Below, piece after piece: positions 1-64,000 of a DNA stretch of 64,000 nucleotides. Position numbers and translations under genes: made by a program. Source of the stretch: Desulfovibrio gilichinskyi (GTDB lineage: Bacteria; Desulfobacterota; Desulfovibrionia; Desulfovibrionales; Desulfovibrionaceae). The notes beneath the pieces are model-generated. The model had not been told where the DNA came from. It saw only the letters and a list, made by a program, of their open reading frames with translations, and searched no databases. The number at the start of each line of letters is the position of its first letter. Position 1 is the first letter of the stretch. Location of the stretch: assembly GCF_900177375.1 (NCBI RefSeq), contig NZ_FWZU01000003.1, positions 558,001-622,000 of the forward strand. Reading direction: 5' to 3'.

Positions 1-638
1 TCTTTATCCATCAGTTCCGCGGTGAATGTGCCGCAGTTGATGGCCATAAACCTTTCGTGCGACCTGTCACTTAGCATGTGAATACCGCGCGCAATCAGCT
101 CTTTACCGGTTCCTGTTTCACCTTGAATAAGAACATTGCAGTTCATGGTGGCAAGCTGTTGGACAGTTTTTTTCAGTCGCAGTATGGATTCACTCTGCCC
201 GACTAACGGAAAATCCTGTTTACCCTGAGCTATAACCTGTCTGAGGCGTAGAACTTCAACGGATAAAGCCCGTTGTTCCAGAGCCTTGCGCACCTGCATG
301 CGGAGTTCGTCAAGGTTGAACGGCTTGGCAATGTAGGAATGAGCTCCTTTTTGCATGGCAGTAACAGCCGTTGATACAGTGGCATGTCCCGTAATCACAA
401 TTACTTCAGTTGTCGGCTGCATCTCCTTGATGTGTTCAAGAATTTGGATACCGTTCATTCGCGGCATCATCAAATCAGTCAGGACCAGTTCGTATTCGTC
501 TTTTTCCATTTGTTGCAGAGCTGCCATACCGGATTCAACCGCAACGGCGTGATACCCCTCCGCTGTCAGAACGTGCACAAGATTTTCGCGGGCAATGCGT
601 TCATCATCAACTATAAGAATATTGGCATGACTGATCAT
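1..638 (-). CDS. Sigma-54-dependent response regulator (NtrC family), 3' part outside window
   Basis: Partial gene, cut by the left edge; about 212 codons are visible. It starts at the ATG at 638. A receiver domain fills about residues 5-120, with acidic DDE at 11-13, phospho-acceptor D55 in the LTDLMMP context and K105 in AKPF. From about residue 145 a sigma-54 AAA+ domain begins, with Walker A GETGTGKE at 173-180. A C-terminal Fis-type helix-turn-helix is expected beyond the edge but not seen. The start overlaps the stop of the upstream sensor kinase in an ATGA, so the two are almost surely cotranscribed and form a two-component pair. The target promoters are unknown. Sigma-54 promoters exist elsewhere in this window, but nothing links them to this activator specifically. 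Confidence 0.93.
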   Translation of the reverse strand, partial: MISHANILIVDDERIARENLVHVLTAEGYHAVAVESGMAALQQMEKDEYELVLTDLMMPRMNGIQILEHIKEMQPTTEVIVITGHATVSTAVTAMQKGAHSYIAKPFNLDELRMQVRKALEQRALSVEVLRLRQVIAQGKQDFPLVGQSESILRLKKTVQQLATMNCNVLIQGETGTGKELIARGIHMLSDRSHERFMAINCGTFTAELMDK

Positions 639-2053
639 ACGATGGAGTCCTTTGCCAATGGCAGGTGGATAAAAAAGGTTGTGCCGTTACCGGGAGTACT
701 TTCTGTACGGATGCGTCCCTTATGTTTTTCAATAATGCCGTATACTATGTATAGTCCGAGGCCCGTGCCTTGTCCTACTTCCTTGGTTGAGAAAAACGGG
801 TCGAAAATACGCTCTAAGGTTTCAGTATCCATGCCTATTCCGGTGTCCTGCACAGTTATCAGAGCTTCCTCATTTTGAACTGTTCCACTGATAAAGATAG
901 ATCCGGCATTGTTGTCGATGGCCTGAACTGCATTGATGATAAGATTGATAAATGCTTCCTGCAATCGTTGCCGATCGGCTTGTATTAAAATTTTATCCGC
1001 GATGTCGGTTCTTATTGAAATATCTGACGGAACCTGACTTGATACAAGGCGCACGGCTGAATTGACTACAGCTTCAAGATGAGTCGGAGCCGGCGAATAT
1101 TCGCGCTCGCGGGAAAATTCAAGTAATCCTTTGACTATATCGCGTGATCTTAATGTTTCCTGTTCAATATTGTGCATCATTTTATCTGCAAGTGCATCTC
1201 TGCTTTGCGTGCTTTCCATTAAAATCTGGCAGGAAGTGGAAATGTTGTTCAGCGGATTGTTTAGCTGGTGAGCTATGCCTGAAGCCAGCGTTCCTATAGA
1301 AGAAAGTTTTTGAGCTTGGACCAGCTGTCTGCGCCGTTTTGTTAATTGCTCAACCATAGAATTAAGCGCGACAAAGACCTGCTGAACTTCATCGTGTGCG
1401 TTTTTGATGGGAAGAGCTTCAAAAGTACCAAGGGAAATACGTTTTGTCGCTTCCTGCACCAGACGTAGCGGAAGAAGAATATTTGAGCTGACAAACATAA
1501 CCAAAATTAAAACAACAATGGCCAATGCCACTATGGAAATTGCCAGATTGGTACGCAAGTCATTATTAATATTTAAAATGTTTTCACGCTCAAAACGGGC
1601 AATGGCCCTCGAATGTTCGACTATTGCCTGACCGTATTCACGAAGAAGAGTCGGTTCTTCGCTGAGTTTGTAGGTATTACTTGTTTTAATTTCAGAAGAA
1701 ATTTTACCAATTAATTCACGGTAATTGATTAAATTCTTACTAAGTGAAGCCCCATGCTGTTTTACCTCCGGCTGAGTAAAGTCCGCCATAAGCGATTGCA
1801 GTAGCGTTTCAGCCCGCTCAAGATACTCGATTCCCTGTGAGAATACGGTTGAGTCGTGATACAGAAACAGGTTTTTTTCTGCCCTGCGGACTTCAAGGAT
1901 CAAATTGCTGAGGTCGTCAACACGTTCAATCAGCAGGACTTCCCGTTCCAGATGAATAGTATTTGTGTATGAAAGTATGCCGATACATCCAAAACAGATG
2001 GAAAATATGGCGATACCGATCACAATTTTTTGCCGAATATTTAATTTGAACAT
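635..2053 (-). CDS. Membrane sensor histidine kinase (HAMP-HisKA-HATPase)
   Basis: 472 residues. A transmembrane helix lies at about 10-30, a periplasmic all-helical-looking sensor region at 31-165, and a second membrane helix at about 169-190. HAMP follows to about 245, then a HisKA dimerisation domain with phospho-accepting H262 in the GIAHQLNNPLN context. A HATPase domain has the N box (NLIINAVQAI), G1 (DTGIGM) and G2 (GQGTGLGL). There is no PAS domain. The HxxNNPL pattern is the NtrB/ZraS-like class that usually partners sigma-54 activators, which fits the ATGA-overlapped NtrC-type regulator downstream. The stimulus is not identifiable; the periplasmic domain suggests an extracytoplasmic signal. 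Confidence 0.93.
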   Translation of the reverse strand: MFKLNIRQKIVIGIAIFSICFGCIGILSYTNTIHLEREVLLIERVDDLSNLILEVRRAEKNLFLYHDSTVFSQGIEYLERAETLLQSLMADFTQPEVKQHGASLSKNLINYRELIGKISSEIKTSNTYKLSEEPTLLREYGQAIVEHSRAIARFERENILNINNDLRTNLAISIVALAIVVLILVMFVSSNILLPLRLVQEATKRISLGTFEALPIKNAHDEVQQVFVALNSMVEQLTKRRRQLVQAQKLSSIGTLASGIAHQLNNPLNNISTSCQILMESTQSRDALADKMMHNIEQETLRSRDIVKGLLEFSREREYSPAPTHLEAVVNSAVRLVSSQVPSDISIRTDIADKILIQADRQRLQEAFINLIINAVQAIDNNAGSIFISGTVQNEEALITVQDTGIGMDTETLERIFDPFFSTKEVGQGTGLGLYIVYGIIEKHKGRIRTESTPGNGTTFFIHLPLAKDSIV

Positions 2054-2178
2054 GAGATCTGCTTTTTAGAGGTAGTATAAAAAAATTATTTACTCTGATG
2101 CGTTATCTAAACTTATCTCGCTAATGTAAGGTTTGTTTTGTAAAAAGGCAATTGGGCCAGGTATAAAGTGATGGGTAA

Positions 2179-2508
2179 TCAGCAGAGTGGATGAATATTT
2201 TTCAGCAAATCATGCACGCAGTTGATTCGTGCCTGTTCATCATCAATCAGTAAGATATAAGTGCAGTTCCAGCATTCGTCAGTAATGCATTTCAGCTTAG
2301 GTGGAGCCGGAAGAGTCGTTTCTAGGTTATCAGTCTGGCCGATGTATAACGGGTGCACTTCAAATCCGGCAAGATGCCCGCGTGGGTGGGTATAAGAGAA
2401 GATGTAAACACCGCCGGATGGTGGAAGGGTTGAACTTTTCTTTTTAATTTCAAAAAAATATTCAGTCCCTAAGCCGCCTGTAAATGACCATTTATCTTGC
2501 CTGAACAT
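2179..2508 (-). CDS. Small GIY-YIG-like protein, apparently degenerate
   Basis: 109 residues. The segment GGVYIFSY followed about 20 residues later by LYIGQTDNL reads as the two core strands of a GIY-YIG nuclease fold (GVY and YIG). The helix after YIG (DNLETTL) lacks the arginine usually found there in active GIY-YIG nucleases, so catalysis is doubtful. The C-terminal third has two cysteine-containing stretches (CITDECWNC) that could bind a metal; this is only a guess. It stands alone between the sensor kinase and rubrerythrin. A purine-rich GGGG lies just before the ATG. Fold assignment is by eye from motif spacing; the biological role is unknown. Confidence 0.55.
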   Translation of the reverse strand: MFRQDKWSFTGGLGTEYFFEIKKKSSTLPPSGGVYIFSYTHPRGHLAGFEVHPLYIGQTDNLETTLPAPPKLKCITDECWNCTYILLIDDEQARINCVHDLLKNIHPLC

Positions 2509-2608
2509 GCTGCCCCTTTTTTATTTAGTCAAAAGTTTGTGTGATTTTAAAGGGGTAAAATTACATTCTATCTAGGTAATGTCTAGGGTCGTTGAATATT
2601 ATTGCATT

Positions 2609-2643
2609 AAAAAAGCCCTCAGCTTTACAGCTGAGGGCTTTTT
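2609..2643. terminator. Rho-independent terminator after rubrerythrin
   Basis: Perfect 11-bp stem (2614-2624 with 2629-2639), 4-nt loop, flanked by A and T runs on both sides. It lies just downstream of the rubrerythrin stop on the minus strand. Confidence 0.9.
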
Positions 2644-2681
2644 ATTCCCGAATAGATGAACGCTCGTATTCAGTAAAATTA

Positions 2682-3179
2682 TTAGTCTACTTTTTTATAT
2701 GCTTTAGGTGCGGCGCCGCAGATAGGACATTTTTCAGTGGCTGGACCGTCCTGAGTGTGACCGCATACTGAACAGATGTAGAATTCTGCATCAGAGAATT
2801 TGTCGCCGTCAGCTTCAAGTGCTTCGGTGTAAAGTTCAGCGTGAATTTTTTCTGCTTCGTTAGCAAAACCGAAGTAGCGGAGAACTGCATTTTCGCCTTC
2901 TGCTTTAGCGTCTTCCATCATTTCAGGATACATGGATTTGAATTCAAATGTTTCGCCTTCGATAGCTGCTTTGAGATTTTCTTCAGTTGAACCGATTCCT
3001 TTCAGAAGGCGAAGGTGTGCATGTGCGTGAATGGTTTCTGCTGCTGCAGCTGCGCGGAAAAGTTTAGCTACGCCTGGTTTGCCTTCGGACTCAGCTTTTT
3101 CTGCAAAAGCAAGATATTTACGGTTAGCCTGAGATTCTCCAGCAAAAGCGTCCTGCAAATTTTTAGTAGTCTTAGTCAT
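2682..3179 (-). CDS. rbr: Rubrerythrin
   Basis: 165 residues, the short form of the family. The N-terminal ferritin-like four-helix domain carries the diiron glutamates and histidines (GESQANRKY near residue 13, AAETIHAHAH near 47, and FANEAEKIHAELY near 105). The C-terminal rubredoxin domain has two CxxC knuckles (CSVCG and CPICG). In anaerobes it acts as a cytoplasmic NADH- or rubredoxin-linked peroxidase that removes hydrogen peroxide. The ribosome binding site AAGGAG sits 7 nt before the ATG. It is a single-gene unit with its own terminator and a 425-bp upstream region shared with divergent gadC. I looked for a clear PerR box and did not find one. Confidence 0.96.
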   Translation of the reverse strand: MTKTTKNLQDAFAGESQANRKYLAFAEKAESEGKPGVAKLFRAAAAAETIHAHAHLRLLKGIGSTEENLKAAIEGETFEFKSMYPEMMEDAKAEGENAVLRYFGFANEAEKIHAELYTEALEADGDKFSDAEFYICSVCGHTQDGPATEKCPICGAAPKAYKKVD

Positions 3180-3604
3180 TTAAATTCTCCTTAAAGTTTA
3201 GGTTATATTGAGTAGTGGTATAGTGAATTCGGGTGAACTTGTTTCGTTGAAGTTAGTAGTAACTATTATCGTTAAATGTAGCAAGCAAAATTTTAAATAA
3301 TTTTGTATTTTTTTTGCGCACCACTTTTAGCGCGTTAACTCTACCTGCTCCCTTCATATTAAATAACTGATTAACATTTTTTACAGAAATTGCCTAACTT
3401 TTCATAATAAAGAGTAACTGGAAGAATAAGTACCATAAAATTGGATTAATATATTGTATTTAAACTTTTTGATTACTTGCTCATATTAATGTTATACGTA
3501 TAACTGATTTTGAATAGGTACCTAATTTCTATTATGATTTAGTGCTATAAGTGATATTTAAAATCCGGTAAAAGGCTAAACCTTTAAATCAGGAGCTGCT
3601 GTTC
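3180..3604. promoter_or_regulatory. 425-bp divergent intergenic region rbr / gadC
   Basis: No gene-like open frame. AT-rich, with rbr and gadC reading outward, so it must hold both promoters. The one clear structured element is the perfect 14-bp palindrome at 3491-3504, listed separately. I could not place the rbr -35/-10 boxes with confidence. Confidence 0.6.
3491..3504. promoter_or_regulatory. Perfect 14-bp palindrome upstream of gadCB
   Basis: GTTATACGTATAAC is fully self-complementary. A weak -35 (TTGATT) lies upstream, and TATACG inside the palindrome could serve as a -10, so a protein bound here would overlap a possible promoter 100 nt before gadC. The cognate regulator is unknown. Confidence 0.4.
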
Positions 3605-5056
3605 ATGGCAAAATCTAAAAAAATGTCAGTTTTCACATTAAGTATGATGACTGTAGCGGCAGTTGTCAGTCTGCGAGGACTTCCCATGATGGCTAAGGAA
3701 GGGCTCTCAATGATATTTTATATCCTTTTTGCCACAGTTATGTTCCTGATACCCGCTTCGCTTGTTGCCGCGGAACTCGGCGGCGCATTCAGCGTTAAAG
3801 GCGGCGGCGTTTATACTTGGATAAAAGAAGCATTCGGTTCCAGATGGGGGTTCACTGCTATCTGGTTGCAATGGATTCAAAATGTTGTCTGGTATCCTAC
3901 GGTGCTTGCTTTTGCCGCAAGTGCGCTTGCATATCTGTTTATGGACCCGTCTTTGGCTGATAACGGGGTGTACACCGGAATAGTTATTCTTGTTTGTTAC
4001 TGGGCGGCAACATTTGTGACCATGGCCGGAGCAGATGTTGCAAGTTCTGTAACTAAGTATGGAGTTCTACTTGGAACTTTGCTTCCGGGAATATTTATTA
4101 TAATTTTAGGTGCTGTCTGGATCGTGCAGGGTAATCCCATTCAATTTCTTGAGCCTAGCACCGCCGTTGTTGCTGCCGAAAAGCTTGCATATCAGGCTCC
4201 GCATGTGCGCTTTTTTCCATACATTACAGGGTTAGGCAGTGTGGCCTTTTTAGCGGGAATTGTACTGCTTTTTGCTGGGGTGGAAGTTCAGGCTGTTCAC
4301 GCTACCGATCTTGAAGACCCTGCCAAACAGTTTCCTGAAAGTATGTTTCTTGCCGCGGCTATTATTTTCGGATTGTTTATTTTAGGGTCGCTGGCTGTCG
4401 CAACTGTAATTCCGGTCTCTGAAATCAGTCTTACCGCCGGTTTGATGCAGGCGTTTAAGCAGCTTCTTGATGCATTTCATCTCGGGTTCATTACTCCGGT
4501 AATAGGACTGCTTGCAGCATTCGGAGCCATAGGCGGAGTTATGTCATGGGTCGGCGGACCCAGCCGCGGACTTTTGCATACAGCCCGCCAAGGCGAAATT
4601 CCGCCATTTATGGCCAAAGTTAATAAAAATGGAATTCAGGTTAATATTCTGCTGATTCAAGCGGTGATTGTCAGCATATTGGCTTCGCTTTACTTTATTA
4701 TGGATAATGTAAGCGTGGCTTTTTTCGTGCTTTCGGCAATCACTGTGACCCTTTATCTAGTCATGTACATTCTTATGTATGCGGCAGCTATTAAACTGCG
4801 CATTACCCGTCCTGATCTGCCACGTTCATATAAAGTTCCCGGCGGAACTCTTGGAATGTGTCTGGTTGCCGGAATTGGTTTGATCGGTGTAGGGTTTGCG
4901 TTGCTTGTAGGTTTTTTCCCTCCGTCCAACCTGCCTGTTGGTAACCCTACGTTTTATGTCTGTCTGGTCGCGGCCGGTATGATTGTTTTTACCGGATTGC
5001 CTATGCTGATTCATGCAATGAAAAAACCTGAGTGGAAGCAGACTTCTGATGATTAG
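3605..5056 (+). CDS. gadC: Glutamate/GABA antiporter, APC family
   Basis: 483 residues with about 12 hydrophobic segments typical of the amino acid-polyamine-organocation family. The N-terminal third (GLSMIFYILFA, LVAAELG, GGGVYTWIKEAFGSRWGF) follows the GadC/YjeM-type pattern. The GadC assignment rests on this similarity and on the glutamate decarboxylase 26 bp downstream. Together they import glutamate and export GABA, consuming one cytoplasmic proton per decarboxylation. It begins at ATG with AGGAGCTGCTGTTC before it. I do not see an obvious long C-terminal plug as in E. coli GadC: the protein ends shortly after the last membrane helix, so pH gating may differ. Confidence 0.85.
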   Translation: MAKSKKMSVFTLSMMTVAAVVSLRGLPMMAKEGLSMIFYILFATVMFLIPASLVAAELGGAFSVKGGGVYTWIKEAFGSRWGFTAIWLQWIQNVVWYPTVLAFAASALAYLFMDPSLADNGVYTGIVILVCYWAATFVTMAGADVASSVTKYGVLLGTLLPGIFIIILGAVWIVQGNPIQFLEPSTAVVAAEKLAYQAPHVRFFPYITGLGSVAFLAGIVLLFAGVEVQAVHATDLEDPAKQFPESMFLAAAIIFGLFILGSLAVATVIPVSEISLTAGLMQAFKQLLDAFHLGFITPVIGLLAAFGAIGGVMSWVGGPSRGLLHTARQGEIPPFMAKVNKNGIQVNILLIQAVIVSILASLYFIMDNVSVAFFVLSAITVTLYLVMYILMYAAAIKLRITRPDLPRSYKVPGGTLGMCLVAGIGLIGVGFALLVGFFPPSNLPVGNPTFYVCLVAAGMIVFTGLPMLIHAMKKPEWKQTSDD

Positions 5057-5082
5057 AAATTTAAAAAAAGGAGAAATATAAG

Positions 5083-6480
5083 ATGGCATTACACCATAAA
5101 AATTCAATCAAAGAGAATTTGCTGGATGATGTATACGCTTCAACCGATATGTCGGTGCGTATGCCCAAATATGTATTTCCTGCTGATGAGCATGATCCTC
5201 GTCATGCCTATCAGGTGGTGCATGATGAATTGATGCTGGACGGAAATTCACGCCAGAACATGGCTACTTTCTGTCAGACTTGGGTAGACCCTGAAGTTCA
5301 CAAACTTATGGATGAGTGTGTAGATAAAAATATGATCGATAAGGATGAATATCCTCAGACGGCTGAACTTGAAGCCCGTTGCGTGCATATGCTTGCCGAT
5401 CTTTGGAATTCGCCTGATGCCGCTAATACTTTAGGATGTTCCACCACCGGTTCCAGTGAAGCTGCTATGCTCGGAGGCATGGCTTTGAAATGGCGATGGC
5501 GTGATAAAATGAAAAAAGAAGGCAAGCCTACAGACAGGCCGAATCTCATATGCGGTCCGGTGCAGATTTGCTGGCATAAATTTGCCCGTTACTGGGATGT
5601 TGAGTTGCGTGAAATTCCTATGGAAAAAGATCGTTTGATTATGACCCCCGAAGAAGTCATCAAACGGTGTGATGAAAATACGATTGGAGTTGTCCCTACG
5701 CTCGGAGTTACATTCACTTGTCAGTATGAGCCTGTCAAAGCGGTCTGTGAGGCACTGGATAAACTTCAAGCTGAGACGGGGCTTGATATTCCTGTTCATG
5801 TTGACGGCGCAAGCGGAGGGTTTCTGGCTCCGTTTGTAGAGCCTGAACTGGAATGGGATTTCCGCCTTGAGCGCGTCAAATCGATCAATGCTTCAGGTCA
5901 TAAATACGGACTTGCTCCGCTTGGCGTCGGATGGGTTATCTGGCGCGATAAGGAAGATCTGCCAGAAGATTTGATATTCCGCGTTAACTATCTTGGCGGC
6001 GATATTCCAACATTCGCTCTAAACTTTTCGCGTCCGGGGGGGCAGATTGTAGCGCAATATTACAATTTTTTACGGCTCGGCAGAGAAGGGTACCGCAAAA
6101 TACATCAGGCTTGTTATGATACGGCGCAAGCCCTTGCTAATAGAATTGCAGAGATGGGGCCGTTTGAAATTATTTATAACGGAAAAGGCGGCATCCCTGC
6201 ACTCAGCTGGAAATTGAAAGAAGGAGTTGATCACGGTTTCTCGTTGTATGATCTCTCCGATCGCATGCGCAGTCGCGGATGGCAGGTTCCGGCCTATTCC
6301 ATGCCTGCCAATCGTGAGGATTTAGTCATCATGCGCATGCTTGTCCGTCATGGGGTAAGTCGTGACCTTGGAGAGCTATTACTGGCTGATATGCAACGTT
6401 GTCTTGATTTCTTGAAAAAGAATCCGATGACTATGCCTTTGTCAGAAGAAGATGCCGGAGGATTCAGTCACTCGAAGTAG
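5083..6480 (+). CDS. gadB: Glutamate decarboxylase (PLP-dependent)
   Basis: 465 residues, the normal family length. Cofactor residues are clear: DGASGG (D241) and [11 protein letters not shown] with the Schiff-base lysine K274. The reaction is L-glutamate to GABA plus CO2, consuming a proton, in the cytoplasm. A strong AAAGGAG precedes the ATG, and the gene is 26 bp after gadC, so the pair forms a two-gene operon closed by the terminator at 6508. A histidine is present three residues from the C-terminus (FSHSK), near where the E. coli enzyme has its pH-switching histidine; equivalence is an inference. Acid-resistance decarboxylase systems are not a hallmark of sulfate reducers, so this may be an acquired or stress-niche trait. 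Confidence 0.95.
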
Positions 6481-6507
6481 ATATAGAAATTATTTAATTT
6501 CTTTTTG

Positions 6508-6540
6508 CCCTGCTTGATATATTTCAGGCAGGGTTTCTTA
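6508..6540 (+). terminator. Terminator after gadB
   Basis: Stem CCCTGC/GCAGGG (6508-6513 with 6528-6533), 14-nt loop, followed by TTTCTT. It closes the gadCB unit. Confidence 0.7.
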
Positions 6541-6705
6541 ATTGGTAACGCATTTAAAAAAAGCAAAAACGATTAGCAGTATTTTTGACTTGTTATTTTG
6601 CTTATTTAAAAAATTTACTTGACTGTTTTTGGCAATGTTTTAATTTTAAAGAATGTTACAATAGTGTGTCATTTTTGTTAAAATTTAGTGTGCCTGTGGT
6701 GAATT

Positions 6706-9700
6706 ATGAAAATGTTTTTTGATAATCAAGATTATGAACTGCTCGGAATTGTCCGTGATATTCTCAACCGCGATGTCGCTACCAGCGAAGATCGTTATCT
6801 CCTTGCGCCCCATTTAAGTCCGCACGGCATAAGGGAACTGGTTGGGTCGCGCGGGCTGAGAATCGCATATTCTGTTGCGCATTTGTTAAGTTCTCTGGAA
6901 ACCGGAGGCGTCTCCGGGCGACTTTCTGCCTTGCGCTCATTGCATGATGAAGTTCTCGCAATGCCTAAAGGTGCGCTCCGCATGAACACTGCGCGCGTGC
7001 TTATTCAGATAATGAAGAAGCTTGTCCGTTCGGTTGATGATGAAGAATTATGCCTTGAACTTGCCCACAATTTTCATGAGGCGGCAACCGGCAAGCCTCG
7101 TATTGTCCGCGAATTTCTTGATAATTATTATCTGCTTGAGATGCCGGAAGAATGGAACCATATTTCATTTGATCACCGCGTTCATGATGCAAACAGCAAA
7201 GGTCGTAAATCACCTACTCATTTGATAATGGATGCCTGGATCAAGGGCATCAGAAGTTTGACGGTTGTATATTATAATCATGTCGGCGTAGTTGAATCAC
7301 GCGAGCTTTATGAAGCTGCTCGGATTATGGATATCGATGTTAAAGTCGGCATCGAATATCAGGTGCGCTGGCAGGACCGTTCAGTCGGGCTTATCTGGAC
7401 ACTTGACGGGTTTGATAACGGACGTGATTTTGAGAGATTCATCCAATCAAAAGAAGTTGTTAAATTTTTGGAAGAAGGACGTGAAGTTGCGCTTTGGCAG
7501 CAAAAGCAGGTCGTCAAAAGTCTGGACCATTTTAACAAGCATCAGCGTGAAAGACTCGGAGATATGTTCGGGGTTATTTGCCCTGAAATATGCGAATCCG
7601 ACTTTTTAGCATTTGTCGGAACAGGGCAGCCTTCATTTTTACATATGGGTCGTTATATTCTTGAGCTGCTCATGCCTGTGTTAAAAAAACGGGTTAAAGA
7701 GCTTAAGGATCAGTATAAGGATGCTGACGAAACTAGGCGTGCGGAGATAGAGAGCCTTGTTGCGGCAATAAATAAATTTGATGTTGAAATGATTCTTGAA
7801 CAATTCATGTGTTCTGATGTTGCGTGTTCAATTGACGGGCGTATTGTTCACTCTGAACTGACAGATTTGCCGGAACTTATGACTCTTTCACCCGAGGAGT
7901 TCGTACAGAGGATTCGCCGAATCGCATCGCAGAAAAGAATAACTCTTGTTCCGGACGGACTGACTATCGCAGATATTATCTGTATTCTGTATAAATGCGG
8001 TGGTACAATCCGGTATATTGAAGAGTTCAACCTTAAACGTATTTCTTTAGGAACCGCCAAAATCGCGGAAGAAGTTCATGCATTACGTCAGGTGCTTAAT
8101 GAACGGAATTTGCTTGAACTTAAAAATATTATTTCCCGGGCAATTCATGTCCTTGAAAATACGGGAACTGTAGAAGAGCGGGAAGTTCTTGACTGTCTGC
8201 ACCACGTTCTCACGCACATGGGAACGTTCAGTTACATGTATGGCGGTTCAAGGTTGCAAGCCCGCATCGGAAGCGGGTCTTCCGGTATTATTGCCCGCAC
8301 ACGCGGTATGGGGATGGTTGTTGCTGATACTTTACCCAGCCGGGCCGCAAAAAAAGTTTTTTTTGAGCTTGAACAGGGAGGATGCCCTATTCCTGCCAGA
8401 GCCGAAGTCTGTCTTGATGTCACTTTGACTCCGAAATCATCGGACAGCACCTTTTATAATCGATCAATGAGGTTTTTACGGACCATTCCGCTGATCGATG
8501 GATTCGGTTATGAAAAATCAGAGGATTGGCGTTTGACCCGTTTTATTGCATGTCCGAAAAATAAAACAAATATAGCAATGCTTGGCGGTCTTGGCGACTC
8601 CGGGAATAATTTTACTTTGGACCATATACACGGGAGTAAAAAGTCTCGTTCCTTCAGGTATATGAACTCGACGCTGAAAAACGGGCTTAAGATTCTACTC
8701 GGTTTTATTCCTGCTTTTCTGACTTTTGCGCTGACTAAAGATTGGTGGCTTTTACGTTTCTTCGGCGCGTTTATCTGGTTCGGTATTACCGGCTGGCGCA
8801 ATATTACTCAAGCCGTGCTTGGCGGAGGCGGTTTTATCCGTTCGCCACTTTCGCGCTGGAATGATTATATCAGCTGGAGCAGAATATCTGATTCGTTGCT
8901 GTTCACAGGATTCTCGGTTCCGTTGCTTGATTATTTTGTTAAAACTTTACTTCTCGATCAGGGATTTGGCATAAATACGCACACTAACCCTGTAATGCTT
9001 TACGGGGTTATGGGGCTAGCAAACGGACTTTATATATTCAGTCATAATATGTTCAGAGGATTGCCACGAAGTGCTGCATTTTGGAATCTGTTGCGGTCCA
9101 TATTCACTGTTCCGCTTGCTATCGGTCTAAGTAGTGGAATAGGCGCCGTGCTCGGAATTGCCGGAGTTGCTTCAGTTGAGATGGTACTCCAGAGGTGGGC
9201 AGCAGTTATCTCAAAGCTGGCATCAGATATGGTCGGCGGAATTATTGAAGGGTTAGCTGACCGTCATGAGAATATCCGCATGAGATTGTGGGATTATGAA
9301 AGAACTATCAAAAGTGTTTTTGACTGCTATACACAACTTGAAATGATGTTCCCTGAACGAAACGGACGTGACATGTTGTCTGATCCTGAAGAATTTATTG
9401 CAGAAATGAAAAGCACCGGTAGCGATCTTGAAAAAATATTTATAATCAATGCGCTTGATTTGTTGAGATTCTGGATGTTTCAGCCGCGTGCTCGTAGCGC
9501 CCTCAGGTTAAGTCTGAAGCACATGAGTATTGAAGAAAAGTCTATCTTCCTTGCATCGCAAAACGTCTTATTCGCAGAAAAAGAAATAAGCAGACTGCTC
9601 GTTGACGGTTTGATCGGAAAAAGTTTCGGCAGACCGCTGGCGTTTTATCTGGACTATGGAAAAGATTATCTTGAGGCTATGAAGAAAGAAGTTTTAGTTG

Positions 9701-9711
9701 CGCAGCATTAA
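6706..9711 (+). CDS. Large unknown protein: PHP-like segment plus C-terminal membrane region
   Basis: 1001 residues; I cannot assign a function. Residues 1-150 are helical and soluble. Residues 155-220 have the rhythm of a PHP phosphoesterase core (FDHRVHDANSKGRKSP, then a YNHVGV turn, then VKVGIEY), but the HxH signature is reduced to RVH, so metal-dependent catalysis is doubtful. Residues 220-640 are mixed alpha/beta and include a charged helical stretch near 335-370. From about 660 to 830 there are four to six hydrophobic segments, followed by a soluble helical tail of about 170 residues. There is no signal peptide, so the N-terminal bulk should be cytoplasmic. It is monocistronic; TTGACT-N16-TAATTT at about 6620-6650 is a possible promoter. 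Base and codon use match the neighbours. Confidence 0.8.
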   Translation: MKMFFDNQDYELLGIVRDILNRDVATSEDRYLLAPHLSPHGIRELVGSRGLRIAYSVAHLLSSLETGGVSGRLSALRSLHDEVLAMPKGALRMNTARVLIQIMKKLVRSVDDEELCLELAHNFHEAATGKPRIVREFLDNYYLLEMPEEWNHISFDHRVHDANSKGRKSPTHLIMDAWIKGIRSLTVVYYNHVGVVESRELYEAARIMDIDVKVGIEYQVRWQDRSVGLIWTLDGFDNGRDFERFIQSKEVVKFLEEGREVALWQQKQVVKSLDHFNKHQRERLGDMFGVICPEICESDFLAFVGTGQPSFLHMGRYILELLMPVLKKRVKELKDQYKDADETRRAEIESLVAAINKFDVEMILEQFMCSDVACSIDGRIVHSELTDLPELMTLSPEEFVQRIRRIASQKRITLVPDGLTIADIICILYKCGGTIRYIEEFNLKRISLGTAKIAEEVHALRQVLNERNLLELKNIISRAIHVLENTGTVEEREVLDCLHHVLTHMGTFSYMYGGSRLQARIGSGSSGIIARTRGMGMVVADTLPSRAAKKVFFELEQGGCPIPARAEVCLDVTLTPKSSDSTFYNRSMRFLRTIPLIDGFGYEKSEDWRLTRFIACPKNKTNIAMLGGLGDSGNNFTLDHIHGSKKSRSFRYMNSTLKNGLKILLGFIPAFLTFALTKDWWLLRFFGAFIWFGITGWRNITQAVLGGGGFIRSPLSRWNDYISWSRISDSLLFTGFSVPLLDYFVKTLLLDQGFGINTHTNPVMLYGVMGLANGLYIFSHNMFRGLPRSAAFWNLLRSIFTVPLAIGLSSGIGAVLGIAGVASVEMVLQRWAAVISKLASDMVGGIIEGLADRHENIRMRLWDYERTIKSVFDCYTQLEMMFPERNGRDMLSDPEEFIAEMKSTGSDLEKIFIINALDLLRFWMFQPRARSALRLSLKHMSIEEKSIFLASQNVLFAEKEISRLLVDGLIGKSFGRPLAFYLDYGKDYLEAMKKEVLVAQH

Positions 9712-9724
9712 TATTACAGTTTTA

Positions 9725-9767
9725 TTCAGGCTAGAACCCGGTGATTAGGCCGGGGTTCTAACCTGAA
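9725..9767. terminator. Hairpin between convergent genes
   Basis: A long imperfect stem: TTCAGG and TAGAACCC on the left pair with GGGTTCTA and CCTGAA on the right, with one mismatch. There is no good T-run, so it may act as a bidirectional stop or a 3' stabiliser. Confidence 0.5.
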
Positions 9768-9787
9768 CAGGCGTATTTAGTTCCTTT

Positions 9788-9997
9788 TTATGTTTTAATG
9801 TTTGCAATTGCGCCCTTGCCCGCAAAGTATGCGCCAAGAACACTTTTCTGGAAATCATAATCACTGTTGGTCGATGACGATGTTTGACTGGAGTTCAGGT
9901 AGTCGAGTGTCTTGGTGACAACCTGCGCTCCGAACAGTTGTTTGTCGGTCGCAGCCGAGATAGTAAATTCGCCTGAATTAATTGCTGAGATGTCCAT
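9788..9997 (-). CDS. Small motility-associated protein (YjfB-like)
   Basis: 69 residues from the ATG at 9997. That start is chosen over an in-frame start at 10051 because GGGAG lies 5 nt before it, and because the upstream codons overlap the transcript start expected from the sigma-28 promoter at 10042-10068. The N-terminus MDISAINSG and the segment QLFGAQVVTKTLDYLN resemble the short YjfB putative motility family; this similarity is modest. There is no signal peptide or membrane segment. It is monocistronic. The near-consensus FliA promoter is the strongest hint of function: expression late in flagellar assembly, with flagellin, chemotaxis and stator genes. Confidence 0.7.
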   Translation of the reverse strand: MDISAINSGEFTISAATDKQLFGAQVVTKTLDYLNSSQTSSSTNSDYDFQKSVLGAYFAGKGAIANIKT

Positions 9998-10041
9998 AAA
10001 AACTCCCTTTATGTTAAGGGTACTATTCACGCCTATCTGTC

Positions 10042-10068
10042 TAATCGGCAAAAGCGTAATTTACTTTA
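10042..10068 (-). promoter_or_regulatory. Sigma-28 (FliA) promoter
   Basis: On the minus strand: TAAAGTAA, an 11-nt spacer, then GCCGATTA. The E. coli-type consensus is TAAAGTTT-N11-GCCGATAA, so 13 of 16 positions match with exact spacing. It drives the small gene at 9788-9997. Confidence 0.8.
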
Positions 10069-10081
10069 GGGTAGAAAAATA

Positions 10082-10119
10082 AAAAACCTCAGTTCAAAAT
10101 AATTGGACTGAGGTTTTTA
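10082..10119. terminator. Terminator after mazG
   Basis: Stem of about 11 bp (CCTCAGTTCAA pairing with TTGGACTGAGG, including one G-U pair), loop AAATAA or shorter, with an A-run before and T-run after. It lies after the mazG stop on the minus strand. Confidence 0.85.
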
Positions 10120-10153
10120 GTCTTTTAGCTGAGACATATTTTAGTTATGTCTG

Positions 10154-10921
10154 CTACTTAATCTGATTCCAAAGCTCGTTTAGCTCAGAAAGTTCCATTT
10201 CAGAAACATCTTTATTCTGGTTTCGTGCGAGATCTTCCATTTTAGAAAATCTTTCTAAAAATTTAATGTTTGCTCTATCAAGAGCACTGTTTGCTTTAAT
10301 TCCTTTTCTGCGCCCAAGTTCAACTAGAGCGAACATGTAGTCGCCGAATTCTTCTTCGGATTTAGACATGTCGCCTGAATTAAGAGCTTCAGTCCATTCT
10401 TTCCATTCACTTTCAAGCTGCTGCGTGCACTGTGCATCTGATTCAAAAGTAAACCCAGCGCGTGCTGCCTTGGAGTTGATGCGGTAGGACTTTAGAAGTG
10501 GCGGCAGTCCTTTAGGTAGTGAATCGAAAATTTTATTCGAAGCGTCTTTTTCGCTGCGTTTAATTTTTTCCCAGTTACGGAGTAATTCAGCCTGATTTTC
10601 TATTTTGGCTTCCGCAAAAACATGCGGATGCCTTCTGATCATCTTGGCGGAGCTGGAATCAAGAGCGTCTTCAAGGGTGAATGACCCTTTTTTTTCATAC
10701 AGATCCGCTATGAAAAGAAGAAGAAACATTACATCGCCTAACTCTTCCATTGCTTCTTTTGAATCGTCTGCTCTGATCGCTTCGACCATTTCAAAAGCTT
10801 CTTCAACTACATAGTCGCAAAGCGAAAGGGGAGTCTGCTCTTTGTCCCATGGACAACCTTCAGGGCCGAGAAGTGCGGAGATAACTCCGCGTAATTTATC
10901 GAGTGATTTTGAATTATTCAT
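10154..10921 (-). CDS. mazG: Nucleoside triphosphate pyrophosphohydrolase MazG
   Basis: 255 residues, full length for the two-domain enzyme. The first MazG domain shows CPWDKEQTP, then EEAFEMVEAI and EELGDVMF, the EExxE/ExxD metal-binding helices. A second, weaker MazG-like repeat (EEFGDYMFALVELGRR) is near residue 190. It hydrolyses NTPs, including aberrant ones, to NMP and pyrophosphate in the cytoplasm. Its start lies 1 nt after the cvpA stop, so the two are cotranscribed. Confidence 0.95.
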   Translation of the reverse strand: MNNSKSLDKLRGVISALLGPEGCPWDKEQTPLSLCDYVVEEAFEMVEAIRADDSKEAMEELGDVMFLLLFIADLYEKKGSFTLEDALDSSSAKMIRRHPHVFAEAKIENQAELLRNWEKIKRSEKDASNKIFDSLPKGLPPLLKSYRINSKAARAGFTFESDAQCTQQLESEWKEWTEALNSGDMSKSEEEFGDYMFALVELGRRKGIKANSALDRANIKFLERFSKMEDLARNQNKDVSEMELSELNELWNQIK

Positions 10922-10922
10922 T

Positions 10923-11483
10923 TTACATGATGTCTTTGATTTGATTATTGAGTAAAGATTGTTCAGGAAGCATGGATTTAATATCCAGTGATTCTAAAAC
11001 ATTATCCGGTGCAAAACTAATAAAAAAGCTTGCAGTGGATATGACTTTCGGAGCTAGTTTTGATTTAGTTAAAAAATCTGCATTAGGCGTAAAACTGTTA
11101 AGAATAATAATGAGTATTCCGCCTACTAATACAGCTTCAACCAGTCCTAAAAAACCACCCAGAACTTGATCGGCCCAGCCCAGCATTGTTATTGTAAGAA
11201 TTTTCTTAATAACAATTCCAAGCAGTGCAGAAACAAGAACTGTTGCAGCAATTATCGAAAGATAGCTGAAAGCTTTTACAGTCCCGGGGCCGTCAAAAAA
11301 ATTACTGAAATAGGGCATGAGGTCTTGGTGATACCTTGCAGCCAGATAAAATCCTAAAATTAGGGAAAAAACAGAAATTGCTTCCCGCACGATTCCGCGA
11401 AGAAGTCCTCTGAAAATTAATCCTGCAGCAATAACTATAAGAATAATATCTAGCGAGTTTAGAGCTAATCCTGCTGTATTCAT
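10923..11483 (-). CDS. cvpA: CvpA family membrane protein
   Basis: 186 residues with four predicted membrane helices (about 8-25, 33-50, 70-90 and 115-135). The N-terminal pattern LNSLDIILIVIAAG...RGLLRGIVREAIS and GWADQVLGGFLGLVEA are characteristic of the family. In enterics CvpA is linked to colicin V production and envelope homeostasis; its molecular activity is not settled. It is the first gene of a cvpA-mazG unit with a 1-nt gap to mazG. A stretch of about 256 bp separates it from divergent rfbC. Confidence 0.93.
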   Translation of the reverse strand: MNTAGLALNSLDIILIVIAAGLIFRGLLRGIVREAISVFSLILGFYLAARYHQDLMPYFSNFFDGPGTVKAFSYLSIIAATVLVSALLGIVIKKILTITMLGWADQVLGGFLGLVEAVLVGGILIIILNSFTPNADFLTKSKLAPKVISTASFFISFAPDNVLESLDIKSMLPEQSLLNNQIKDIM

Positions 11484-11642
11484 TTGCCATTCCGATGTTT
11501 AAGGTTGGTTTGAAGACTGACGGTAAAATAATCCGAACAGCTTTAACCTGTTGATTACCTGCTACGGATACCAGACAGAGTCTAAAATGTGAATAAGGAG
11601 GATAGAGTAAGAAAAAAATTAATAAATATTCGACTCAACTAA

Positions 11643-11663
11643 AAAATGAGGTTGTGTCATTTT
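11643..11663. promoter_or_regulatory. Inverted repeat upstream of rfbC
   Basis: AAAATGA and TCATTTT, 7 bp each, separated by 7 nt, about 80 nt before rfbC. It could be a small operator or a leader hairpin. The rest of 11484-11739 shows nothing recognisable. Confidence 0.3.
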
Positions 11664-11739
11664 GCTAACTCGGTTAATTATCTTTTAATTTTATGTGATA
11701 TTTTGTTTTACAATGGGTGATTTCCCTTTGGAGGGGTTA

Positions 11740-12291
11740 ATGAATTTGGTTGAGACTGAGTTTCCAGGACTTTTTATTCTAGAACCCAAGGTTTTTAGGG
11801 ATGAAAGAGGTTTTTTTCTGGAAAGTTTTAATAGTGGGTTTTTCGAAAAAAAAGGTCTTCCTGTCGATTTTGTTCAGGACAATCATGCGTATTCAAAAGG
11901 GCGCGGGGTGTTGCGCGGGCTTCATTTTCAACTTCCGCCGTTTGCTCAGACTAAGCTTGTCTGGGTTACAAGAGGGGCTGTAATTGATGTAGTTGTGGAT
12001 TTGCGCAAAGGGTCTCCAACTTATTTGCAGTCATTCAAAATTGAGCTCTCGTCTGAAAATTTTCGCAGGCTGCTCATTCCTAAAGGCTTTGCACACGGTT
12101 ATGAAACATTAACCGATGAAAGTGAATTCATGTACAAAGTTGACGCCGGTTATGCCCCTGCGAGCGAAGCCGGTATCCGCTGGGATGATAAAGATCTTGC
12201 AATTGACTGGGAAACGCAGGATCCGATCCTTTCTGAAAAAGATAATAATCTTCCGGAGCTGGGTCAGTTTGATTCACCATTTGAATTTTAG
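11740..12291 (+). CDS. rfbC: dTDP-4-dehydrorhamnose 3,5-epimerase
   Basis: 183 residues from the ATG at 11740. This start is preferred over an in-frame one at 11695 because GGAGGGG directly precedes it and homologues start at the equivalent LVETEFPGLFILEP. RmlC cupin features: FRDERGFFLESFN, the active-site QDNHAYSKGRGVLRGLHFQ (catalytic His in LRGLHFQ), and KGFAHGYETL. It epimerises the 3' and 5' carbons of dTDP-4-keto-6-deoxyglucose on the way to dTDP-L-rhamnose for surface polysaccharide. The other rml genes are not adjacent. No clear terminator follows. Confidence 0.95.
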   Translation: MNLVETEFPGLFILEPKVFRDERGFFLESFNSGFFEKKGLPVDFVQDNHAYSKGRGVLRGLHFQLPPFAQTKLVWVTRGAVIDVVVDLRKGSPTYLQSFKIELSSENFRRLLIPKGFAHGYETLTDESEFMYKVDAGYAPASEAGIRWDDKDLAIDWETQDPILSEKDNNLPELGQFDSPFEF

Positions 12292-12371
12292 CTGAATGTT
12301 TTTCAGAAGGGTATAAAGTGGCCGCCGTACTCGTGGTGAGATTATAGAGTATTTTTATGTGTCCGGGAACT

Positions 12372-12389
12372 TTGTGAAAAGTTTCATAT
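12372..12389 (+). promoter_or_regulatory. Rex-like operator before qrcABCD
   Basis: TTGTGA-N6-TCATAT: the left half matches the Rex half-site exactly, and the right half matches 4 of 6 of TCACAA. A second TTTCACAA half-site lies at 12449-12456. Rex is an NADH/NAD-sensing repressor of energy genes in Desulfovibrio; binding here is inferred. Confidence 0.45.
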
Positions 12390-12393
12390 TCTC

Positions 12394-12423
12394 TTGACAT
12401 AGAAAGATTCTCTATTTTAGAAG
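12394..12423 (+). promoter_or_regulatory. Candidate sigma-70 promoter of qrcABCD
   Basis: A consensus -35 TTGACA (12394-12399), 18-nt spacing, then TAGAAG (12418-12423). It is immediately downstream of the Rex-like site and about 50 nt before the qrcA start. Confidence 0.5.
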
Positions 12424-12481
12424 ATATGGCGTTAATAGGTTGTTTATGTTTCACAAAACTTAAGGAGTGTGGGGCGAGGTT

Positions 12482-13033
12482 ATGGAGGAGAAAAGAGCAT
12501 CGAAGCAATGTGGAGGAGTTTTTCCTTTCTTCATCGGTGTCCTTGCGAGCTTGGTAATTGGTTGGTGGGTTTTCCCTCAGGTTCTTTATAGTCAGAAAAC
12601 TCAGCCTTTCAATTTCAGTCACAAGGTTCACGTAGAAGGTGAAGGAATGGAATGTGAGTCGTGTCACACGTTTTTGGAAGATGGATCTTTTGCAGGTCTG
12701 CCTTCAAATGAAAAGTGTGCTGAATGTCACGAAGATGTCCTTGGTGAGACAAAGGATGAAGAAATCTTTGTAACTCAGTATGTTAAGAAGAACGTTGAGG
12801 TTCCTTGGCTGGTTTATCAATATCAGCCTGACAACGTATACTTTTCGCACATGGCGCACAAAGGCTTCGAGTGTACAGAATGCCATCCCGACGTTGGCAA
12901 GAGCAACACCCTGCCGACGTATTACGAAAACAGGATAAGCGGTTACAGCAAGCAGACCATGAAGATGTGGCAGTGTGAACGCTGTCATGCGGAAGTTGGT
13001 ACCAGCAACGCATGTTACGTCTGCCATAAGTAA
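12482..13033 (+). CDS. qrcA: QrcA, multihaem cytochrome c subunit of menaquinone reductase
   Basis: 183 residues from the ATG at 12482, with GGGGCGAGG before it; an upstream GTG at 12467 sits on the purine-rich site itself. An N-terminal hydrophobic segment (about 15-35) serves as a signal anchor. I count five CXXCH haem motifs (CESCH, CAECH, CTECH, CERCH, CYVCH), plus extra histidines in FSHKVH and FSHMAHK that can serve as distal ligands. Periplasmic side: it accepts electrons from type I cytochrome c3, which is reduced by hydrogenases and formate dehydrogenases. It is the first gene of qrcABCD, 13 bp before qrcB. The purified complex is described as holding six c haems, one more than the motifs seen here. 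Confidence 0.93.
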   Translation: MEEKRASKQCGGVFPFFIGVLASLVIGWWVFPQVLYSQKTQPFNFSHKVHVEGEGMECESCHTFLEDGSFAGLPSNEKCAECHEDVLGETKDEEIFVTQYVKKNVEVPWLVYQYQPDNVYFSHMAHKGFECTECHPDVGKSNTLPTYYENRISGYSKQTMKMWQCERCHAEVGTSNACYVCHK

Positions 13034-13046
13034 GTGAGGGACTGCA

Positions 13047-15119
13047 ATGGGTATTGATCGCAGAACTTTTATTCAATTGGTTACAGGTGGTGTTGTAGGT
13101 TCACTCTTCACACCTGTTATTTGGAAATCTTTGGATGATGCCGCTATTTGGTCCCAGAACTGGTCTTGGATTCCAAGACTTAAGTACGGAGAGATCACTG
13201 AGCAGGCAACATTGTCCAAATTTGGACCTTCCCCGTGTTCTTTGACGGTTAAATCCGTCGGAGGCAGCCCTTACGTAGTAAAGGGGAATGTTGAAAATGA
13301 AATGAGCAAAGGCGGCGTTGACGCGATAAGCGCAGGCGGTGCACAGCTTCTTTACAGTCCTTCCCGTGTGAATGGACCTATGAAAAAGGTCGCAGACGGT
13401 AAGTATGAGTCTATCTCCTGGGAAGAAGCTGAGAAAATGCTCTCAGAAAAACTTTCTGCCGTTAAAGGGCAGGCCGGAAAACTCGCCATCGTAAGCGGCG
13501 ACGCTACCGGAACTTCCAGCGAAGTGTTGTCTGCTTTTGCCGCAGGTATGGGAAGCAATGATTGCTACCTTATGTCTGGTGATGCGCAGTCAGCAGCAGT
13601 TGCGCTGGACAATATGGGCGGCAGCGGACAGATCGGTTATGATCTGGACAATGCTGATTTTGTTTTGTTCGTGGGAGCAGATGCAATGAACTCATGGGGT
13701 TCAGTTGTAAGAAATCAGCGTGTATTTTCCGATATGCGTCCTACCGGTGAAGACGTAAAGAGTGTGTATGTTTATGCCGGACCTTTCCTTAACAGTACAG
13801 CTTCTTCAAGCGATAAGTGGATTCCTGTGGCCCCTGGTGCAGGTGCTATTTTCAGCCTCGGTCTTGCTTATCATCTGCTTAATTCCGGAGCTTCAGCTTC
13901 AGTTTCTGATTTTGCTGATTTCAAAACTCTGGTTATGTCCAGATTTACTCCTGACAAGGTTGAAAAAGCAATCGGTGTAGCTCCAGGAGTTATGGCTGGA
14001 CTCGCTAAGCAGCTTATGTCTGCTTCCGCACCGCTTGTTATTTCAGGTTCTGAATTCGGACAGGGCGCAGGCGGAGCTGACATTATAGCAGCTTCCGCAA
14101 TCAATATGCTTCTCGGTCAGGTCGGTAAGAAGGGCGGAATGAAGCTCCTCGCTGATCTTCCTGTCGCAGTTGAGTCCGCTGTCAGCCGTGCAGAACTTAC
14201 CCGCAGAGATTTTGCCGGTTATCTTGCAGCAGTGGCTTCAGATAAAGTTAATACTCCTGCAGTGCTTTTGGTTTACGAAGCTAACCCGGTGTATGCAATG
14301 CCACAGGCCGAAACAATGGCTGCCGCAATTGCTAAAGTACCTTTTCTCGTAAGTTTCAGCACATGGATGGATGAAACAGCTTCTAAAGCGGACTTGATCA
14401 TGCCTAACCCGCACAGTTTTGAGCGTTTTGACGATGCACAGACTCCTTACGGAGTCGGTACTGCAATGCTCAGCGCATGTGCTCCGGTCATCGGGCCTCT
14501 TTATAACGGCAAGTCAACAATTGATGTTGTTCTCGGCGTTGCAAGTGTGCTCGGTATTGATCTCGGATATGAATCTGCTGAAGCGGTTTTGCAGGCTAAG
14601 GCCGAAAAAGCCGGAGCAGATTGGGATTCACTTATTGGTGGGGCGGCTTTTATTTCTGATTCTACAGAGTCAGATTCACTTAAGTTTGCTGCGTCCGTAC
14701 TTTCTAAGGCTGTTGCTATGCCTAAGGGTGGCGAACTGGCACTGGCTCCTTATGCTAAGCTCAACGTCGGATCCTCTACAATGGCAATTCCGCCATTGAA
14801 CTGTGTGACAATCAGCAAGTTCGAGCTGCTAGGCAAAGACCTCTTCGTTCAGATTAATGGCGTAACCGCAAAGAAACTTAATGTTTCCGAAGGTTCTAAA
14901 ATTAAGCTTACCGGAACAGGCGGAGAGTGTGTTGCCAGAGTCCACATCAACGAAGGCGTAATGAACGATGTGATTGCCGCACCTCTTGGTTTAGGTCATA
15001 CCGCTTGGGATGTTTTTTCCCGCGGGAAAGGCGATAACATCTTCAAAATTATCACTGTTAGCACTGAGCCCGGCACCGATATGGCCGTCTGGACCAGTTC
15101 TGTCGTGAGCATCGCCTAA
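13047..15119 (+). CDS. qrcB: QrcB, molybdopterin-oxidoreductase-like subunit
   Basis: 690 residues. The N-terminus MGIDRRTFIQLVTGG is a twin-arginine-type signal/anchor, so the protein is exported folded to the periplasmic face. The body follows the DMSO-reductase/CISM large-subunit fold (WEEAEKML, a central Rossmann-like region, and a C-terminal cofactor-domain-like end near 590-690). It lacks the N-terminal CxxC...C iron-sulfur motif and has no obvious molybdenum-ligating Cys/Sec. This fits the description of QrcB as a cofactor-free structural homologue. It lies between qrcA (13 bp) and qrcC (23 bp). Confidence 0.93.
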   Translation: MGIDRRTFIQLVTGGVVGSLFTPVIWKSLDDAAIWSQNWSWIPRLKYGEITEQATLSKFGPSPCSLTVKSVGGSPYVVKGNVENEMSKGGVDAISAGGAQLLYSPSRVNGPMKKVADGKYESISWEEAEKMLSEKLSAVKGQAGKLAIVSGDATGTSSEVLSAFAAGMGSNDCYLMSGDAQSAAVALDNMGGSGQIGYDLDNADFVLFVGADAMNSWGSVVRNQRVFSDMRPTGEDVKSVYVYAGPFLNSTASSSDKWIPVAPGAGAIFSLGLAYHLLNSGASASVSDFADFKTLVMSRFTPDKVEKAIGVAPGVMAGLAKQLMSASAPLVISGSEFGQGAGGADIIAASAINMLLGQVGKKGGMKLLADLPVAVESAVSRAELTRRDFAGYLAAVASDKVNTPAVLLVYEANPVYAMPQAETMAAAIAKVPFLVSFSTWMDETASKADLIMPNPHSFERFDDAQTPYGVGTAMLSACAPVIGPLYNGKSTIDVVLGVASVLGIDLGYESAEAVLQAKAEKAGADWDSLIGGAAFISDSTESDSLKFAASVLSKAVAMPKGGELALAPYAKLNVGSSTMAIPPLNCVTISKFELLGKDLFVQINGVTAKKLNVSEGSKIKLTGTGGECVARVHINEGVMNDVIAAPLGLGHTAWDVFSRGKGDNIFKIITVSTEPGTDMAVWTSSVVSIA

Positions 15120-15142
15120 ATTAAAGTCAGGGGATTCACGTT

Positions 15143-15901
15143 ATGCAACATATTGAATTTGATACTAAATGGACCATGGTAGTTGATCTGGACAAGTGTA
15201 CCGGTTGCGGTGCTTGTATGGTTTCATGCCAGGCAGAAAATAATATAGCACCAATGGAAGACGGTTCTAACAAACTGAAAACTCTTACTTGGTTGCTTGT
15301 TTATGAACTTAATAATGGAAAGGATTTCCCTGAAAGGGAAACAGCATACCTGCCAAGACCTTGTATGCAGTGCGGAAAACCTGCTTGTGTTCCTGTCTGT
15401 CCTGTAGTTGCTACTACTAAGGATGAAGAAGGCGGAATCGTCAGTCAGATTTATCCTCGCTGTATCGGTTGCCGGTACTGTATGGCTGCATGTCCTTACC
15501 ACGCTCGTTACTTTGGTTGGTTAGATCCAGTCTGGCCTGAAGGTATGGACAAAGCACTTTCCCCTTCAACATCTACGCGTCCTCGCGGTGTTGTTGAAAA
15601 ATGTAACTTTTGTCATACCAGATTGCTTAATGCCCGTACGCGTGCACGCGCTGAAGGAATGGATCCTAAGAATCTTCCTGACGGTTGGTATAAACCGGCT
15701 TGTCTTGAAGCATGCCCCACAGGCGCAATCTCTTTCGGAGACTCAAAGAATCCTGAACATAAGGTCCATGATCTTATTAAGGATAAAAATGCTTTCCGTC
15801 TTCTCGAAAGTATCGGCATGGACCCTCAGGTCTATTACATCAGCCGTCGTGATTGGGTGCGTGAGCAGAGTGATAACCACTTGCCTAACGACAAGCACTA
15901 G
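15143..15901 (+). CDS. qrcC: QrcC, periplasmic iron-sulfur subunit
   Basis: 252 residues with four ferredoxin-like cysteine groups: CTGCGACMVSC near residue 18, CMQCGKPACVPVC near 75, CIGCRYCMAAC near 108, and CNFCHTRL with CLEACPTGA near 150-200. This is the CISM four-cluster subunit that links the cytochrome/QrcB side to the membrane quinone site. It has no signal peptide of its own, as usual for partners that travel with a Tat substrate. It sits 23 bp after qrcB and 14 bp before qrcD. Confidence 0.95.
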   Translation: MQHIEFDTKWTMVVDLDKCTGCGACMVSCQAENNIAPMEDGSNKLKTLTWLLVYELNNGKDFPERETAYLPRPCMQCGKPACVPVCPVVATTKDEEGGIVSQIYPRCIGCRYCMAACPYHARYFGWLDPVWPEGMDKALSPSTSTRPRGVVEKCNFCHTRLLNARTRARAEGMDPKNLPDGWYKPACLEACPTGAISFGDSKNPEHKVHDLIKDKNAFRLLESIGMDPQVYYISRRDWVREQSDNHLPNDKH

Positions 15902-15915
15902 GAGGGAGGTCAATA

Positions 15916-17145
15916 ATGGATAGAAATCTCTTCCCCGAAGGCGTAACCCGCTGTGGATTGCCGAAGTTCTCCATATGGATGGCTTTTGTTGCAATATTCT
16001 TACTCTGGGGAGTCTATGCCGCTGTGAAAATATTCGCAAACGGTATCGGCGTAACAGGCTTAGATAACTACTTCGGGTTCGGACTGTGGATTACTTTTGA
16101 CCTTGCGGTTATCGCACTTGGAGCCGGCGCATTCTTTACCGGATTTCTCAAGTACATCCTCAAGATCGATCAACTTAAAAATATTGTTAACTTAGCTGTT
16201 ATACTTGGATTCTTGTGCTACTCGGGCGCAATGCTTATCCTGACTATGGATATCGGGCAGCCGATTCGTGCATGGTTCGGTTACTGGCATCCTAATGTGC
16301 ACTCCATGCTGACAGAAGTTATCTTCTGTATTACCTGCTACTGCACAGTCTTGATCATTGAGTTTATTCCGTTGGTCCTTGAGCAGAAGCAGCTTAATAA
16401 AATTCCTTTCCTGCATCACTTTGCCCATCACTTACATGTGAATATGGCTTTGTTTGCCGGTATCGGAACTTTCCTTTCAACATTCCATCAGGGTTCACTG
16501 GGTGGTATGTACGGCGTTATGTTTGGCCGTCCATATGCCTTCCGTGAAGGTTTCTTCATCTGGCCATGGACTTTCTTCCTTTTTGTTCTTTCAGCTGTTG
16601 GTTCCGGTCCTGTTTTCACAGTTCTGGTATGTACCATCATTGAAAAGATGACAGGCAAAAAGCTTGTGGAATACAAAGTAAAAGCTCTTATGGGTAAAAT
16701 CGCCGGTTCAATGCTCTGTCTGTACATGTTCTTCAAGATCATTGACACATGGGCATGGGCAACCGGTTATCTTCCTTCTGTAGGCCTTACTTTTGATGAA
16801 ATGTTTTACGGAACTATTTACGGTAAATGGTTGATGTGGACTGAACTTGGTTTGTGCGGCGTAGTCCCTGCGATTATGCTGATCACTCCTTCTATCAGAA
16901 ACAATCCCGCTTTGCTTTATACTGCTGCAATCCTCGATTGTATCGGTATCAGCATTAACCGTTACGTGTTCACTGTTCAGACCATCGCAATTCCGGTTTT
17001 ACCTTTTGACAGTTGGCAGACATATGCTCCTAACTGGGCAGAATGGGCTACTTCCGGAATGATCGTCGCTTATGGTATACTTGTACTCAGTCTTTGTTAC
17101 AGGTACCTGCCTGTCTTCCCTCAGGAAGTTAAGCTGAACAAGTAA
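15916..17145 (+). CDS. qrcD: QrcD, NrfD-type integral membrane quinone-binding subunit
   Basis: 409 residues with about ten membrane helices, the NrfD/PsrC family size. It starts with GGAGGGAGG before the ATG. The region around HLHVNMALFAGIGTFLSTFHQGSLGG is the conserved part of the family. It provides the menaquinone site and proton path of Qrc. It is the last gene of the operon; a perfect hairpin follows at 17171. Together QrcABCD couples periplasmic hydrogen and formate oxidation to menaquinone reduction, feeding QmoABC during sulfate reduction. Confidence 0.95.
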   Translation: MDRNLFPEGVTRCGLPKFSIWMAFVAIFLLWGVYAAVKIFANGIGVTGLDNYFGFGLWITFDLAVIALGAGAFFTGFLKYILKIDQLKNIVNLAVILGFLCYSGAMLILTMDIGQPIRAWFGYWHPNVHSMLTEVIFCITCYCTVLIIEFIPLVLEQKQLNKIPFLHHFAHHLHVNMALFAGIGTFLSTFHQGSLGGMYGVMFGRPYAFREGFFIWPWTFFLFVLSAVGSGPVFTVLVCTIIEKMTGKKLVEYKVKALMGKIAGSMLCLYMFFKIIDTWAWATGYLPSVGLTFDEMFYGTIYGKWLMWTELGLCGVVPAIMLITPSIRNNPALLYTAAILDCIGISINRYVFTVQTIAIPVLPFDSWQTYAPNWAEWATSGMIVAYGILVLSLCYRYLPVFPQEVKLNK

Positions 17146-17170
17146 TTTTAAGCAGATACGTTTGTTTTTG

Positions 17171-17207
17171 AAGGCCCGATTCATATGAATCGGGCCTTTT
17201 ATTTTTT
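17171..17207 (+). terminator. Terminator after qrcABCD
   Basis: A 28-nt perfect palindrome (17171-17198), AAGGCCCGATTCAT paired with its complement, then TTATTTTTT. Confidence 0.92.
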
Positions 17208-17238
17208 GGTGGATATTTCGGATGAAGCTTATTGATAT

Positions 17239-17679
17239 TTAAAAAGTTGAAACTTTTAGATGTAAAATTGGATAAGGTTTGCCCATATCGTCTACTTCAG
17301 AGCGTTCAATAACTTTGAACCCTAGTTTTCTATAAAATATGAATGCGGAATCGTTTTGTTCATTAACATCAACGGAATTAATATCGAGTTCATCTAAAGC
17401 ATACTGCATAAGTTTTGTTCCGATTCCTTGCCGGAAATAATCTGGCAGAACAAACAGCATTTCCACTTTTCGATCCGCAACTCCCATAAAACCGATAATT
17501 TTTGAATTTTTATTTTTGATACAATAGAGTTGAACTGCTGGTAGAAATTCATTTAGTATTAACGGTTTAAAGTAGTTAATGTCTTCTTCAGAAAGAAAAT
17601 TGTGTGTTGCCCGTACTGATAATTCCCAAATGTTGAGACAATCCTTGTACTCTGTCTCAGCTACTTTATCCAAAAACAT
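17239..17679 (-). CDS. GNAT family N-acetyltransferase, YjaB-like
   Basis: 146 residues. The acetyl-CoA loop reads FRQGIGTKLMQYAL (Q/RxxGxG/A). Very YjaB-like stretches are SVRATHNFLSEEDI near the start and VNEQNDSAFIFYRKLGFKV followed by RSEVDDMGKPYPILHL at the end. E. coli YjaB acetylates small molecules or peptides in vitro; the physiological substrate is unclear. It is monocistronic and convergent with qrcD. Cytoplasmic. Confidence 0.88.
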   Translation of the reverse strand: MFLDKVAETEYKDCLNIWELSVRATHNFLSEEDINYFKPLILNEFLPAVQLYCIKNKNSKIIGFMGVADRKVEMLFVLPDYFRQGIGTKLMQYALDELDINSVDVNEQNDSAFIFYRKLGFKVIERSEVDDMGKPYPILHLKVSTF

Positions 17680-17731
17680 ATCAGCTCCATGTTATGTGTT
17701 ACCCAGTCCGAATTATAATTTTTAAAAATAT

Positions 17732-17766
17732 AAAAAAATGGCCAGACCTTAGAAAAAGGCTGGCCA
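17732..17766 (-). terminator. Terminator after the 17797-18396 gene
   Basis: TGGCCAG and CCTT pair with AAGG and CTGGCCA (17739-17766). The A-run at 17732-17738 becomes a T-run on the minus strand. Confidence 0.85.
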
Positions 17767-17796
17767 CTTCGTATCTATATCTAGCTTAAATAAGAC

Positions 17797-18396
17797 TTAG
17801 TAAGGTATGAACCAACTCATTCCTTTCATTTTAGCAGGAATAGGGTTTGTCTTTGCTACGGGATTTGCCTTTTCCCAACAGTCCTGTTCCTGCTCTATCC
17901 ACTCTGGGCGGGAAAGGCGTATTGAGTTGCCTGTGTTGATGCTGTCATCATCACCGCTGAAATGCTGCAAAATAAGGCTTATATTGCCTAGATCGTCATT
18001 GAGTGACCATTTCCAGACTTTCAAAGTTCCAAAGGGGTTGCCTCTCCAGTCGTTTGGTTTTCCGAATCTTTTTTCAAGCATTGAATAAATTTTATCGAAA
18101 AAGTCACTGCTTCCGTCAGCATATTTTAATTTAAATCTTAAAATTATGTCCTTACGATTGCAGTCTCCGACAACAATGTATCCTCCGTTGTATCCTTCAA
18201 GGTCTTTAACTTCAATGCGCTTAATATATTCTTCCTGCCAAGGTGATCTGGCAGAGTCCAAATCCAGAATAGATCTTATTGAAGATAAATTTTGGCCTAA
18301 AGTAATTCCGGCAATTGAATTCGGTGCATTTGCGGCAAAACTGGAGTTTGCCATAAAAATAAGTAACGCAATGCTCAGCAAAAGTATTTTTTTCAT
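17797..18396 (-). CDS. Secreted protein of unknown function
   Basis: 199 residues. There is a clear Sec signal peptide (MKKILLLSIALLIFMANSSFAA, cleavage about residue 22); the mature part is about 177 residues. Visible features: SIAGITLGQNLSSIRSIL just after the signal, a KRIEVKDLEGYNGGYI strand pair, then RFGKPNDWRGNPFG and WKWSLNDD. The overall pattern is a small alpha/beta periplasmic domain. I recognise no family by eye. It lies 47 nt after the cyclic-nucleotide-binding gene and may share its transcript. Confidence 0.75.
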   Translation of the reverse strand: MKKILLLSIALLIFMANSSFAANAPNSIAGITLGQNLSSIRSILDLDSARSPWQEEYIKRIEVKDLEGYNGGYIVVGDCNRKDIILRFKLKYADGSSDFFDKIYSMLEKRFGKPNDWRGNPFGTLKVWKWSLNDDLGNISLILQHFSGDDDSINTGNSIRLSRPEWIEQEQDCWEKANPVAKTNPIPAKMKGMSWFIPY

Positions 18397-18443
18397 ATTA
18401 TAATTAGTCCTCCGGTAGCAGAATCAAGTGCGCTGGTTCTGTT

Positions 18444-18941
18444 TTAAATAAGTGTTAAGCCTATAGCAGATTTGCATCCTTCGCAGTTTATATCATACTT
18501 ACTAAGAAATCTTTCTTCTCTGCCACTTATTTTGTCAACTGCAGCTTTGAGAAATTTATTATTAATTTCAGGGAATTGCCCTCTAGCTTTTTCAAATTTA
18601 TCTTGAGTGAGGCGAATACAGACAGTGTCAGTAACCGCTTTAAGGGTAAAAAGTCTTTTGGACTCACCGATCAAAGTCAATGCTCCGACAAAATCATTTT
18701 CCTTAAATATTTGTACCGGCTTTTCAACATTATCTAAGAAAGCTTCCATTCGACCTTTAATAATGAAGTATGCTGATTTATCAATATCTCCGGTATTAAA
18801 TACGGTCGTACCCTGAGCGAAATTTTCGCGCACACAAAGGTAAGCCAGCAACTTCTGAGCTTCCAGTTCAAGCCCTGAAAAATATGCAACCTCTCTCACT
18901 ATCTCCAGATTTTCCTGATACTCACTTGTTTCAGCGCTCAT
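18444..18941 (-). CDS. Cyclic-nucleotide-binding domain protein (partner of ABC exporter)
   Basis: 165 residues, essentially one cNMP-binding beta barrel: ENFAQGTTVFNTGDIDKSAYFIIKG and NDFVGALTLIGESKRLFTLKAVTDT match the family strands. The phosphate-binding cassette is not well preserved (no clean GExA...RxA), so ligand binding is uncertain. There is no DNA-binding domain. The ATG lies 2 nt after the ABC exporter stop, so the pair is translationally linked; a regulatory or docking role on the transporter is an inference. It ends with CEGCKSAIGLTLI, an exposed CxxC. Confidence 0.82.
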   Translation of the reverse strand: MSAETSEYQENLEIVREVAYFSGLELEAQKLLAYLCVRENFAQGTTVFNTGDIDKSAYFIIKGRMEAFLDNVEKPVQIFKENDFVGALTLIGESKRLFTLKAVTDTVCIRLTQDKFEKARGQFPEINNKFLKAAVDKISGREERFLSKYDINCEGCKSAIGLTLI

Positions 18942-18943
18942 AG

Positions 18944-21439
18944 CTACTTTGCTCCATGTATTAGTTCGTAGAGAAGACCTTTCTTCGCGATTAATTCTTC
19001 GTAAGGTCCAATTTCCATAAGCTTACCGGCTTTCATAACGGCGACTTTGTCATAGTTCTTAATAGTATCAAGTCTATGTATTACCGAAATGAGCGTCGAT
19101 TTACCTTTCCATTTTGTTTCTAAAAGGTTTTGGATTCTGTTCTGTGAACGGTTGTCAAGAGCGGAAGTTGCTTCATCCATGATCATAATAGGTGGATTCT
19201 TGAGGAATGTCCGTGCTATTGCCAGCTTCTGTTTCTGTCCGCCTGAGAGCTTATCACCCTTAGTGCCGACCTCGAAATTCATTCCCAGTTCAACAACTGT
19301 TTCAAGCAGATCTGCTTCAATAAGAAGCTGAATCATACTTTGGTTGATAGCGTCCTGAATTTGCGGATGATCAGTTTTAGATTTTCCAAAAAGAATATTA
19401 TCCAAAATTGTTTGTGACGTGATGTATTCGGCTATTTTAAAGAAGTTGAAGGATTCAGGTTTCTCAACTGACGCTTTGTTAAAGAACTGCTGCCTTCCAT
19501 CAAGGATGAGTCCTTTCAACACTGTAGGCAGGGCAACAATTTTATGCTTTCCGGGTATAAAGTTAAGAGCAAGCTGGAGCAGCATCTCTTTATCAGTACC
19601 CTTGATTTCCTGTAATGTCTTGTCATCGAGTCTGCTTGCAAGTTGTTTGTAGCCGTCAAACTCTTCAGTCGGAATAGGGCTTTGCTCAAAGAAGATTTCT
19701 TCTTGAGGTACGTTACCCAAAATATCGACAGTTTGTTTAACTGTTTCCCGCCCAAGGCTCAGGAGAGGAATTTCAAGGTTGGCTTCTTTTAAAAAGTTGG
19801 TAAAGTATTCGTTTGTGGCAAGATTTTTGCCGGCAAAAAATTTACTGTTTGCAGAACCGAATATAATATTGCCTGCAACTGATGAGTAGTCGAGATATTT
19901 ACCTTCCTGATAAAATTCGACGTGATCAGCAAATTTTTCACCGAAATCTGAATGGAAGTTTTTACGAACTGACAGCAGTTGCTCGGACAATTCTTTTTCC
20001 TGTTCAGAATCTACGAGCGTATTCAGTCCGAATCTTAGAACATCAACAAAAATACCTGCCTGTTGAATGCTTTCAATCATATTGTCACGGCTAGGTGTTT
20101 TCTTTTCAGCGTCAGGATCTCCTTCCAGTACTGCGGCACATGAATAGAGCAGGTTATCCTTTATCGATCCTGAAAAAATGAATGGTTCCTGCGCAACAAT
20201 TCCCATATTATGGACCATATCCGCTTTAGTCAGATCATCAACTTCATATCCGTCGATTTTTACCGACCCTCCGGTATATTTATATAGCTGCGAGATACAT
20301 TGTGCCAGAGTACTTTTCCCGCTGCCGGAAAAACCGACAAGGGCAAGCTGTTCACCGGGTTTAAGCTTCAAGTTGATCTGTTTGAGCAGTTTAATGCCCC
20401 CTGAAACAGTAAATCCGAGGTTTTGAACATCAATGCTGCCGGTTAATTTGACTGGAGCTCTGCCTTCCGGTTCAAGCTTGAATTCAGGTTCACAGTCAAA
20501 ATATTCCATGACGCGCTCATAACGGACTGTTGCGTCATTATGAACCTGATAGAATTCCATAAGTTCTTTCCAAGGATCATAAATTTTTTCATAAGCTGAA
20601 AGGAAGGCAACGAGAGCACCAAGGTCGAATTTACCTTGAATTGCAAGATAACCACCGACAAGGAAAAGTAAAAATGGTCCAAGATTCTGAAAAAAGCTGT
20701 TGAGAACTTTGATTCCTTGTCTGTAAAGAATCCATGTAATCCTGATTCTGAAAAGGCGGTCAACAAAAGCACTGTATTTACGGTTTTCGATGCGGTATGA
20801 ACCGTTTCCGTGAATTTCATGTATTCCCGAAATTGTTTCGTTAATATGGCTGCTGAGATTACGGGTGGTGTCGACCCTTTGTTTATTGGCAGTGTTTGAT
20901 TTTTTTTGCAGCTTAGGGACTAAATATATGACAACCGGATATAGTGCGATTGAAATGGCAGCCATGGTCGCATTAAGATAAAACAGGTACGTTGCAAATG
21001 TTACCAGTGTCAGGATATTCGTAACTGGAACTGCGATTGACTGTCCTACATATTCACCGGCCGGAGCAAGTTCTGTAACCAGCGAGGAAACGACCATACC
21101 GGGATTTGCCTTTCTGAAATATCCAAGGGGTAATGTCAGAATATGGGCGTAGAGCTCTTTTCGCATTTTAGCCAGAGTTTCCTGGCCTATGTAAGTCTGC
21201 AGGTACGTAATTGCATACTTTAACAGGCTGGCACCCACAACAGCTATTATGTAAAAGCTGCAGTATCGGATAAGTAAATCTACTTTCCGCATGCTGATGG
21301 CTTGGTTGATAATTAACTTTTGCATTTCCAGCGGAACTACTCGCGTTGCAACTGTGACTAAAATTATAGCCAGTAATATGAGTTGCAATTTTAGATTGCT
21401 CGTCTTTACCCAATACATAAGGGGGCGTTTCGTGATCAT
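18944..21439 (-). CDS. ABC exporter (permease-ATPase) with a long insertion in the ATPase domain
   Basis: 831 residues from the ATG at 21439 (AAGGAG 9 nt before); a TTG at 21463 is a possible alternative start. Six-helix exporter domain at about 15-300. ATPase: Walker A GFSGSGKST 369-377, Q-loop Q417, signature LSGGQ 731-735, Walker B IMIMDE 751-756, H-loop H788. Normally Q-loop and signature lie about 85 residues apart; here they are about 313 apart, so some 230 residues are inserted. Motifs of the post-Q-loop type recur three times: GSIKDNLLY at 424, SVAGNIIFG at 519 and TILDNILFG at 677. It is first in a unit with a cNMP-binding protein 2 nt downstream. The substrate is unknown. Confidence 0.88.
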   Translation of the reverse strand: MITKRPLMYWVKTSNLKLQLILLAIILVTVATRVVPLEMQKLIINQAISMRKVDLLIRYCSFYIIAVVGASLLKYAITYLQTYIGQETLAKMRKELYAHILTLPLGYFRKANPGMVVSSLVTELAPAGEYVGQSIAVPVTNILTLVTFATYLFYLNATMAAISIALYPVVIYLVPKLQKKSNTANKQRVDTTRNLSSHINETISGIHEIHGNGSYRIENRKYSAFVDRLFRIRITWILYRQGIKVLNSFFQNLGPFLLFLVGGYLAIQGKFDLGALVAFLSAYEKIYDPWKELMEFYQVHNDATVRYERVMEYFDCEPEFKLEPEGRAPVKLTGSIDVQNLGFTVSGGIKLLKQINLKLKPGEQLALVGFSGSGKSTLAQCISQLYKYTGGSVKIDGYEVDDLTKADMVHNMGIVAQEPFIFSGSIKDNLLYSCAAVLEGDPDAEKKTPSRDNMIESIQQAGIFVDVLRFGLNTLVDSEQEKELSEQLLSVRKNFHSDFGEKFADHVEFYQEGKYLDYSSVAGNIIFGSANSKFFAGKNLATNEYFTNFLKEANLEIPLLSLGRETVKQTVDILGNVPQEEIFFEQSPIPTEEFDGYKQLASRLDDKTLQEIKGTDKEMLLQLALNFIPGKHKIVALPTVLKGLILDGRQQFFNKASVEKPESFNFFKIAEYITSQTILDNILFGKSKTDHPQIQDAINQSMIQLLIEADLLETVVELGMNFEVGTKGDKLSGGQKQKLAIARTFLKNPPIMIMDEATSALDNRSQNRIQNLLETKWKGKSTLISVIHRLDTIKNYDKVAVMKAGKLMEIGPYEELIAKKGLLYELIHGAK

Positions 21440-21741
21440 CAAAAGGGGCTCCTTTGGTCTCAATGTAGTAAACTCCTAAGTAAAAAACGAAGATACACAA
21501 CGAGAAAATCAAACAAGTTCATGTAAGATTAAATGCTAAAATATGTTGATGAAAAAAGCGTTAAATGATTACGTAATATTTAAAAATAAATATATTTTGT
21601 TTCCTTGAATATAACTTAATAAGTAAACGTTACATGGGGATAATTTATACCTTTTTGTTGACGTGGGAACAAGGGTTTTCTAACCTAATTCCAGTCAAAT
21701 TGTTTTTTTATCTATTTTGGAGAAAAACAGAGGATAAGGAT

Positions 21742-22185
21742 TTGGTTACTAATCTGCAGTCGCTGACTAGCGATGAAAAAAAATATTCTTTTACGTTAAA
21801 AGCTGACCTTGCTGAGCTAAAAGTCCTTGCGGAAAAAATTGAGAACTTCGGTGAAGAAAATAGGATACCGGAGAAGAATCTTTTTGAGGTTAATTTAGTT
21901 CTGGATGAACTATTTACAAACCTTGTAAGTTATGGATGTTTCTCTGATTCGCATTTTTTTGAGATAATGCTTCGTTTAAAAGACGGGGTTATGTTTATTG
22001 AGATAATGGATGACGGGAAACCTTTTAATCCACTTGATACGCCTGAACCTGAAATTCACTGCGATTGTGATGAAAGAAAAATCGGTGGATTAGGTATCCA
22101 TTTTATGCGTAAAATGATGGATGGTATTGAGTATCGTCTGGATGACGGAAAGAATAGATTAAAGTTGACCAAAATAATTCATTAG
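21742..22185 (+). CDS. Serine-kinase-type anti-sigma factor (HATPase_c, RsbW-like)
   Basis: About 147 residues if started at the TTG at 21742 (GAGGAT 7 nt before). The ORF can also begin at an ATG at 21634, giving 183 residues, but that start has no ribosome site and adds a hydrophobic stretch atypical for the family. The ATPase has ENRIPEKNLFEVNLVLDELFTNLVSYG (N box), MDDGKPFNPL (G1) and IGGLGIHFMRKMMD (G2). Such proteins phosphorylate a STAS-domain antagonist; one is encoded 67 bp downstream, so the two form a partner-switching module. The sigma factor or other target is not in view. Cytoplasmic. Confidence 0.82.
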   Translation: MVTNLQSLTSDEKKYSFTLKADLAELKVLAEKIENFGEENRIPEKNLFEVNLVLDELFTNLVSYGCFSDSHFFEIMLRLKDGVMFIEIMDDGKPFNPLDTPEPEIHCDCDERKIGGLGIHFMRKMMDGIEYRLDDGKNRLKLTKIIH

Positions 22186-22252
22186 TTTTATTGTAAAAAA
22201 GAAATTTTGTCGTCTGCTGGGCGGATATAATTATCATAAATCGGAGGATAAG

Positions 22253-22591
22253 ATGGGCTTGGAAGTTGGTGAAAACAAAAACGGTGGTGTGATTATTTTT
22301 GCGCTGAAAGGAAGGCTTGACTCCAACACCTCTAATGATTTTGAAGAACGTCTTCTGTGTTCCATACAGGGCGGAGAGACAAAGATTATTTTAGATTTTG
22401 AAAATCTTGAGTATATTTCAAGTGCCGGTCTTCGTGTGCTTCTAAAGGCTGCAAGAGAGCTTAAGGGCGGAGATGGCAAGCTTTTACTTTGCTCGCTTAA
22501 AGATTATATCCGTGAAGTTTTTGATCTGTCCGGCTTTGTATCATTTTTGCCTATTTTTAATACAAAGGAAGAATGCATTTCGTCGTTTTAA
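22253..22591 (+). CDS. STAS-domain anti-sigma factor antagonist
   Basis: 112 residues, a single STAS domain. The phosphorylation loop is intact: LDFENLEYISSAGLRVLLKA, with the S-S-A-G serine pair. AAATCGGAGGATAAG precedes the ATG. Its phosphorylation state is presumably set by the adjacent RsbW-like kinase, freeing or trapping that kinase for another partner. A terminator at 22665 follows. Confidence 0.92.
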   Translation: MGLEVGENKNGGVIIFALKGRLDSNTSNDFEERLLCSIQGGETKIILDFENLEYISSAGLRVLLKAARELKGGDGKLLLCSLKDYIREVFDLSGFVSFLPIFNTKEECISSF

Positions 22592-22664
22592 ATAGTGATT
22601 TTATGTTTTTCAGGGTTCAAGATTTTTATTGGAACATCCATTGTAATAGATTGTAAGCCTAAAC

Positions 22665-22709
22665 AAAAAGTCCTCTTATCGGTAGTCAGTTCGATGAGAG
22701 GACCTTTTT
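22665..22709. terminator. Bidirectional terminator between STAS and MscS-type genes
   Basis: GTCCTCTTATCG (22670-22681) pairs with CGATGAGAGGAC (22692-22703) with one mismatch; A-run before, T-run after. It serves two convergent genes. Confidence 0.88.
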
Positions 22710-22716
22710 TATTGTC

Positions 22717-25257
22717 TTATTGCGGTTTCTCTCTTTCCAGCTTCAGCAGGTTTCTATGTCTGCGCAGAGCCGCCGCTTTAAAGTATCTGCTACTGTCTCT
22801 TCTTTTTTCTTTCAAAGCTTCACGCTGCGCGTTTATTTGCGCTGCTTCATCTCCTTTGGGTTTGTATTTAACTTTAATGCCGCGGAAAGCTATAGTAATT
22901 TTCTTATCCTGCAGAGCCTGATCCAGATTATCAACAATTTCTGATTCCGTTGGATATTGGTCTTCAAAGTTTCGCACCCAAAAATAAATTTCAAATTCAA
23001 GTCCAAAGTTGCCGAATCTTTTGAAAAGAATGCTTGGTTCAGGTTCACTCATAACTTTAGGGTGATCTCTTACCGTCTTAAGCATTATTTTTTTAGCTTT
23101 TTCAATTTTTGATCCGGGAACAAGAGTTATAGGTATGGCGACTCTGATGCGGGAATCACGGAAATTAAGGTTTACAATTTCACCCTTTAAAAAACTTGAG
23201 TTCGGAATTATTACCATACTGTTATCAAGCGCGCGCATGGTGGTGTTTCTTATAGAAACGTCTTCAACCCGGCCGATTATTTTATTGCGTTGCAGAATGT
23301 CTCCCTTCTTAATCGACCCGCCGAAGAGAATGATAAGTCCGCTTACAAAGTTGCTGACTATGTCTTTAAGTCCGAAGCCGATACCGATGGAAAGTCCGCT
23401 TGCAATCCATGTAAGGGTCGCCATAGGTATCCCGAGTAGATACAGTGAAGATAGAATGAAGAATACCCATACCAGATATGATCCGATTGTAGAAAATGTA
23501 TGAGCCAAGGCTGATTCCATTTTGCGTCCGGCAATAGACGTTGTTGAAACCACGGTTTTCAACCAGAAAAGGATAAGTCTGGAAGTGAAAAAAAGTATCA
23601 GTATATAAAACAGGCTCTTAATGGAAATGGCTGCGCCTGCAATTTTAATATCCATATGTCTGAATACAAATTTTGCGAACGGAATTCCGCCCATATAAGC
23701 CGTTGCCCATGCAATAAAGAAAAATATTATAACTGAAATTGACAGTGGATACATCAGCTGGATCATATGATTATGCTGACTGTTGTTTATAGCTGAATCT
23801 TCATTAATCGGAGGTACTCTTCCTGTTTCCGGTCCTGGTTCATATTTGCTTTCAGATTCATTTTCTATTCGTATCTGTTCCGTTTGGACTACAGACGGTT
23901 CGGATGTGACCATGATTGTTTTAAGCGCATTACATATCTGGAGCGTTACGAGAAACAGGAACCAGAGTTGTGTAGACATCATAGCCTGCGTACCTAATCC
24001 GAATAAGGTAAGCACAGAACATAAGGCCAAAATATACATCGTTATTTTTGATGTAGTTTTTGTTATTTTAAGGGATTGCTTTTTACGGTTCTCACGGATC
24101 ACGACTAAGGCAATGAGGCTGAAGAAAATCCATATTGTTCCTATACACTCGACGGGGATAGTAAGCATATGCAATATGTCGCCTGCTGTCATAAGACACC
24201 AGAGAGTAAACATAGGAGAGTGCATCAACTTAGCCGGCTTGGTTTTTTCATTGGCCCATAAAAAATTACGCGCGCAAATAATGATGCCCAAAGTTATGAG
24301 CTCAGACCAGACCAGTCCTGTGATCTGGTTTGAGGTAAAAAGAGTGACCTGCCGTGCTATGAAAATTCCTGCTCCTAGCGACAACATGATCAGGCCGAAA
24401 TTGTACGCAGACATTGAGTGGTTAGCGAATATTGATCGTTTCAGCAGGATTTTCACTGCCTGACGGAGAAATATCCAGCAGGCAAATGCGATTATTGCCA
24501 TATAGGTCATGAAATTTGTCCAGTTGACCCATACAAATAGAGGATAGTAAAATTTTGAATGGCCTTGCTGCCACTCTTCGAATGCGTAGGAAATATCTTG
24601 CCAGTTGGTGGAATCCAACAGCGATGGTCCTTCTTGGAAGTAAAAACTTTCCATAGAACCTGCATAATATTTCGTAGTTATTTTTTTGTTCTGAGAAATT
24701 TCATTAATGGTTTCATCTGCGTGGGTAAGGGCTACATCCAGTTCTTTTTTTATGACGCTGGAGAGATTACGTATTTGCTTAAAGCTGTCTATTGTTTTGG
24801 TCAGAAGTTCTTTTTTTACATTAAGTTCAAGGCTGTTTTCAATATTAAGTTCTGATAGAAGATCAATATCTTTTTTGATCTTTTTTAGGCGGTTTTTTTC
24901 AACAAGGAGATCTTTTTTAGCATATAATACATAATCTTTTAGATCTTCAAGTTGCAGCAGTATCGTTCTGTATGACCACGGGGTTTGCTTTGCCAGTCCC
25001 CTGAGAAGTTTTAACTGATCAAGTCTGTCTTTTGCTTTAAAAATGCGATGATCAAAAATCTCGAGCATTTCAGGAAGTTTCTTTTGCAAATTTTGAACGG
25101 CGGTGTTTTGTTCATTAATATCATGCTCAATACCTTCAAGCATGTAAGTCCATGTTTGTTTTGTTGATTCAGCGTGTACTTCGTTTATTAAAGATACATA
25201 TAAAAGCGATATGACAATAAGAACGAGAGTAATTGTATTTTTTTTGTATGTAGTCAT
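22717..25257 (-). CDS. Large mechanosensitive channel, MscS/MscK type
   Basis: 846 residues. Signal peptide at about 1-29. A periplasmic coiled-coil region runs from about 30 to 215 (many heptad-like Leu/Lys/Asp). A series of membrane helices spans about 245-450, then a linker rich in E/P, then the MscS core at about 560-800 with pore helix TM3 (GLSIGIGFGLKDIVSNFVSGL) and the beta domain (GDILQRNKIIGRVEDVSIRNTTMRALDN). It ends in a basic helical tail. It belongs to the large MscK/MscM-like group rather than simple MscS. It releases solutes under hypo-osmotic shock, in the inner membrane. Monocistronic. Confidence 0.9.
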   Translation of the reverse strand: MTTYKKNTITLVLIVISLLYVSLINEVHAESTKQTWTYMLEGIEHDINEQNTAVQNLQKKLPEMLEIFDHRIFKAKDRLDQLKLLRGLAKQTPWSYRTILLQLEDLKDYVLYAKKDLLVEKNRLKKIKKDIDLLSELNIENSLELNVKKELLTKTIDSFKQIRNLSSVIKKELDVALTHADETINEISQNKKITTKYYAGSMESFYFQEGPSLLDSTNWQDISYAFEEWQQGHSKFYYPLFVWVNWTNFMTYMAIIAFACWIFLRQAVKILLKRSIFANHSMSAYNFGLIMLSLGAGIFIARQVTLFTSNQITGLVWSELITLGIIICARNFLWANEKTKPAKLMHSPMFTLWCLMTAGDILHMLTIPVECIGTIWIFFSLIALVVIRENRKKQSLKITKTTSKITMYILALCSVLTLFGLGTQAMMSTQLWFLFLVTLQICNALKTIMVTSEPSVVQTEQIRIENESESKYEPGPETGRVPPINEDSAINNSQHNHMIQLMYPLSISVIIFFFIAWATAYMGGIPFAKFVFRHMDIKIAGAAISIKSLFYILILFFTSRLILFWLKTVVSTTSIAGRKMESALAHTFSTIGSYLVWVFFILSSLYLLGIPMATLTWIASGLSIGIGFGLKDIVSNFVSGLIILFGGSIKKGDILQRNKIIGRVEDVSIRNTTMRALDNSMVIIPNSSFLKGEIVNLNFRDSRIRVAIPITLVPGSKIEKAKKIMLKTVRDHPKVMSEPEPSILFKRFGNFGLEFEIYFWVRNFEDQYPTESEIVDNLDQALQDKKITIAFRGIKVKYKPKGDEAAQINAQREALKEKRRDSSRYFKAAALRRHRNLLKLEREKPQ

Positions 25258-25567
25258 TATGGTCTCCGGAGCTTGACAAGTCCGGCATGTTTACGTTTAA
25301 GAATGTTAATCCGCTGATTTTTTTAATTTGTAAGATTTGAAGTGATTTTAAGATAATATTCACTTTGTTTTATATCCGACATCCTATTTTAAATTAAATA
25401 ATCCCGACATGCTTTTCTTTGGTAAGAACGGCTCTTCATCCTTCTAAACCTAAATATAAGTGCTCTATGTCTGTATTCAGCGTAATTCTATGTTAATGAA
25501 AAAGTCTAGGTGTTTGTGAATCATAGAGAAAGTATTGTATTTTAGTATACAATAAGCGGGAGTTTTC
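25258..25567. promoter_or_regulatory. 310-bp divergent intergenic region mscK-like / aroL
   Basis: No gene-like frame. It must hold both promoters. The only strong element I see is the inverted repeat at 25533-25554 just before aroL. Confidence 0.5.
25533..25554. promoter_or_regulatory. Perfect 8-6-8 inverted repeat before aroL
   Basis: TATTGTAT, spacer TTTAGT, ATACAATA. It ends 13 nt before the aroL GTG and overlaps a likely -10 region (TATACA/TACAAT). Either an operator or a 5' hairpin. Confidence 0.45.
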
Positions 25568-26098
25568 GTGAATAATATTTTTCTTGTCGGGCCACGAGCA
25601 TGCGGTAAAACTACTGTGGGCAGGATAGTAGCAAATAAGTTGCAGCTTAATTTTTTTGATAGTGATGCACTTATCGCCCAGAAGGCCGGATGTGAAATTT
25701 CAAAGTTTGTAAAAGCGAACGGATGGGACGCATTTCGTGACCTTGAAGTGGATATTTTAAAAGAATTGTCAGAAACTGAAAGATCTGTTGTTTCCTGCGG
25801 AGGCGGGATTGTCGTCCGCAACGAAAATTATAAAATTTTGAAAGAAGGGTTCACGGTTTATTTAAAAACAGATGTTGAAACATTGGTTAAGCGTCTATCC
25901 GCAAATCCTGCACATGGACAGAGACCTTCTTTAACAGGAAAATCTTTGACGGAAGAAGTCCGTGAAATTCTGGAAACTCGCGAAGAGTTGTATTCAGGCT
26001 GTGCGACAGTAATTGTGAGCGGAGAAGGAAAGCTTCAGGATATCTGTGAAGAAATTGCCGGTGCATTTAAAAGCATTGAAAATGGAGACAATAAATAA
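25568..26098 (+). CDS. aroL: Shikimate kinase
   Basis: 176 residues from a GTG (GGGAG 5 nt before). Walker A GPRACGKTT at 8-16 is more AroL- than AroK-like; the shikimate-binding acidic pair is in FDSDAL; WDAFRDLE and CGGGIV supply the shikimate arginine and glycine loop; the LID region is near GQRPSLTG. It phosphorylates shikimate at O-3 with ATP, step five of the chorismate pathway. The stop overlaps the aroC start (TAATG), so the two enzymes are translationally coupled. Confidence 0.94.
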   Translation: MNNIFLVGPRACGKTTVGRIVANKLQLNFFDSDALIAQKAGCEISKFVKANGWDAFRDLEVDILKELSETERSVVSCGGGIVVRNENYKILKEGFTVYLKTDVETLVKRLSANPAHGQRPSLTGKSLTEEVREILETREELYSGCATVIVSGEGKLQDICEEIAGAFKSIENGDNK

Positions 26099-27150
26099 TG
26101 AGTGGAAACACATTCGGCAATCTTTTTAAAGTTGTCACATATGGCGAGTCGCACGGTATCGGTCTTGGCGGAGTTATTGACGGATGCCCCGCTGGGATTG
26201 AACTTAACGAGGGTATTATTCAATTAGAACTGGATCGCCGCAAACCCGGTTCCGGTATTGCCGGAACGGCCCGTAAGGAAGCTGATAAAGTTAAAATTTT
26301 ATCCGGTGTTTTTGAAGGCAGAACCACTGGAACATCAATCGGTTTTCACATTGAGAATACAGACCAGCGTTCCAGAGATTATTCAAAGATAATGAATGTA
26401 TACAGGCCGGGGCATGCCGACCTGACTTATGATGCGAAGTATGGCGTCAGAGATTATCGCGGCGGAGGCAGGTCTTCGGGCAGAGAAACTGTTTCACGGG
26501 TAGCCGCCGGAGCTGTTGCACAGGAGTTACTGCGTCTTGAAGGTATAACCTGCAATGCATATACCGTTCGGATCGGAGGCATTGATGCTGATATTAAAGA
26601 CCCTGAAAATGCATATGAAAGACTTTTTTTCAGTCCTGACGAAGATGTTCTTGAAAAGTGGGAAAAACGTATAAAGGAAGTGCGGTCTGACGGAGACACT
26701 TTGGGCGGAGTTGTTGAAGTCTGTATCAAGGGCGTACCGGCAGGGCTCGGTGAACCTGTGTTCGATAAGCTTGATGCAAGGCTTGCATATGCTCTGATGT
26801 CCGTCGGCGCAGTTAAGGGGGTCGAAATAGGTTCAGGCTGTTCTTCTGCGGACGCGCTTGGCAGTGAGAATAATGATTTTATCAGCGAAAAAGGATTTCT
26901 TTCCAACAATGCCGGTGGAATCCTCGGCGGTATTTCAAGCGGGCAGGATATAGTTGTAAGGGCTTATGTTAAGCCTATTCCATCGATCAGCAAAGAACAG
27001 CAGACTGTTGATAGCGAAGGAAAGTCAACTGAGATTAAAATAGGCGGCAGGCACGATATCTGTGCAATTCCGCGCATTGTTCCAGTGCTTAAGGCTATGG
27101 CAATGCTGACCGTTGCGGATTACCTGCTCTTGCAGCGCAGAATGAAGTGA
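26098..27150 (+). CDS. aroC: Chorismate synthase
   Basis: 350 residues, the usual size. Signature regions: GESHGIGLGGVIDGCPAG near residue 16, RRKPGSGIAGTARKE near 47, GHADLTYDAKYGVRDYRGGGRSS near 105-130, and the C-terminal GRHDICAIPRIVPVLKAM. It uses reduced FMN to convert EPSP to chorismate. Coupled to aroL by a 1-nt overlap; followed by a terminator at 27155. Confidence 0.97.
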   Translation: MSGNTFGNLFKVVTYGESHGIGLGGVIDGCPAGIELNEGIIQLELDRRKPGSGIAGTARKEADKVKILSGVFEGRTTGTSIGFHIENTDQRSRDYSKIMNVYRPGHADLTYDAKYGVRDYRGGGRSSGRETVSRVAAGAVAQELLRLEGITCNAYTVRIGGIDADIKDPENAYERLFFSPDEDVLEKWEKRIKEVRSDGDTLGGVVEVCIKGVPAGLGEPVFDKLDARLAYALMSVGAVKGVEIGSGCSSADALGSENNDFISEKGFLSNNAGGILGGISSGQDIVVRAYVKPIPSISKEQQTVDSEGKSTEIKIGGRHDICAIPRIVPVLKAMAMLTVADYLLLQRRMK

Positions 27151-27154
27151 TTTT

Positions 27155-27194
27155 CACAGGGAGCAAAAGGATGGTTTATGCCCCCTGTGTTTTT
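27155..27194 (+). terminator. Terminator after aroC
   Basis: CACAGGGAGCA (27155-27165) pairs with TGCCCCCTGTG (27179-27189), one mismatch, then TTTTT. Confidence 0.8.
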
Positions 27195-27197
27195 AAT

Positions 27198-27539
27198 CTA
27201 TTTTACTTTTTTGAGTCTCACTGCCGTTCCAAAGCAGGAATAAAATCTATCTCCCTCAGGATGAAACGAAACTGATTCACGGTATGCGAGAATTGCATCT
27301 GCGTTTGCATCGATTGCCTGAGCTACGAGCCCGTAGAAAGCACTGTCAAAGTTATAGCTTCGGCATACAACAAGTCCGAATGTTCCCATAACCTCACGGT
27401 TCGGTATTTCTTCAGTTGTAACAATTTTTAACTTGCCGCCAAGGTAAAGATTGCGCGCCATATCAAGCCGCTGCTCTTTTTTTGCATCTTCCAGAGATCC
27501 ACGTCCTTTTTTGTCAGGACGTCCAAACATAAGGGCCAT
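27198..27539 (-). CDS. YbjQ-like (UPF0145-type) small protein
   Basis: 113 residues. After a charged N-terminal helix (about 1-35), the pattern VTTEEIPNREVMGTFGLVVCRS, then AIDANADAILAYR and FGTAVRLKK, resembles the YbjQ/UPF0145 beta-alpha fold, including its closing GTAV strand. YbjQ homologues form pentameric rings of unknown function, sometimes called heavy-metal-binding; that activity is not established. Monocistronic and convergent with aroC. Confidence 0.6.
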   Translation of the reverse strand: MALMFGRPDKKGRGSLEDAKKEQRLDMARNLYLGGKLKIVTTEEIPNREVMGTFGLVVCRSYNFDSAFYGLVAQAIDANADAILAYRESVSFHPEGDRFYSCFGTAVRLKKVK

Positions 27540-27622
27540 ATTTAAATCCTTTTTAAATCTTAATGATGAATAGATTTCTGCCTCAATTTCAAGCTAATAT
27601 CAACAGACAGTTTTATAGTATG

Positions 27623-27642
27623 AAAAAAGCGCGCTGCGCTTT
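27623..27642 (-). terminator. Short terminator-like hairpin after hybrid kinase
   Basis: AAAGCGC-GCT-GCGCTTT (27626-27642) with an A-run that gives a T-run on the minus strand. Small stem, so moderate confidence. Confidence 0.5.
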
Positions 27643-27653
27643 GCTGATATTGA

Positions 27654-30428
27654 TCAGGCAAGCTCTTCGGTCAGCATGGAAATTTCTATCCTGAGAAGTT
27701 CCAGTTTTTTGTTTGTTTCGTACAGGGCCATGACGGCATCTTCCTTCTGCTCTGCTTTGCAGGCATTTTCAAGTGCTTGGGCGGTCTTTGCTAAGTTTAC
27801 TGCCGATAGGTTTGCCGCAGCTCCTTTCAACGTATGAGCCATGTCTCCGGCCTCTTTAAGCTCATCCTTCGCCAGCATGGAGTCAATTTTTTTTGTAAAG
27901 TCAATGTTGTACGCATCGAAGTTTTTCAAAATATTAATCAGGATATTTAAATCTCCACCTATGCGATCTAATGCTTCCTCTATGTTCAACTGTTGAAATT
28001 TTTGAAAATCGGTATCTGGCTGCGATGTTTTTTGAATGTTCTCTTTAATTGTAATTCTACTGTGTTGTGTTTTATTTTCCAGCAAGTATGTTTTGATGAT
28101 GCTCATCATCTGGTTTTTATCAATTGGCTTTGGAATATAATCATTCATGCCGGCTTGCAGGCATTTTTCCTTGTCTCCCCTCATGGCATGGGCGGTCATT
28201 GCGATTATTGGAAGATCTGTTTTTTTAAGCCTGTCGCGGATAACCCTAGTTGCTTCATATCCGTCCATTTCCGGCATTTGAATATCCATAAGAATTAAGT
28301 CGTAATTGTTTTTTTCAACTTTTGTAACAGCTTCAAGTCCATTATCAGCTGTTTCGATTGTAAGACCGGTTTCTATAAGAATATGCTGGGCAACCTGCTG
28401 GTTGATAAGATTGTCTTCTACCAGCAACGCTTTGAACCCTTTGAATAATTTTTCAGGTACATTCTGCGGCTCGATTCTTTTCCGTGCATAGTTGCTACAC
28501 CCGAATGTCTCCATTATCGCATCAAACAGTGTAGATTGTTTAAGCGGTTTAGGCAGCACTTTAGATATTCCTGCGGCGTCGGCTTTTATCAGAGCATTAT
28601 TTAAATCCATTGTGGTAATCAGCAGAATAGGAAGGTCTTCAGCAGAATGAGTCTTTCTGATTATTTTGGATGCTTCGTCTCCTTTTATCCCCGGAAGAAT
28701 TAAATCCATGAGTATGAATTTGTAAGGATTATCAGTTTTCTGTGCGATTCTGTCCAAAGCTTCTTCTGCAGAAGTACACGTCTCAGGATTGAATCCGAAG
28801 TGCTGTAGATATCTGGAAAGCACTGATCCTACGGCAGGGTTATCATCTACTATGAGAACAGGACTGTTTTGGAGATTCTTTGGCAGCATGTATTCAGACG
28901 GGCGTATATTCGGCACTCGTTTCGGGGAAATTTTAAAGAAGAAAGTGCTGCCTTTTCCAAGTTCGCTTTCAACCCAGATTTTTCCGCCCATGAAATCAAT
29001 TATCCGTTTGGATATGCTAAGCCCGAGCCCTGTTCCACCATATTTGCGAGTGGTGGACCCATCCGCCTGTTTAAAGGCTGTGAACAGTTCAGGCTGCACT
29101 TGCTTGGGTATTCCTATGCCGGTATCTTTTACCGAAAAAAGTAGATCTACTTTTTCAGATCTTATACGTTCAGCTTTTATAGTAATTGTTATTTCACCTT
29201 TATTAGTGAATTTGAATGCATTTGCGGTCAGATTGGCAAGGACCTGTCTGAGTCTCAGCGGGTCTGTTTTGATCCTTCGCGGTACGCCGGGGAGTATTTC
29301 AATTACCAGTTCTGTCTGTGAGGCAACCATCTGTTCAACAAAAAGGTCTGAGATATCATCAATTAATTGATGAAGATCAAAATTTACTTCTTCAAGTTCC
29401 AGCTTACCTGCGTCAATTTTTGAAAAATCAAGAATGTCATTAATAAGTCTTAGCAGTACTTGCCCTGAATTGATGATTATTTTTATAAATTCAGATTGCT
29501 TGGCGGATAATTTTGTTGCAAGTGTCAGGTCGGCCATACCTATAATTGCGTTCATGGGGGTTCTTATCTCATGGCTGACATTAGCCATAAATTGACTTTT
29601 TAAGCGTGAAGCTGTCTCGGCTTCATCTTTAGCAATTTCGAGCTGTTTATTAATTTCTTTAAGTTCCTTGTAGCTGCTTGCTAAATTTTTATTGCTTTGC
29701 TGAATCTTTTGCTGAAGCTGTCCGCTGTAATCTTTTAATTTAAGATCCTGCTCTTCAATTTGCTGGAGCATGTAATTAAAGTTGTCGACGAGAATATTCA
29801 TTTCCCCCTGACACTTGAAGTCTACTCTGGCTCCATAGTTTTTATCGACAGAAATCTGGCGGGCGGTTTTAGACAGTTTAATAATCGGCGAGATCAGAAT
29901 TTTGCGCATGGTTGCGAAGATGGTCATCATCAGTAAAACAACTAAAAGCATGGTTCTAACGAGAGAGTTTAAAAGAGAATTGAATAATTCATCCTGGATG
30001 AATTTGGGAGACATATAAATTTCAACCGCGCCGATCGGCTGGTTAAGTACAGATATTTCGGCTTCCCGTTTAACTAATTCGCCGATAGGGCGTGTTTTAA
30101 AATCAGTTATATTCCAGTCAGAGTCTCGTACTTTTCCCGTAAATACTGTTTTATCATTATCCTCGGTAACAATTATAGCTTTAATTCTCTTATCGTTCAT
30201 CTCAGATAAAATAATTCTGTTTATCGCAGGCTGATCTACATTCCAAAGGGGAGGTATTAACGATTCTGAAAGTCTTTCAGCAAGACCGTCCGCTTTCTGA
30301 TTCAGATCTTTCAGCATATCTTTTTTCATGGAATTATATTCGTATGCACCTGAAATAATAAAAGCGAATAATGATATAAGGACTATCATTATTCCCATTT
30401 GAGTTTGTATTTTGTCTATTTTGAACAA
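27654..30428 (-). CDS. BarA-type hybrid sensor kinase (HAMP-HisKA-HATPase-REC-REC-HPt)
   Basis: 924 residues. Membrane helix at about 11-29, a periplasmic sensor to about 155, second helix at about 157-177, HAMP to about 235, and a coiled coil at 240-275. HisKA has H286 in ANVSHEIRTPMN. The HATPase (KDTGIGIP, GGTGLGLSIS) extends to about 510. Two receiver domains follow: the first with FILMDLILPGIKG, the second with LILMDIQMPEMDG. A C-terminal HPt domain ends the protein, with MAHTLKGAAANL. This is a complete intramolecular phosphorelay (H-D-H); the final target regulator is elsewhere. The sensor region carries a LWNVDQPAI motif seen in several periplasmic sensor domains. Monocistronic. Confidence 0.93.
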   Translation of the reverse strand: MFKIDKIQTQMGIMIVLISLFAFIISGAYEYNSMKKDMLKDLNQKADGLAERLSESLIPPLWNVDQPAINRIILSEMNDKRIKAIIVTEDNDKTVFTGKVRDSDWNITDFKTRPIGELVKREAEISVLNQPIGAVEIYMSPKFIQDELFNSLLNSLVRTMLLVVLLMMTIFATMRKILISPIIKLSKTARQISVDKNYGARVDFKCQGEMNILVDNFNYMLQQIEEQDLKLKDYSGQLQQKIQQSNKNLASSYKELKEINKQLEIAKDEAETASRLKSQFMANVSHEIRTPMNAIIGMADLTLATKLSAKQSEFIKIIINSGQVLLRLINDILDFSKIDAGKLELEEVNFDLHQLIDDISDLFVEQMVASQTELVIEILPGVPRRIKTDPLRLRQVLANLTANAFKFTNKGEITITIKAERIRSEKVDLLFSVKDTGIGIPKQVQPELFTAFKQADGSTTRKYGGTGLGLSISKRIIDFMGGKIWVESELGKGSTFFFKISPKRVPNIRPSEYMLPKNLQNSPVLIVDDNPAVGSVLSRYLQHFGFNPETCTSAEEALDRIAQKTDNPYKFILMDLILPGIKGDEASKIIRKTHSAEDLPILLITTMDLNNALIKADAAGISKVLPKPLKQSTLFDAIMETFGCSNYARKRIEPQNVPEKLFKGFKALLVEDNLINQQVAQHILIETGLTIETADNGLEAVTKVEKNNYDLILMDIQMPEMDGYEATRVIRDRLKKTDLPIIAMTAHAMRGDKEKCLQAGMNDYIPKPIDKNQMMSIIKTYLLENKTQHSRITIKENIQKTSQPDTDFQKFQQLNIEEALDRIGGDLNILINILKNFDAYNIDFTKKIDSMLAKDELKEAGDMAHTLKGAAANLSAVNLAKTAQALENACKAEQKEDAVMALYETNKKLELLRIEISMLTEELA

Positions 30429-30635
30429 TTTAAGTCTATTGCCTGCTTAATAATGTTGAATATGAAAAATAGAGATATATTATTTAATGTCCTTATTTAG
30501 CCTTACAGTATAATCAGTGCAAGATAAACTGAATGAAATGTCATGTCGAGTTTTGAGAAATCGAATTATGGACAACTCTTTAATCAAACGGTAACAAAAG
30601 ACCGCATTCATAAAGAAAAGGACGGTCAGTAAATA

Positions 30636-32285
30636 ATGAAGATAGCCCTGTTGCAGCTTAATTTGACGGTTGGTGACATTGAAGGAAACAGCAAGCTCAT
30701 TCTGGATGGTGTTGAAAAAGCCGCTGAGCGTGGTGCAAAGATTTGTGTTACCTCTGAACTTGCCATCACCGGATATCCTCCGCGGGATTTGCTGCTTAAT
30801 TCTGATTTTGTATCAAGGTGCAGAAAGGCCGTTGCCGTTCTCGCCCGCAAGATTCCGGATGATGTGGCCTTAATTGTCGGAGGGGTTGATCTTAATCATG
30901 ACGGTTGTGGAAATCCTTTGCGCAATGCAGCATGGCTTGTTGAGCGCGGGAGTGTACCAAGGGTTTTTTATAAATGGCTGCTCCCGACATATGATGTTTT
31001 TGACGAGCAGCGATATTTCGAACCTTCTGAAGAAGATAATTTTTTTGTTTTTGACGGCATCCGAATAGGTGTGACAATCTGCGAAGATGTGTGGAACGAT
31101 CGCGATGACTGTGTAAATAATCGTTATGGACGCAATCCTCTGCCTGCGATTATGGAACATAAACCTGAAGTCCTGATCAATTTATCGGCATCTCCGTTTA
31201 ATATAGGAAAGCAGCTCGTGCGGGAGAAAATGCTTTCGGCTATTGCTTCCAAGTATAAGGTACCTGTTGTTTATGCAAACCAGGTCGGCGGGAATGATGA
31301 CTTGGTCTTTGACGGAAGAAGTTGTGCATTTGATGCACGCGGTACTTTAATCGCCCGCGGTAAAAGCTTTGAAGATGATATCGTTCTTATTGATGTGACA
31401 AACGGCACTGGGAAAATTGAGGAAGCTGATTTTAGCGAGGAGTCGGAAGCATGGAATGCCATGGTTACCGGATTGCGCGACTATACTGCTAAAACAGGCT
31501 TTAAAAAAGTTGTTCTGGGTCTTTCAGGCGGGATTGATTCTGCGCTGACTGCTGCGGTTGCAGCCGAGGCTTTAGGGCCCAAAAATGTACTTGGGGTCCT
31601 GATGCCGTCGCCTTATTCCAGTAAAGGAAGCATTGATGATTCCATAACACTTGTTGAAAATCTCGGTATTAATTCCATCACTATCCCGATTGATGATCTC
31701 ATGTTTAATTTTGAAAAATCACTTGCTCCGGCGTTTGCCGGATTTCCTGAGAATGTGGCTGAAGAAAATATCCAGTCGCGTATACGCGGAAATCTTGTAA
31801 TGGCCATTTCAAATAAAATAGGAGCATTACTGGTAACAACCGGAAATAAAAGTGAACTGGCTGTAGGGTATTGTACCATATACGGGGATATGGCCGGCGG
31901 GCTGGCCGTTATTTCAGATTTGTACAAAACTCTTGTTTTTAAGGTGTGCCGCTGGCTCAATGAGCAGGGGATGGGTGAGGTTATTCCTGTTGCGACTATT
32001 GAAAAGCCGCCGTCTGCAGAATTGCGTCCGGACCAGAAAGATGAAGATTCTCTGCCTCCTTATGATGTGCTGGACCGTATTATTGAACTTCGAGTTGAAC
32101 ACCATCAGTCTGAAGTTGAAATTTTAGAAGAAACAGGCTTTGATCCTGAGATGGTGAAGGGTGTTCTCAGGCTGATTAAGATTTCAGAATTTAAGCGTAA
32201 ACAAGCCGCTCCGGGGCTCAAAATTACCTCCAGAGCATTCGGAACCGGCTGGCGAATGCCTATTGCCTGCCGCTTTACCGGTTAA
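30636..32285 (+). CDS. nadE: Glutamine-dependent NAD+ synthetase
   Basis: 549 residues, two domains. N-terminal nitrilase/amidase (about 1-265) has the Glu-Lys-Cys triad: E in SELAITGYPPRD, K in FYKWLLPTYDVFDE, C in GVTICEDVWND. The C-terminal synthetase (about 285-549) has the PP-loop LGLSGGIDSALTAAV, and TGNKSELAVGYCTIYGDMAGG. It makes NAD+ from deamido-NAD, ATP and glutamine. A TATAAT hexamer at 30509-30514 lies upstream with a poor -35. AAAAGGA is 11-12 nt before the ATG. A UUCG-loop terminator follows. Confidence 0.97.
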   Translation: MKIALLQLNLTVGDIEGNSKLILDGVEKAAERGAKICVTSELAITGYPPRDLLLNSDFVSRCRKAVAVLARKIPDDVALIVGGVDLNHDGCGNPLRNAAWLVERGSVPRVFYKWLLPTYDVFDEQRYFEPSEEDNFFVFDGIRIGVTICEDVWNDRDDCVNNRYGRNPLPAIMEHKPEVLINLSASPFNIGKQLVREKMLSAIASKYKVPVVYANQVGGNDDLVFDGRSCAFDARGTLIARGKSFEDDIVLIDVTNGTGKIEEADFSEESEAWNAMVTGLRDYTAKTGFKKVVLGLSGGIDSALTAAVAAEALGPKNVLGVLMPSPYSSKGSIDDSITLVENLGINSITIPIDDLMFNFEKSLAPAFAGFPENVAEENIQSRIRGNLVMAISNKIGALLVTTGNKSELAVGYCTIYGDMAGGLAVISDLYKTLVFKVCRWLNEQGMGEVIPVATIEKPPSAELRPDQKDEDSLPPYDVLDRIIELRVEHHQSEVEILEETGFDPEMVKGVLRLIKISEFKRKQAAPGLKITSRAFGTGWRMPIACRFTG

Positions 32286-32345
32286 TGTTAAGTTTTTATT
32301 TGTCCCGTCCTAAAATAAGTTGACGGTTTTGGGTTACTATATTCA

Positions 32346-32374
32346 GGCTGTGAAGTTCGCTTCACAGCCTTTTT
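32346..32374 (+). terminator. Terminator after nadE
   Basis: A 10-bp perfect stem GGCTGTGAAG/CTTCACAGCC with a TTCG tetraloop, then a T-run. Confidence 0.92.
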
Positions 32375-32409
32375 GATTTTGAGCTTTTTTATTGTTCTCC
32401 GGCGTTGTT

Positions 32410-33630
32410 TTAATTTGAGAGATCATTGTTCATTTTAGTGGCGCAGATTTCAAGCCAGCCTACTAATTTATTGGAAAATCCGTTTTGCTCAAGCCACTCT
32501 GCATCTAAAAGATGCGGTGAATATTCAGGGTGCAATGTACGCAGTTCATGTTCAAAAGTATCGGCAACATGAACTGCTGCCGCAGGACTAAGCATACCTG
32601 ATCCTGATTCTGTCAGTTCATGGTGACTGTGTACTGCTTCTACAACCGCTTCATCAAATCCCCAAAGAGCTAAAAGATAAGCACCTACTTCCGCATGTGT
32701 GAAACCGAAAATTTCTTTCTCGGCTTCACTCATGGGAATACCTTCTTTTTTTACTGATTTTAATATCTCTGCATATTCTGGCTGAAAAGATGTGGAAAGA
32801 ATAAGTTTGCCGATGTCGTGGAGAAATCCGGCAAGAAATGCTTTTTCAGCGGTCTCGTTATCTGCTCCCTCTGCCTGAATTATAGCCCGTGCTAACAGAG
32901 CTGTGTACTGACTGTGTTCTCCAAGATCTTCGATAGAAAAATCCAGATTTTTGATTTTGCTGGTGTTGAAAATATGCATACCAAGTACGAGTCCTTTAAT
33001 TGTACTTAGTCCTAACATCGTTGCGGCTTTTTCCGGCGTTGAAACTTTCGAATACAGGCCGAAGAAAGAGGAGTTAACAAGTTTAAGAATTCCTGTTGTA
33101 ACGGCTAAATCTTCACCGATTATTTTGCCGATATCTCTGATTGAAATATCATCTTTTTGCAGTTCTTTTTCCAGCTTGATGTAAAGAGACGGCATGATTG
33201 GAAGTTCATCAATAGAGGCAATAGCTTTAGAAACACGTTCATTTAGGAAAATGTTTTTCAGCTTGAGGCTTCTTTCAATTGTTCCGTTCATCTCTTTTGC
33301 CGTACAAGGCTTGCTGATAAATTGGTGCGCACAGAGTGCAGAGTGCATGGATTTATTTGTGTCATGGTCTTTTGAAAAAATAAAACGGATGGCCCCCGGC
33401 TGCTGTCTTTTTACTTCATTCATCAGCTCGCCGTCAGGAAGTCCTTCGGTATAAAAATCTGTAACAACAATATTGAATGGTTGAATTTCAATCAGTTCAA
33501 GAGCTTCTTTTGCCGAGTTTGCAAAGTGTAACTCAAGTTGATCCTCCATCGGCTTAAGCATTTTTTTAAGGGTTTCAATTTGTCCTTTTTCTTCATCGAC
33601 GAATAGGATGATGCTCTTGGATTTCGTCAT
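32410..33630 (-). CDS. Response regulator with HDOD output domain
   Basis: 406 residues. Receiver domain about 1-125 (FVDEEK near the start, acceptor D in IVVTDFYTEGLPDG, K in FISKPCTAKE). HDOD domain about 140-350, with IDELPIMPSLYIKL, ILKLVNSSFFGLYSKVST, and GFLHDIGKLILS. The HD-like residues HDIGK are kept, though HDOD proteins generally lack phosphodiesterase activity. Such proteins act in signalling, often motility or c-di-GMP related. Monocistronic. Confidence 0.9.
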   Translation of the reverse strand: MTKSKSIILFVDEEKGQIETLKKMLKPMEDQLELHFANSAKEALELIEIQPFNIVVTDFYTEGLPDGELMNEVKRQQPGAIRFIFSKDHDTNKSMHSALCAHQFISKPCTAKEMNGTIERSLKLKNIFLNERVSKAIASIDELPIMPSLYIKLEKELQKDDISIRDIGKIIGEDLAVTTGILKLVNSSFFGLYSKVSTPEKAATMLGLSTIKGLVLGMHIFNTSKIKNLDFSIEDLGEHSQYTALLARAIIQAEGADNETAEKAFLAGFLHDIGKLILSTSFQPEYAEILKSVKKEGIPMSEAEKEIFGFTHAEVGAYLLALWGFDEAVVEAVHSHHELTESGSGMLSPAAAVHVADTFEHELRTLHPEYSPHLLDAEWLEQNGFSNKLVGWLEICATKMNNDLSN

Positions 33631-33759
33631 ATTTCCCTCTGAATGCTTTTTTGCAATTTATCGGTGTAAGCTGAAATCATGAAAAAAGATTACGTTATAT
33701 GTATCATGGTGTCTGATCATTGAAAACTGAAAAAGGATGTTGAAATGGCAGAACATGAA

Positions 33760-33797
33760 AAAAGGGTTGCTTTGAACTTAATCAAAGCAACCCTTTT
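33760..33797. terminator. Terminator after the ArnT-like operon
   Basis: A 16-bp perfect stem (33760-33775 with 33782-33797), loop ACTTAA region, with flanking A/T runs. Confidence 0.92.
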
Positions 33798-33816
33798 CTT
33801 ATATTTTTAATACTGG

Positions 33817-35451
33817 TTACTTGCGCAGGAGAATGTAAGGTCTGTCGGAAATGAACTGTTCATTAATGATTGTTACATCTTCAGGACGATTTTCCCAGTG
33901 ATCATAGTATTTTTTCTGCATCACAAGAATAACTTTATCGTGTTCCTTAAGTAATCTGTCTATTTCATTAAAATCACTTGTTTCATGGATGTCTGTTCCG
34001 GCGTAGTACGAGAAAATACCGGAATATATTTTGTGTGCTAAAGGGTAACTTCCCTGTTCCACGTAATGCTTCATAATTTCACCTGTCTGGCGCGGGCTCA
34101 TGAGCGGGTCGAGTGAAGGAAGTGTTTTCAGTGCCAGCGGCTGGATCCAGATTGTCATGGTTACTGCCATTATGAGCAGCCCCGTTTTTCCGTCGGAAGT
34201 TCTGGTTGCCAGAAGAGCGAATCCGCCAAGTCCCAGTATCAAAACTGTGAAGGATATTCCTTTCAGCGCGAAATCAAACGGGAAAAATGATTCAGCAAAA
34301 GGCGCGGCAACTGCGAGCAGGATATAAACACAGGCAACCCCTATCCAAAGTTTTTTGGAATTAATCACCGGAGGGTTGTCATCCTCTCCAAGTAGTCCTC
34401 TTGCCGTTAGAATTGCAAGCGGCGCAAAGAGGGGAAGTATGTATATGAGCACTTTGATACTGAGGCAGGTCAGCATGATAAATCCGCTTATGAACATTAT
34501 CCATGCCCAGTCTCTTCCGTCATTTGCAGAATCTTTTCTCTGAGCAATAACATTTTTCCAATGAGATATACTGATCAGTTTTTTCAGCGGAAGAGCAAAA
34601 ATAGCCATTGTCCACGGAAGCCATGCAAGCGGGAAGGCTATCAGGTAATACTGAAACGGTTCTTCGTGATGGAAGGAGCTTACAGCTCTTTCATAAATCT
34701 GCTTGTAGAAAATATTATGAATGAACGAAGTTCCGTCTACAAGTATCGCTCCGATTATCCATGCCAGCAGGATCAGTGCAAGGATAGCTACACCTTTAAG
34801 AACAGCTTTATTGCGGAACAGCGACAGTTTCTTTTTCCATATCAGGTAGCAGAATGCGGTCAGTATGGGGAAAACTATTCCAAGCGGTCCTTTTGTCAAT
34901 GTGGCAATTCCCATCAGAACAAAGGCGGAGAGCATCCACTTGGTATTGTCCTCAGAGTGGAAAGCTTTGAAGAGACATATGTTAGCCCAGATGATGAAAC
35001 TGCCGAAAAGGAGGTCCATACGGGAATAGTGTGCAATCCCAAGGAAGAAAATATTTGTTAGCAGAACCAGTCCGGTTGCAAGAGTTGTCTTGCGCCCGCA
35101 GCCCAGTGTGCGTGCAAGAGCAACGGTTGAGAGCAGGAAAGCTCCTGCCGAAACTGCTGCCCCAAGGAAGAATACGCTTATTCCGTTTGCAGGAGTAAAT
35201 GTGTCTATAAGTGATAAGAACCAGAAGTATACCGGAGGCTTATCAGGGTACGCTACTCCGTTGAGGTACATCACCAGCCAGTGTCCGGCATCTTTCATTT
35301 GATGGTATACATCGGCGTAGCGTACTTCATCGGAAAACCAGAGTGAGCGATAGTCCATTGTGAAAATCGACTGCAAGGCAAGGATCATAAGTACGCTGAC
35401 CCATGGGTGCTTTTCCATAAAATCCCATACGGGAGAAGAATTTTTATTCAT
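33817..35451 (-). CDS. ArnT/PMT-family membrane glycosyltransferase
   Basis: 544 residues from the ATG at 35451, chosen over an in-frame start at 35526 that would lie inside the PAP2 gene. The N-terminal periplasmic loop motif SLWFSDEVRYADV (the acidic DE/R catalytic signature) and GVAYPDKPPVYFWF match the GT83 ArnT/PMT family. About 11-12 membrane helices follow, then a soluble C-terminal domain of about 110 residues. It transfers a sugar from undecaprenyl phosphate to lipid A or another envelope acceptor on the periplasmic face. Its start is 1 nt after the PAP2 stop: a coupled lipid-modification pair. Confidence 0.88.
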   Translation of the reverse strand: MNKNSSPVWDFMEKHPWVSVLMILALQSIFTMDYRSLWFSDEVRYADVYHQMKDAGHWLVMYLNGVAYPDKPPVYFWFLSLIDTFTPANGISVFFLGAAVSAGAFLLSTVALARTLGCGRKTTLATGLVLLTNIFFLGIAHYSRMDLLFGSFIIWANICLFKAFHSEDNTKWMLSAFVLMGIATLTKGPLGIVFPILTAFCYLIWKKKLSLFRNKAVLKGVAILALILLAWIIGAILVDGTSFIHNIFYKQIYERAVSSFHHEEPFQYYLIAFPLAWLPWTMAIFALPLKKLISISHWKNVIAQRKDSANDGRDWAWIMFISGFIMLTCLSIKVLIYILPLFAPLAILTARGLLGEDDNPPVINSKKLWIGVACVYILLAVAAPFAESFFPFDFALKGISFTVLILGLGGFALLATRTSDGKTGLLIMAVTMTIWIQPLALKTLPSLDPLMSPRQTGEIMKHYVEQGSYPLAHKIYSGIFSYYAGTDIHETSDFNEIDRLLKEHDKVILVMQKKYYDHWENRPEDVTIINEQFISDRPYILLRK

Positions 35452-35452
35452 A

Positions 35453-36073
35453 TTAATTCTCGGTTGAAAAAAGGTGAATTGCAAAACCGGCAACTGATCC
35501 GAGCATCCAGCCGCAGAGGACATCACTCGGGTGGTGCCATGCTAAATATATTCGGCTGAAAGCAACTGTTGCGGCGAATAATCCCAATAATAAAGTCAGT
35601 AAAAGTGCTTTGTATCTAAGCACAAGCGGCAGGGTTGCGCCGTAAATTTCACAGGTGTGCCCTGACGGAAGCGAGTGGTATGCGCCGTGGCTTGAATAAG
35701 GTTCAAAAAAAGTTCCTTCTCCGGGGCGCGGTCTGCCGATTGCTATTTTTAAAAATCTGACAGTAATGACACTGACAATAATTTGTACAGCCAGATAGAC
35801 CAGCGCGAACCTGACTCTTGATTTTTTTCTCTGTCTTATTCCAGTGATTAAAAACCACAAGTAGACAGGGTAAAAAACAATATTTCCCCAGTTTGTAAAC
35901 ATTTTCGCAATGGATTTACAATTTGGATTTGCTGCTGCGTGAGCTGTGAACCAAGCTGTGGCCGCATCTTCATTACCGAAAATACAAAAGATTGCGGCAA
36001 GAATAATCAGCAAAGGCAGTGATGCCAGAATAAAATGGCATAGGCTGGAATATTTATGGATGAAACTGGTCAA
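35453..36073 (-). CDS. PAP2-family membrane phosphatase
   Basis: 206 residues with five or six membrane helices. All three catalytic motifs are visible: KIAIGRPRP (KxxxxxxRP), LPSGH, and SRIYLAWHHPSD (SRxxxxxHxxxD). Likely substrates are undecaprenyl pyrophosphate or lipid A phosphate, on the periplasmic side. Coupling to the ArnT-like gene suggests it either prepares the lipid carrier or dephosphorylates lipid A for modification; this is an inference. The small gene at 36085 lies 11 nt upstream. Confidence 0.9.
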   Translation of the reverse strand: MTSFIHKYSSLCHFILASLPLLIILAAIFCIFGNEDAATAWFTAHAAANPNCKSIAKMFTNWGNIVFYPVYLWFLITGIRQRKKSRVRFALVYLAVQIIVSVITVRFLKIAIGRPRPGEGTFFEPYSSHGAYHSLPSGHTCEIYGATLPLVLRYKALLLTLLLGLFAATVAFSRIYLAWHHPSDVLCGWMLGSVAGFAIHLFSTEN

Positions 36074-36084
36074 TCTATAAAACC

Positions 36085-36312
36085 CTAACCTTTGCTTTCG
36101 CCTGATTCAGCTGTCTCTTTGGCTTCATCGGGATGATGGTCTGTTGTAAATTTTTTCCACGTTTCTTTATCCGTATCCATTTCAGTTAGGATCTCAGAAA
36201 GTTTTTTACCTTCTTTCTTCCAATATTTATAACTGTGATCCGGGCAGGAGAATGGAATTACCAGTGTTCCGTCTTTCAGAAAATACGGTTTGTCATCTTT
36301 ATTATCGCTCAT
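36085..36312 (-). CDS. Small acidic protein of unknown function
   Basis: 75 residues, not recognised. It has FLKDGTLVIPFSCPDHSYKYWKKEGKKLSEILTEM-like content and an acidic, low-complexity tail (DEAKETAESGESKG). There is no signal or membrane segment, so it is cytoplasmic. It is first in a tight unit with the PAP2 and ArnT-like genes (11-nt and 1-nt gaps), so its expression tracks envelope modification. Confidence 0.7.
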   Translation of the reverse strand: MSDNKDDKPYFLKDGTLVIPFSCPDHSYKYWKKEGKKLSEILTEMDTDKETWKKFTTDHHPDEAKETAESGESKG

Positions 36313-36381
36313 GGGGACGGTTTACACGGGCATGGCTGGGGATTCAAGTGAATCCTGTATTATTTTAAAGATTACAAAATG

Positions 36382-36420
36382 AAAAATCCTCTGACCCGGG
36401 CAGGTGAGTCAGAGGATTTT
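36382..36420 (-). terminator. Terminator after the MAF/DUF115 gene
   Basis: AAATCCTCTGAC pairs with GTCAGAGGATTT (36384-36395 with 36408-36419), with A/T runs on both sides. Confidence 0.88.
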
Positions 36421-36471
36421 CCAAAATGATGAATATGGAAATTATTGGATTTTATCGGTCGGTTCTGCCTT

Positions 36472-38235
36472 TCAGGCGGCTTCTTTATGCTCATCAACGT
36501 GTAAGCAACGATCCATGTGTTTAACTTTTTGAATCGTTTTTTTGGCGATCTTTTTAAAATACGGAAGATCCTTAGGAGCGTAACTTGTTCTTGCTCTTGC
36601 CAGTCCCGCCATATCCATAATCTCGTTGTATAGATATGGAAGATAGAGTGGGTCCTGTCTCAGGAAGAAATACAGATCGTGAAAGGTTTTGTTGATTTCC
36701 ATCTGATTTTTACCAAGCTTGCGAAAGAGCTTTTCCAGCTTTTTAGTCGCATTTCTGATAGATATAGTCCATTTTTGACTGCGTGATTCAAATACTGGAG
36801 CCGGACGCGGGGTACGGGCCAGATTCATAGATGTTAAAAAATGTTCCATGCTTCCGGGAGCTGAGGCCAAAAGCCCGTTCATGTTTACTTTTTGCATATC
36901 CACATTTTGTGTTCCGTTTATTAAAGCCCCGCCGCCGTAAAGGTTGAAAACGGGAGTTTTGAGCTTTGTAATATCTTCTTCCATTTCACGTTTGGAAGTC
37001 ATGTACTGGATGGAGGATGTTAAATTTTCTCCGTCAGCGTTTTTCAGGCTGACAAGTGCGGCTGCCGGGAAAGTCGCTCCGGCATTCTGATGACCCGCCG
37101 CATGAGAAATTTTACCTTTCCACGCAAAGTCCTGACCGACTAAGAGAATTTGATTAAATCCGCACCAGTCGAGAAATCTGTTCAAAGTAATACTGACGTT
37201 ACTACCTGCATCAAAAATATCTTCATGCTTGCTAAGTGCAAATGTTCCGAGACCTCCCATGGTCCACATCGGGATGGTCGGGCCGGGGTATGCTTCAAGA
37301 ACTTCGTGGTCAAGCTTGGTGGAATAAATAAGCGGGATATCTTTTGCCCATTCTTTATCAAGCTGCTGATAGACCCTGAGCATTGATTTGTTGTAATCAA
37401 GTCCTATGCAGAAATGAGGTTTCAGTCCTGTTTTTTGAACCGCCGGTAATGTTTGAAGGGCGGTTACATAAATGGCCTGACCTGGATTTTTCGCAAGCTG
37501 CGGCCCGAACTCCGCAAGGGAAGGCCCTGCGCCGAGGATTACCGCGCTAAGTCCTTTTCCCGCATTTTTCAGCGTAGATATAGTTCCGTCCTGAATAGTT
37601 CTGGAAAAGTTGTCTAATTCGTTGCCGACCATGATGTCCTGTTTTTGACGCAAAGTAGACATTTCAACACTGAATGATTCCAGTTTGTCGCGAATTGTTG
37701 CGGCCCATCTGGCATATTCTGGACCCATCTGCTGGCTGGCCATATCAAGTCGTAAATAAATTTTACCGTATACGAATTGAAGGTCGAGCTCTTTAATGAT
37801 AGTCATCATTCTGTCTTCATCGACTGGGCAAAAATGGAGTTTACCGCATTCTATGAAAGGTCGGTAATCGGTCTGTCCCAGACAGGCCAGCAGCATTTCC
37901 GGTTTTGGCTCTGTAAGGATGACTTTGTGGGTGTCAGGTGTATTCATCAGTACGTGATTAAGCCCGTATCCAAGGTTACACCCGACAATAATGGTTGCAC
38001 TGGTTTCGGCTTTTTCTAGGACTTTCCAATCGTTATATATAACATTTGGAGTAGTCGCTTCGAACAACCCGTGTCCGTTTTCCATTTTCCAGTCGAGAAT
38101 TTCCCATCTGTTTTTGAAAAGTGAATTGGCAAGTTGTTCTTGGTCAATATTCTGACTGCTGAGCCAATTGTAAAGGGGCGGGTTGTGTTTCTCAAGAGCT
38201 TCGATGTTTTCTTTAAGGAATGGGTAAGCTGACAT
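36472..38235 (-). CDS. DUF115/MAF flagellin glycosylation (motility accessory) protein
   Basis: 587 residues. The DUF115 (MptE-like Rossmann) core is about 200-430: SAVILGAGPSLAEFGPQL, IYVTALQTLPAVQKTGLKPHFCIGLDYN, and ILLVGQDFAWKGKISHAAGH. N-terminal and C-terminal flanks match the motility accessory factor family that transfers nonulosonic acids such as pseudaminic or legionaminic acid to flagellin in the cytoplasm. It is monocistronic. A sigma-54 promoter at 38339-38354 is consistent with flagellar-class regulation. No sugar biosynthesis genes are adjacent. Confidence 0.85.
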   Translation of the reverse strand: MSAYPFLKENIEALEKHNPPLYNWLSSQNIDQEQLANSLFKNRWEILDWKMENGHGLFEATTPNVIYNDWKVLEKAETSATIIVGCNLGYGLNHVLMNTPDTHKVILTEPKPEMLLACLGQTDYRPFIECGKLHFCPVDEDRMMTIIKELDLQFVYGKIYLRLDMASQQMGPEYARWAATIRDKLESFSVEMSTLRQKQDIMVGNELDNFSRTIQDGTISTLKNAGKGLSAVILGAGPSLAEFGPQLAKNPGQAIYVTALQTLPAVQKTGLKPHFCIGLDYNKSMLRVYQQLDKEWAKDIPLIYSTKLDHEVLEAYPGPTIPMWTMGGLGTFALSKHEDIFDAGSNVSITLNRFLDWCGFNQILLVGQDFAWKGKISHAAGHQNAGATFPAAALVSLKNADGENLTSSIQYMTSKREMEEDITKLKTPVFNLYGGGALINGTQNVDMQKVNMNGLLASAPGSMEHFLTSMNLARTPRPAPVFESRSQKWTISIRNATKKLEKLFRKLGKNQMEINKTFHDLYFFLRQDPLYLPYLYNEIMDMAGLARARTSYAPKDLPYFKKIAKKTIQKVKHMDRCLHVDEHKEAA

Positions 38236-38338
38236 TGATTCCGTCCTTGGCAGTCTGTTGAAATAGTTTAATTGTAATCTTCAGTTTTTGTCTGAATTAT
38301 GTGTCCATATTCAGAATGACGATGTTCTGCTTTATAAG

Positions 38339-38354
38339 TGCAAAAAATTTGCCA
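38339..38354 (-). promoter_or_regulatory. Sigma-54 promoter of the MAF gene
   Basis: On the minus strand: TGGCAAATTTTTTGCA, with GG and GC exactly 10 nt apart. It matches TGGCAYRN4TTGCW except the Y position. The predicted start site is about 93 nt before the ATG. Confidence 0.75.
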
Positions 38355-38429
38355 GAATAAAAACGGTAGAAGTTTGCTTGCAATGTTTTTGAATAAATTT
38401 ATCGCATGATGCTGAAAGGATTAAATAAA

Positions 38430-40724
38430 ATGTTTGCAAATGATATTCTTGAACTGGTCGGCGGAACACCTCTTGTAGAGATGCGTCATCTTAATCCAAG
38501 TAAAAATGTCAAAATTCTGGCCAAGCTTGAATCAATGAATCCGGGCGGTTCTATTAAAGACCGCGTGGCTTCGGCTATGATTAAGCGGGCAGAGGAATCC
38601 GGCGAACTTACCCCCGGTAAAATAATAATCGAGGCTACTTCCGGCAACACCGGAATAGGGCTGGCGATGGTGTGCGCGGTAAAAGGTTATAAGCTTATGC
38701 TGATTATGCCTGAAACTGCGTCTGAAGAGCGTAAGATGATTATGCGTGCTTACGGGGCGGATATTCTGCTTACTCCGGGGCATTTGGCGACTGACGGCGC
38801 AATTGAGCAGGCTTACCGCTTTTATCGCGAGGAACCTGAAAAGTATCTATTGACTGATCAATACAATAACAGTGCTTCAATTTCAGCACATTATGATGGA
38901 ACTGCTCAGGAAATATGGGATCAGACTGACGGAAAGGTTACTCACGTTGTCGCCTGTCTGGGAACAAGCGGAACCATAATGGGGATAACCAAACGCCTAA
39001 AAGAGCTTAACCCCGCTATACAGATTATTGCTGTTGAACCTAAGCCCGGTCATAAGATTCAGGGTCTTAAGAATATGCAGGAATCTTATCCTCCCGGGAT
39101 ATATGATAAGCAGAAGCTGGACCGCATAATACGTGTTGAAGACAGTGACGCTTTTGACAGTTGCCGCAGACTTGCGAAAGAAGAGGGCGTTTTTGTCGGA
39201 ATGAGTTCCGGAGCTGCCATGTCCGGAGCTGCCGCCATTGCTAACGAGCTTGATGAAGGTTTAATCGTCACTATTTTTCCTGACGGCGGCGAGCGTTATC
39301 TTTCAACTCCTCTTTTCCGTCCGCAGGTTTTTAAGGGACCGAAAATTTTTGACCAGTCCACAGGTGAAGATAAAATTTTATCAGGCGTTGACGGCGGGAC
39401 CGGAATGTTCACCATGGGGCCGTCTTTTGACAATCCTTATGACCCCGAAGCATTTCGGCGTATCGTGATGCTGGACGTGCTTGCGCGTCATCTTGAACGT
39501 GAGGGAAGCAAAGTTTCCGCGTTGGTCGGGCTTGCCGATCTTGAAGATCAGACACTTGCAGTTTCGCGTGACAGGGGCGTTTCCCGTGAAGCTTTTGCTA
39601 AAGAAATAACCTCCGCAATGGAAGCAGCCGCGAAGTTGTTAGGTGTCCGAAAGTCCGTTCGTTTCGGAAGAGCTTCTGCCTGCGTCGACAGAACTATAGC
39701 CATCTGCCGCACTATGCTGGCTCACGGTCTTGCTTACGAAAAACTTCGCTCAGTATATTTTGATGTGTCCCGCGACAAGGGGTACGGACATATGACCAAC
39801 ATGGATATCGACATGGTCAGTCTCGGCAAAACTGTTGATATGGATGATTACGTTAAAGAGAATCCACGTGATTTCACGCTTCTTAAACGTGCAACTTTGC
39901 AGGATTTAAAACTTGGAGATGTGCTTGAAACTGATTGGGGAAATGTGCGTCCAAGCTGGTTTTTACAGCAGGCCGTAACTGCTCTGGAAGGTCTGCCGGG
40001 AGTGAGTCTGCTTTTAGCCGGAGAAATCCACAGGTTTCCGCATTTGGAAAATTTACGCGCAATATGGGCGGGAGCAGGAGTTGCTCCGCAAGTATGGATG
40101 GTTGCGCAGCCCGTTTTGCCCGGTTGCGCAGTTCTGCCGTGCGTAGATGAATTAATAGAACAGGCGGGACAGCCCATTGCGGTGCGTATGTGGATGCTTT
40201 CATCATCATACAAAAAGCCGTTAGTGTGCAGTGAGCAGGCTATTTCCATGTGGGTTAAGAATCAGCAGAAGTTGCAGGATCTTGCCGCAGGACTCAGCAT
40301 GCTTGCTAATAATTCCGGTGAAATTTCCGAAGATATCGATCAGGAAGTGTTCACACTCAAAAGCGGGCTTTCACAGGCCCTTGATGATAACTTGAAACTG
40401 CACAGATTTTGGCCCATTCTGTTCGGATTCTGCAAGACTATAAATTCATTACTTGGATCAGCTAAGCTTTGCGGCGCAGAAGCTCAGTTTTGTTTGAATC
40501 AATTGCTCGAAGTAGATGATATTTTAGGCATTCTCGACCATGATGCTATGCCTGTTCCATTCGCAAAGTTGCCCGAAGAAGTTAAGCTGATTCTGGAAGA
40601 CAGAGAGCTAGCACGGGGCAAAAAGGATTTTGCCACAGCTGACGCATTACGAGATAAGTTGCTTGAAGCTGGATTCAACGTGGAAGATAGTTCGGACGGA
40701 GCGCGGGTTTTTAAGGTTAGGTAA
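38430..40724 (+). CDS. Cysteine synthase fused to a degenerate cysteinyl-tRNA synthetase-like domain
   Basis: 764 residues from the ATG at 38430 (AAAGGA 9 nt before; an in-frame ATG at 38406 has no such site). Residues 1-305 are a full PLP beta-family cysteine synthase: NPGGSIKDR with K43, TSGNTG 70-75, GTSGT 178-182, and a MSSGAAMSGA serine near 259. Residues 325-764 follow cysteinyl-tRNA synthetase: LDVLARHL, the FPHLEN segment (536-541) in place of FPHHEN, LSSSYKKPL near 590, and the family's closing KDFATADALRDKL near 733-745. HIGH is absent (PYDPEA there), KMSKS is absent, and zinc cysteines are lost (MFTMGPS for the usual MYVCGPT; WFLQQ for WHIEC). The enzyme half should make cysteine from O-acetylserine and sulfide; the second half probably binds cysteine or regulates rather than charges tRNA. 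Confidence 0.9.
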   Translation: MFANDILELVGGTPLVEMRHLNPSKNVKILAKLESMNPGGSIKDRVASAMIKRAEESGELTPGKIIIEATSGNTGIGLAMVCAVKGYKLMLIMPETASEERKMIMRAYGADILLTPGHLATDGAIEQAYRFYREEPEKYLLTDQYNNSASISAHYDGTAQEIWDQTDGKVTHVVACLGTSGTIMGITKRLKELNPAIQIIAVEPKPGHKIQGLKNMQESYPPGIYDKQKLDRIIRVEDSDAFDSCRRLAKEEGVFVGMSSGAAMSGAAAIANELDEGLIVTIFPDGGERYLSTPLFRPQVFKGPKIFDQSTGEDKILSGVDGGTGMFTMGPSFDNPYDPEAFRRIVMLDVLARHLEREGSKVSALVGLADLEDQTLAVSRDRGVSREAFAKEITSAMEAAAKLLGVRKSVRFGRASACVDRTIAICRTMLAHGLAYEKLRSVYFDVSRDKGYGHMTNMDIDMVSLGKTVDMDDYVKENPRDFTLLKRATLQDLKLGDVLETDWGNVRPSWFLQQAVTALEGLPGVSLLLAGEIHRFPHLENLRAIWAGAGVAPQVWMVAQPVLPGCAVLPCVDELIEQAGQPIAVRMWMLSSSYKKPLVCSEQAISMWVKNQQKLQDLAAGLSMLANNSGEISEDIDQEVFTLKSGLSQALDDNLKLHRFWPILFGFCKTINSLLGSAKLCGAEAQFCLNQLLEVDDILGILDHDAMPVPFAKLPEEVKLILEDRELARGKKDFATADALRDKLLEAGFNVEDSSDGARVFKVR

Positions 40725-40735
40725 GATTGTGTATT

Positions 40736-40777
40736 AAAATGGAGACCATTTCGTATTGAGATATTGGTCTCCATTTT
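40736..40777. terminator. Bidirectional terminator
   Basis: AAAATGGAGACCA pairs perfectly with TGGTCTCCATTTT (40736-40748 with 40765-40777), between convergent genes. Confidence 0.92.
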
Positions 40778-40781
40778 TTTG

Positions 40782-43157
40782 CTACTTCTTAGTCATCCGA
40801 TAAACCCCATCCCAAACCTCTCCGGCTGGCACAGGCGGATTAATTTTGTATTCTTCCGCTCTTTTGCGAAACACTGCGGACGGCGTTACTTTGGTGTCTG
40901 TGAACCGTTCATATTTTTCAGCCTCTTTGTATAATTCAATGGCCTTATCCCATTCAGTCTTGACGTAATGCTCACGTGCCTTGCTGAACAGTTCAAACAG
41001 AATCTTTTCGTTTTCGGTGAGGTCGCCTTTCATGGCGACCAGTTCGTAGATTCTGACCGGCTCGCTTTTGCCGACAACCTGAATGTTATCGATCAGCCTT
41101 GCTTCTACCAAGTCCATTACTTTGCATGGTTTTCCGCTCTCATCTGTCGCATCCATTTCAAGTGTAAAATGGCTGACCGCTGTGAATATGCCGAATTGCT
41201 TTGCGCCTTCTTCTAAGCGGGCGGCAAGGTTAACAGAGTCACCCATCATGGTGTAGTTCATACGCATGGCACTACCCATGTTACCTACTACTATTTCTCC
41301 GGTGTTGATGCCGATTCTGGTGCGCATCTTGTGGACTACTTTCGGCCATTTTTCATCTGTTGCCCACTCAGCCTCAGGGAATCCTTTGGTGTTTCTGGTG
41401 GGATCATCCGGTAATTTCTTTTCCTTGCTCCATTTATCACGCAGTTCGTTATTGGCCTGTTGCATGGCAACCGCGACCCGGCAGGCGCGTAGAGCATTAT
41501 CCGGAACATCCATCGGCGCACCGAAGAAAGCTATGATGGCATCACCTTCGTATTTATCGAGGGTTCCTTTGTTATCAATAAGAATATCCGTCATTACCGA
41601 GAGGTACTCGTTAAGAAGCTCAACAAGCTGTGTTGCGGTCAGCTTTTCGGAGAAAGTGGAGAAGCTTTGGATATCTGTAAAATATGCTGTGATTGTTTTT
41701 GCTTCGCCGCCAAGTTCCGGCATTTCTCTTTTTGAAAACATCTCGTCGATAAGTTCCGGCGCCAGATATGATGAAAATGTCGCACGTAAGAATTTTTTCT
41801 GTCCTTCTTCACGCCAGAATTTGATTAACGTGAGCGTGGTGAAATTCAGCCCCAATGTAATCAGAGCGTAGGTAGGAGTAAGGTAAGCGTGATATGTTCT
41901 GAAAACAAATAAGGCTCCGGCAACGGTAGCAATGCCCATTACAGCGATAGGTAAAACAATTAAAAGAGAGCGGGTCCATGTAAGCAGGATGGTCGTTAAA
42001 ATTCCGGCGGCAAGCAGTATTATAAGTCCCAGTCCGGGAATCCAGTCCGGGCGGAGCAGAAAGTCTTTTGTGAGGATGTTGTCGATGACCGTAGCGTGAA
42101 CCTCAACTCCGGGGTAATTGGGGGTGTATGGCGTGACTCGTAGATCGCGCAAACCTGCGGCAGATGTGCCCATTAAAACAATTTTACCTTTGAGTTCTTT
42201 CTCGCCGATTTTCCCGCTTAAAATGTCGCGTGCACTGTAATATGGAAACTCACTGACGCCGCCACGGTAACGGACAAGCATCTGCCCTCTTGCGTCAACG
42301 GGAATGACTGTTTTGCCCACTCTGATTGATTCAAATCCATATTTTGTTGTTTTTGCGATAACACTTTTTTTGTTCATCGCTTTCATAAGCGTCGCAAGAG
42401 CCAGACTTGGATATTGTTTTCCGTTCCATGATATGATCAGCGGAACTCGCCTTACAACTCCGTCAAAATCAGTAATGGAATTATAAAATCCGCATAATGG
42501 TGAAGCCCTTGCAAGTGTTGGCAGGGGGCAGATTGCACTTATCGCAGTGCGGGTAAGTTTATCAAGTGATGGTGAATCCTTGGTTCTTATCTGTGAGATA
42601 GAAAAAGGTTCTAAGGCACATTCAGAGGAGTGTTCGTGATGTTCACTGTCTTTTTCGTTAAAATCAAAATAGAAACCAAGCACAAATCTGCCTTGGGCAA
42701 GCACATCGGCAAGCACCTGATCGTTGTCCATCAGACCTTTAGGCAGTCCTTTAAAGTTGACAGTAACTCCAAGCTCATTTTGAAGACTTTCCTGGATTGT
42801 CTGCGGAGAAGTTCTGTCCGGTTCGGCAAGGAGCATATCAAGTCCTGTTGAAAGAGCTCCGGCCTGCTGAATCTTTGCTAATAGCAAAGCCATTCTGTAT
42901 CGCGGCCACGGCCATTGTCCAAGCGCCGCAAGGCTTTCTTCATCTATATCAACAATTGCCGGAACATTTGTTTTTTCTCCTACAGAAGATCTGCGCATGA
43001 ATTCGTCATATATTTTGTAATCAACAAATTGCAGCATAGGCGGCCGGAAAATATAGAGGACCGCTACAATAAGTGTCGTCACCATTCCGGTTATGAACAA
43101 GAATAATGTATCAGAACTGGAAAATATTTTATAAAGTCTTTTAGCTGTTTTTAGCAT
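40782..43157 (-). CDS. CHASE2-domain class III adenylate/guanylate cyclase
   Basis: 791 residues. N-terminal membrane helix about 18-38; an extracytoplasmic CHASE2 domain about 40-345 (VDIDEESLAALGQWPWPR is the family opening, GTSAAGLRDLRVTP its end); three membrane helices about 370-440; then a cytoplasmic cyclase domain about 480-690, with ITAYFTDIQSFSTFSE (metal-binding Asp), DKYEGDAIIAFFG, and GINTGEIVVGNMGS. A short helical tail follows, TPR-like near 720-760. It produces cyclic nucleotide in response to an external signal. cNMP-binding proteins in this window (18444-18941, HcpR) are possible but unproven receivers. Monocistronic. Confidence 0.92.
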   Translation of the reverse strand: MLKTAKRLYKIFSSSDTLFLFITGMVTTLIVAVLYIFRPPMLQFVDYKIYDEFMRRSSVGEKTNVPAIVDIDEESLAALGQWPWPRYRMALLLAKIQQAGALSTGLDMLLAEPDRTSPQTIQESLQNELGVTVNFKGLPKGLMDNDQVLADVLAQGRFVLGFYFDFNEKDSEHHEHSSECALEPFSISQIRTKDSPSLDKLTRTAISAICPLPTLARASPLCGFYNSITDFDGVVRRVPLIISWNGKQYPSLALATLMKAMNKKSVIAKTTKYGFESIRVGKTVIPVDARGQMLVRYRGGVSEFPYYSARDILSGKIGEKELKGKIVLMGTSAAGLRDLRVTPYTPNYPGVEVHATVIDNILTKDFLLRPDWIPGLGLIILLAAGILTTILLTWTRSLLIVLPIAVMGIATVAGALFVFRTYHAYLTPTYALITLGLNFTTLTLIKFWREEGQKKFLRATFSSYLAPELIDEMFSKREMPELGGEAKTITAYFTDIQSFSTFSEKLTATQLVELLNEYLSVMTDILIDNKGTLDKYEGDAIIAFFGAPMDVPDNALRACRVAVAMQQANNELRDKWSKEKKLPDDPTRNTKGFPEAEWATDEKWPKVVHKMRTRIGINTGEIVVGNMGSAMRMNYTMMGDSVNLAARLEEGAKQFGIFTAVSHFTLEMDATDESGKPCKVMDLVEARLIDNIQVVGKSEPVRIYELVAMKGDLTENEKILFELFSKAREHYVKTEWDKAIELYKEAEKYERFTDTKVTPSAVFRKRAEEYKINPPVPAGEVWDGVYRMTKK

Positions 43158-43328
43158 ATTAAAAATTGAAAAAGGTTGATTTTTCGCGAGAAAAGTTATT
43201 AATAGACAAAGTTAGATAAACCTAATCCTCTGGATTTTTCAATCTTATTTCTATATTATAGATAGTAATAATTTGATTGTTTTTGCGTAGTACATCGATT
43301 TATTTATTCTTTTGGGGAAGGAGCTTTT

Positions 43329-44693
43329 ATGATCCTTGTTCGTTATCCTGCTCTATTTACGGTTTTTTTTCTTTTTTTTGCATCGGTTGGGGAAGTTGCC
43401 GCCCAGACCGAGATGGCGAAAGGAATGACTGCTGGAATGACTACAATGAATCCGAATCAGATTGACGGCAAACCTTACCTTGTCAGAATTTTAAAAAATC
43501 TTCTATCTACGCATGACAGGATTAAAGCTGCCGAAGCTCGCGTGGAATCAGCTGAACATCTTGTTTCACAAAGCTGGTCCGGCTGGACTCCAAGTATTGA
43601 TGCCTCTGTTGAAGGCGGCCGTGAAGAGATTGATAAACCCGGCGGCGGAACAAATAAAGGCAGAAACGAAGAAAAAATTAAAGCTACCCAGTTGCTTTAT
43701 GATTTCGGCGGCGCAACCGGAGGAATTACCCGGGCAGAAGCTGTTCTTAAAGAATATGAAGCAGCACTTGATCAGACGAAACAGGAATTGATTATTCAGG
43801 GAGTTGATGCATATCTCGGGCTTATACGTTCAAGAGAAATGCTTAAATACGCACTTGAGTCTGAAAACAGTATGAAGCGTCTTTCCGGTATGGAAGAAAC
43901 TCTTGTTAAACGCGGGGCGGGTCTTTCATATAAAGAATTGCAGATTAAGGCGCAGCTCGCAGGAGCTATGTCGTACAGAGTGACAGTTGAAAGGCAGGTG
44001 CAGATTGCCCGCAACCGTTTTAAATCAGTATTCGGCTATACCGTCACCACTGAAGAAATAGATAAGATGGTCCCTGTACATATGCCGGCTACTTACATGC
44101 CGGCCTCCATTGATGACGCCATTGCGCAGGCTTACGAAAAGAATCCTCAGCTTATCCAGCTTAAATATTCAAAAGACGCATATGCAAGTGATGTTGATAT
44201 TCAGGAAGCAACTTTATTTCCGAAGTTTGAGTTTGCTGTGGAAGGAAAAAGAAGAGAGCAGGATCAGGGCGCAGACGGCGTAAGAATGGAAAATAAAGCT
44301 ACTTTGCAAGTAAGTTATTCCGGTTTTTCCGGTATAGCTGAGTATCAGGGTGCTCAGGCTGCAAAAGCCAATCTGCGAGAAATACGCAAGCAGACTCTTG
44401 ATGTGAGACGCACGGTTGAAGAAAATGTCAGAAATGCATGGCTTGAACTGATGACACTTCGTAAGAATGCTGAACTTTACAGAACTCAGGCCAATATTAC
44501 TGCCGAGTTTCTTGATTTGATCAAGAAAAAGAGAGCGACCGGAGAACAGGTCGAACTTCTGGATATTTTGGTTGGTGAGCGAGACTACAGTACTGCTACA
44601 AGCGCAAGTGTAACGTCTGACATTGATAATATAATTTTTGCCTACAGACTTCTCTATCAGATGGGGATGATTAACCTAGAAGTATTTGAGTAA
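43329..44693 (+). CDS. TolC-family outer membrane channel (type I secretion)
   Basis: 454 residues with a signal peptide (about 1-24). The outer-membrane efflux protein repeat is visible twice: RVESAEHLVSQSWSGWTPSIDASVEGG near 55 and IDIQEATLFPKFEFAVEGKR near 290. Long helical stretches form the periplasmic tunnel. AAGGAG lies 5 nt before the ATG. It is first of a four-gene operon with an ABC ATPase (6-nt gap), a membrane fusion protein and a TPR gene: a dedicated type I secretion system. Confidence 0.9.
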   Translation: MILVRYPALFTVFFLFFASVGEVAAQTEMAKGMTAGMTTMNPNQIDGKPYLVRILKNLLSTHDRIKAAEARVESAEHLVSQSWSGWTPSIDASVEGGREEIDKPGGGTNKGRNEEKIKATQLLYDFGGATGGITRAEAVLKEYEAALDQTKQELIIQGVDAYLGLIRSREMLKYALESENSMKRLSGMEETLVKRGAGLSYKELQIKAQLAGAMSYRVTVERQVQIARNRFKSVFGYTVTTEEIDKMVPVHMPATYMPASIDDAIAQAYEKNPQLIQLKYSKDAYASDVDIQEATLFPKFEFAVEGKRREQDQGADGVRMENKATLQVSYSGFSGIAEYQGAQAAKANLREIRKQTLDVRRTVEENVRNAWLELMTLRKNAELYRTQANITAEFLDLIKKKRATGEQVELLDILVGERDYSTATSASVTSDIDNIIFAYRLLYQMGMINLEVFE

Positions 44694-44699
44694 GTTAAG

Positions 44700-46406
44700 A
44701 TGCGTGAGTTACTACGCAGGCTGTCACTCGTTCCTTTTATTGCATTTGAGATTTCTCTAGCCTCGTTGTTTATTAATATTCTTTCTCTTGCTTCACCTAT
44801 TTTTGTCATACAGGTTCTCAACCGCTATGTAGGCTACGGTTTTGACGGGACTTTGATCACCCTTACTTGCGGAGTTTTGATCGCCGGATTTTTAAATCAC
44901 GGCTTCACCCTCGTGCGGGGCCGTATGGCTTCGGCTGTTAATGTCGGTCCTGACAGAGCTCTTGCCGAGGCTGTCTTAACCTGCCTTGCCCGTGCGAAAA
45001 TGAATACTCTCGGCCGCATTCCACCCGCCCGCATCCATGAGCTTATGAACGGCTTTCAGGTTGTTCAATCCGGCTATGATGCTTCAGTTATCTGCTCTGT
45101 TCTGGATATGCCGTTTTTTCTCATGTTTGTCGGCGCAGTCTTTTTTCTCAGTCCAGCTATTGCAATCATCACTATCTTTATTGTTTTGTGTTCATATGTT
45201 TCAGGGCTGCTAAGTATGCGGCGCGGTAAGGTTTTGATGGAAGATATGCGTAATGAATCAATCGCCCACCGTGGTCATCTTTCCAATGCTATCTCCGGGG
45301 CGGATACGGTCAGAGCTTTCGGAGGAATCGGACTTCTTTCAACCGTTCTGGATAGTCAGGTTGAAAAAATTCAAAATATCAAGCGCAACATGGTTCAGAG
45401 CGGAACACGGGCGCAGGCTGTGTTGCAAACTCTAAGCATGTTGCTGCGTGTTTTTGTTTACGCCGTCGGCGCGCGTGAAGTTGTTGCAGGCTCGCTCAGC
45501 ATGGGAGGGCTCATCGGCGTTTCTATTCTGTCCGGCAAAGCTCTTTCGGTTTCAGCCTCTTTTATTAAATCACGCAATATGATTGATCAGGCTGCGGAAA
45601 TGATGGTTTCTTTGCGGGAGTTTATGAACCAGCCGCTTGAATCTTCAACCGGAACAGTTCTGAATAATTATTCCGGAAGCATTGAATTAAAGGATCTGGG
45701 TTTTGCTTATCCCGGTTCCACAGGGCCGCTTTTTGAAAGACTTTCTGTTGATATTAAAGCTGGAGATATTGTTGTTATTACCGGACATAACGGTTCCGGT
45801 AAAACTACTCTGGTCCGTCTGCTACTCGGACTTATTGACCCGGGCAGAGGGCAGATCCTTGCCGGAGGCGTTGACCTTCGTCAGCTTGCCGCGCCGTGGT
45901 GGAGAAGTCAGGTGATGTATCTTCCGCAGGAACCGCGGTTCTTAAACGCAACAATTAAAGAAAATATCTGCATGAATTGTCCTGATATTGATGATGAGCG
46001 AATTGGAAGAATCGTAGACGCTGCGGGGCTGAAAAGATACCTCAACACCAGTGTGCAAGGTCTTGAAGCACAGGTTGTTAACGGAGGGCAGGAGCTTGCC
46101 GTGGGCATCCGGCGCAGACTCGCTCTTGCTCGTGCTCTGGCTGTTCATGGCGCGGTATGTGTTCTGGATGAACCGACAGAAGGGTTCGATCCGGAAGGGT
46201 TACGGATTATGGATATGGTGATTAAATCTCTTGTAAATGCCAAAAAAACTTTGATTATAGTAACGCAGGATGTACGCTTAGCTGAACGTTCTGATGTTTT
46301 GATAGATCTCAGCAGCAAGCCTTTACCGACAATTTTATATCCATCTAAAGAAAGGCAAAGTCAGGGACGCAGTACCGCAGCTGGTGGAGAAAAAAATGAT
46401 CAGTAA
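44700..46406 (+). CDS. Type I secretion ABC ATPase/permease (PrtD/HlyB-like)
   Basis: 568 residues. Exporter membrane domain about 10-310; ATPase about 330-545 with Walker A GHNGSGKT, Q-loop YLPQEPR, signature VNGGQELAVGIRRRLALARA (VNGGQ for the usual LSGGQ), and Walker B VCVLDEP. There is no N-terminal C39 peptidase or CLD domain, so it is of the PrtD class rather than a bacteriocin or LapB type. It drives ATP-dependent one-step export of a C-terminally tagged protein. It overlaps the next gene by 11 nt. The transported substrate is not encoded next to it. Confidence 0.9.
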   Translation: MRELLRRLSLVPFIAFEISLASLFINILSLASPIFVIQVLNRYVGYGFDGTLITLTCGVLIAGFLNHGFTLVRGRMASAVNVGPDRALAEAVLTCLARAKMNTLGRIPPARIHELMNGFQVVQSGYDASVICSVLDMPFFLMFVGAVFFLSPAIAIITIFIVLCSYVSGLLSMRRGKVLMEDMRNESIAHRGHLSNAISGADTVRAFGGIGLLSTVLDSQVEKIQNIKRNMVQSGTRAQAVLQTLSMLLRVFVYAVGAREVVAGSLSMGGLIGVSILSGKALSVSASFIKSRNMIDQAAEMMVSLREFMNQPLESSTGTVLNNYSGSIELKDLGFAYPGSTGPLFERLSVDIKAGDIVVITGHNGSGKTTLVRLLLGLIDPGRGQILAGGVDLRQLAAPWWRSQVMYLPQEPRFLNATIKENICMNCPDIDDERIGRIVDAAGLKRYLNTSVQGLEAQVVNGGQELAVGIRRRLALARALAVHGAVCVLDEPTEGFDPEGLRIMDMVIKSLVNAKKTLIIVTQDVRLAERSDVLIDLSSKPLPTILYPSKERQSQGRSTAAGGEKNDQ

Positions 46407-47691
46407 TAACAGATCTGAAATTTCCGGAGAAGTTACAGCTGCTAACCATTTTTTCCTTTTTTTATGCGTTATCATGTGTGTAGCTTTTTTCGGCTGGGCC
46501 TGTCTGTTCAAACTTGATATTGTGAGCCAGGCAGAGGGAGAAGTTATCCCCAGTTCAAGGCTTAAGCTTGTGCAGCACCTTGAGGGCGGTATCGTATTAA
46601 AAATCAATGCCCGGGAAGGTCAATCTGTTTCAAAAGGGCAGGAGTTGATGGAGCTTGAAGACACCGCCAGTGATTCCAGCGTGGAAGAGCTTGATGTGCG
46701 CGTGAAGGGATTGCGGGTAAATATCGCAAGGCTCGAAGCAGAGGATAAAGGGCTTGATAAACCTGATTACCCAGCAGATATTGTAGAGAATTATCCTAAA
46801 ATAATAGAACGTTCTCTTAACCTTTTTCAAGTCCGGAAAGAGCGTCTTATAAATGACCTGCAATCTGAAAAAGAAAAAATAATTCAGCGCGAGCAGGATA
46901 TTAAGCAGATTACTTCCCGCCAGCGAAATTCCGTGACAAGCTTACGACTTTTACGTGAACAGATAGCCATCAGCAAAGGGCTTCTCGATGAAGGATTAAC
47001 CTCTCGTTATAAGCATTTAGGGTTTCTCAAAGAGGAATCATCTTTAAAAAGTTCAATTGATGAAGATGTAGCAAAGCTTGCGAAAGCTCGTTCTGCATTA
47101 ATGCAGGCGCAAGCGGATATTAATGAAATTACTAATTCATATTATGCCGCGGTCAGAGAAGAATTACAGGATGATCGCCGTGAGCTTGAAGAGTTTTCAC
47201 AGCGGATCAGAAAATTTCAAGACAATTTAAAACGTACTGTGATACGATCTCCGGTAAACGGAGTAATAAAAACTTTATATGTTATGAGCGCGGGGGAAGT
47301 TGTAAGGCCGGGGTCTACTATTATGGATATAGTGCCTGCCGGGGATAAACTTGTGATTGAAGCACGTCTTCCCATTGGCGATATAGGGTATGTAAAAGAC
47401 GGGCAGAAGGCCGTGGTTAAGCTTGCCTCACGGGATGCTTCGAGGTTTGGGCATCTTGATGGAAAAGTTGTTAATATCAGTCCTGACGCTGATACCACGC
47501 AGCGCGGGGCCATGTATTACAGGGTCCGTATTGAAACGGATAAAGACAGTTTTGAGCACGACGGCAATTATTACCGACTCTTTCCGGGGATTCAGGTTAT
47601 TGCAGGAATTCATATCGGAACGCGCACCGTCATGGAATATATTTTAGAACCGTTCATGGGATCGATGAGTTACGCCATGAGGGAGAGATGA
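46396..47691 (+). CDS. Type I secretion membrane fusion protein (HlyD family)
   Basis: 431 residues from the ATG at 46396 (GGAG 6 nt before; an in-frame GTG at 46384 is less likely). One membrane helix about 18-38. The beta-barrel/lipoyl half-motifs QAEGEVIPSSRLKLVQHLEGGIV and RSPVNGVIKTLYVMSAGEVV bracket a long coiled coil (about 95-275). Ends with the family strand GIQVIAGIHIGTRTVMEYIL. It bridges the ABC ATPase and TolC channel. It overlaps the ATPase gene by 11 nt and the following gene by 4 nt (ATGA). Confidence 0.92.
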   Translation: MISNNRSEISGEVTAANHFFLFLCVIMCVAFFGWACLFKLDIVSQAEGEVIPSSRLKLVQHLEGGIVLKINAREGQSVSKGQELMELEDTASDSSVEELDVRVKGLRVNIARLEAEDKGLDKPDYPADIVENYPKIIERSLNLFQVRKERLINDLQSEKEKIIQREQDIKQITSRQRNSVTSLRLLREQIAISKGLLDEGLTSRYKHLGFLKEESSLKSSIDEDVAKLAKARSALMQAQADINEITNSYYAAVREELQDDRRELEEFSQRIRKFQDNLKRTVIRSPVNGVIKTLYVMSAGEVVRPGSTIMDIVPAGDKLVIEARLPIGDIGYVKDGQKAVVKLASRDASRFGHLDGKVVNISPDADTTQRGAMYYRVRIETDKDSFEHDGNYYRLFPGIQVIAGIHIGTRTVMEYILEPFMGSMSYAMRER

Positions 47692-49097
47692 GCAAAACTG
47701 AGCAGGATGTAACTGTAAAGAAATCTAATCGAGAAGATTGGTTGAACTCTTTACCTGAAAATGGGCGTAAAGCTTTTGAGGAAGCTGTTAAAATGTATTC
47801 AGCCTCCCGTTACGAAGAAGCCCATAATTTTTATGCGATGGCTCTTTTATATTCACCTGACGATCCTGTGATTTTGACAAACATGGGAGTTCTCCTCCGG
47901 GCTCAGGGTAAGATCAGAGCCGCCGAAGAATGTTATCGCAGAGCCTTGGCAATTGATCCTGATTCCCCAGGCTGCTGGACAAATCTCGGGAACGTGCTGC
48001 GCAGGCTGGGGAAGCTTAAAGATGCTGCGTACTGTCATCGTAAGGCTTTTAAATTAGATAAAAATTTTATTGATGCTTACTACAATTTCGGGCTTACGTT
48101 ACAAGATTTAGGTAAGCTTGATGAAGCAATCAAGGTGTATGATTTCTGTTTGAAGGCAAAACCGGGTGATGTCAGAATCAGTTGGGACAGATCGCTGGCA
48201 TTGCTCTCGAAAGGTGACTTGCTTCAAGGTTTTGAAGCGTATGAATATCGTTGGTATCGTAATGACTCGATACGGCGTGATTTTAAACAGCCTTTGTGGG
48301 ATGGTTCGCCCCTAAACGGCCGCAGAATTTTATTGTACAGTGAGCAGGGTCTTGGTGATACTCTGCAATTTTGCAGATATGTTGCAGAAGTTGCCAATGC
48401 CGGCGGAAAGGTCATTCTGGAATGTCAGAAGGAACTGGTTTCCTTGCTGAGCGGGCTTGAAGGGCTTGCGGTAATAGTAAGTGCTGGGAAGGAACTTCCT
48501 GAATTTGATGTTCAGGCTCCTTTGCTCAGCCTTCCCCGGATTATGAAACATGATTTAGGGAGTCTTCCATCAAAGTGCCCATACCTGACGCCGCCTTCCG
48601 AATCCGGCTTTTCAGTGCATGTGCCGCCGGGAACCAATCTTAAAGTAGGGATTGTCTGGGCTGGTCGTGCGACGCATAAAAATGATCATAACCGTTCAGT
48701 TGAAATAGAGAATTTTTTTATTTTTTCACGAGTTCCGGGGGTAATGCTTTATTCTTTGCAAAAGGGTGAGCAGGCGGTTCAAAGGGAAAAGTCTGCATGT
48801 GGATTTCTGCTTCGCGAGCTTGCGTCAGGGTGTGATGATTTCGGAGATACGGCTAAGGTATTAAGTCAACTTGATCTTGTCATCACAGTTGATACATCCG
48901 TAGCTCATCTGGCTGGAGCTCTTGGAATTCCGGTATGGGTTGCGATCCCTTACAATTCTGATTGGAGGTGGATGCGTGAACGTACAGATTCTCCGTGGTA
49001 TCCGTCGATGACATTATTCAGGCAGGAATGTCCTGGAGATTGGGAACAGGTTTTTAAAAATATGCTGGCGGTTTTGATCAAAAAAGTACGTGCATAA
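47688..49097 (+). CDS. TPR protein with GT-B glycosyltransferase-like C-terminal domain
   Basis: 469 residues. Four to five TPR units about 25-190 (YEEAHNFYAMALLYSPDDP, AAEECYRRALAIDPDSPG, AYCHRKAFKLDKNF, DEAIKVYDFCLKAKPGD). A GT-B-like domain about 200-465 opens with GRRILLYSEQGLGDTLQFCRY and has LKVGIVWAGRATHKND and VDTSVAHLAGALGIPVWVAIP, the pattern of the heptosyltransferase-related (GT9/GT41-like) C-terminal domain found on TPR proteins. It is coupled to the fusion-protein gene by an ATGA. A role in glycosylating the exported adhesin or other substrate before export is an inference. Confidence 0.85.
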   Translation: MSKTEQDVTVKKSNREDWLNSLPENGRKAFEEAVKMYSASRYEEAHNFYAMALLYSPDDPVILTNMGVLLRAQGKIRAAEECYRRALAIDPDSPGCWTNLGNVLRRLGKLKDAAYCHRKAFKLDKNFIDAYYNFGLTLQDLGKLDEAIKVYDFCLKAKPGDVRISWDRSLALLSKGDLLQGFEAYEYRWYRNDSIRRDFKQPLWDGSPLNGRRILLYSEQGLGDTLQFCRYVAEVANAGGKVILECQKELVSLLSGLEGLAVIVSAGKELPEFDVQAPLLSLPRIMKHDLGSLPSKCPYLTPPSESGFSVHVPPGTNLKVGIVWAGRATHKNDHNRSVEIENFFIFSRVPGVMLYSLQKGEQAVQREKSACGFLLRELASGCDDFGDTAKVLSQLDLVITVDTSVAHLAGALGIPVWVAIPYNSDWRWMRERTDSPWYPSMTLFRQECPGDWEQVFKNMLAVLIKKVRA

Positions 49098-49224
49098 CGT
49101 TATCGTAATTGGCGTAGAGTCTAAAACAGTACTAGACGTAACAGCTTAGCTGTAATAACTAATATTCATAATATTTTTTTAAATCATATTTGCTATGAGT
49201 CTATAACGAGCGGGGTCATTATAA

Positions 49225-50226
49225 ATGTCGAGCAAGATCCTTTTGAAAGCCGGAACTAATGAAGTTGAAATTCTTGAACTATATCTTGACGAAGGTACCG
49301 GCGACAAAAAGAAGCGTTGGTCCTTCGGGCTTAATGTAGCCAAAGTTAAAAAAATAATTAAAGAAGATGACTTAAAGAATTTCTCAGGCCGTAAAGACGG
49401 AACAAGTAATAAAGTCGGTTCAGGCAAAATAGATACACATAATATCCTTGTTCTGGGGATGTTCGAATTTATGGGATCTGTCATTCCGCTTATCGATCTT
49501 AGCGGCTGGCTGAGAATGGATAAAGTGCGCGGTGAAAACCGGATGGTGCTAATCACTGAATTTAATAATGTGACCAGTGCATTTCTAGTTTCCGGCGTTA
49601 ACAGAATTCATCGCATAAGCTGGGAAGAACTTGAATCATTGCAAGGTGATATGGCTAAGTATGCTGAAGGAACAATTATCGGAACAGTAAAATTGACTGA
49701 TCCTAATCGTATTCTTCAGGTGCTCGATCTTGAACAGGCGTTGGATGATTTAAGCCCTGCTAAAGGTGACGCCGTCCTGCTTGATGTTGCTCAGGTTGAT
49801 GAAGTCTTTTTTAAAGCTCTATGTGCGGACGACTCTCGTTCTATGCGTAATCTGGTAAAACAGGCTTTGGAGAAAGGCGGTTTTTCCGTGGAAGCCTTTG
49901 TTAACGGTAAAGACCTTTGGGATGCCCTTTTGACATTTAAAGATAAGTCCGAACGTGAAGGAAAGCCTATTACGGATTATCTCCAGCTTGTTGTTTCCGA
50001 TATTGAGATGCCGGGTATGGACGGTCATGCCGTGACACGCAGAATCAAGGCTGACCCGATTTTGAAAGAATTGACCGTATTTCTGTTTTCATCACTTATT
50101 ACTGAGGAATTATTGCACAAAGGAGCTTCTGTAGGAGCGGATAGACAATATTCTAAACCTCAGATTGCGTCTTTGGTTGCACAGGCATGGGAAGACGCAA
50201 ATACAATGATGGAGGCTCACCGCTAG
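49225..50226 (+). CDS. cheV: CheV-type chemotaxis coupling protein (CheW-REC)
   Basis: 333 residues. CheW-like domain about 5-165 (FGLNVAKVKKIIKE, MGSVIPLIDLSGWL, MVLITEFNNVTSAFLV), then a receiver domain about 190-325 with acidic CADDSRS, phospho-acceptor D in VVSDIEMPGMDG, and K in YSKPQIAS. It couples receptors to CheA while its receiver acts as a phosphate sink or adaptation device. Monocistronic, after a stretch of about 127 bp in which I see no sigma-54 or sigma-28 site. The stop codon lies inside a 14-nt palindrome (50220-50233). Confidence 0.92.
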   Translation: MSSKILLKAGTNEVEILELYLDEGTGDKKKRWSFGLNVAKVKKIIKEDDLKNFSGRKDGTSNKVGSGKIDTHNILVLGMFEFMGSVIPLIDLSGWLRMDKVRGENRMVLITEFNNVTSAFLVSGVNRIHRISWEELESLQGDMAKYAEGTIIGTVKLTDPNRILQVLDLEQALDDLSPAKGDAVLLDVAQVDEVFFKALCADDSRSMRNLVKQALEKGGFSVEAFVNGKDLWDALLTFKDKSEREGKPITDYLQLVVSDIEMPGMDGHAVTRRIKADPILKELTVFLFSSLITEELLHKGASVGADRQYSKPQIASLVAQAWEDANTMMEAHR

Positions 50227-50253
50227 CTAGCGGATGGGTGGCAGAACCTTTAT

Positions 50254-50934
50254 CTAAAGTTGTTCTTCCCCGCTCGCAATAAGTTCCAGAGATGCCTCAT
50301 CAATAATTTCGACAGTGTTTTTGTCGACTTTTATCAATCCCTGTTCGCTCATTTTCTTAAAAATGCGTGAGAGTGTTTCTTGTATTGTGCCTAGGTATGC
50401 GGCTATCTGTCCTTTTTGCAGGTCAAGTTCCAGAACATTTGAGTTCTGAGTTGTTTTCAGCAGCAACAGATAGCTTGCCAGCCTTCCGGGTACTTCTTCA
50501 AGGCTGAGGGCGGCTACTTTATTGACCATCTGTCTGAGCCTTCCTGACAGCAGAGCCAGCATACTCATGGCGAGACTCGAGTCTTCTTTAATTATTCTTT
50601 CAAATCTGTCGCGTGAAAAATAGAGCAGCGTTGAGTCTTCGAGAGCCACTGCGCTTGCGGGATAACTTGTGCCTTGAAAAACAGGTACTTCCCCGAAAAT
50701 TTCTCCGCACCCGAAAATATGTATGATCTGCTCTTTACCGGAAAGTGATTCCCTGTAAATCTTGACCCTGCCATCTTCGACACTGTAAAAGCCGCTGGCA
50801 TCCTGCCCCATGGAAAAGAGTTGTTCACCGCGAATAACTTTTCTGGGGACGGCTATACTCTCCAGTTTTTCCAGCTGGCTTTCCGAAAGTCCTGCAAATA
50901 AGTTTATTTGGCCAAGATTATGTGTCTTTTTCAT
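50254..50934 (-). CDS. hcpR: HcpR-like Crp/Fnr family regulator
   Basis: 226 residues. An effector domain of cNMP-binding fold about 10-125 (NLFAGLSESQLEKLESIAVPR; GCGEIFGEVPVFQG), a dimerisation helix, and a winged helix-turn-helix about 160-215 with QIAAYLGTIQETLSRIFKKMSEQGLI. The family controls hcp and nitrosative-stress genes in Desulfovibrio. This copy is divergent from an iron-sulfur operon 120 bp away, lies near hcp itself, and HcpR-like palindromes occur at both places. The effector (NO or a haem-bound ligand) is known only for some relatives. Confidence 0.87.
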   Translation of the reverse strand: MKKTHNLGQINLFAGLSESQLEKLESIAVPRKVIRGEQLFSMGQDASGFYSVEDGRVKIYRESLSGKEQIIHIFGCGEIFGEVPVFQGTSYPASAVALEDSTLLYFSRDRFERIIKEDSSLAMSMLALLSGRLRQMVNKVAALSLEEVPGRLASYLLLLKTTQNSNVLELDLQKGQIAAYLGTIQETLSRIFKKMSEQGLIKVDKNTVEIIDEASLELIASGEEQL

Positions 50935-50968
50935 TACAACTCACTTTTTCGATTATACAGTCTTACTT

Positions 50969-50984
50969 TTTGATTTAAGTCAGA
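50969..50984. promoter_or_regulatory. HcpR-like site between hcpR and the iron-sulfur operon
   Basis: TTTGAT-TTAA-GTCAGA, a near palindrome of the TTTGAC-N4-GTCAAA type with two mismatched positions. It is placed to control both divergent genes. Confidence 0.5.
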
Positions 50985-51053
50985 CTATACTTTTTCGTTT
51001 ATCGTTATAAATAAATTCAATCGCTTAATATCATGAGCAGGAGAGGTTTGACT

Positions 51054-51677
51054 ATGGAGAAATCAGCAATCATAAATATTTGCCGTGGGATTGAAGGCGG
51101 AGAATGTCGCTTTGCTCTTTTTGTTGAAGAGAGTTTTGCCGATAGAATTGAGCAGACCGTGATAGATTCCGGGTGGCCTGAATTTCTTAAAAAGAAGTTT
51201 GGTGATAATATTTCGCGTCATAAGGCTTTCAGTGTTAACGGAGCTGCGTGTCCCAACGGTTGCTCACGTCCGCATATTTCTGACATAGGACTTATCCGTG
51301 CATGTGTGCCGCTGATTAATCACGAAGAATGTATCACATGCGGTGAATGTGTGAGGAGCTGTCCGGACGATGCAATGGCAATAGTTGACGGCAAGGTTGT
51401 TATCACACGTGAAAAATGCCTTGTTTGCGGGTTATGTACACGCACTTGCCCTGTTGAAGTTATTTCATGTTCCAGAAACGGGTGGCGAGTTCTTGTCGGA
51501 GGACGTCTCGGCAGGCATCCTCGTTTAGGAGCAGAGCTTCCCGGAGTATACAGCAGCAACGAAGTTTTCTTTTTGATTTCTAAGAGTATTAAACTTTGGG
51601 TAGAGAACTATGAAGACGGCAAACGATTCGGGCAGATTATGGATAAAATCGGCCACGAGAAATTGTTGCAGGACTAA
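51054..51677 (+). CDS. Compact sulfite/nitrite-reductase-like protein with two ferredoxin clusters
   Basis: 207 residues from the ATG at 51054 (GAGAGG 7 nt before; the ATG at 51033 lacks a site). C10-X7-C18 (CRGIEGGECRF) and C66-X3-C70 (CPNGCSRPHISDIGL) look like the two cysteine pairs that hold a siroheme-coupled [4Fe-4S] in sulfite and nitrite reductases. An 8Fe ferredoxin segment is inserted at 93-140 (CITCGECVRSCP, CLVCGLCTRTCP). The SiR strand resumes at 144-164 (WRVLVGGRLGRHPRLG). The catalytic N-terminal lobe of a full reductase is missing. Position downstream of an HcpR-like site suggests a role in NO or nitrite stress. It could bind siroheme or may have lost it. Confidence 0.75.
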   Translation: MEKSAIINICRGIEGGECRFALFVEESFADRIEQTVIDSGWPEFLKKKFGDNISRHKAFSVNGAACPNGCSRPHISDIGLIRACVPLINHEECITCGECVRSCPDDAMAIVDGKVVITREKCLVCGLCTRTCPVEVISCSRNGWRVLVGGRLGRHPRLGAELPGVYSSNEVFFLISKSIKLWVENYEDGKRFGQIMDKIGHEKLLQD

Positions 51678-51704
51678 GATCTTAATAAAAAATAAGGATT
51701 TATA

Positions 51705-53009
51705 TTGCCAGTTTTTATAATCACGATATCTTATTTATTGCTTGCCGCTCATAGTATTCGTCTCGGAGATATGGGACTTGCTGTGTGTTTTTTGGGTTGC
51801 GGGGGGCTGATTTTTATCAAAGAACGCTGGGTTGCAGTTGTTACCACGGCGGTTCTTGGAGGCGGCGCGCTCCTCTGGATCATCAAAGGTGCACAGCTTA
51901 TAAGTCTGCGGATAGGGTTCGGTGAGGATTGGCTCAGATTGGGAATTATTATGGGAGCACTTTTCGGTGTTACGTTTTTCTCTGCAATTTTGCCCTTGCT
52001 GCCGGCAGGAATAAAATGGTTTCATCGTGATCCTGATAAAATGTGGTTTAAATCTGCTATTTTCCTACTAACGGCCTTGCTGCTGGAAATAGTTCGCAGC
52101 AAGGCTCCTTTTCCCGTATTACTGTTAGACAGATTTTTCCCCGACTGGGGCAGGGCTGAGATATTTATTTTGTCTGCTTATGCTGCTTGGATCGGTGGAA
52201 AGATGTTTTTGCCGGATGGTGCAAAAATGATCCGGCCACGAATATGGGCTTTCTTTTCAGTTGTATTCTTTTTTCAATTGATGCTCGGCTTAACAGGATT
52301 GGATCTGTTTCTGATGACAGGACATCTGCATCTTCCTGTTCCGGCTCTCATTGTCGGCGGCCCTGTTTTTAGAGGAAGCGGATTTTTTATGCCGATTCTT
52401 TTTGCCGTGTCCGTGTTTATGGTCGGTTCCGCTTGGTGCAGTCACCTCTGTTATATCGGCGCATGGGATGATCAATTCAGCCGCATCAGCGGTAAACGTC
52501 CGTCTGCAAAATTTCCACATGCTCTTATATGGATGCGCTTGATCCTTTTAATTTTAGTGGTGACAGTTGCATGGGGTTTCAGAGTTGCAGGCGTTTCAGG
52601 CACAGTAGCTGTTTTATGGGCCGTTTTTTTCGGTCTGATAGGACTTTTTGTGATGCTTCTTTTTTCGCGCAAGATGGGAATGATGGTACATTGTTCATCA
52701 TTTTGCCCCATGGGGATTGTTGCGAATATTCTTGGTAAAGTTTCACCGTGGAGAATTAAAATTACCTCAGGTTGCACCATGTGCGGGCGTTGCAGCAGAG
52801 TTTGCAGGTATGGTGCTTTGCGTAAGGAAGATTTGAAATCAGGTCATCCGGGACTATCCTGCACTCTTTGCGGAGATTGCATTTCTCCATGCACTCACGG
52901 GTGCATCGGTTATAAATTACCTTTTTTATCTTTTGATAAATCACGCAAAATTTTTCTTGTTCTGACGATCTCGTTTCATGCTTTATTTTTAGGCGTAGCT
53001 AGGATGTAA
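51705..53009 (+). CDS. Membrane polyferredoxin (NapH/NosR-like)
   Basis: 434 residues from a TTG (AAGGA 6 nt before). About ten membrane helices. Membrane-embedded CSHLCY and CSSFCPMG cysteine pairs near residues 245 and 325 are typical of the NapH/RnfB-related polyferredoxin family. Two cytoplasmic-type [4Fe-4S] motifs follow near 365-415 (CTMCGRCSRVC; CTLCGDCISPC). It probably moves electrons between the quinone pool and soluble partners. It lies 27 bp after the SiR-like ferredoxin, in the same operon. Confidence 0.85.
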   Translation: MPVFIITISYLLLAAHSIRLGDMGLAVCFLGCGGLIFIKERWVAVVTTAVLGGGALLWIIKGAQLISLRIGFGEDWLRLGIIMGALFGVTFFSAILPLLPAGIKWFHRDPDKMWFKSAIFLLTALLLEIVRSKAPFPVLLLDRFFPDWGRAEIFILSAYAAWIGGKMFLPDGAKMIRPRIWAFFSVVFFFQLMLGLTGLDLFLMTGHLHLPVPALIVGGPVFRGSGFFMPILFAVSVFMVGSAWCSHLCYIGAWDDQFSRISGKRPSAKFPHALIWMRLILLILVVTVAWGFRVAGVSGTVAVLWAVFFGLIGLFVMLLFSRKMGMMVHCSSFCPMGIVANILGKVSPWRIKITSGCTMCGRCSRVCRYGALRKEDLKSGHPGLSCTLCGDCISPCTHGCIGYKLPFLSFDKSRKIFLVLTISFHALFLGVARM

Positions 53010-53020
53010 GCCTTTTAGGG

Positions 53021-53040
53021 CCGCTGTCAGCGGTTTCTTT
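53021..53040 (+). terminator. Weak terminator after the polyferredoxin gene
   Basis: CCGCT-GTC-AGCGG followed by TTTCTTT. The stem is only 5 bp. Confidence 0.45.
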
Positions 53041-53150
53041 AAATGTTTTAACGGCACTGTAATTTTAAAAAAGAGTATTATCTGTTTCATATATGTGATA
53101 AGAAATTATTTGAATTATGCAGTTTAAAATTAAAATTATAAGGAGATAAT

Positions 53151-53342
53151 ATGAGTCGTCTTGTAACTGTTGATATTGATGTCTGTATAGGATGCGAAGC
53201 TTGCGTGGAAACATGTCCTGAAGTCTTTTCCATGGGGCCGGGCGATCTTGCTCAGGTCTATAATCCTGACGGAGCTTCTGAAGATAAAATTGAAGAGGCC
53301 ATGGATACGTGCCCTGTTAACTGTATATTGTGGGAAGATTAA
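53151..53342 (+). CDS. Ferredoxin, one [4Fe-4S] cluster
   Basis: 63 residues, the Desulfovibrio ferredoxin I type. Cluster ligands C12, C15, C18 (CIGCEACVETCPE) and C54 (DTCPVNC); C22 and C58 remain and may pair or bind a second, partial site. Acidic, cytoplasmic electron carrier. AAGGAG is 7-8 nt before the ATG. It sits between the polyferredoxin and hcp and is the natural candidate donor for Hcp. The HcpR-like palindrome at 53358 begins 15 nt after its stop, so hcp has its own promoter. Confidence 0.93.
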   Translation: MSRLVTVDIDVCIGCEACVETCPEVFSMGPGDLAQVYNPDGASEDKIEEAMDTCPVNCILWED

Positions 53343-53357
53343 TAAAAAAAACGCTCT

Positions 53358-53373
53358 TTTGACTTGGGTCAAA
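53358..53373 (+). promoter_or_regulatory. HcpR-like palindrome before hcp
   Basis: TTTGAC-TTGG-GTCAAA, perfect 6-4-6 inverted repeat, 74 nt before hcp. This is the pattern described for HcpR control of hcp in Desulfovibrio. Confidence 0.75.
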
Positions 53374-53446
53374 TACTTCCTTTGAGTCCTTCCTTATTCT
53401 GCAATCAACGAATGGGGAAAACAACTTACCTGAAAAGGAGAAAATT

Positions 53447-55054
53447 ATGTTTTGCAATCAATGTGAACAGACAGCAAAAGGGCAAGGATGCACCGTAAAA
53501 GGTGTGTGCGGAAAGACTGATGAAACTTCGGCAATTCAGGATCTTTTGATCCGCGTTCTTGCAGAGCTTGGAACCGTTGCGGTTAAAGCCCGCGGTGAAG
53601 GTCTTGAAATTCCTTCAGCTGTGAATCGCCTTACTGCCGAAGCTGTTTTTTCAACTCTTACTAATGTAAATTTTGATGACGAAAGGTTTATCCCTATCGT
53701 TAAAAATGTTGCAGCAGCAAGAGATGAACTCTTAGGAAAATTAAAGGGCGGATGCTCTTGCGGCGGTGCTACTAAAGTCGGCGCAACTGCTGCTGAGCTC
53801 AGCAAGCAGGGCGAAGCCTTTTCGACAGCTTCGTTTGATGAAAATCCAGATCTGCGTTCACTTAAGCAGATTCTTATATACGGACTTAAGGGCGTTGCCG
53901 CTTACGTTGACCATGCTGCAATTCTCGGACAGGAAGATCCAGCGGTATTCGCATTTATCCATGAAGCACTTGCTGCATCACTCAAGCCTTTGAGTATGGA
54001 TGAGCTGGTCGCTCTCTGCATGAAATGTGGTGAAGTGAACCTTAGAGCAATGGAACTTCTGGACGCAGGTAACACCGGAACATACGGTCATCCTGTGCCT
54101 ACTGAAGTGCCTCTCGGAGCTAAAGCAGGTAAAGCAATCCTCGTTTCAGGTCATGATCTTAAAGATCTTCGCGGTTTGCTTGAGCAGACTGAAGGTACCG
54201 GAATTAATATTTATACACATGGTGAAATGCTTCCTTGTCATGGATATCCTGAACTCAAAAAGTTCAGTCACTTCTATGGTCACTACGGAACTGCATGGCA
54301 GAATCAGGTAAAGGAATTTGCTGAATTCCCCGGTGCTATTCTTATGACCACCAACTGTATTCAGAAGCCGGCTGAAACATATAAAGGTGATATTTACACA
54401 ACCGGATTAGTCGGATGGCCCGGAGTAACACATGTTCCTAACAATGATTTCAGCGAAGTCATTGCTAAAGCCAAAGAGCTCCCCGGTTTTCCTGCTGATA
54501 CAGATAAAGGTACTGTTCTTTGCGGATTCGCAAGAAACGCAGTCCTCGGTGTAGCTGATAAGGTTATCGAAGGTGTGAAATCCGGAGCAATCCGTCATTT
54601 CTTCCTCGTCGGCGGTTGTGACGGTGCTAAGCCCGGTCGTAACTACTACACTGAGTTTGTTGAAAAAGTTCCAAGTGATTGTGTTATTCTTACCCTTGCC
54701 TGCGGCAAGTTCCGTTTCTTCGACAAAAAACTCGGTGATATCGGTGGAATTCCCCGTCTGCTTGATATCGGACAGTGCAACGATGCATATTCCGCTATCC
54801 AGATTGCAGTTGCCCTTGCCGGAGCTTTTGAATGCGGTGTGAACGAGCTTCCATTATCCATGATACTTTCATGGTACGAGCAGAAGGCTGTTTCAATTCT
54901 TTTGACTTTGCTGCACCTCGGAATCAAGGATATTCGCCTTGGACCTAGTCTTCCGGCTTTCATCACCCCGAACGTGCTGAACTTCCTTGTTGAGAATTTC
55001 AACATTATGCCTATCAGCACTCCTGATGAAGATCTCAAGGCTATCTTAGGTTAA
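53447..55054 (+). CDS. hcp: Hybrid cluster protein (hydroxylamine reductase / NO reductase)
   Basis: 535 residues. N-terminal [4Fe-4S] cysteines C3, C6, C15, C21 (MFCNQCEQTAKGQGCTVKGVCGK) are spaced as in class I Desulfovibrio Hcp. Further cluster ligands appear in GEMLPCHGYP, TTNCIQKP, and the region TLACGKFRF. The hybrid 4Fe-2S-2O cluster reduces NO or hydroxylamine in the cytoplasm. Strong AAAGGAG before the ATG and an HcpR-like site upstream. The next gene follows after 106 bp containing a hairpin. Confidence 0.97.
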   Translation: MFCNQCEQTAKGQGCTVKGVCGKTDETSAIQDLLIRVLAELGTVAVKARGEGLEIPSAVNRLTAEAVFSTLTNVNFDDERFIPIVKNVAAARDELLGKLKGGCSCGGATKVGATAAELSKQGEAFSTASFDENPDLRSLKQILIYGLKGVAAYVDHAAILGQEDPAVFAFIHEALAASLKPLSMDELVALCMKCGEVNLRAMELLDAGNTGTYGHPVPTEVPLGAKAGKAILVSGHDLKDLRGLLEQTEGTGINIYTHGEMLPCHGYPELKKFSHFYGHYGTAWQNQVKEFAEFPGAILMTTNCIQKPAETYKGDIYTTGLVGWPGVTHVPNNDFSEVIAKAKELPGFPADTDKGTVLCGFARNAVLGVADKVIEGVKSGAIRHFFLVGGCDGAKPGRNYYTEFVEKVPSDCVILTLACGKFRFFDKKLGDIGGIPRLLDIGQCNDAYSAIQIAVALAGAFECGVNELPLSMILSWYEQKAVSILLTLLHLGIKDIRLGPSLPAFITPNVLNFLVENFNIMPISTPDEDLKAILG

Positions 55055-55092
55055 TCATAACGCTGTAAATTGCTTAATTATTGAACATAAAT

Positions 55093-55121
55093 ATGCGGGG
55101 GGAACAAACGTCCCTCCGCAT
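55093..55121 (+). other. Hairpin between hcp and its iron-sulfur partner
   Basis: ATGCGGGGGGA pairs with TCCCTCCGCAT with one mismatch. No T-run follows, so it is more likely a processing or stability element than a full terminator. Confidence 0.5.
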
Positions 55122-55160
55122 GTAAATAAAATTTATCGGTTTAAGGTTTCAGGAGAAAAA

Positions 55161-55967
55161 ATGAAGGTTACGAGAAAACTCATTCATATTGACGAAGAAC
55201 TCTGTAACGGTTGCGGAGAGTGTGTTCCGGGCTGTGCAGAAGGTGCATTACAAATTATTGACGGTAAGGCCCGTCTGGTTGCTGAAAAATTTTGTGATGG
55301 TCTGGGAGCGTGTTTGGGCGAGTGTCCTACAGGAGCTCTTACTGTTAAGGATGTGGAAACCGAAGATTTTGATCCTGAAGCTGTACGGGATTTACTTACA
55401 AAGCAGGGCAGAGAAGTGCCGGACCATATGCCTTCCCCTGAAAGTTTGAGGCTTGATAAAGCTGCTGCGAAATCCGCCCCTAAATCCGGCTGTGGAAGTT
55501 CAAAAGTTATGGAGTTTACTCCATGCCAAAAGGCTAACGTGCCGACTGATATGGCAATCGAAGCAGGGCCTTCACATCTTACACATTGGCCTATTCAGAT
55601 TCGTCTTGTTCAGCCCGAAGCACCGTTTCTTAAAGGGGCGGATCTTTTACTCACCGCAGATTGTGTTGCCGTCTCCATGCCCGGATATCATGAAAGATTT
55701 CTTCCCGGACGCAAAGTGCTGATGGGTTGCCCTAAGTTTGATGATGTTGAACTTTACATTGAAAGACTTACAGCCATCTTCGCAACATGTGGACTTAAGT
55801 CGATCACTCTCCTTGAAATGGAAGTTCCGTGCTGCTCAAATATGAGTAAAATTACTGAGCAGGCTCTTAAAAAATCCGGTGTTGATATCCCTGCTGAGAA
55901 GATTATCGTCGCTCGCACAGGTGAAATAATTTTTAAAGGCGGTCTTACTCAGCCTGTTTTTGCTTAG
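55161..55967 (+). CDS. Iron-sulfur protein encoded beside hcp
   Basis: 268 residues. Two ferredoxin-type [4Fe-4S] motifs fill about 10-70 (CNGCGECVPGC and CDGLGACLGECP; the second is CxxxxxC rather than CxxCxxC, so that cluster is unusual). The C-terminal domain (about 125-268) has conserved cysteines in LLTADCVAV, MGCPKFDD and VPCCSNMSK. Conserved beside hcp in Desulfovibrio. A partner that feeds electrons to Hcp is plausible. AGGAG is before the ATG; a strong terminator follows. Confidence 0.85.
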   Translation: MKVTRKLIHIDEELCNGCGECVPGCAEGALQIIDGKARLVAEKFCDGLGACLGECPTGALTVKDVETEDFDPEAVRDLLTKQGREVPDHMPSPESLRLDKAAAKSAPKSGCGSSKVMEFTPCQKANVPTDMAIEAGPSHLTHWPIQIRLVQPEAPFLKGADLLLTADCVAVSMPGYHERFLPGRKVLMGCPKFDDVELYIERLTAIFATCGLKSITLLEMEVPCCSNMSKITEQALKKSGVDIPAEKIIVARTGEIIFKGGLTQPVFA

Positions 55968-55990
55968 TTCTTTTAACTGAATTTAAACTG

Positions 55991-56027
55991 AAAATCCCTT
56001 CACATAAATTATGTGAAGGGATTTTTT
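55991..56027 (+). terminator. Terminator after the hcp island
   Basis: AAAATCCCTTCACAT pairs perfectly with ATGTGAAGGGATTTT (55991-56005 with 56011-56025), then T-run. Confidence 0.92.
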
Positions 56028-56159
56028 ATTTTGTAACTAATATGCGTATGCATTTATGATCTAAATTGTAAAGTACTATTGTTTTTTAGATGGTGCACAT
56101 ATTAAGATTGCAGTAAGTTAAATCAATAGCTAGGTGTTAACTGTTGGAGATATTTTTTA

Positions 56160-57197
56160 ATGGTTCTAAATAAAATGGTGGTTATGCGTAATTTTTATAT
56201 TTTAAATGTGTTGCTTTTGGCATTTTTTGTAAGCTTTGTCAGTGCTTATGCTGATAATTTTAAACCTGTGGTGGTTTATCAGGGTAGTATTGATAAAAAT
56301 TCATTTAATCTGGCCATTCACGAGGGTGTTCAACGTTTTTCTGAAAAAACTGGAGCGAATTGCACCGAAGCTGTTGTAGGCTTTAAAATGAATGATTACC
56401 TTAAAACAGTTAAAAAATATGCAGACGAAGGTTATTCCCCAATATTTATACCTTATGGAAATCACTTTGTTCAGTTGGTAAATTTTGTACGCAAATATCC
56501 GGCTAGCAGATTTATTGTACTTGGTACTGTTTATGATGAGCCGAATATATTCTCTTTTATTATGTCTGAACATGAAGGTTCCTTTTTAGCAGGAGCTTTG
56601 GCGGCTATGGCTTCGAAAAGCAAGGTTATCGGTTTTGTTTCAATTCAAGATATTCCTTTTCTGCGCCGCTTTTGTTGCGGGTATGTTCAGGGCGCAAAAT
56701 ATATTGATCCTCACATAAAAGTTCTTAAAGGTTTTACCGGTAATTATCCGGGGGCGTGGTTTGACGGTAATGCTACAGCAGCACTGGCAAACAATATGAT
56801 AGATAAAGGGGCGGATGTCATTTATCAGGTGGCAGGTGGGGCAGGTCCAGCTGTGCTTAAGGCTGCTGCGGAGCGTGGAAAACTTGGAATCGGTGTGGAT
56901 ATAAATCAGAATGGTTTATATCCCGGCAGTGTTCTTACTTCAATGATCAAGCGTACTGATAAAGCTGTTTTTGCCGCTTTGATGCTAGCTAAAAGAGGTG
57001 TTTGGCGCGATAATTATAAAAGGCTCGGACTTGAGCAGGATGCTGTCGGGGTCGTTTTTGATGAAAACAACAAATCATTGGTCAGTTTTGAAATGCGCGC
57101 GCGTATTGAGAATATAAAAAATGAAATTGAGCTTGGTTCAATTCGTGTTCATGATTACACTGAGGATATGAAGTGCTCTGCTTGTGTTAATAAATAA
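56160..57197 (+). CDS. BMP/PnrA-family periplasmic substrate-binding protein
   Basis: 345 residues. Signal peptide about 9-32 (MRNFYILNVLLLAFFVSFVSA), no lipobox cysteine. The BMP fold is clear: YQGSIDKNSFNLAIHEGVQRF, FIPYGNHFVQLVNFV, FIVLGTVYDEPNIFSFIMSEHEGSFLAGALAAM, KGADVIYQVAGGAGPAVLKAA, and GIGVDINQNGLYPGSVLTSM. Relatives bind nucleosides or other small polar solutes. There are no ABC transport genes nearby; instead it overlaps a membrane diguanylate cyclase by 14 nt. It may therefore sense rather than import. Confidence 0.88.
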   Translation: MVLNKMVVMRNFYILNVLLLAFFVSFVSAYADNFKPVVVYQGSIDKNSFNLAIHEGVQRFSEKTGANCTEAVVGFKMNDYLKTVKKYADEGYSPIFIPYGNHFVQLVNFVRKYPASRFIVLGTVYDEPNIFSFIMSEHEGSFLAGALAAMASKSKVIGFVSIQDIPFLRRFCCGYVQGAKYIDPHIKVLKGFTGNYPGAWFDGNATAALANNMIDKGADVIYQVAGGAGPAVLKAAAERGKLGIGVDINQNGLYPGSVLTSMIKRTDKAVFAALMLAKRGVWRDNYKRLGLEQDAVGVVFDENNKSLVSFEMRARIENIKNEIELGSIRVHDYTEDMKCSACVNK

Positions 57198-58359
57198 AGA
57201 AACAAAATTTCATAGTGTAGCCCTGTACTTAATCATGGTTTTGCTGCTTGGATTGTTCCTTCCGCTTGTTACCGGTATGATCATAACCCTTGAGCAGGAG
57301 CGGATAAGGCTGGAAAAAAAGTTGTCTGAGTTTCACCGCGGAACTATTAAAACACTTGCGATAGACACTCAAGATGCAATGTTATCATTTTCTCCGGAAG
57401 AGGTTCGTAATATTGCAAGTTCGCTTCTGAAAGATGAGCGCATAGTCAGTATTGAAGTTTTTTCTAAACTTTTTGACGTTTACCTTTTGCGGGTATCCAA
57501 AGAAACACCAGATCATCAATTTGACTCTGCGTCTCTGCGAGAAGAGATTGTTAAAGATGGTGAAATTTTGGGTTATGTCCAAGTTAAAATTGATAAGGGG
57601 TGGGTTATTCCACGAATTAAAACTTATCTGAATCATATTATAATTTTATTTTCATCTATGTTTTTAAGTACTTTGCTACTGGTAATACCTGTAATCTATT
57701 ATAAAATATTAAAGCCTCTTACGCGACTTACAAAGCAGGCAGAAATTTTGTCTAAGGGAGAGCTGGGAATTGCGTGCGAGTGGCAGGGTAAGGATGAGTT
57801 GGCCATGCTTGGCAATACTTTGGATGACATGCGCAGTAAACTTAATGCTAATTTTAATTTAATGAAAGAAATGGCGGTAACTGATGAGCTTACCGGCCTT
57901 CCTAATAGACATGGTTTCTACGCAGATATTGAAAAAATTATGCACTTGAGCAAACGGTATAAACGTCCTTTGTCTATCGCCATTTTTGATTTAGATCATT
58001 TTAAAATTGTCAATGATACCTTCGGACACGGGGTTGGTGACGACGTTTTAAAAGAGTTTGCCCGCTTGATTCGAAGTAGGATTCGCAAAGCTGATCTTTT
58101 CGCCAGGATTGGAGGTGAGGAGTTTGTTATGGTTATGCCTGAGACTTCAATTGAAGCCGCAAAATTGTTTCTGAATGAAGTTAGAGAAGCAATTTCTGCA
58201 AATCCATTTGCCCATGGGGAAACTGTGACTGCCAGTATCGGGGTCACCGAATATTCCGGAAATGAGCAACTTGATCAGCTATTAGAAGCAGCTGATATCG
58301 CCTTATACAAAGCTAAAAATAACGGACGTAATCAGGTAGTAGTTGAACTTACAGCTTGA
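57184..58359 (+). CDS. Membrane diguanylate cyclase (HAMP-GGDEF)
   Basis: 391 residues from a GTG inside the preceding gene. Membrane helices about 14-34 and 152-172 bracket a periplasmic domain of about 115 residues. HAMP about 175-225; GGDEF domain about 230-391 with the active motif GGEEF at 310-314 and an intact inhibitory site RKAD at 301-304. It makes c-di-GMP. Translational coupling with the BMP-family binding protein suggests the periplasmic domain docks the liganded protein; this is an inference. A PilZ receptor and MotAB lie 3 kb away. Confidence 0.92.
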   Translation: MLINKETKFHSVALYLIMVLLLGLFLPLVTGMIITLEQERIRLEKKLSEFHRGTIKTLAIDTQDAMLSFSPEEVRNIASSLLKDERIVSIEVFSKLFDVYLLRVSKETPDHQFDSASLREEIVKDGEILGYVQVKIDKGWVIPRIKTYLNHIIILFSSMFLSTLLLVIPVIYYKILKPLTRLTKQAEILSKGELGIACEWQGKDELAMLGNTLDDMRSKLNANFNLMKEMAVTDELTGLPNRHGFYADIEKIMHLSKRYKRPLSIAIFDLDHFKIVNDTFGHGVGDDVLKEFARLIRSRIRKADLFARIGGEEFVMVMPETSIEAAKLFLNEVREAISANPFAHGETVTASIGVTEYSGNEQLDQLLEAADIALYKAKNNGRNQVVVELTA

Positions 58360-58370
58360 TAATAATAAAA

Positions 58371-58413
58371 AAAACAGCCTTGTACTGAGATAATATCAAT
58401 GCAGGGCTGTTTT
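58371..58413. terminator. Bidirectional terminator
   Basis: AAACAGCCTTG pairs with CAGGGCTGTTT (one wobble), loop about 19 nt, with A/T runs. Between convergent genes. Confidence 0.8.
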
Positions 58414-58429
58414 ATGTTGGTCTAAATTT

Positions 58430-59107
58430 TTAGTTAAGAATATTTTGTTCGAATCCGGGAAGAATGCGGTCTGGCTGCTGACTATAGCTTGGTTGAAAAC
58501 TGTTCATGTCTTTATCCTGATTACTCAGGGGGCCGGAAGTGTTGACCATAGGAGTTATATCTATATCCTCCGCATTGGGCAGAAGTGACTTTGTTTGACC
58601 GTTTAACGGCACGGTCCAGTCCCAAGATCCGAGAATTTCACCGTCATCAATGGTTGAAATTGCCGCTGTCATATAAATAAGTTCAGGGCCTACCGTGTAT
58701 GATCCGGCAAGAACACATTTTTCGGGCGGCTCGACGCCCTCAGACGCAGCTTTCATTGAAAAACGGGAATTGTCGGCAACTATGGCATATCCTTTTTGCG
58801 CTAGCCGTGATGCCACCTGCTCTGTTGCAATTTGCGCAAAATCTGTTTTTAAGGTGGAACCGCGCAGACGAAAGACCGTAACTGTAATCGGTGACCCCAG
58901 TGGGAGAACTTCATCAAGCTGGGAAGCTATTTTGTCTCCGGCATGATAGTTGATCTCAATTAAAGGAGTTTCATCTTCTGCGAAAAATGGACCTGTGGTG
59001 GGTCTTTCTCCTATATAATTGATAGTATCCTGCTGCTGTTTTGCACATGCTGAAGCGGACATCAGTATGACGGCGGTCAAAACTATGATAAATTTTTTGC
59101 CTTTCAT
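58430..59107 (-). CDS. FlgO-like outer membrane/periplasmic protein
   Basis: 225 residues. Signal peptide with C21 (SASAC), a possible but atypical lipobox. The central region about 55-175 (GDKIASQLDEVLPLGSPITVTVF, ATEQVASRLAQKGYAIVADNSR, CVLAGSYTVGPELIYMTAAIST) resembles the FlgO/FlgP-associated domain. FlgO localises to the outer membrane and supports flagellar stability in Vibrio. It is monocistronic behind a sigma-54 promoter, which strengthens the flagellar reading. The C-terminus is low complexity. Confidence 0.7.
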   Translation of the reverse strand: MKGKKFIIVLTAVILMSASACAKQQQDTINYIGERPTTGPFFAEDETPLIEINYHAGDKIASQLDEVLPLGSPITVTVFRLRGSTLKTDFAQIATEQVASRLAQKGYAIVADNSRFSMKAASEGVEPPEKCVLAGSYTVGPELIYMTAAISTIDDGEILGSWDWTVPLNGQTKSLLPNAEDIDITPMVNTSGPLSNQDKDMNSFQPSYSQQPDRILPGFEQNILN

Positions 59108-59162
59108 GAAAAGCTCTCCGTTTACAAATAAAATTGCGTGAGTATTCTGCCACTAAATCTAA

Positions 59163-59178
59163 TGCAACGGTGATGCCA
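59163..59178 (-). promoter_or_regulatory. Sigma-54 promoter of the FlgO-like gene
   Basis: On the minus strand: TGGCATCACCGTTGCA. GG and GC are 10 nt apart; it matches the consensus at all fixed positions except one R. The predicted start site is about 45 nt before the ATG. Confidence 0.75.
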
Positions 59179-59183
59179 CGCAC

Positions 59184-59240
59184 TAAAAAACACGTTATGC
59201 CAGCTGATTAAATTAATATTTATTTTCTCAGCCGGCATAA
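59184..59240 (-). terminator. Terminator after the purine nucleoside phosphorylase
   Basis: TTATGCC-A-GCTGA pairs with TCAGC-C-GGCATAA (59195-59207 with 59228-59240), a long loop, and an A-run at 59185-59190 that is a T-run on the minus strand. Confidence 0.65.
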
Positions 59241-59283
59241 GATGCGTTAGATAGTCAGGATAATGACTCGCTTTGTATCGCTT

Positions 59284-60162
59284 TTAATCCATACGGGAGA
59301 TAATCTCACGAATAAGCGCAGACATGGCAGCAGATGATTTTGATGCCTGCTCGATTACATCTTCGTGAGTTGTTTCAGCCATGCAGTCCGGCAGATTTTT
59401 ATTTGTCAGGCAGGCTATGCCCATTACTTTCATTCCCATATGAACGGCCGCAACAGCTTCTATTGCTGTGGACATGCCGACTGCGTCACCGCCCAGAAGT
59501 CTGAACATTCTGGTTTCAGCCGGAGTTTCAAGGTTAGGGCCTGAAAGCTGGATGTAAACACCGCGTTCAAGCCGGACAGATACAGCCTTTGCCGCTTCAA
59601 GCGCCGTTTTTATGAGTTCTTCGCAATAAACTTTGCTCATATCAGGGAATCTTAATCCCCATTCTTCATAGTTGTGTCCGGTCAGAGGCGACTGTCCTGT
59701 AAAGTTAATATGATCAGTTATAAGCATCAGGTCGCCTGCATCAAATTGCGGGTTGATAGCTCCGGCAGCATTGGTTAAAAAAACTTTTTTGATTCCGAGC
59801 GTTCCCATTATGCGAATGCTTGTGCAGGCTTCTGCTGCAGAATAACCTTCATAAAGGTGGAATCTGCCGCTGAAAACCAGAACGGGTTTTTTATTCATAA
59901 AACCATATATTAAGCGGCCGCTGTGCCCTTTGACTGTTGACTGCGGAAGTCCGGGGATTTCTGAATAGGGAATTTCAATTGCGTTATCTAATTTTGTGAT
60001 TGCCTCTCCAAGTCCTGAACCTAAAATAATTCCTGTGGTTCCAACTTGAAAATTATCTATCTTTTCTAGTATATGACTGGTAATAGAACTTGTTAGATCG
60101 GGGGAGGTCATAGTTTCAAACTCGTAGTTTATGGGTTGATTTATTGTGGACATGCCGGGCAT
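59284..60162 (-). CDS. punA: Purine nucleoside phosphorylase I
   Basis: Up to 292 residues; a start at 60111 (275 residues) is closer to family length, and neither start has a strong ribosome site. Key segments: GIILGSGLGE, VKGHSGRLIYG, FSGRFHLYEGYSA, LTNAAGAINPQFDAGDLMLITDHIN, YIQLSGPNLETPAETRMFRLLGGDAVGMSTAIEAV and ACLTNKN. Trimeric class I enzyme: phosphorolysis of purine nucleosides to base and ribose-1-phosphate. Divergent from motA with only 50 bp between. Confidence 0.94.
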   Translation of the reverse strand: MPGMSTINQPINYEFETMTSPDLTSSITSHILEKIDNFQVGTTGIILGSGLGEAITKLDNAIEIPYSEIPGLPQSTVKGHSGRLIYGFMNKKPVLVFSGRFHLYEGYSAAEACTSIRIMGTLGIKKVFLTNAAGAINPQFDAGDLMLITDHINFTGQSPLTGHNYEEWGLRFPDMSKVYCEELIKTALEAAKAVSVRLERGVYIQLSGPNLETPAETRMFRLLGGDAVGMSTAIEAVAAVHMGMKVMGIACLTNKNLPDCMAETTHEDVIEQASKSSAAMSALIREIISRMD

Positions 60163-60172
60163 GTTTGCTGCA
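60157..60172 (+). promoter_or_regulatory. Possible sigma-54 promoter of motAB
   Basis: GGGCATGTTTGCTGCA: GG-N10-GC spacing kept, two consensus positions off. The predicted start is about 30 nt before motA. Overlaps the 5' end of the longest pnp frame. Confidence 0.4.
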
Positions 60173-60212
60173 TCATTCAGTTTACTACTAACTTAAAAGA
60201 GAATGGGATTCT

Positions 60213-60971
60213 ATGGATTTTTCCACACTAATCGGAATGCTTGTCGGGCTTTCTCTTGTTGTCGGTGCAATCTTTATGGGCGGGGCTGTTGATATTTTTG
60301 TCAATCTTCCCGGTATGATGATTGTTATAGGCGGCACTCTTGCTTCTATCTGTGTTGCTTTTCCTTTCGAAGAAGTAGTGCAAGCCATTATTGCCGGTTT
60401 CAAAGCCTTTGCTTCACGAAAAGTTAAGGTGAATGAAGTTGTCAATATTATGGTTAAGGTTGCTGAAATAAGCAGACGTGAAGGGCTCATTGCTCTTGAA
60501 AATGTGCAAACAGAAAATGTTGTTTTAAGAAAATCCTGCCAGCTTATTGCTGACAATGCTGATCCTGAACTTATCCGCACTACTCTTCAAATAGAAATAT
60601 CCGCCATGAAAAGACGGCACAAGATTGCGCATGATGTTTATAAACGTCTTGCGGGACTTGCTCCTGCTTTCGGTATGCTCGGAACTCTCATCGGGCTTGT
60701 GCAGATGCTTTCAAATCTTGAAGACCCGAAATCTATCGGTCCTGCAATGGCTGTCGCTATTTTAACCACTTTTTATGGTTCAGTTTTGGCAACTGTCCTC
60801 TTTATACCTATCGGGGCTAAGCTTAGAGCCCGAACTCTTCAAGAACAATTGCATCTGGAAATTATTTTCGAAGGAGCTAAATGTATCCTTGAAAATAATA
60901 ACCCGAGACTTGTTTACGAAAAATTGTCATCTTTCCTCGCTCCTAAAGATAGAACGGACAGTAAGCCATGA
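60213..60971 (+). CDS. motA: Flagellar stator protein MotA
   Basis: 252 residues with four membrane helices (about 6-24, 32-52, 148-168 and 180-200). Family regions: LSLVVGAIFMGGAVDIFVNLPGM, a cytoplasmic loop with RREGLIALE and the charged helix KRRHKIAHDVYKRLAGLAPAFGMLGTLIGLV, and the proline-bearing LEDPKSIGPAMAVAILTTFYG. With MotB it forms the ion channel that powers the flagellar motor. It overlaps motB by an ATGA. Confidence 0.96.
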   Translation: MDFSTLIGMLVGLSLVVGAIFMGGAVDIFVNLPGMMIVIGGTLASICVAFPFEEVVQAIIAGFKAFASRKVKVNEVVNIMVKVAEISRREGLIALENVQTENVVLRKSCQLIADNADPELIRTTLQIEISAMKRRHKIAHDVYKRLAGLAPAFGMLGTLIGLVQMLSNLEDPKSIGPAMAVAILTTFYGSVLATVLFIPIGAKLRARTLQEQLHLEIIFEGAKCILENNNPRLVYEKLSSFLAPKDRTDSKP

Positions 60972-61720
60972 GTAGTGAAGAACTTAAATCTTCTATTTTG
61001 CCGGATGATATTGAAGACGATGATGATGATTCCAATGAGTGGATAACTACTTTTGCCGATTTATCTATGCTTTTGCTGGTCTTTTTTATTTTGCTTTATT
61101 CTATGTCTGAAGTTGATGCTAAGAAATTTGATATGACATTTCAGTCTGTTACTAAGGCTATTACCGGGAAGCTAGATAAAATAGCTACAAGTAAATCTGC
61201 GCGTGAAGAAGCCGGAGAAATTTTAAATCAGGTTGTGACGCGCAGAGAAATTATTAAAGCGCAGAAGAAAGTTTTTGAAGATGTTAAGTATCTCCAGACA
61301 ACCAAAGGGGTTGAGGGGATTATGAGTGCAAACTTTGAGGACGGGAATATTATTATAAATCTTCCGTCTGATGTATTGTTCAATCTCGGCGAAGTTACTT
61401 TGAGCCCACAAGGGATGCAGGCCGTTGCATCGCTTAGAGATTTTTTTGTTAAGCACGCTGATCAGTATATAAATATCAAAGGGTATACTGATGATATTCA
61501 GCCTTCCGCAGGCAGTCGTCTTAAAGATAACTGGGAAATTTCTTCGTTGCGTGCCGTTAATGTTCTTAGATATTTGATGAAACTAGGAATTAAGCCGAAC
61601 AGGCTTACTGCAACCGGACTTGGAGAAATGGACCCGCTTGTTCCGAATAATTCTCCTCGCAACCGGCAGCGTAACAGGCGTGTTGTATTTGTACTGGATA
61701 AAATATTAACCGGGCCTTAA
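60968..61720 (+). CDS. motB: Flagellar stator protein MotB
   Basis: 250 residues. Acidic N-terminus (EDDDDD) encoded by a short GAT run; one membrane helix about 33-53 with the conserved ion-carrying aspartate in WITTFADLSMLLLVFF. An OmpA-like peptidoglycan-binding domain about 130-250 has LSPQGMQAVASLRDFF, KGYTDD and NRLTATGLGEMDPL...NRRVVFVL. It anchors the stator to the cell wall. Overlaps motA by 4 nt. Confidence 0.96.
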   Translation: MSSEELKSSILPDDIEDDDDDSNEWITTFADLSMLLLVFFILLYSMSEVDAKKFDMTFQSVTKAITGKLDKIATSKSAREEAGEILNQVVTRREIIKAQKKVFEDVKYLQTTKGVEGIMSANFEDGNIIINLPSDVLFNLGEVTLSPQGMQAVASLRDFFVKHADQYINIKGYTDDIQPSAGSRLKDNWEISSLRAVNVLRYLMKLGIKPNRLTATGLGEMDPLVPNNSPRNRQRNRRVVFVLDKILTGP

Positions 61721-61774
61721 TGGATGAACGCATAAGTCAACGGTAGTAATCAGTTGAACAAGGATGGTAGTGAG

Positions 61775-62143
61775 ATGGATTTATCTTACGATAGTGCAAA
61801 TAAGGCGAGGGGAGCCTTTCGGGCAAGTGTTCCGGGGCTTGCTATAAGAATCAAGGGATATCTTGCTTCTTATAGTGTTAAAGATTTCAGTGTAAACGGG
61901 CTTGCTTTTGTTGCCGGAAAAGATTTTTTTGAGGTTGGAAAGCAGCTTCACGTAGATTTGCTTTTAGGTCAAAAAGAGATTCTTCTTGGAATGACCTGTG
62001 AGGTTGTCAGGCACATTGGAGATGGATTGATGGGCTGTGTCTTTATAGATCTTGATAAGTATCAGGAAGAAAGGCTTGATAAGCTGGTTCTTGAAATTCA
62101 AAAACGGATGATTCAGCTTCGCAAGAAAAAAGGCGCATCCTGA
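61775..62143 (+). CDS. PilZ domain protein (c-di-GMP receptor)
   Basis: 122 residues from the ATG at 61775; a TTG at 61754 is a weaker start. PilZ signature: RGAFR (RxxxR) near residue 12 and DFSVNGLAF (D/NxSxxG) near 35. A single-domain cytoplasmic c-di-GMP receptor. Placed 34-55 bp after motB, it suggests YcgR-like braking of the stator by c-di-GMP; this is an inference from context. It is probably cotranscribed with motAB. Confidence 0.87.
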   Translation: MDLSYDSANKARGAFRASVPGLAIRIKGYLASYSVKDFSVNGLAFVAGKDFFEVGKQLHVDLLLGQKEILLGMTCEVVRHIGDGLMGCVFIDLDKYQEERLDKLVLEIQKRMIQLRKKKGAS

Positions 62144-62187
62144 TCAAAGACGTCTTCAATTTTATTATCAGGCGGTAATTTTAGACT

Positions 62188-63603
62188 GTGTACAGTGGAG
62201 AACATCGGGTACTTATAGCTAACAGAGGTGAAATAGCGATTCGAATTGCTAAAGCCTGTATTGAGCTTAAACATCGTTTTATATGCGTTTATACCGAAGC
62301 AGACCGAGACAGCGGTCATGTTCGTTTTGCCCGTGAAAGCGGAGGCGAGAAATCGCTTTACCGTATCAGCTCATACCGTGATGACAATGAGATTTTCAGC
62401 GTTGCAGATAACTGTGATGCTACGGCAATTCATCCCGGTTACGGCTTCTTTGCCGAAGATTTCCGCTTTGCCCGCCGCGTTGCCAAAAGAGAGAATCCGC
62501 TGATTTTCATAGGTCCTTCATGGTGGGTAATCCGTGAACTTGGCGACAAAATCAATACAAAACATCTTGCCAGACGTCTTAAAGTTCCGACTATTCCCGG
62601 CTCTGATAAGCCTATTTATAATGAAATTGAAGCGATTGAATTTGCCGACAGTCTTTTTTCATTCCAAAAAGAACAGGGTTTCAAAGCTACTGCGATTATG
62701 GTTAAAGCCTCTGCCGGCGGCGGGGGAATGGGAATTGAAGAAGTCACTGATCAGGATGAATTTCGTTCTGCTTTCAGACGGATCCGTAATTATGCCAAAA
62801 GGCAGTTTAATGATGAAGGTGTGCTGATCGAACAGCGCATTTACGGATTTAATCATCTTGAAGTTCAGATCGTTTCTGAACGGTCCGGTAAAAAACATGT
62901 TCATTTCGGGACTCGTAACTGCTCTATTCAGAGCAGCGGTAATCAAAAACGGATTGAAGTAGCACCGGGATTTGCACCTGAAGGCATTGATTACATTTTT
63001 AATGCTGCGGATGTGCTTGAGCGCATTACAGACCATTCGCTTTCAATGGCAAAAGAAGTCGGATATGACAATGTGGGGACATGGGAGTGGATTGTAACGC
63101 CTAAAGGTGATCCTTTTCTTATGGAAGTTAATACCAGAATTCAGGTAGAAAACGGCGTTTCTGCTGCCATTGCAAGTATCAACGGGAATGAGGTTGATAT
63201 AGTTCGCGAACAGTTGCGGCTGGGCCTTGGTGAGGAGTTAGAATACTCCCAAAGGGATATTGCACTTAAAGGGCTTGCACTTGAATACCGTATTCTGGCT
63301 GAAAATCCTGATGACAATTTTTCTCCGTGGGTAGGGACTATTTCTAAATTCGGCTGGAAAGAACAGGACTGGCTTAAAGTTTATACACAGGTTCCAACTG
63401 ATTGTGATTATGAAATCCCGACGGAATTTGACCCAAACTTAGCACTTGCGATTGTCCGTGGAGATTCATTGCAACAGCTCCGTGATAGAGGAGTCTCTTT
63501 TCTAGAAGGATTGAAATTGCAGGGGGCAGATCGCTTCGGAAATGAGCTGCAATCTAATATCTCGTATTTAAAAGATAAAACCTCCAGAATATTAGAGTTT
63601 TAA
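62188..63603 (+). CDS. Biotin carboxylase (accC-like)
   Basis: 471 residues from a GTG; the ribosome site is weak. ATP-grasp biotin carboxylase: RVLIANRGEIAIRIAKACIE, HPGYGFFAEDF, the glycine loop KASAGGGGMGIEEV, and EVNTRIQVEN near the active site. In most biotin carboxylases that stretch reads NTRxQVEHxVTE; here the residue after QVE is N and the sequence runs NGVSA, a family-specific change. No BCCP domain. It carboxylates biotin on a separate carrier; the carboxyltransferase begins 36 bp downstream. It may be an acyl- or acetyl-CoA carboxylase. Confidence 0.9.
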   Translation: MYSGEHRVLIANRGEIAIRIAKACIELKHRFICVYTEADRDSGHVRFARESGGEKSLYRISSYRDDNEIFSVADNCDATAIHPGYGFFAEDFRFARRVAKRENPLIFIGPSWWVIRELGDKINTKHLARRLKVPTIPGSDKPIYNEIEAIEFADSLFSFQKEQGFKATAIMVKASAGGGGMGIEEVTDQDEFRSAFRRIRNYAKRQFNDEGVLIEQRIYGFNHLEVQIVSERSGKKHVHFGTRNCSIQSSGNQKRIEVAPGFAPEGIDYIFNAADVLERITDHSLSMAKEVGYDNVGTWEWIVTPKGDPFLMEVNTRIQVENGVSAAIASINGNEVDIVREQLRLGLGEELEYSQRDIALKGLALEYRILAENPDDNFSPWVGTISKFGWKEQDWLKVYTQVPTDCDYEIPTEFDPNLALAIVRGDSLQQLRDRGVSFLEGLKLQGADRFGNELQSNISYLKDKTSRILEF

Positions 63604-63639
63604 ATAATTTTATAAATGTTTAACTGAATCAGGGCGTAA

Positions 63640-64000
63640 ATGAAAACTGATAAGCGCATTGATGCGCTGAATAAACGACTGGATTACATTAAAGATGTTT
63701 TCAAAAATCAGGAAAATGCAAATGTTGCTATGCTCAGTTCTGAGCTTAGTGAATGTAACGAGTCGCGTTTAAAAATTTCTCATCAGGATTCAGAACGTCA
63801 GCTTGTCAGGATTGAGAATCTGTTCAGTTTTCTTGAAGCCAAGCTTGAGAAAGAGCTGACCCCCATGGACAGAGTCCGCATTGTAAGGCATCCTCAGCGG
63901 ATTTGTCTGACAGATATTTTAGAGAATGTTTATGATAATTACACTGAGCTCGGCGGGCTTGGTGAGTTCAGTATTGACCCGTCAATGGTTATTGCGCAGG
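63640..64000 (+). CDS. Acetyl/acyl-CoA carboxylase carboxyltransferase, 5' part
   Basis: Partial, cut by the right edge; about 120 codons visible. Starts at ATG 63640 with AGGGCG before it. A helical N-terminal extension of about 75 residues is followed by ELTPMDRVRIVRHPQR and LTDILENVYDNYTELGG, the entry of the AccA-type carboxyltransferase alpha region. A long fused alpha/beta polypeptide is likely but lies outside the window. It forms a unit with the biotin carboxylase 36 bp upstream. Confidence 0.85.
   Translation, partial: MKTDKRIDALNKRLDYIKDVFKNQENANVAMLSSELSECNESRLKISHQDSERQLVRIENLFSFLEAKLEKELTPMDRVRIVRHPQRICLTDILENVYDNYTELGGLGEFSIDPSMVIAQ

Follow-up and report, generated by a model that had tools for sequence, protein, structure and literature searches.

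We found in Desulfovibrio gilichinskyi an ABC exporter whose ATPase carries the segment next to the Q-loop in three copies and whose gene is followed directly by that of a small protein of the cyclic-nucleotide-binding (cNMP) fold. An earlier note on the window, by which we mean the whole stretch of 64,000 nucleotides that was analysed, had remarked that a nucleotide-regulated exporter with a rebuilt ATPase would be unusual. It is no one-off: exporters with the insert form a distinct and conserved type IV ABC exporter subfamily in Desulfobacterota and Pseudomonadota that is apparently undescribed: our search of the literature outside subscription journals found no description of the arrangement. 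We lean towards reading the system as an ATP-driven exporter with a triplicated segment and a near-obligate cNMP regulatory subunit docked on the enlarged nucleotide-binding domain (NBD), with an envelope glycan or lipid as substrate.

The open reading frame of 831 residues starts with an ATG at 21439 and ends at 18944 on the minus strand. Pfam places ABC_membrane at residues 20-281 and ABC_tran from residue 352 onwards, the latter match being broken in two, and both Pfam and Foldseek find the transmembrane domain (TMD) and then the NBD on one chain. The model of the protein matched TM287/288, MsbA, Sav1866 and TmrAB in Foldseek, and generic exporter models cover the sequence in two stretches that halt at about 430-480 and restart at about 670. 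Against the MsbA equivalog TIGR02203 it scored 323.8 bits and did not reach the cut-off of 602, and Pfam found no C39 peptidase domain in it. In ordinary type IV ABC exporters the Q-loop and the signature are about 85 residues apart, and the Q-loop-proximal segment occurs once. In the window's exporter 314 residues lie between Q417 and L731 of the signature, with about 230 residues extra, in good agreement with the earlier estimate of about 313. Walker A, LSGGQ, Walker B (IMDEAT) and the H-loop are each present once and intact, as had been claimed, and are kept in 58/58 Desulfobacterota relatives (Table 1). Every canonical catalytic ATPase residue is found in all 58 Desulfobacterota ABC proteins, the window's included, which argues for ATP-driven work in this branch; judged by its sequence, ATP-driven export is the best-supported reading of the window's exporter. 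The AlphaFold2 (AF2) model has a pLDDT of about 80-93 through NBD and insert and of 41-86 in the TMD, and because the latter confidence is modest we suggest a homodimer by analogy.

Table 1. Features of the exporter locus, in nucleotide positions of the window; residue numbers refer to the encoded protein.
Feature	Position	Strand	Basis or remark
ABC exporter half-transporter (P0001), 831 aa, TMD + enlarged NBD	18944..21439	-	Pfam, Foldseek
Walker A GFSGSGKST, residues 369-377	20309..20335	-	K375 in 58/58 Desulfobacterota members
Repeat copy 1 (R1), residues 411-485: Q-loop strand, GSIKDNLLY, two helices	19985..20209	-	hhalign, AF2
Insert core, residues 478-672, ~195 aa, family profile A3	19424..20008	-	no Pfam, NCBIfam or PDB match
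Repeat copy 2 (R2), residues 500-585: VEFY, SVAGNIIFG, two helices	19685..19942	-	hhalign
Repeat copy 3 (R3), residues 655-732: FNFF, TILDNILFG, two helices, runs into signature	19244..19477	-	hhalign
ABC signature LSGGQ, residues 731-735	19235..19249	-	motif reading, family alignment
Walker B + catalytic Glu IMIMDE, residues 751-756	19172..19189	-	motif reading, family alignment
H-loop His788	19076..19078	-	motif reading, family alignment
cNMP-fold protein, 165 aa	18444..18941	-	Pfam PF00027, E 9e-15 at 39-119
Phosphate-binding cassette: Glu replaced by Ala87, Arg96 kept, next Ser/Thr replaced by Leu	18654..18683	-	cNMP-fold protein
'Cluster 3' protein, apparent signal sequence, no Pfam/NCBIfam match	17797..18396	-	directly downstream; own profile 8.7e-70
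RsbW-like HATPase_c_2 protein, partner-switching kinase type	21634..22185	+	divergent from ABC gene
STAS protein, anti-sigma-factor-antagonist type	22253..22591	+	own profile 8e-49; family named on orthologue

The exporter-typical motif occurs three times, starting at G424 (GSIKDNLLY), S520 (SVAGNIIFG) and T677 (TILDNILFG), within one residue of the positions first reported (424, 519 and 677). The surrounding segments were compared with hhalign as sub-profiles R1, R2 and R3 cut from an alignment (A1) of 49 orthologues. R2 matched R3 with a probability of 97% (E 3e-11), R1 matched R3 with 87% (E 4e-6) and R1 matched R2 with 79% (E 1.5e-5), against at most 6% and mostly less than 1% for non-overlapping control segments; one control pair overlaps R2 by construction and is exempt from this ceiling. 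Matches of 79-97% compared with controls of at most 6% place the repeat beyond chance. Structure prediction, which the earlier note had proposed as a check, gave the same order of elements in all three copies: one strand each (412-415, 507-509 and 664-666), a helix at the xNxxFG motif (426-430, 521-526 and 678-683) and two helices after it, with the VEFY strand of copy 2 and the FNFF strand of copy 3 taking the place of the Q-loop strand of copy 1. Further helices at 482-499 and 591-659 link the extra copies. The suspected duplication of the helical subdomain was therefore right as to an internal repeat but not as to its extent, since only the first, Q-loop-proximal part of the subdomain is present, three times over, together with additional connecting helices.

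Residues R492, R649, N524, F527, N681 and G685 are invariant in 132/132 family members from the two phyla, and across these 132 sequences the key residues of the insert are kept more strictly than those of the ATPase itself. By sequence the insert has no significant match in the PDB, and none of the Pfam and NCBIfam models covers it. When the insert core was modelled alone AF2 gave a pLDDT of 90, and a Foldseek search of this model against the PDB returned no match below E 0.001, so that the isolated core resembles neither a known domain nor a complete helical subdomain. In a genome scan the insert turned up at 53 Desulfobacterota-type loci, with identities of 45-86%. The insert profile A3 was detected in 28/395 Desulfobacterota genomes, in 30/398 Pseudomonadota genomes and in 79/240 genomes (about a third) of one Pseudomonadota class, symbiotic rhizobia included; the class is likely Alphaproteobacteria, as the rhizobial relatives L069 and L070 belong to the family. 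Scans of 148 Bacteroidota and 149 Bacillota genomes, both run without a positive control, gave no hit. In a tree built from TMD and insert columns alone a single branch with a support of 1.0 splits the 58 Desulfobacterota from the 74 Pseudomonadota members.

Only 2 nt separate the stop of the ABC gene from the start of the cNMP gene downstream, as had been noted, and the two genes are probably translationally coupled. The 165-residue product consists of the cNMP fold, Pfam detecting no DNA-binding, effector or other domain. A search for the same pair in other genomes, also proposed earlier, found the cNMP part adjacent or fused in 122/132 assessable loci: immediately downstream of the ABC gene in 56/58 Desulfobacterota loci, and adjacent (56) or C-terminally fused (10) in 66/74 Pseudomonadota loci. 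The ten fusions are single-chain ABC-cNMP proteins and as such argue strongly for joint action of the two parts; Pfam recovers ABC_membrane, ABC_tran and cNMP_binding in a single protein for L122 and for L137, where the ABC_tran match is weak and under the curated cut-off. Two Desulfobacterota and eight Pseudomonadota loci have no adjacent cNMP gene, meaning that the subunit is either not absolutely required or encoded elsewhere. The canonical cNMP pocket, as in CRP and PKA, requires a Glu for the ribose and an Arg for the phosphate, and the window's protein, with Ala87 and Arg96, does not have this pair. The earlier idea of a nucleotide-regulated exporter is thus supported as to the pairing but not, in the window, as to regulation by a canonically bound cyclic nucleotide.

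The two phyla have undergone opposite losses. Glu and Arg are never kept together in the Desulfobacterota cNMP partners (0/56): most retain Arg, with Gly, Ala, Thr or Ser in the Glu position, and another group retains Glu, with Trp in the Arg position. Pseudomonadota partners keep both in 60/66 cases, whereas it is their ATPase that is eroded, with the Walker A Lys present in 31/74, the Walker B Glu in 28/74, the H-loop His in 16/74 and Lys, Asp-Glu and His jointly in at most 1/74 ABC proteins, counts that depend on the MAFFT alignment of degenerate motifs. The erosion takes many different forms within Pseudomonadota, and some members may still hydrolyse ATP. Because a single branch of the tree parts the two phyla, the opposite losses amount to one contrast and not to many independent ones. 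A catalytically active ABC partner encoded beside the eroded proteins was considered and rejected, since those neighbouring ATPase genes that were inspected have two Walker A motifs, are peptide-importer-like and lack exporter-type signatures.

These data bear on several other readings. That the insert is an unrelated domain whose xNxxFG-like motifs arose by chance would fit the Foldseek search of the insert core alone, which matched neither ABC helical subdomains nor anything else, but the profile-profile E-values of 3e-11 to 1.5e-5 against the controls and the strand-helix-helix-helix order found thrice in a confident AF2 model make this highly improbable. We also think it rather unlikely that the cNMP protein regulates something elsewhere, for example transcription, and is merely co-transcribed, the NBD insert being structural and without a regulatory role. 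Stand-alone cNMP domains are known as regulators of other processes and a few insert-bearing exporters have no cNMP gene next to them; on the other hand the protein has no domain for DNA binding or another effector function, the order and orientation of the ABC-cNMP pair are conserved across two phyla, ten fusions tie both parts into one chain, and insert residues stay strictly conserved even where those of the ATPase are lost.

The Pseudomonadota sequences invite the thought that the ABC fold has become a cNMP-regulated scaffold, channel, scramblase or receptor, with hydrolysis being lost in that phylum and accessory elsewhere. The near-absence of joint Lys, Asp-Glu and His (at most 1/74), the invariant insert and the pocket kept in 60/66 all agree with this, yet Lys, Glu and His persist in several Pseudomonadota members and every catalytic residue is present in 58/58 members of the window's branch, so we hold it to be doubtful. 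Still less probable to us, if only by a shade, is that the master switch itself has changed. Ligand binding by the cNMP domain would then have replaced ATP hydrolysis as driver or gate in Pseudomonadota, giving a cyclic-nucleotide-gated ABC device, and the Desulfobacterota protein would have stayed ATP-driven, with its cNMP partner turned into a nucleotide-independent adaptor; if so, the triplicated segment would be invariant in both branches because it serves as their shared mechanical coupler.

Gene neighbourhoods in Desulfobacterota were counted over the 37 loci flanked by 4 kb or more on either side. An RsbW-like gene lies within 5 kb in 23/37 of them (downstream and co-directional in 17), a STAS gene within 5 kb in 22/37 and a SpoIIE gene within 5 kb in 12/37 by phmmer, or in 16/37 by profile without a distance limit; all three occur near 11/37 loci and none of them in 13/37. 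The usual order is ABC, cNMP, RsbW and STAS, all co-directional. In the window the RsbW-like and STAS genes (21634-22591) are divergent and outside the exporter operon, and the sole SpoIIE-profile match, at 635-2065 (E 6.5e-6), is weak and distant. A family search of the organism's own genome gave two stand-alone RsbW-type matches, one of them beside the exporter, and a chance neighbourhood is thus unlikely. The cluster 3 protein is found near 17 of these 37 loci; with a second uncharacterised protein of 250-330 residues and a PqqD-like protein it makes up a set (clusters 3, 4 and 6) whose members recur in 16-17/37 and which stands beside the module in three different arrangements. Rhizobial loci have glycosyltransferases, a UDP-sugar dehydrogenase, an MBL-fold hydrolase, DUF3095 and a class III cyclase around the pair, and among Pseudomonadota loci glycosyltransferases lie near 34/58 and class III cyclases near 8/58.

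Returning to the ATP-driven exporter with a cNMP subunit, we propose that the window's protein would act as an MsbA/Sav1866-like half-transporter, presumably as a homodimer. The Q-loop-to-signature stretch is the transmission of ABC transporters and its segment normally forms the face that couples to the transmembrane helices; here this segment, triplicated and joined with extra helices, would make up a helical module of about 195 residues. The cNMP-fold protein would be a near-obligate regulatory subunit of the exporter complex, most likely docked on the enlarged NBD and possibly on the insert itself, from where it could bias NBD closure and, through it, export. In Pseudomonadota it is probably a true cyclic-nucleotide sensor, given the intact pocket and the cyclases near some loci. 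The Desulfobacterota subunit, the window's included, would have to work with no cyclic nucleotide bound in the canonical way since the two ligand residues never occur together. Canonical cyclic-nucleotide control of the window's protein is unlikely, and another ligand, or control via partner-switching proteins, is more likely; from their position near the exporter the SpoIIE/RsbW/STAS genes are the best candidates for a replacement input. The substrate would most likely be an envelope glycan or a glycolipid or lipid, a suggestion whose glycan context is limited to the Pseudomonadota, a distant branch with an eroded ATPase. A triplication that stays invariant across two phyla despite catalytic decay gives a direct handle on the role of this segment. 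A near-obligate cNMP subunit would be a dedicated regulatory partner for an ABC exporter, and the opposite losses offer a way to test if cyclic nucleotides are able to replace ATP, or to override it, in an ABC protein.

The type IV exporters MsbA, Sav1866 and TM287/288 resemble the window's exporter in TMD and NBD fold, motif order and half-transporter layout, but they have one Q-loop-proximal segment and no insert of 230 residues where the window's exporter has the segment triplicated, and to our knowledge they have no dedicated cNMP-fold partner. Among solved structures, the cNMP profile is by sequence closest to SthK-type cyclic-nucleotide-gated channels and to PKA/PKG regulatory domains. 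Their cNMP domain is the regulatory part of a larger protein, as proposed here; the presumed effector in our case is an ABC exporter, however, and the window's branch does not retain both residues of the pocket. Component types of the SpoIIAA/SpoIIAB/SpoIIE (RsbV/RsbW/RsbU) system recur beside the Desulfobacterota exporter. The output of classical partner switching is a sigma factor, but none turned up among the annotated recurrent neighbour clusters here, and the link to the exporter is drawn from gene neighbourhood alone. The closest experimental precedent for an ABC exporter with a cNMP-fold part is HetC, a peptidase-containing ABC exporter of Nostoc that requires its cNMP-fold domain; canonical ligands, cAMP among them, did not stabilise this domain, which can bind ppGpp in vitro (PMC10986499). 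In HetC the cNMP domain is N-terminal and shares its chain with a C39 peptidase, whereas the window's exporter is without the peptidase, and its family has a separate downstream or C-terminally fused cNMP part and an enlarged NBD.

Some records of the family deserve comment. The ABC gene of L069 (S. meliloti pSymB, 6353-9104) lies in two overlapping frames, 6353-7066 and 6816-9104, which suggests a frameshift in that record. SMb20813, a possible S. meliloti locus tag, has a passing mention in the literature as an msbA homologue, which we could not link to the locus found here. The ABC and cNMP proteins of L004, a record titled Candidatus Aminicenantes, score identically to those of L005 against the queries, and L004 is therefore probably a misbinned Desulfobacterota contig.

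Near its C-terminus the cNMP partner has a CxxC ahead of a G-(I/V)-(T/S)-L-I-like end in 25/51 Desulfobacterota cases (18444-18500 on the minus strand of the window), possibly a metal or redox site. An MBL-fold gene of L122 (5023-5850) matches the Apyc1 model of Pfam, an anti-Pycsar cyclic-nucleotide hydrolase; an Apyc1-type gene lies about 100 nt upstream of the fused ABC-cNMP gene in just three loci, L122 and, going by similarity, L120 and L126. L130 (5358-7085) and L134 (4865-6619) encode class III cyclases with a 2Fe-2S ferredoxin domain directly downstream of the cNMP gene, which could be a redox-to-cyclic-nucleotide input. The window itself also encodes, at 13047-17145 on the plus strand, a molybdopterin-oxidoreductase-like protein, a 4Fe-4S ferredoxin-like protein and an NrfD-like membrane protein, which resemble the Qrc complex of sulfate reducers, judging by their translations.
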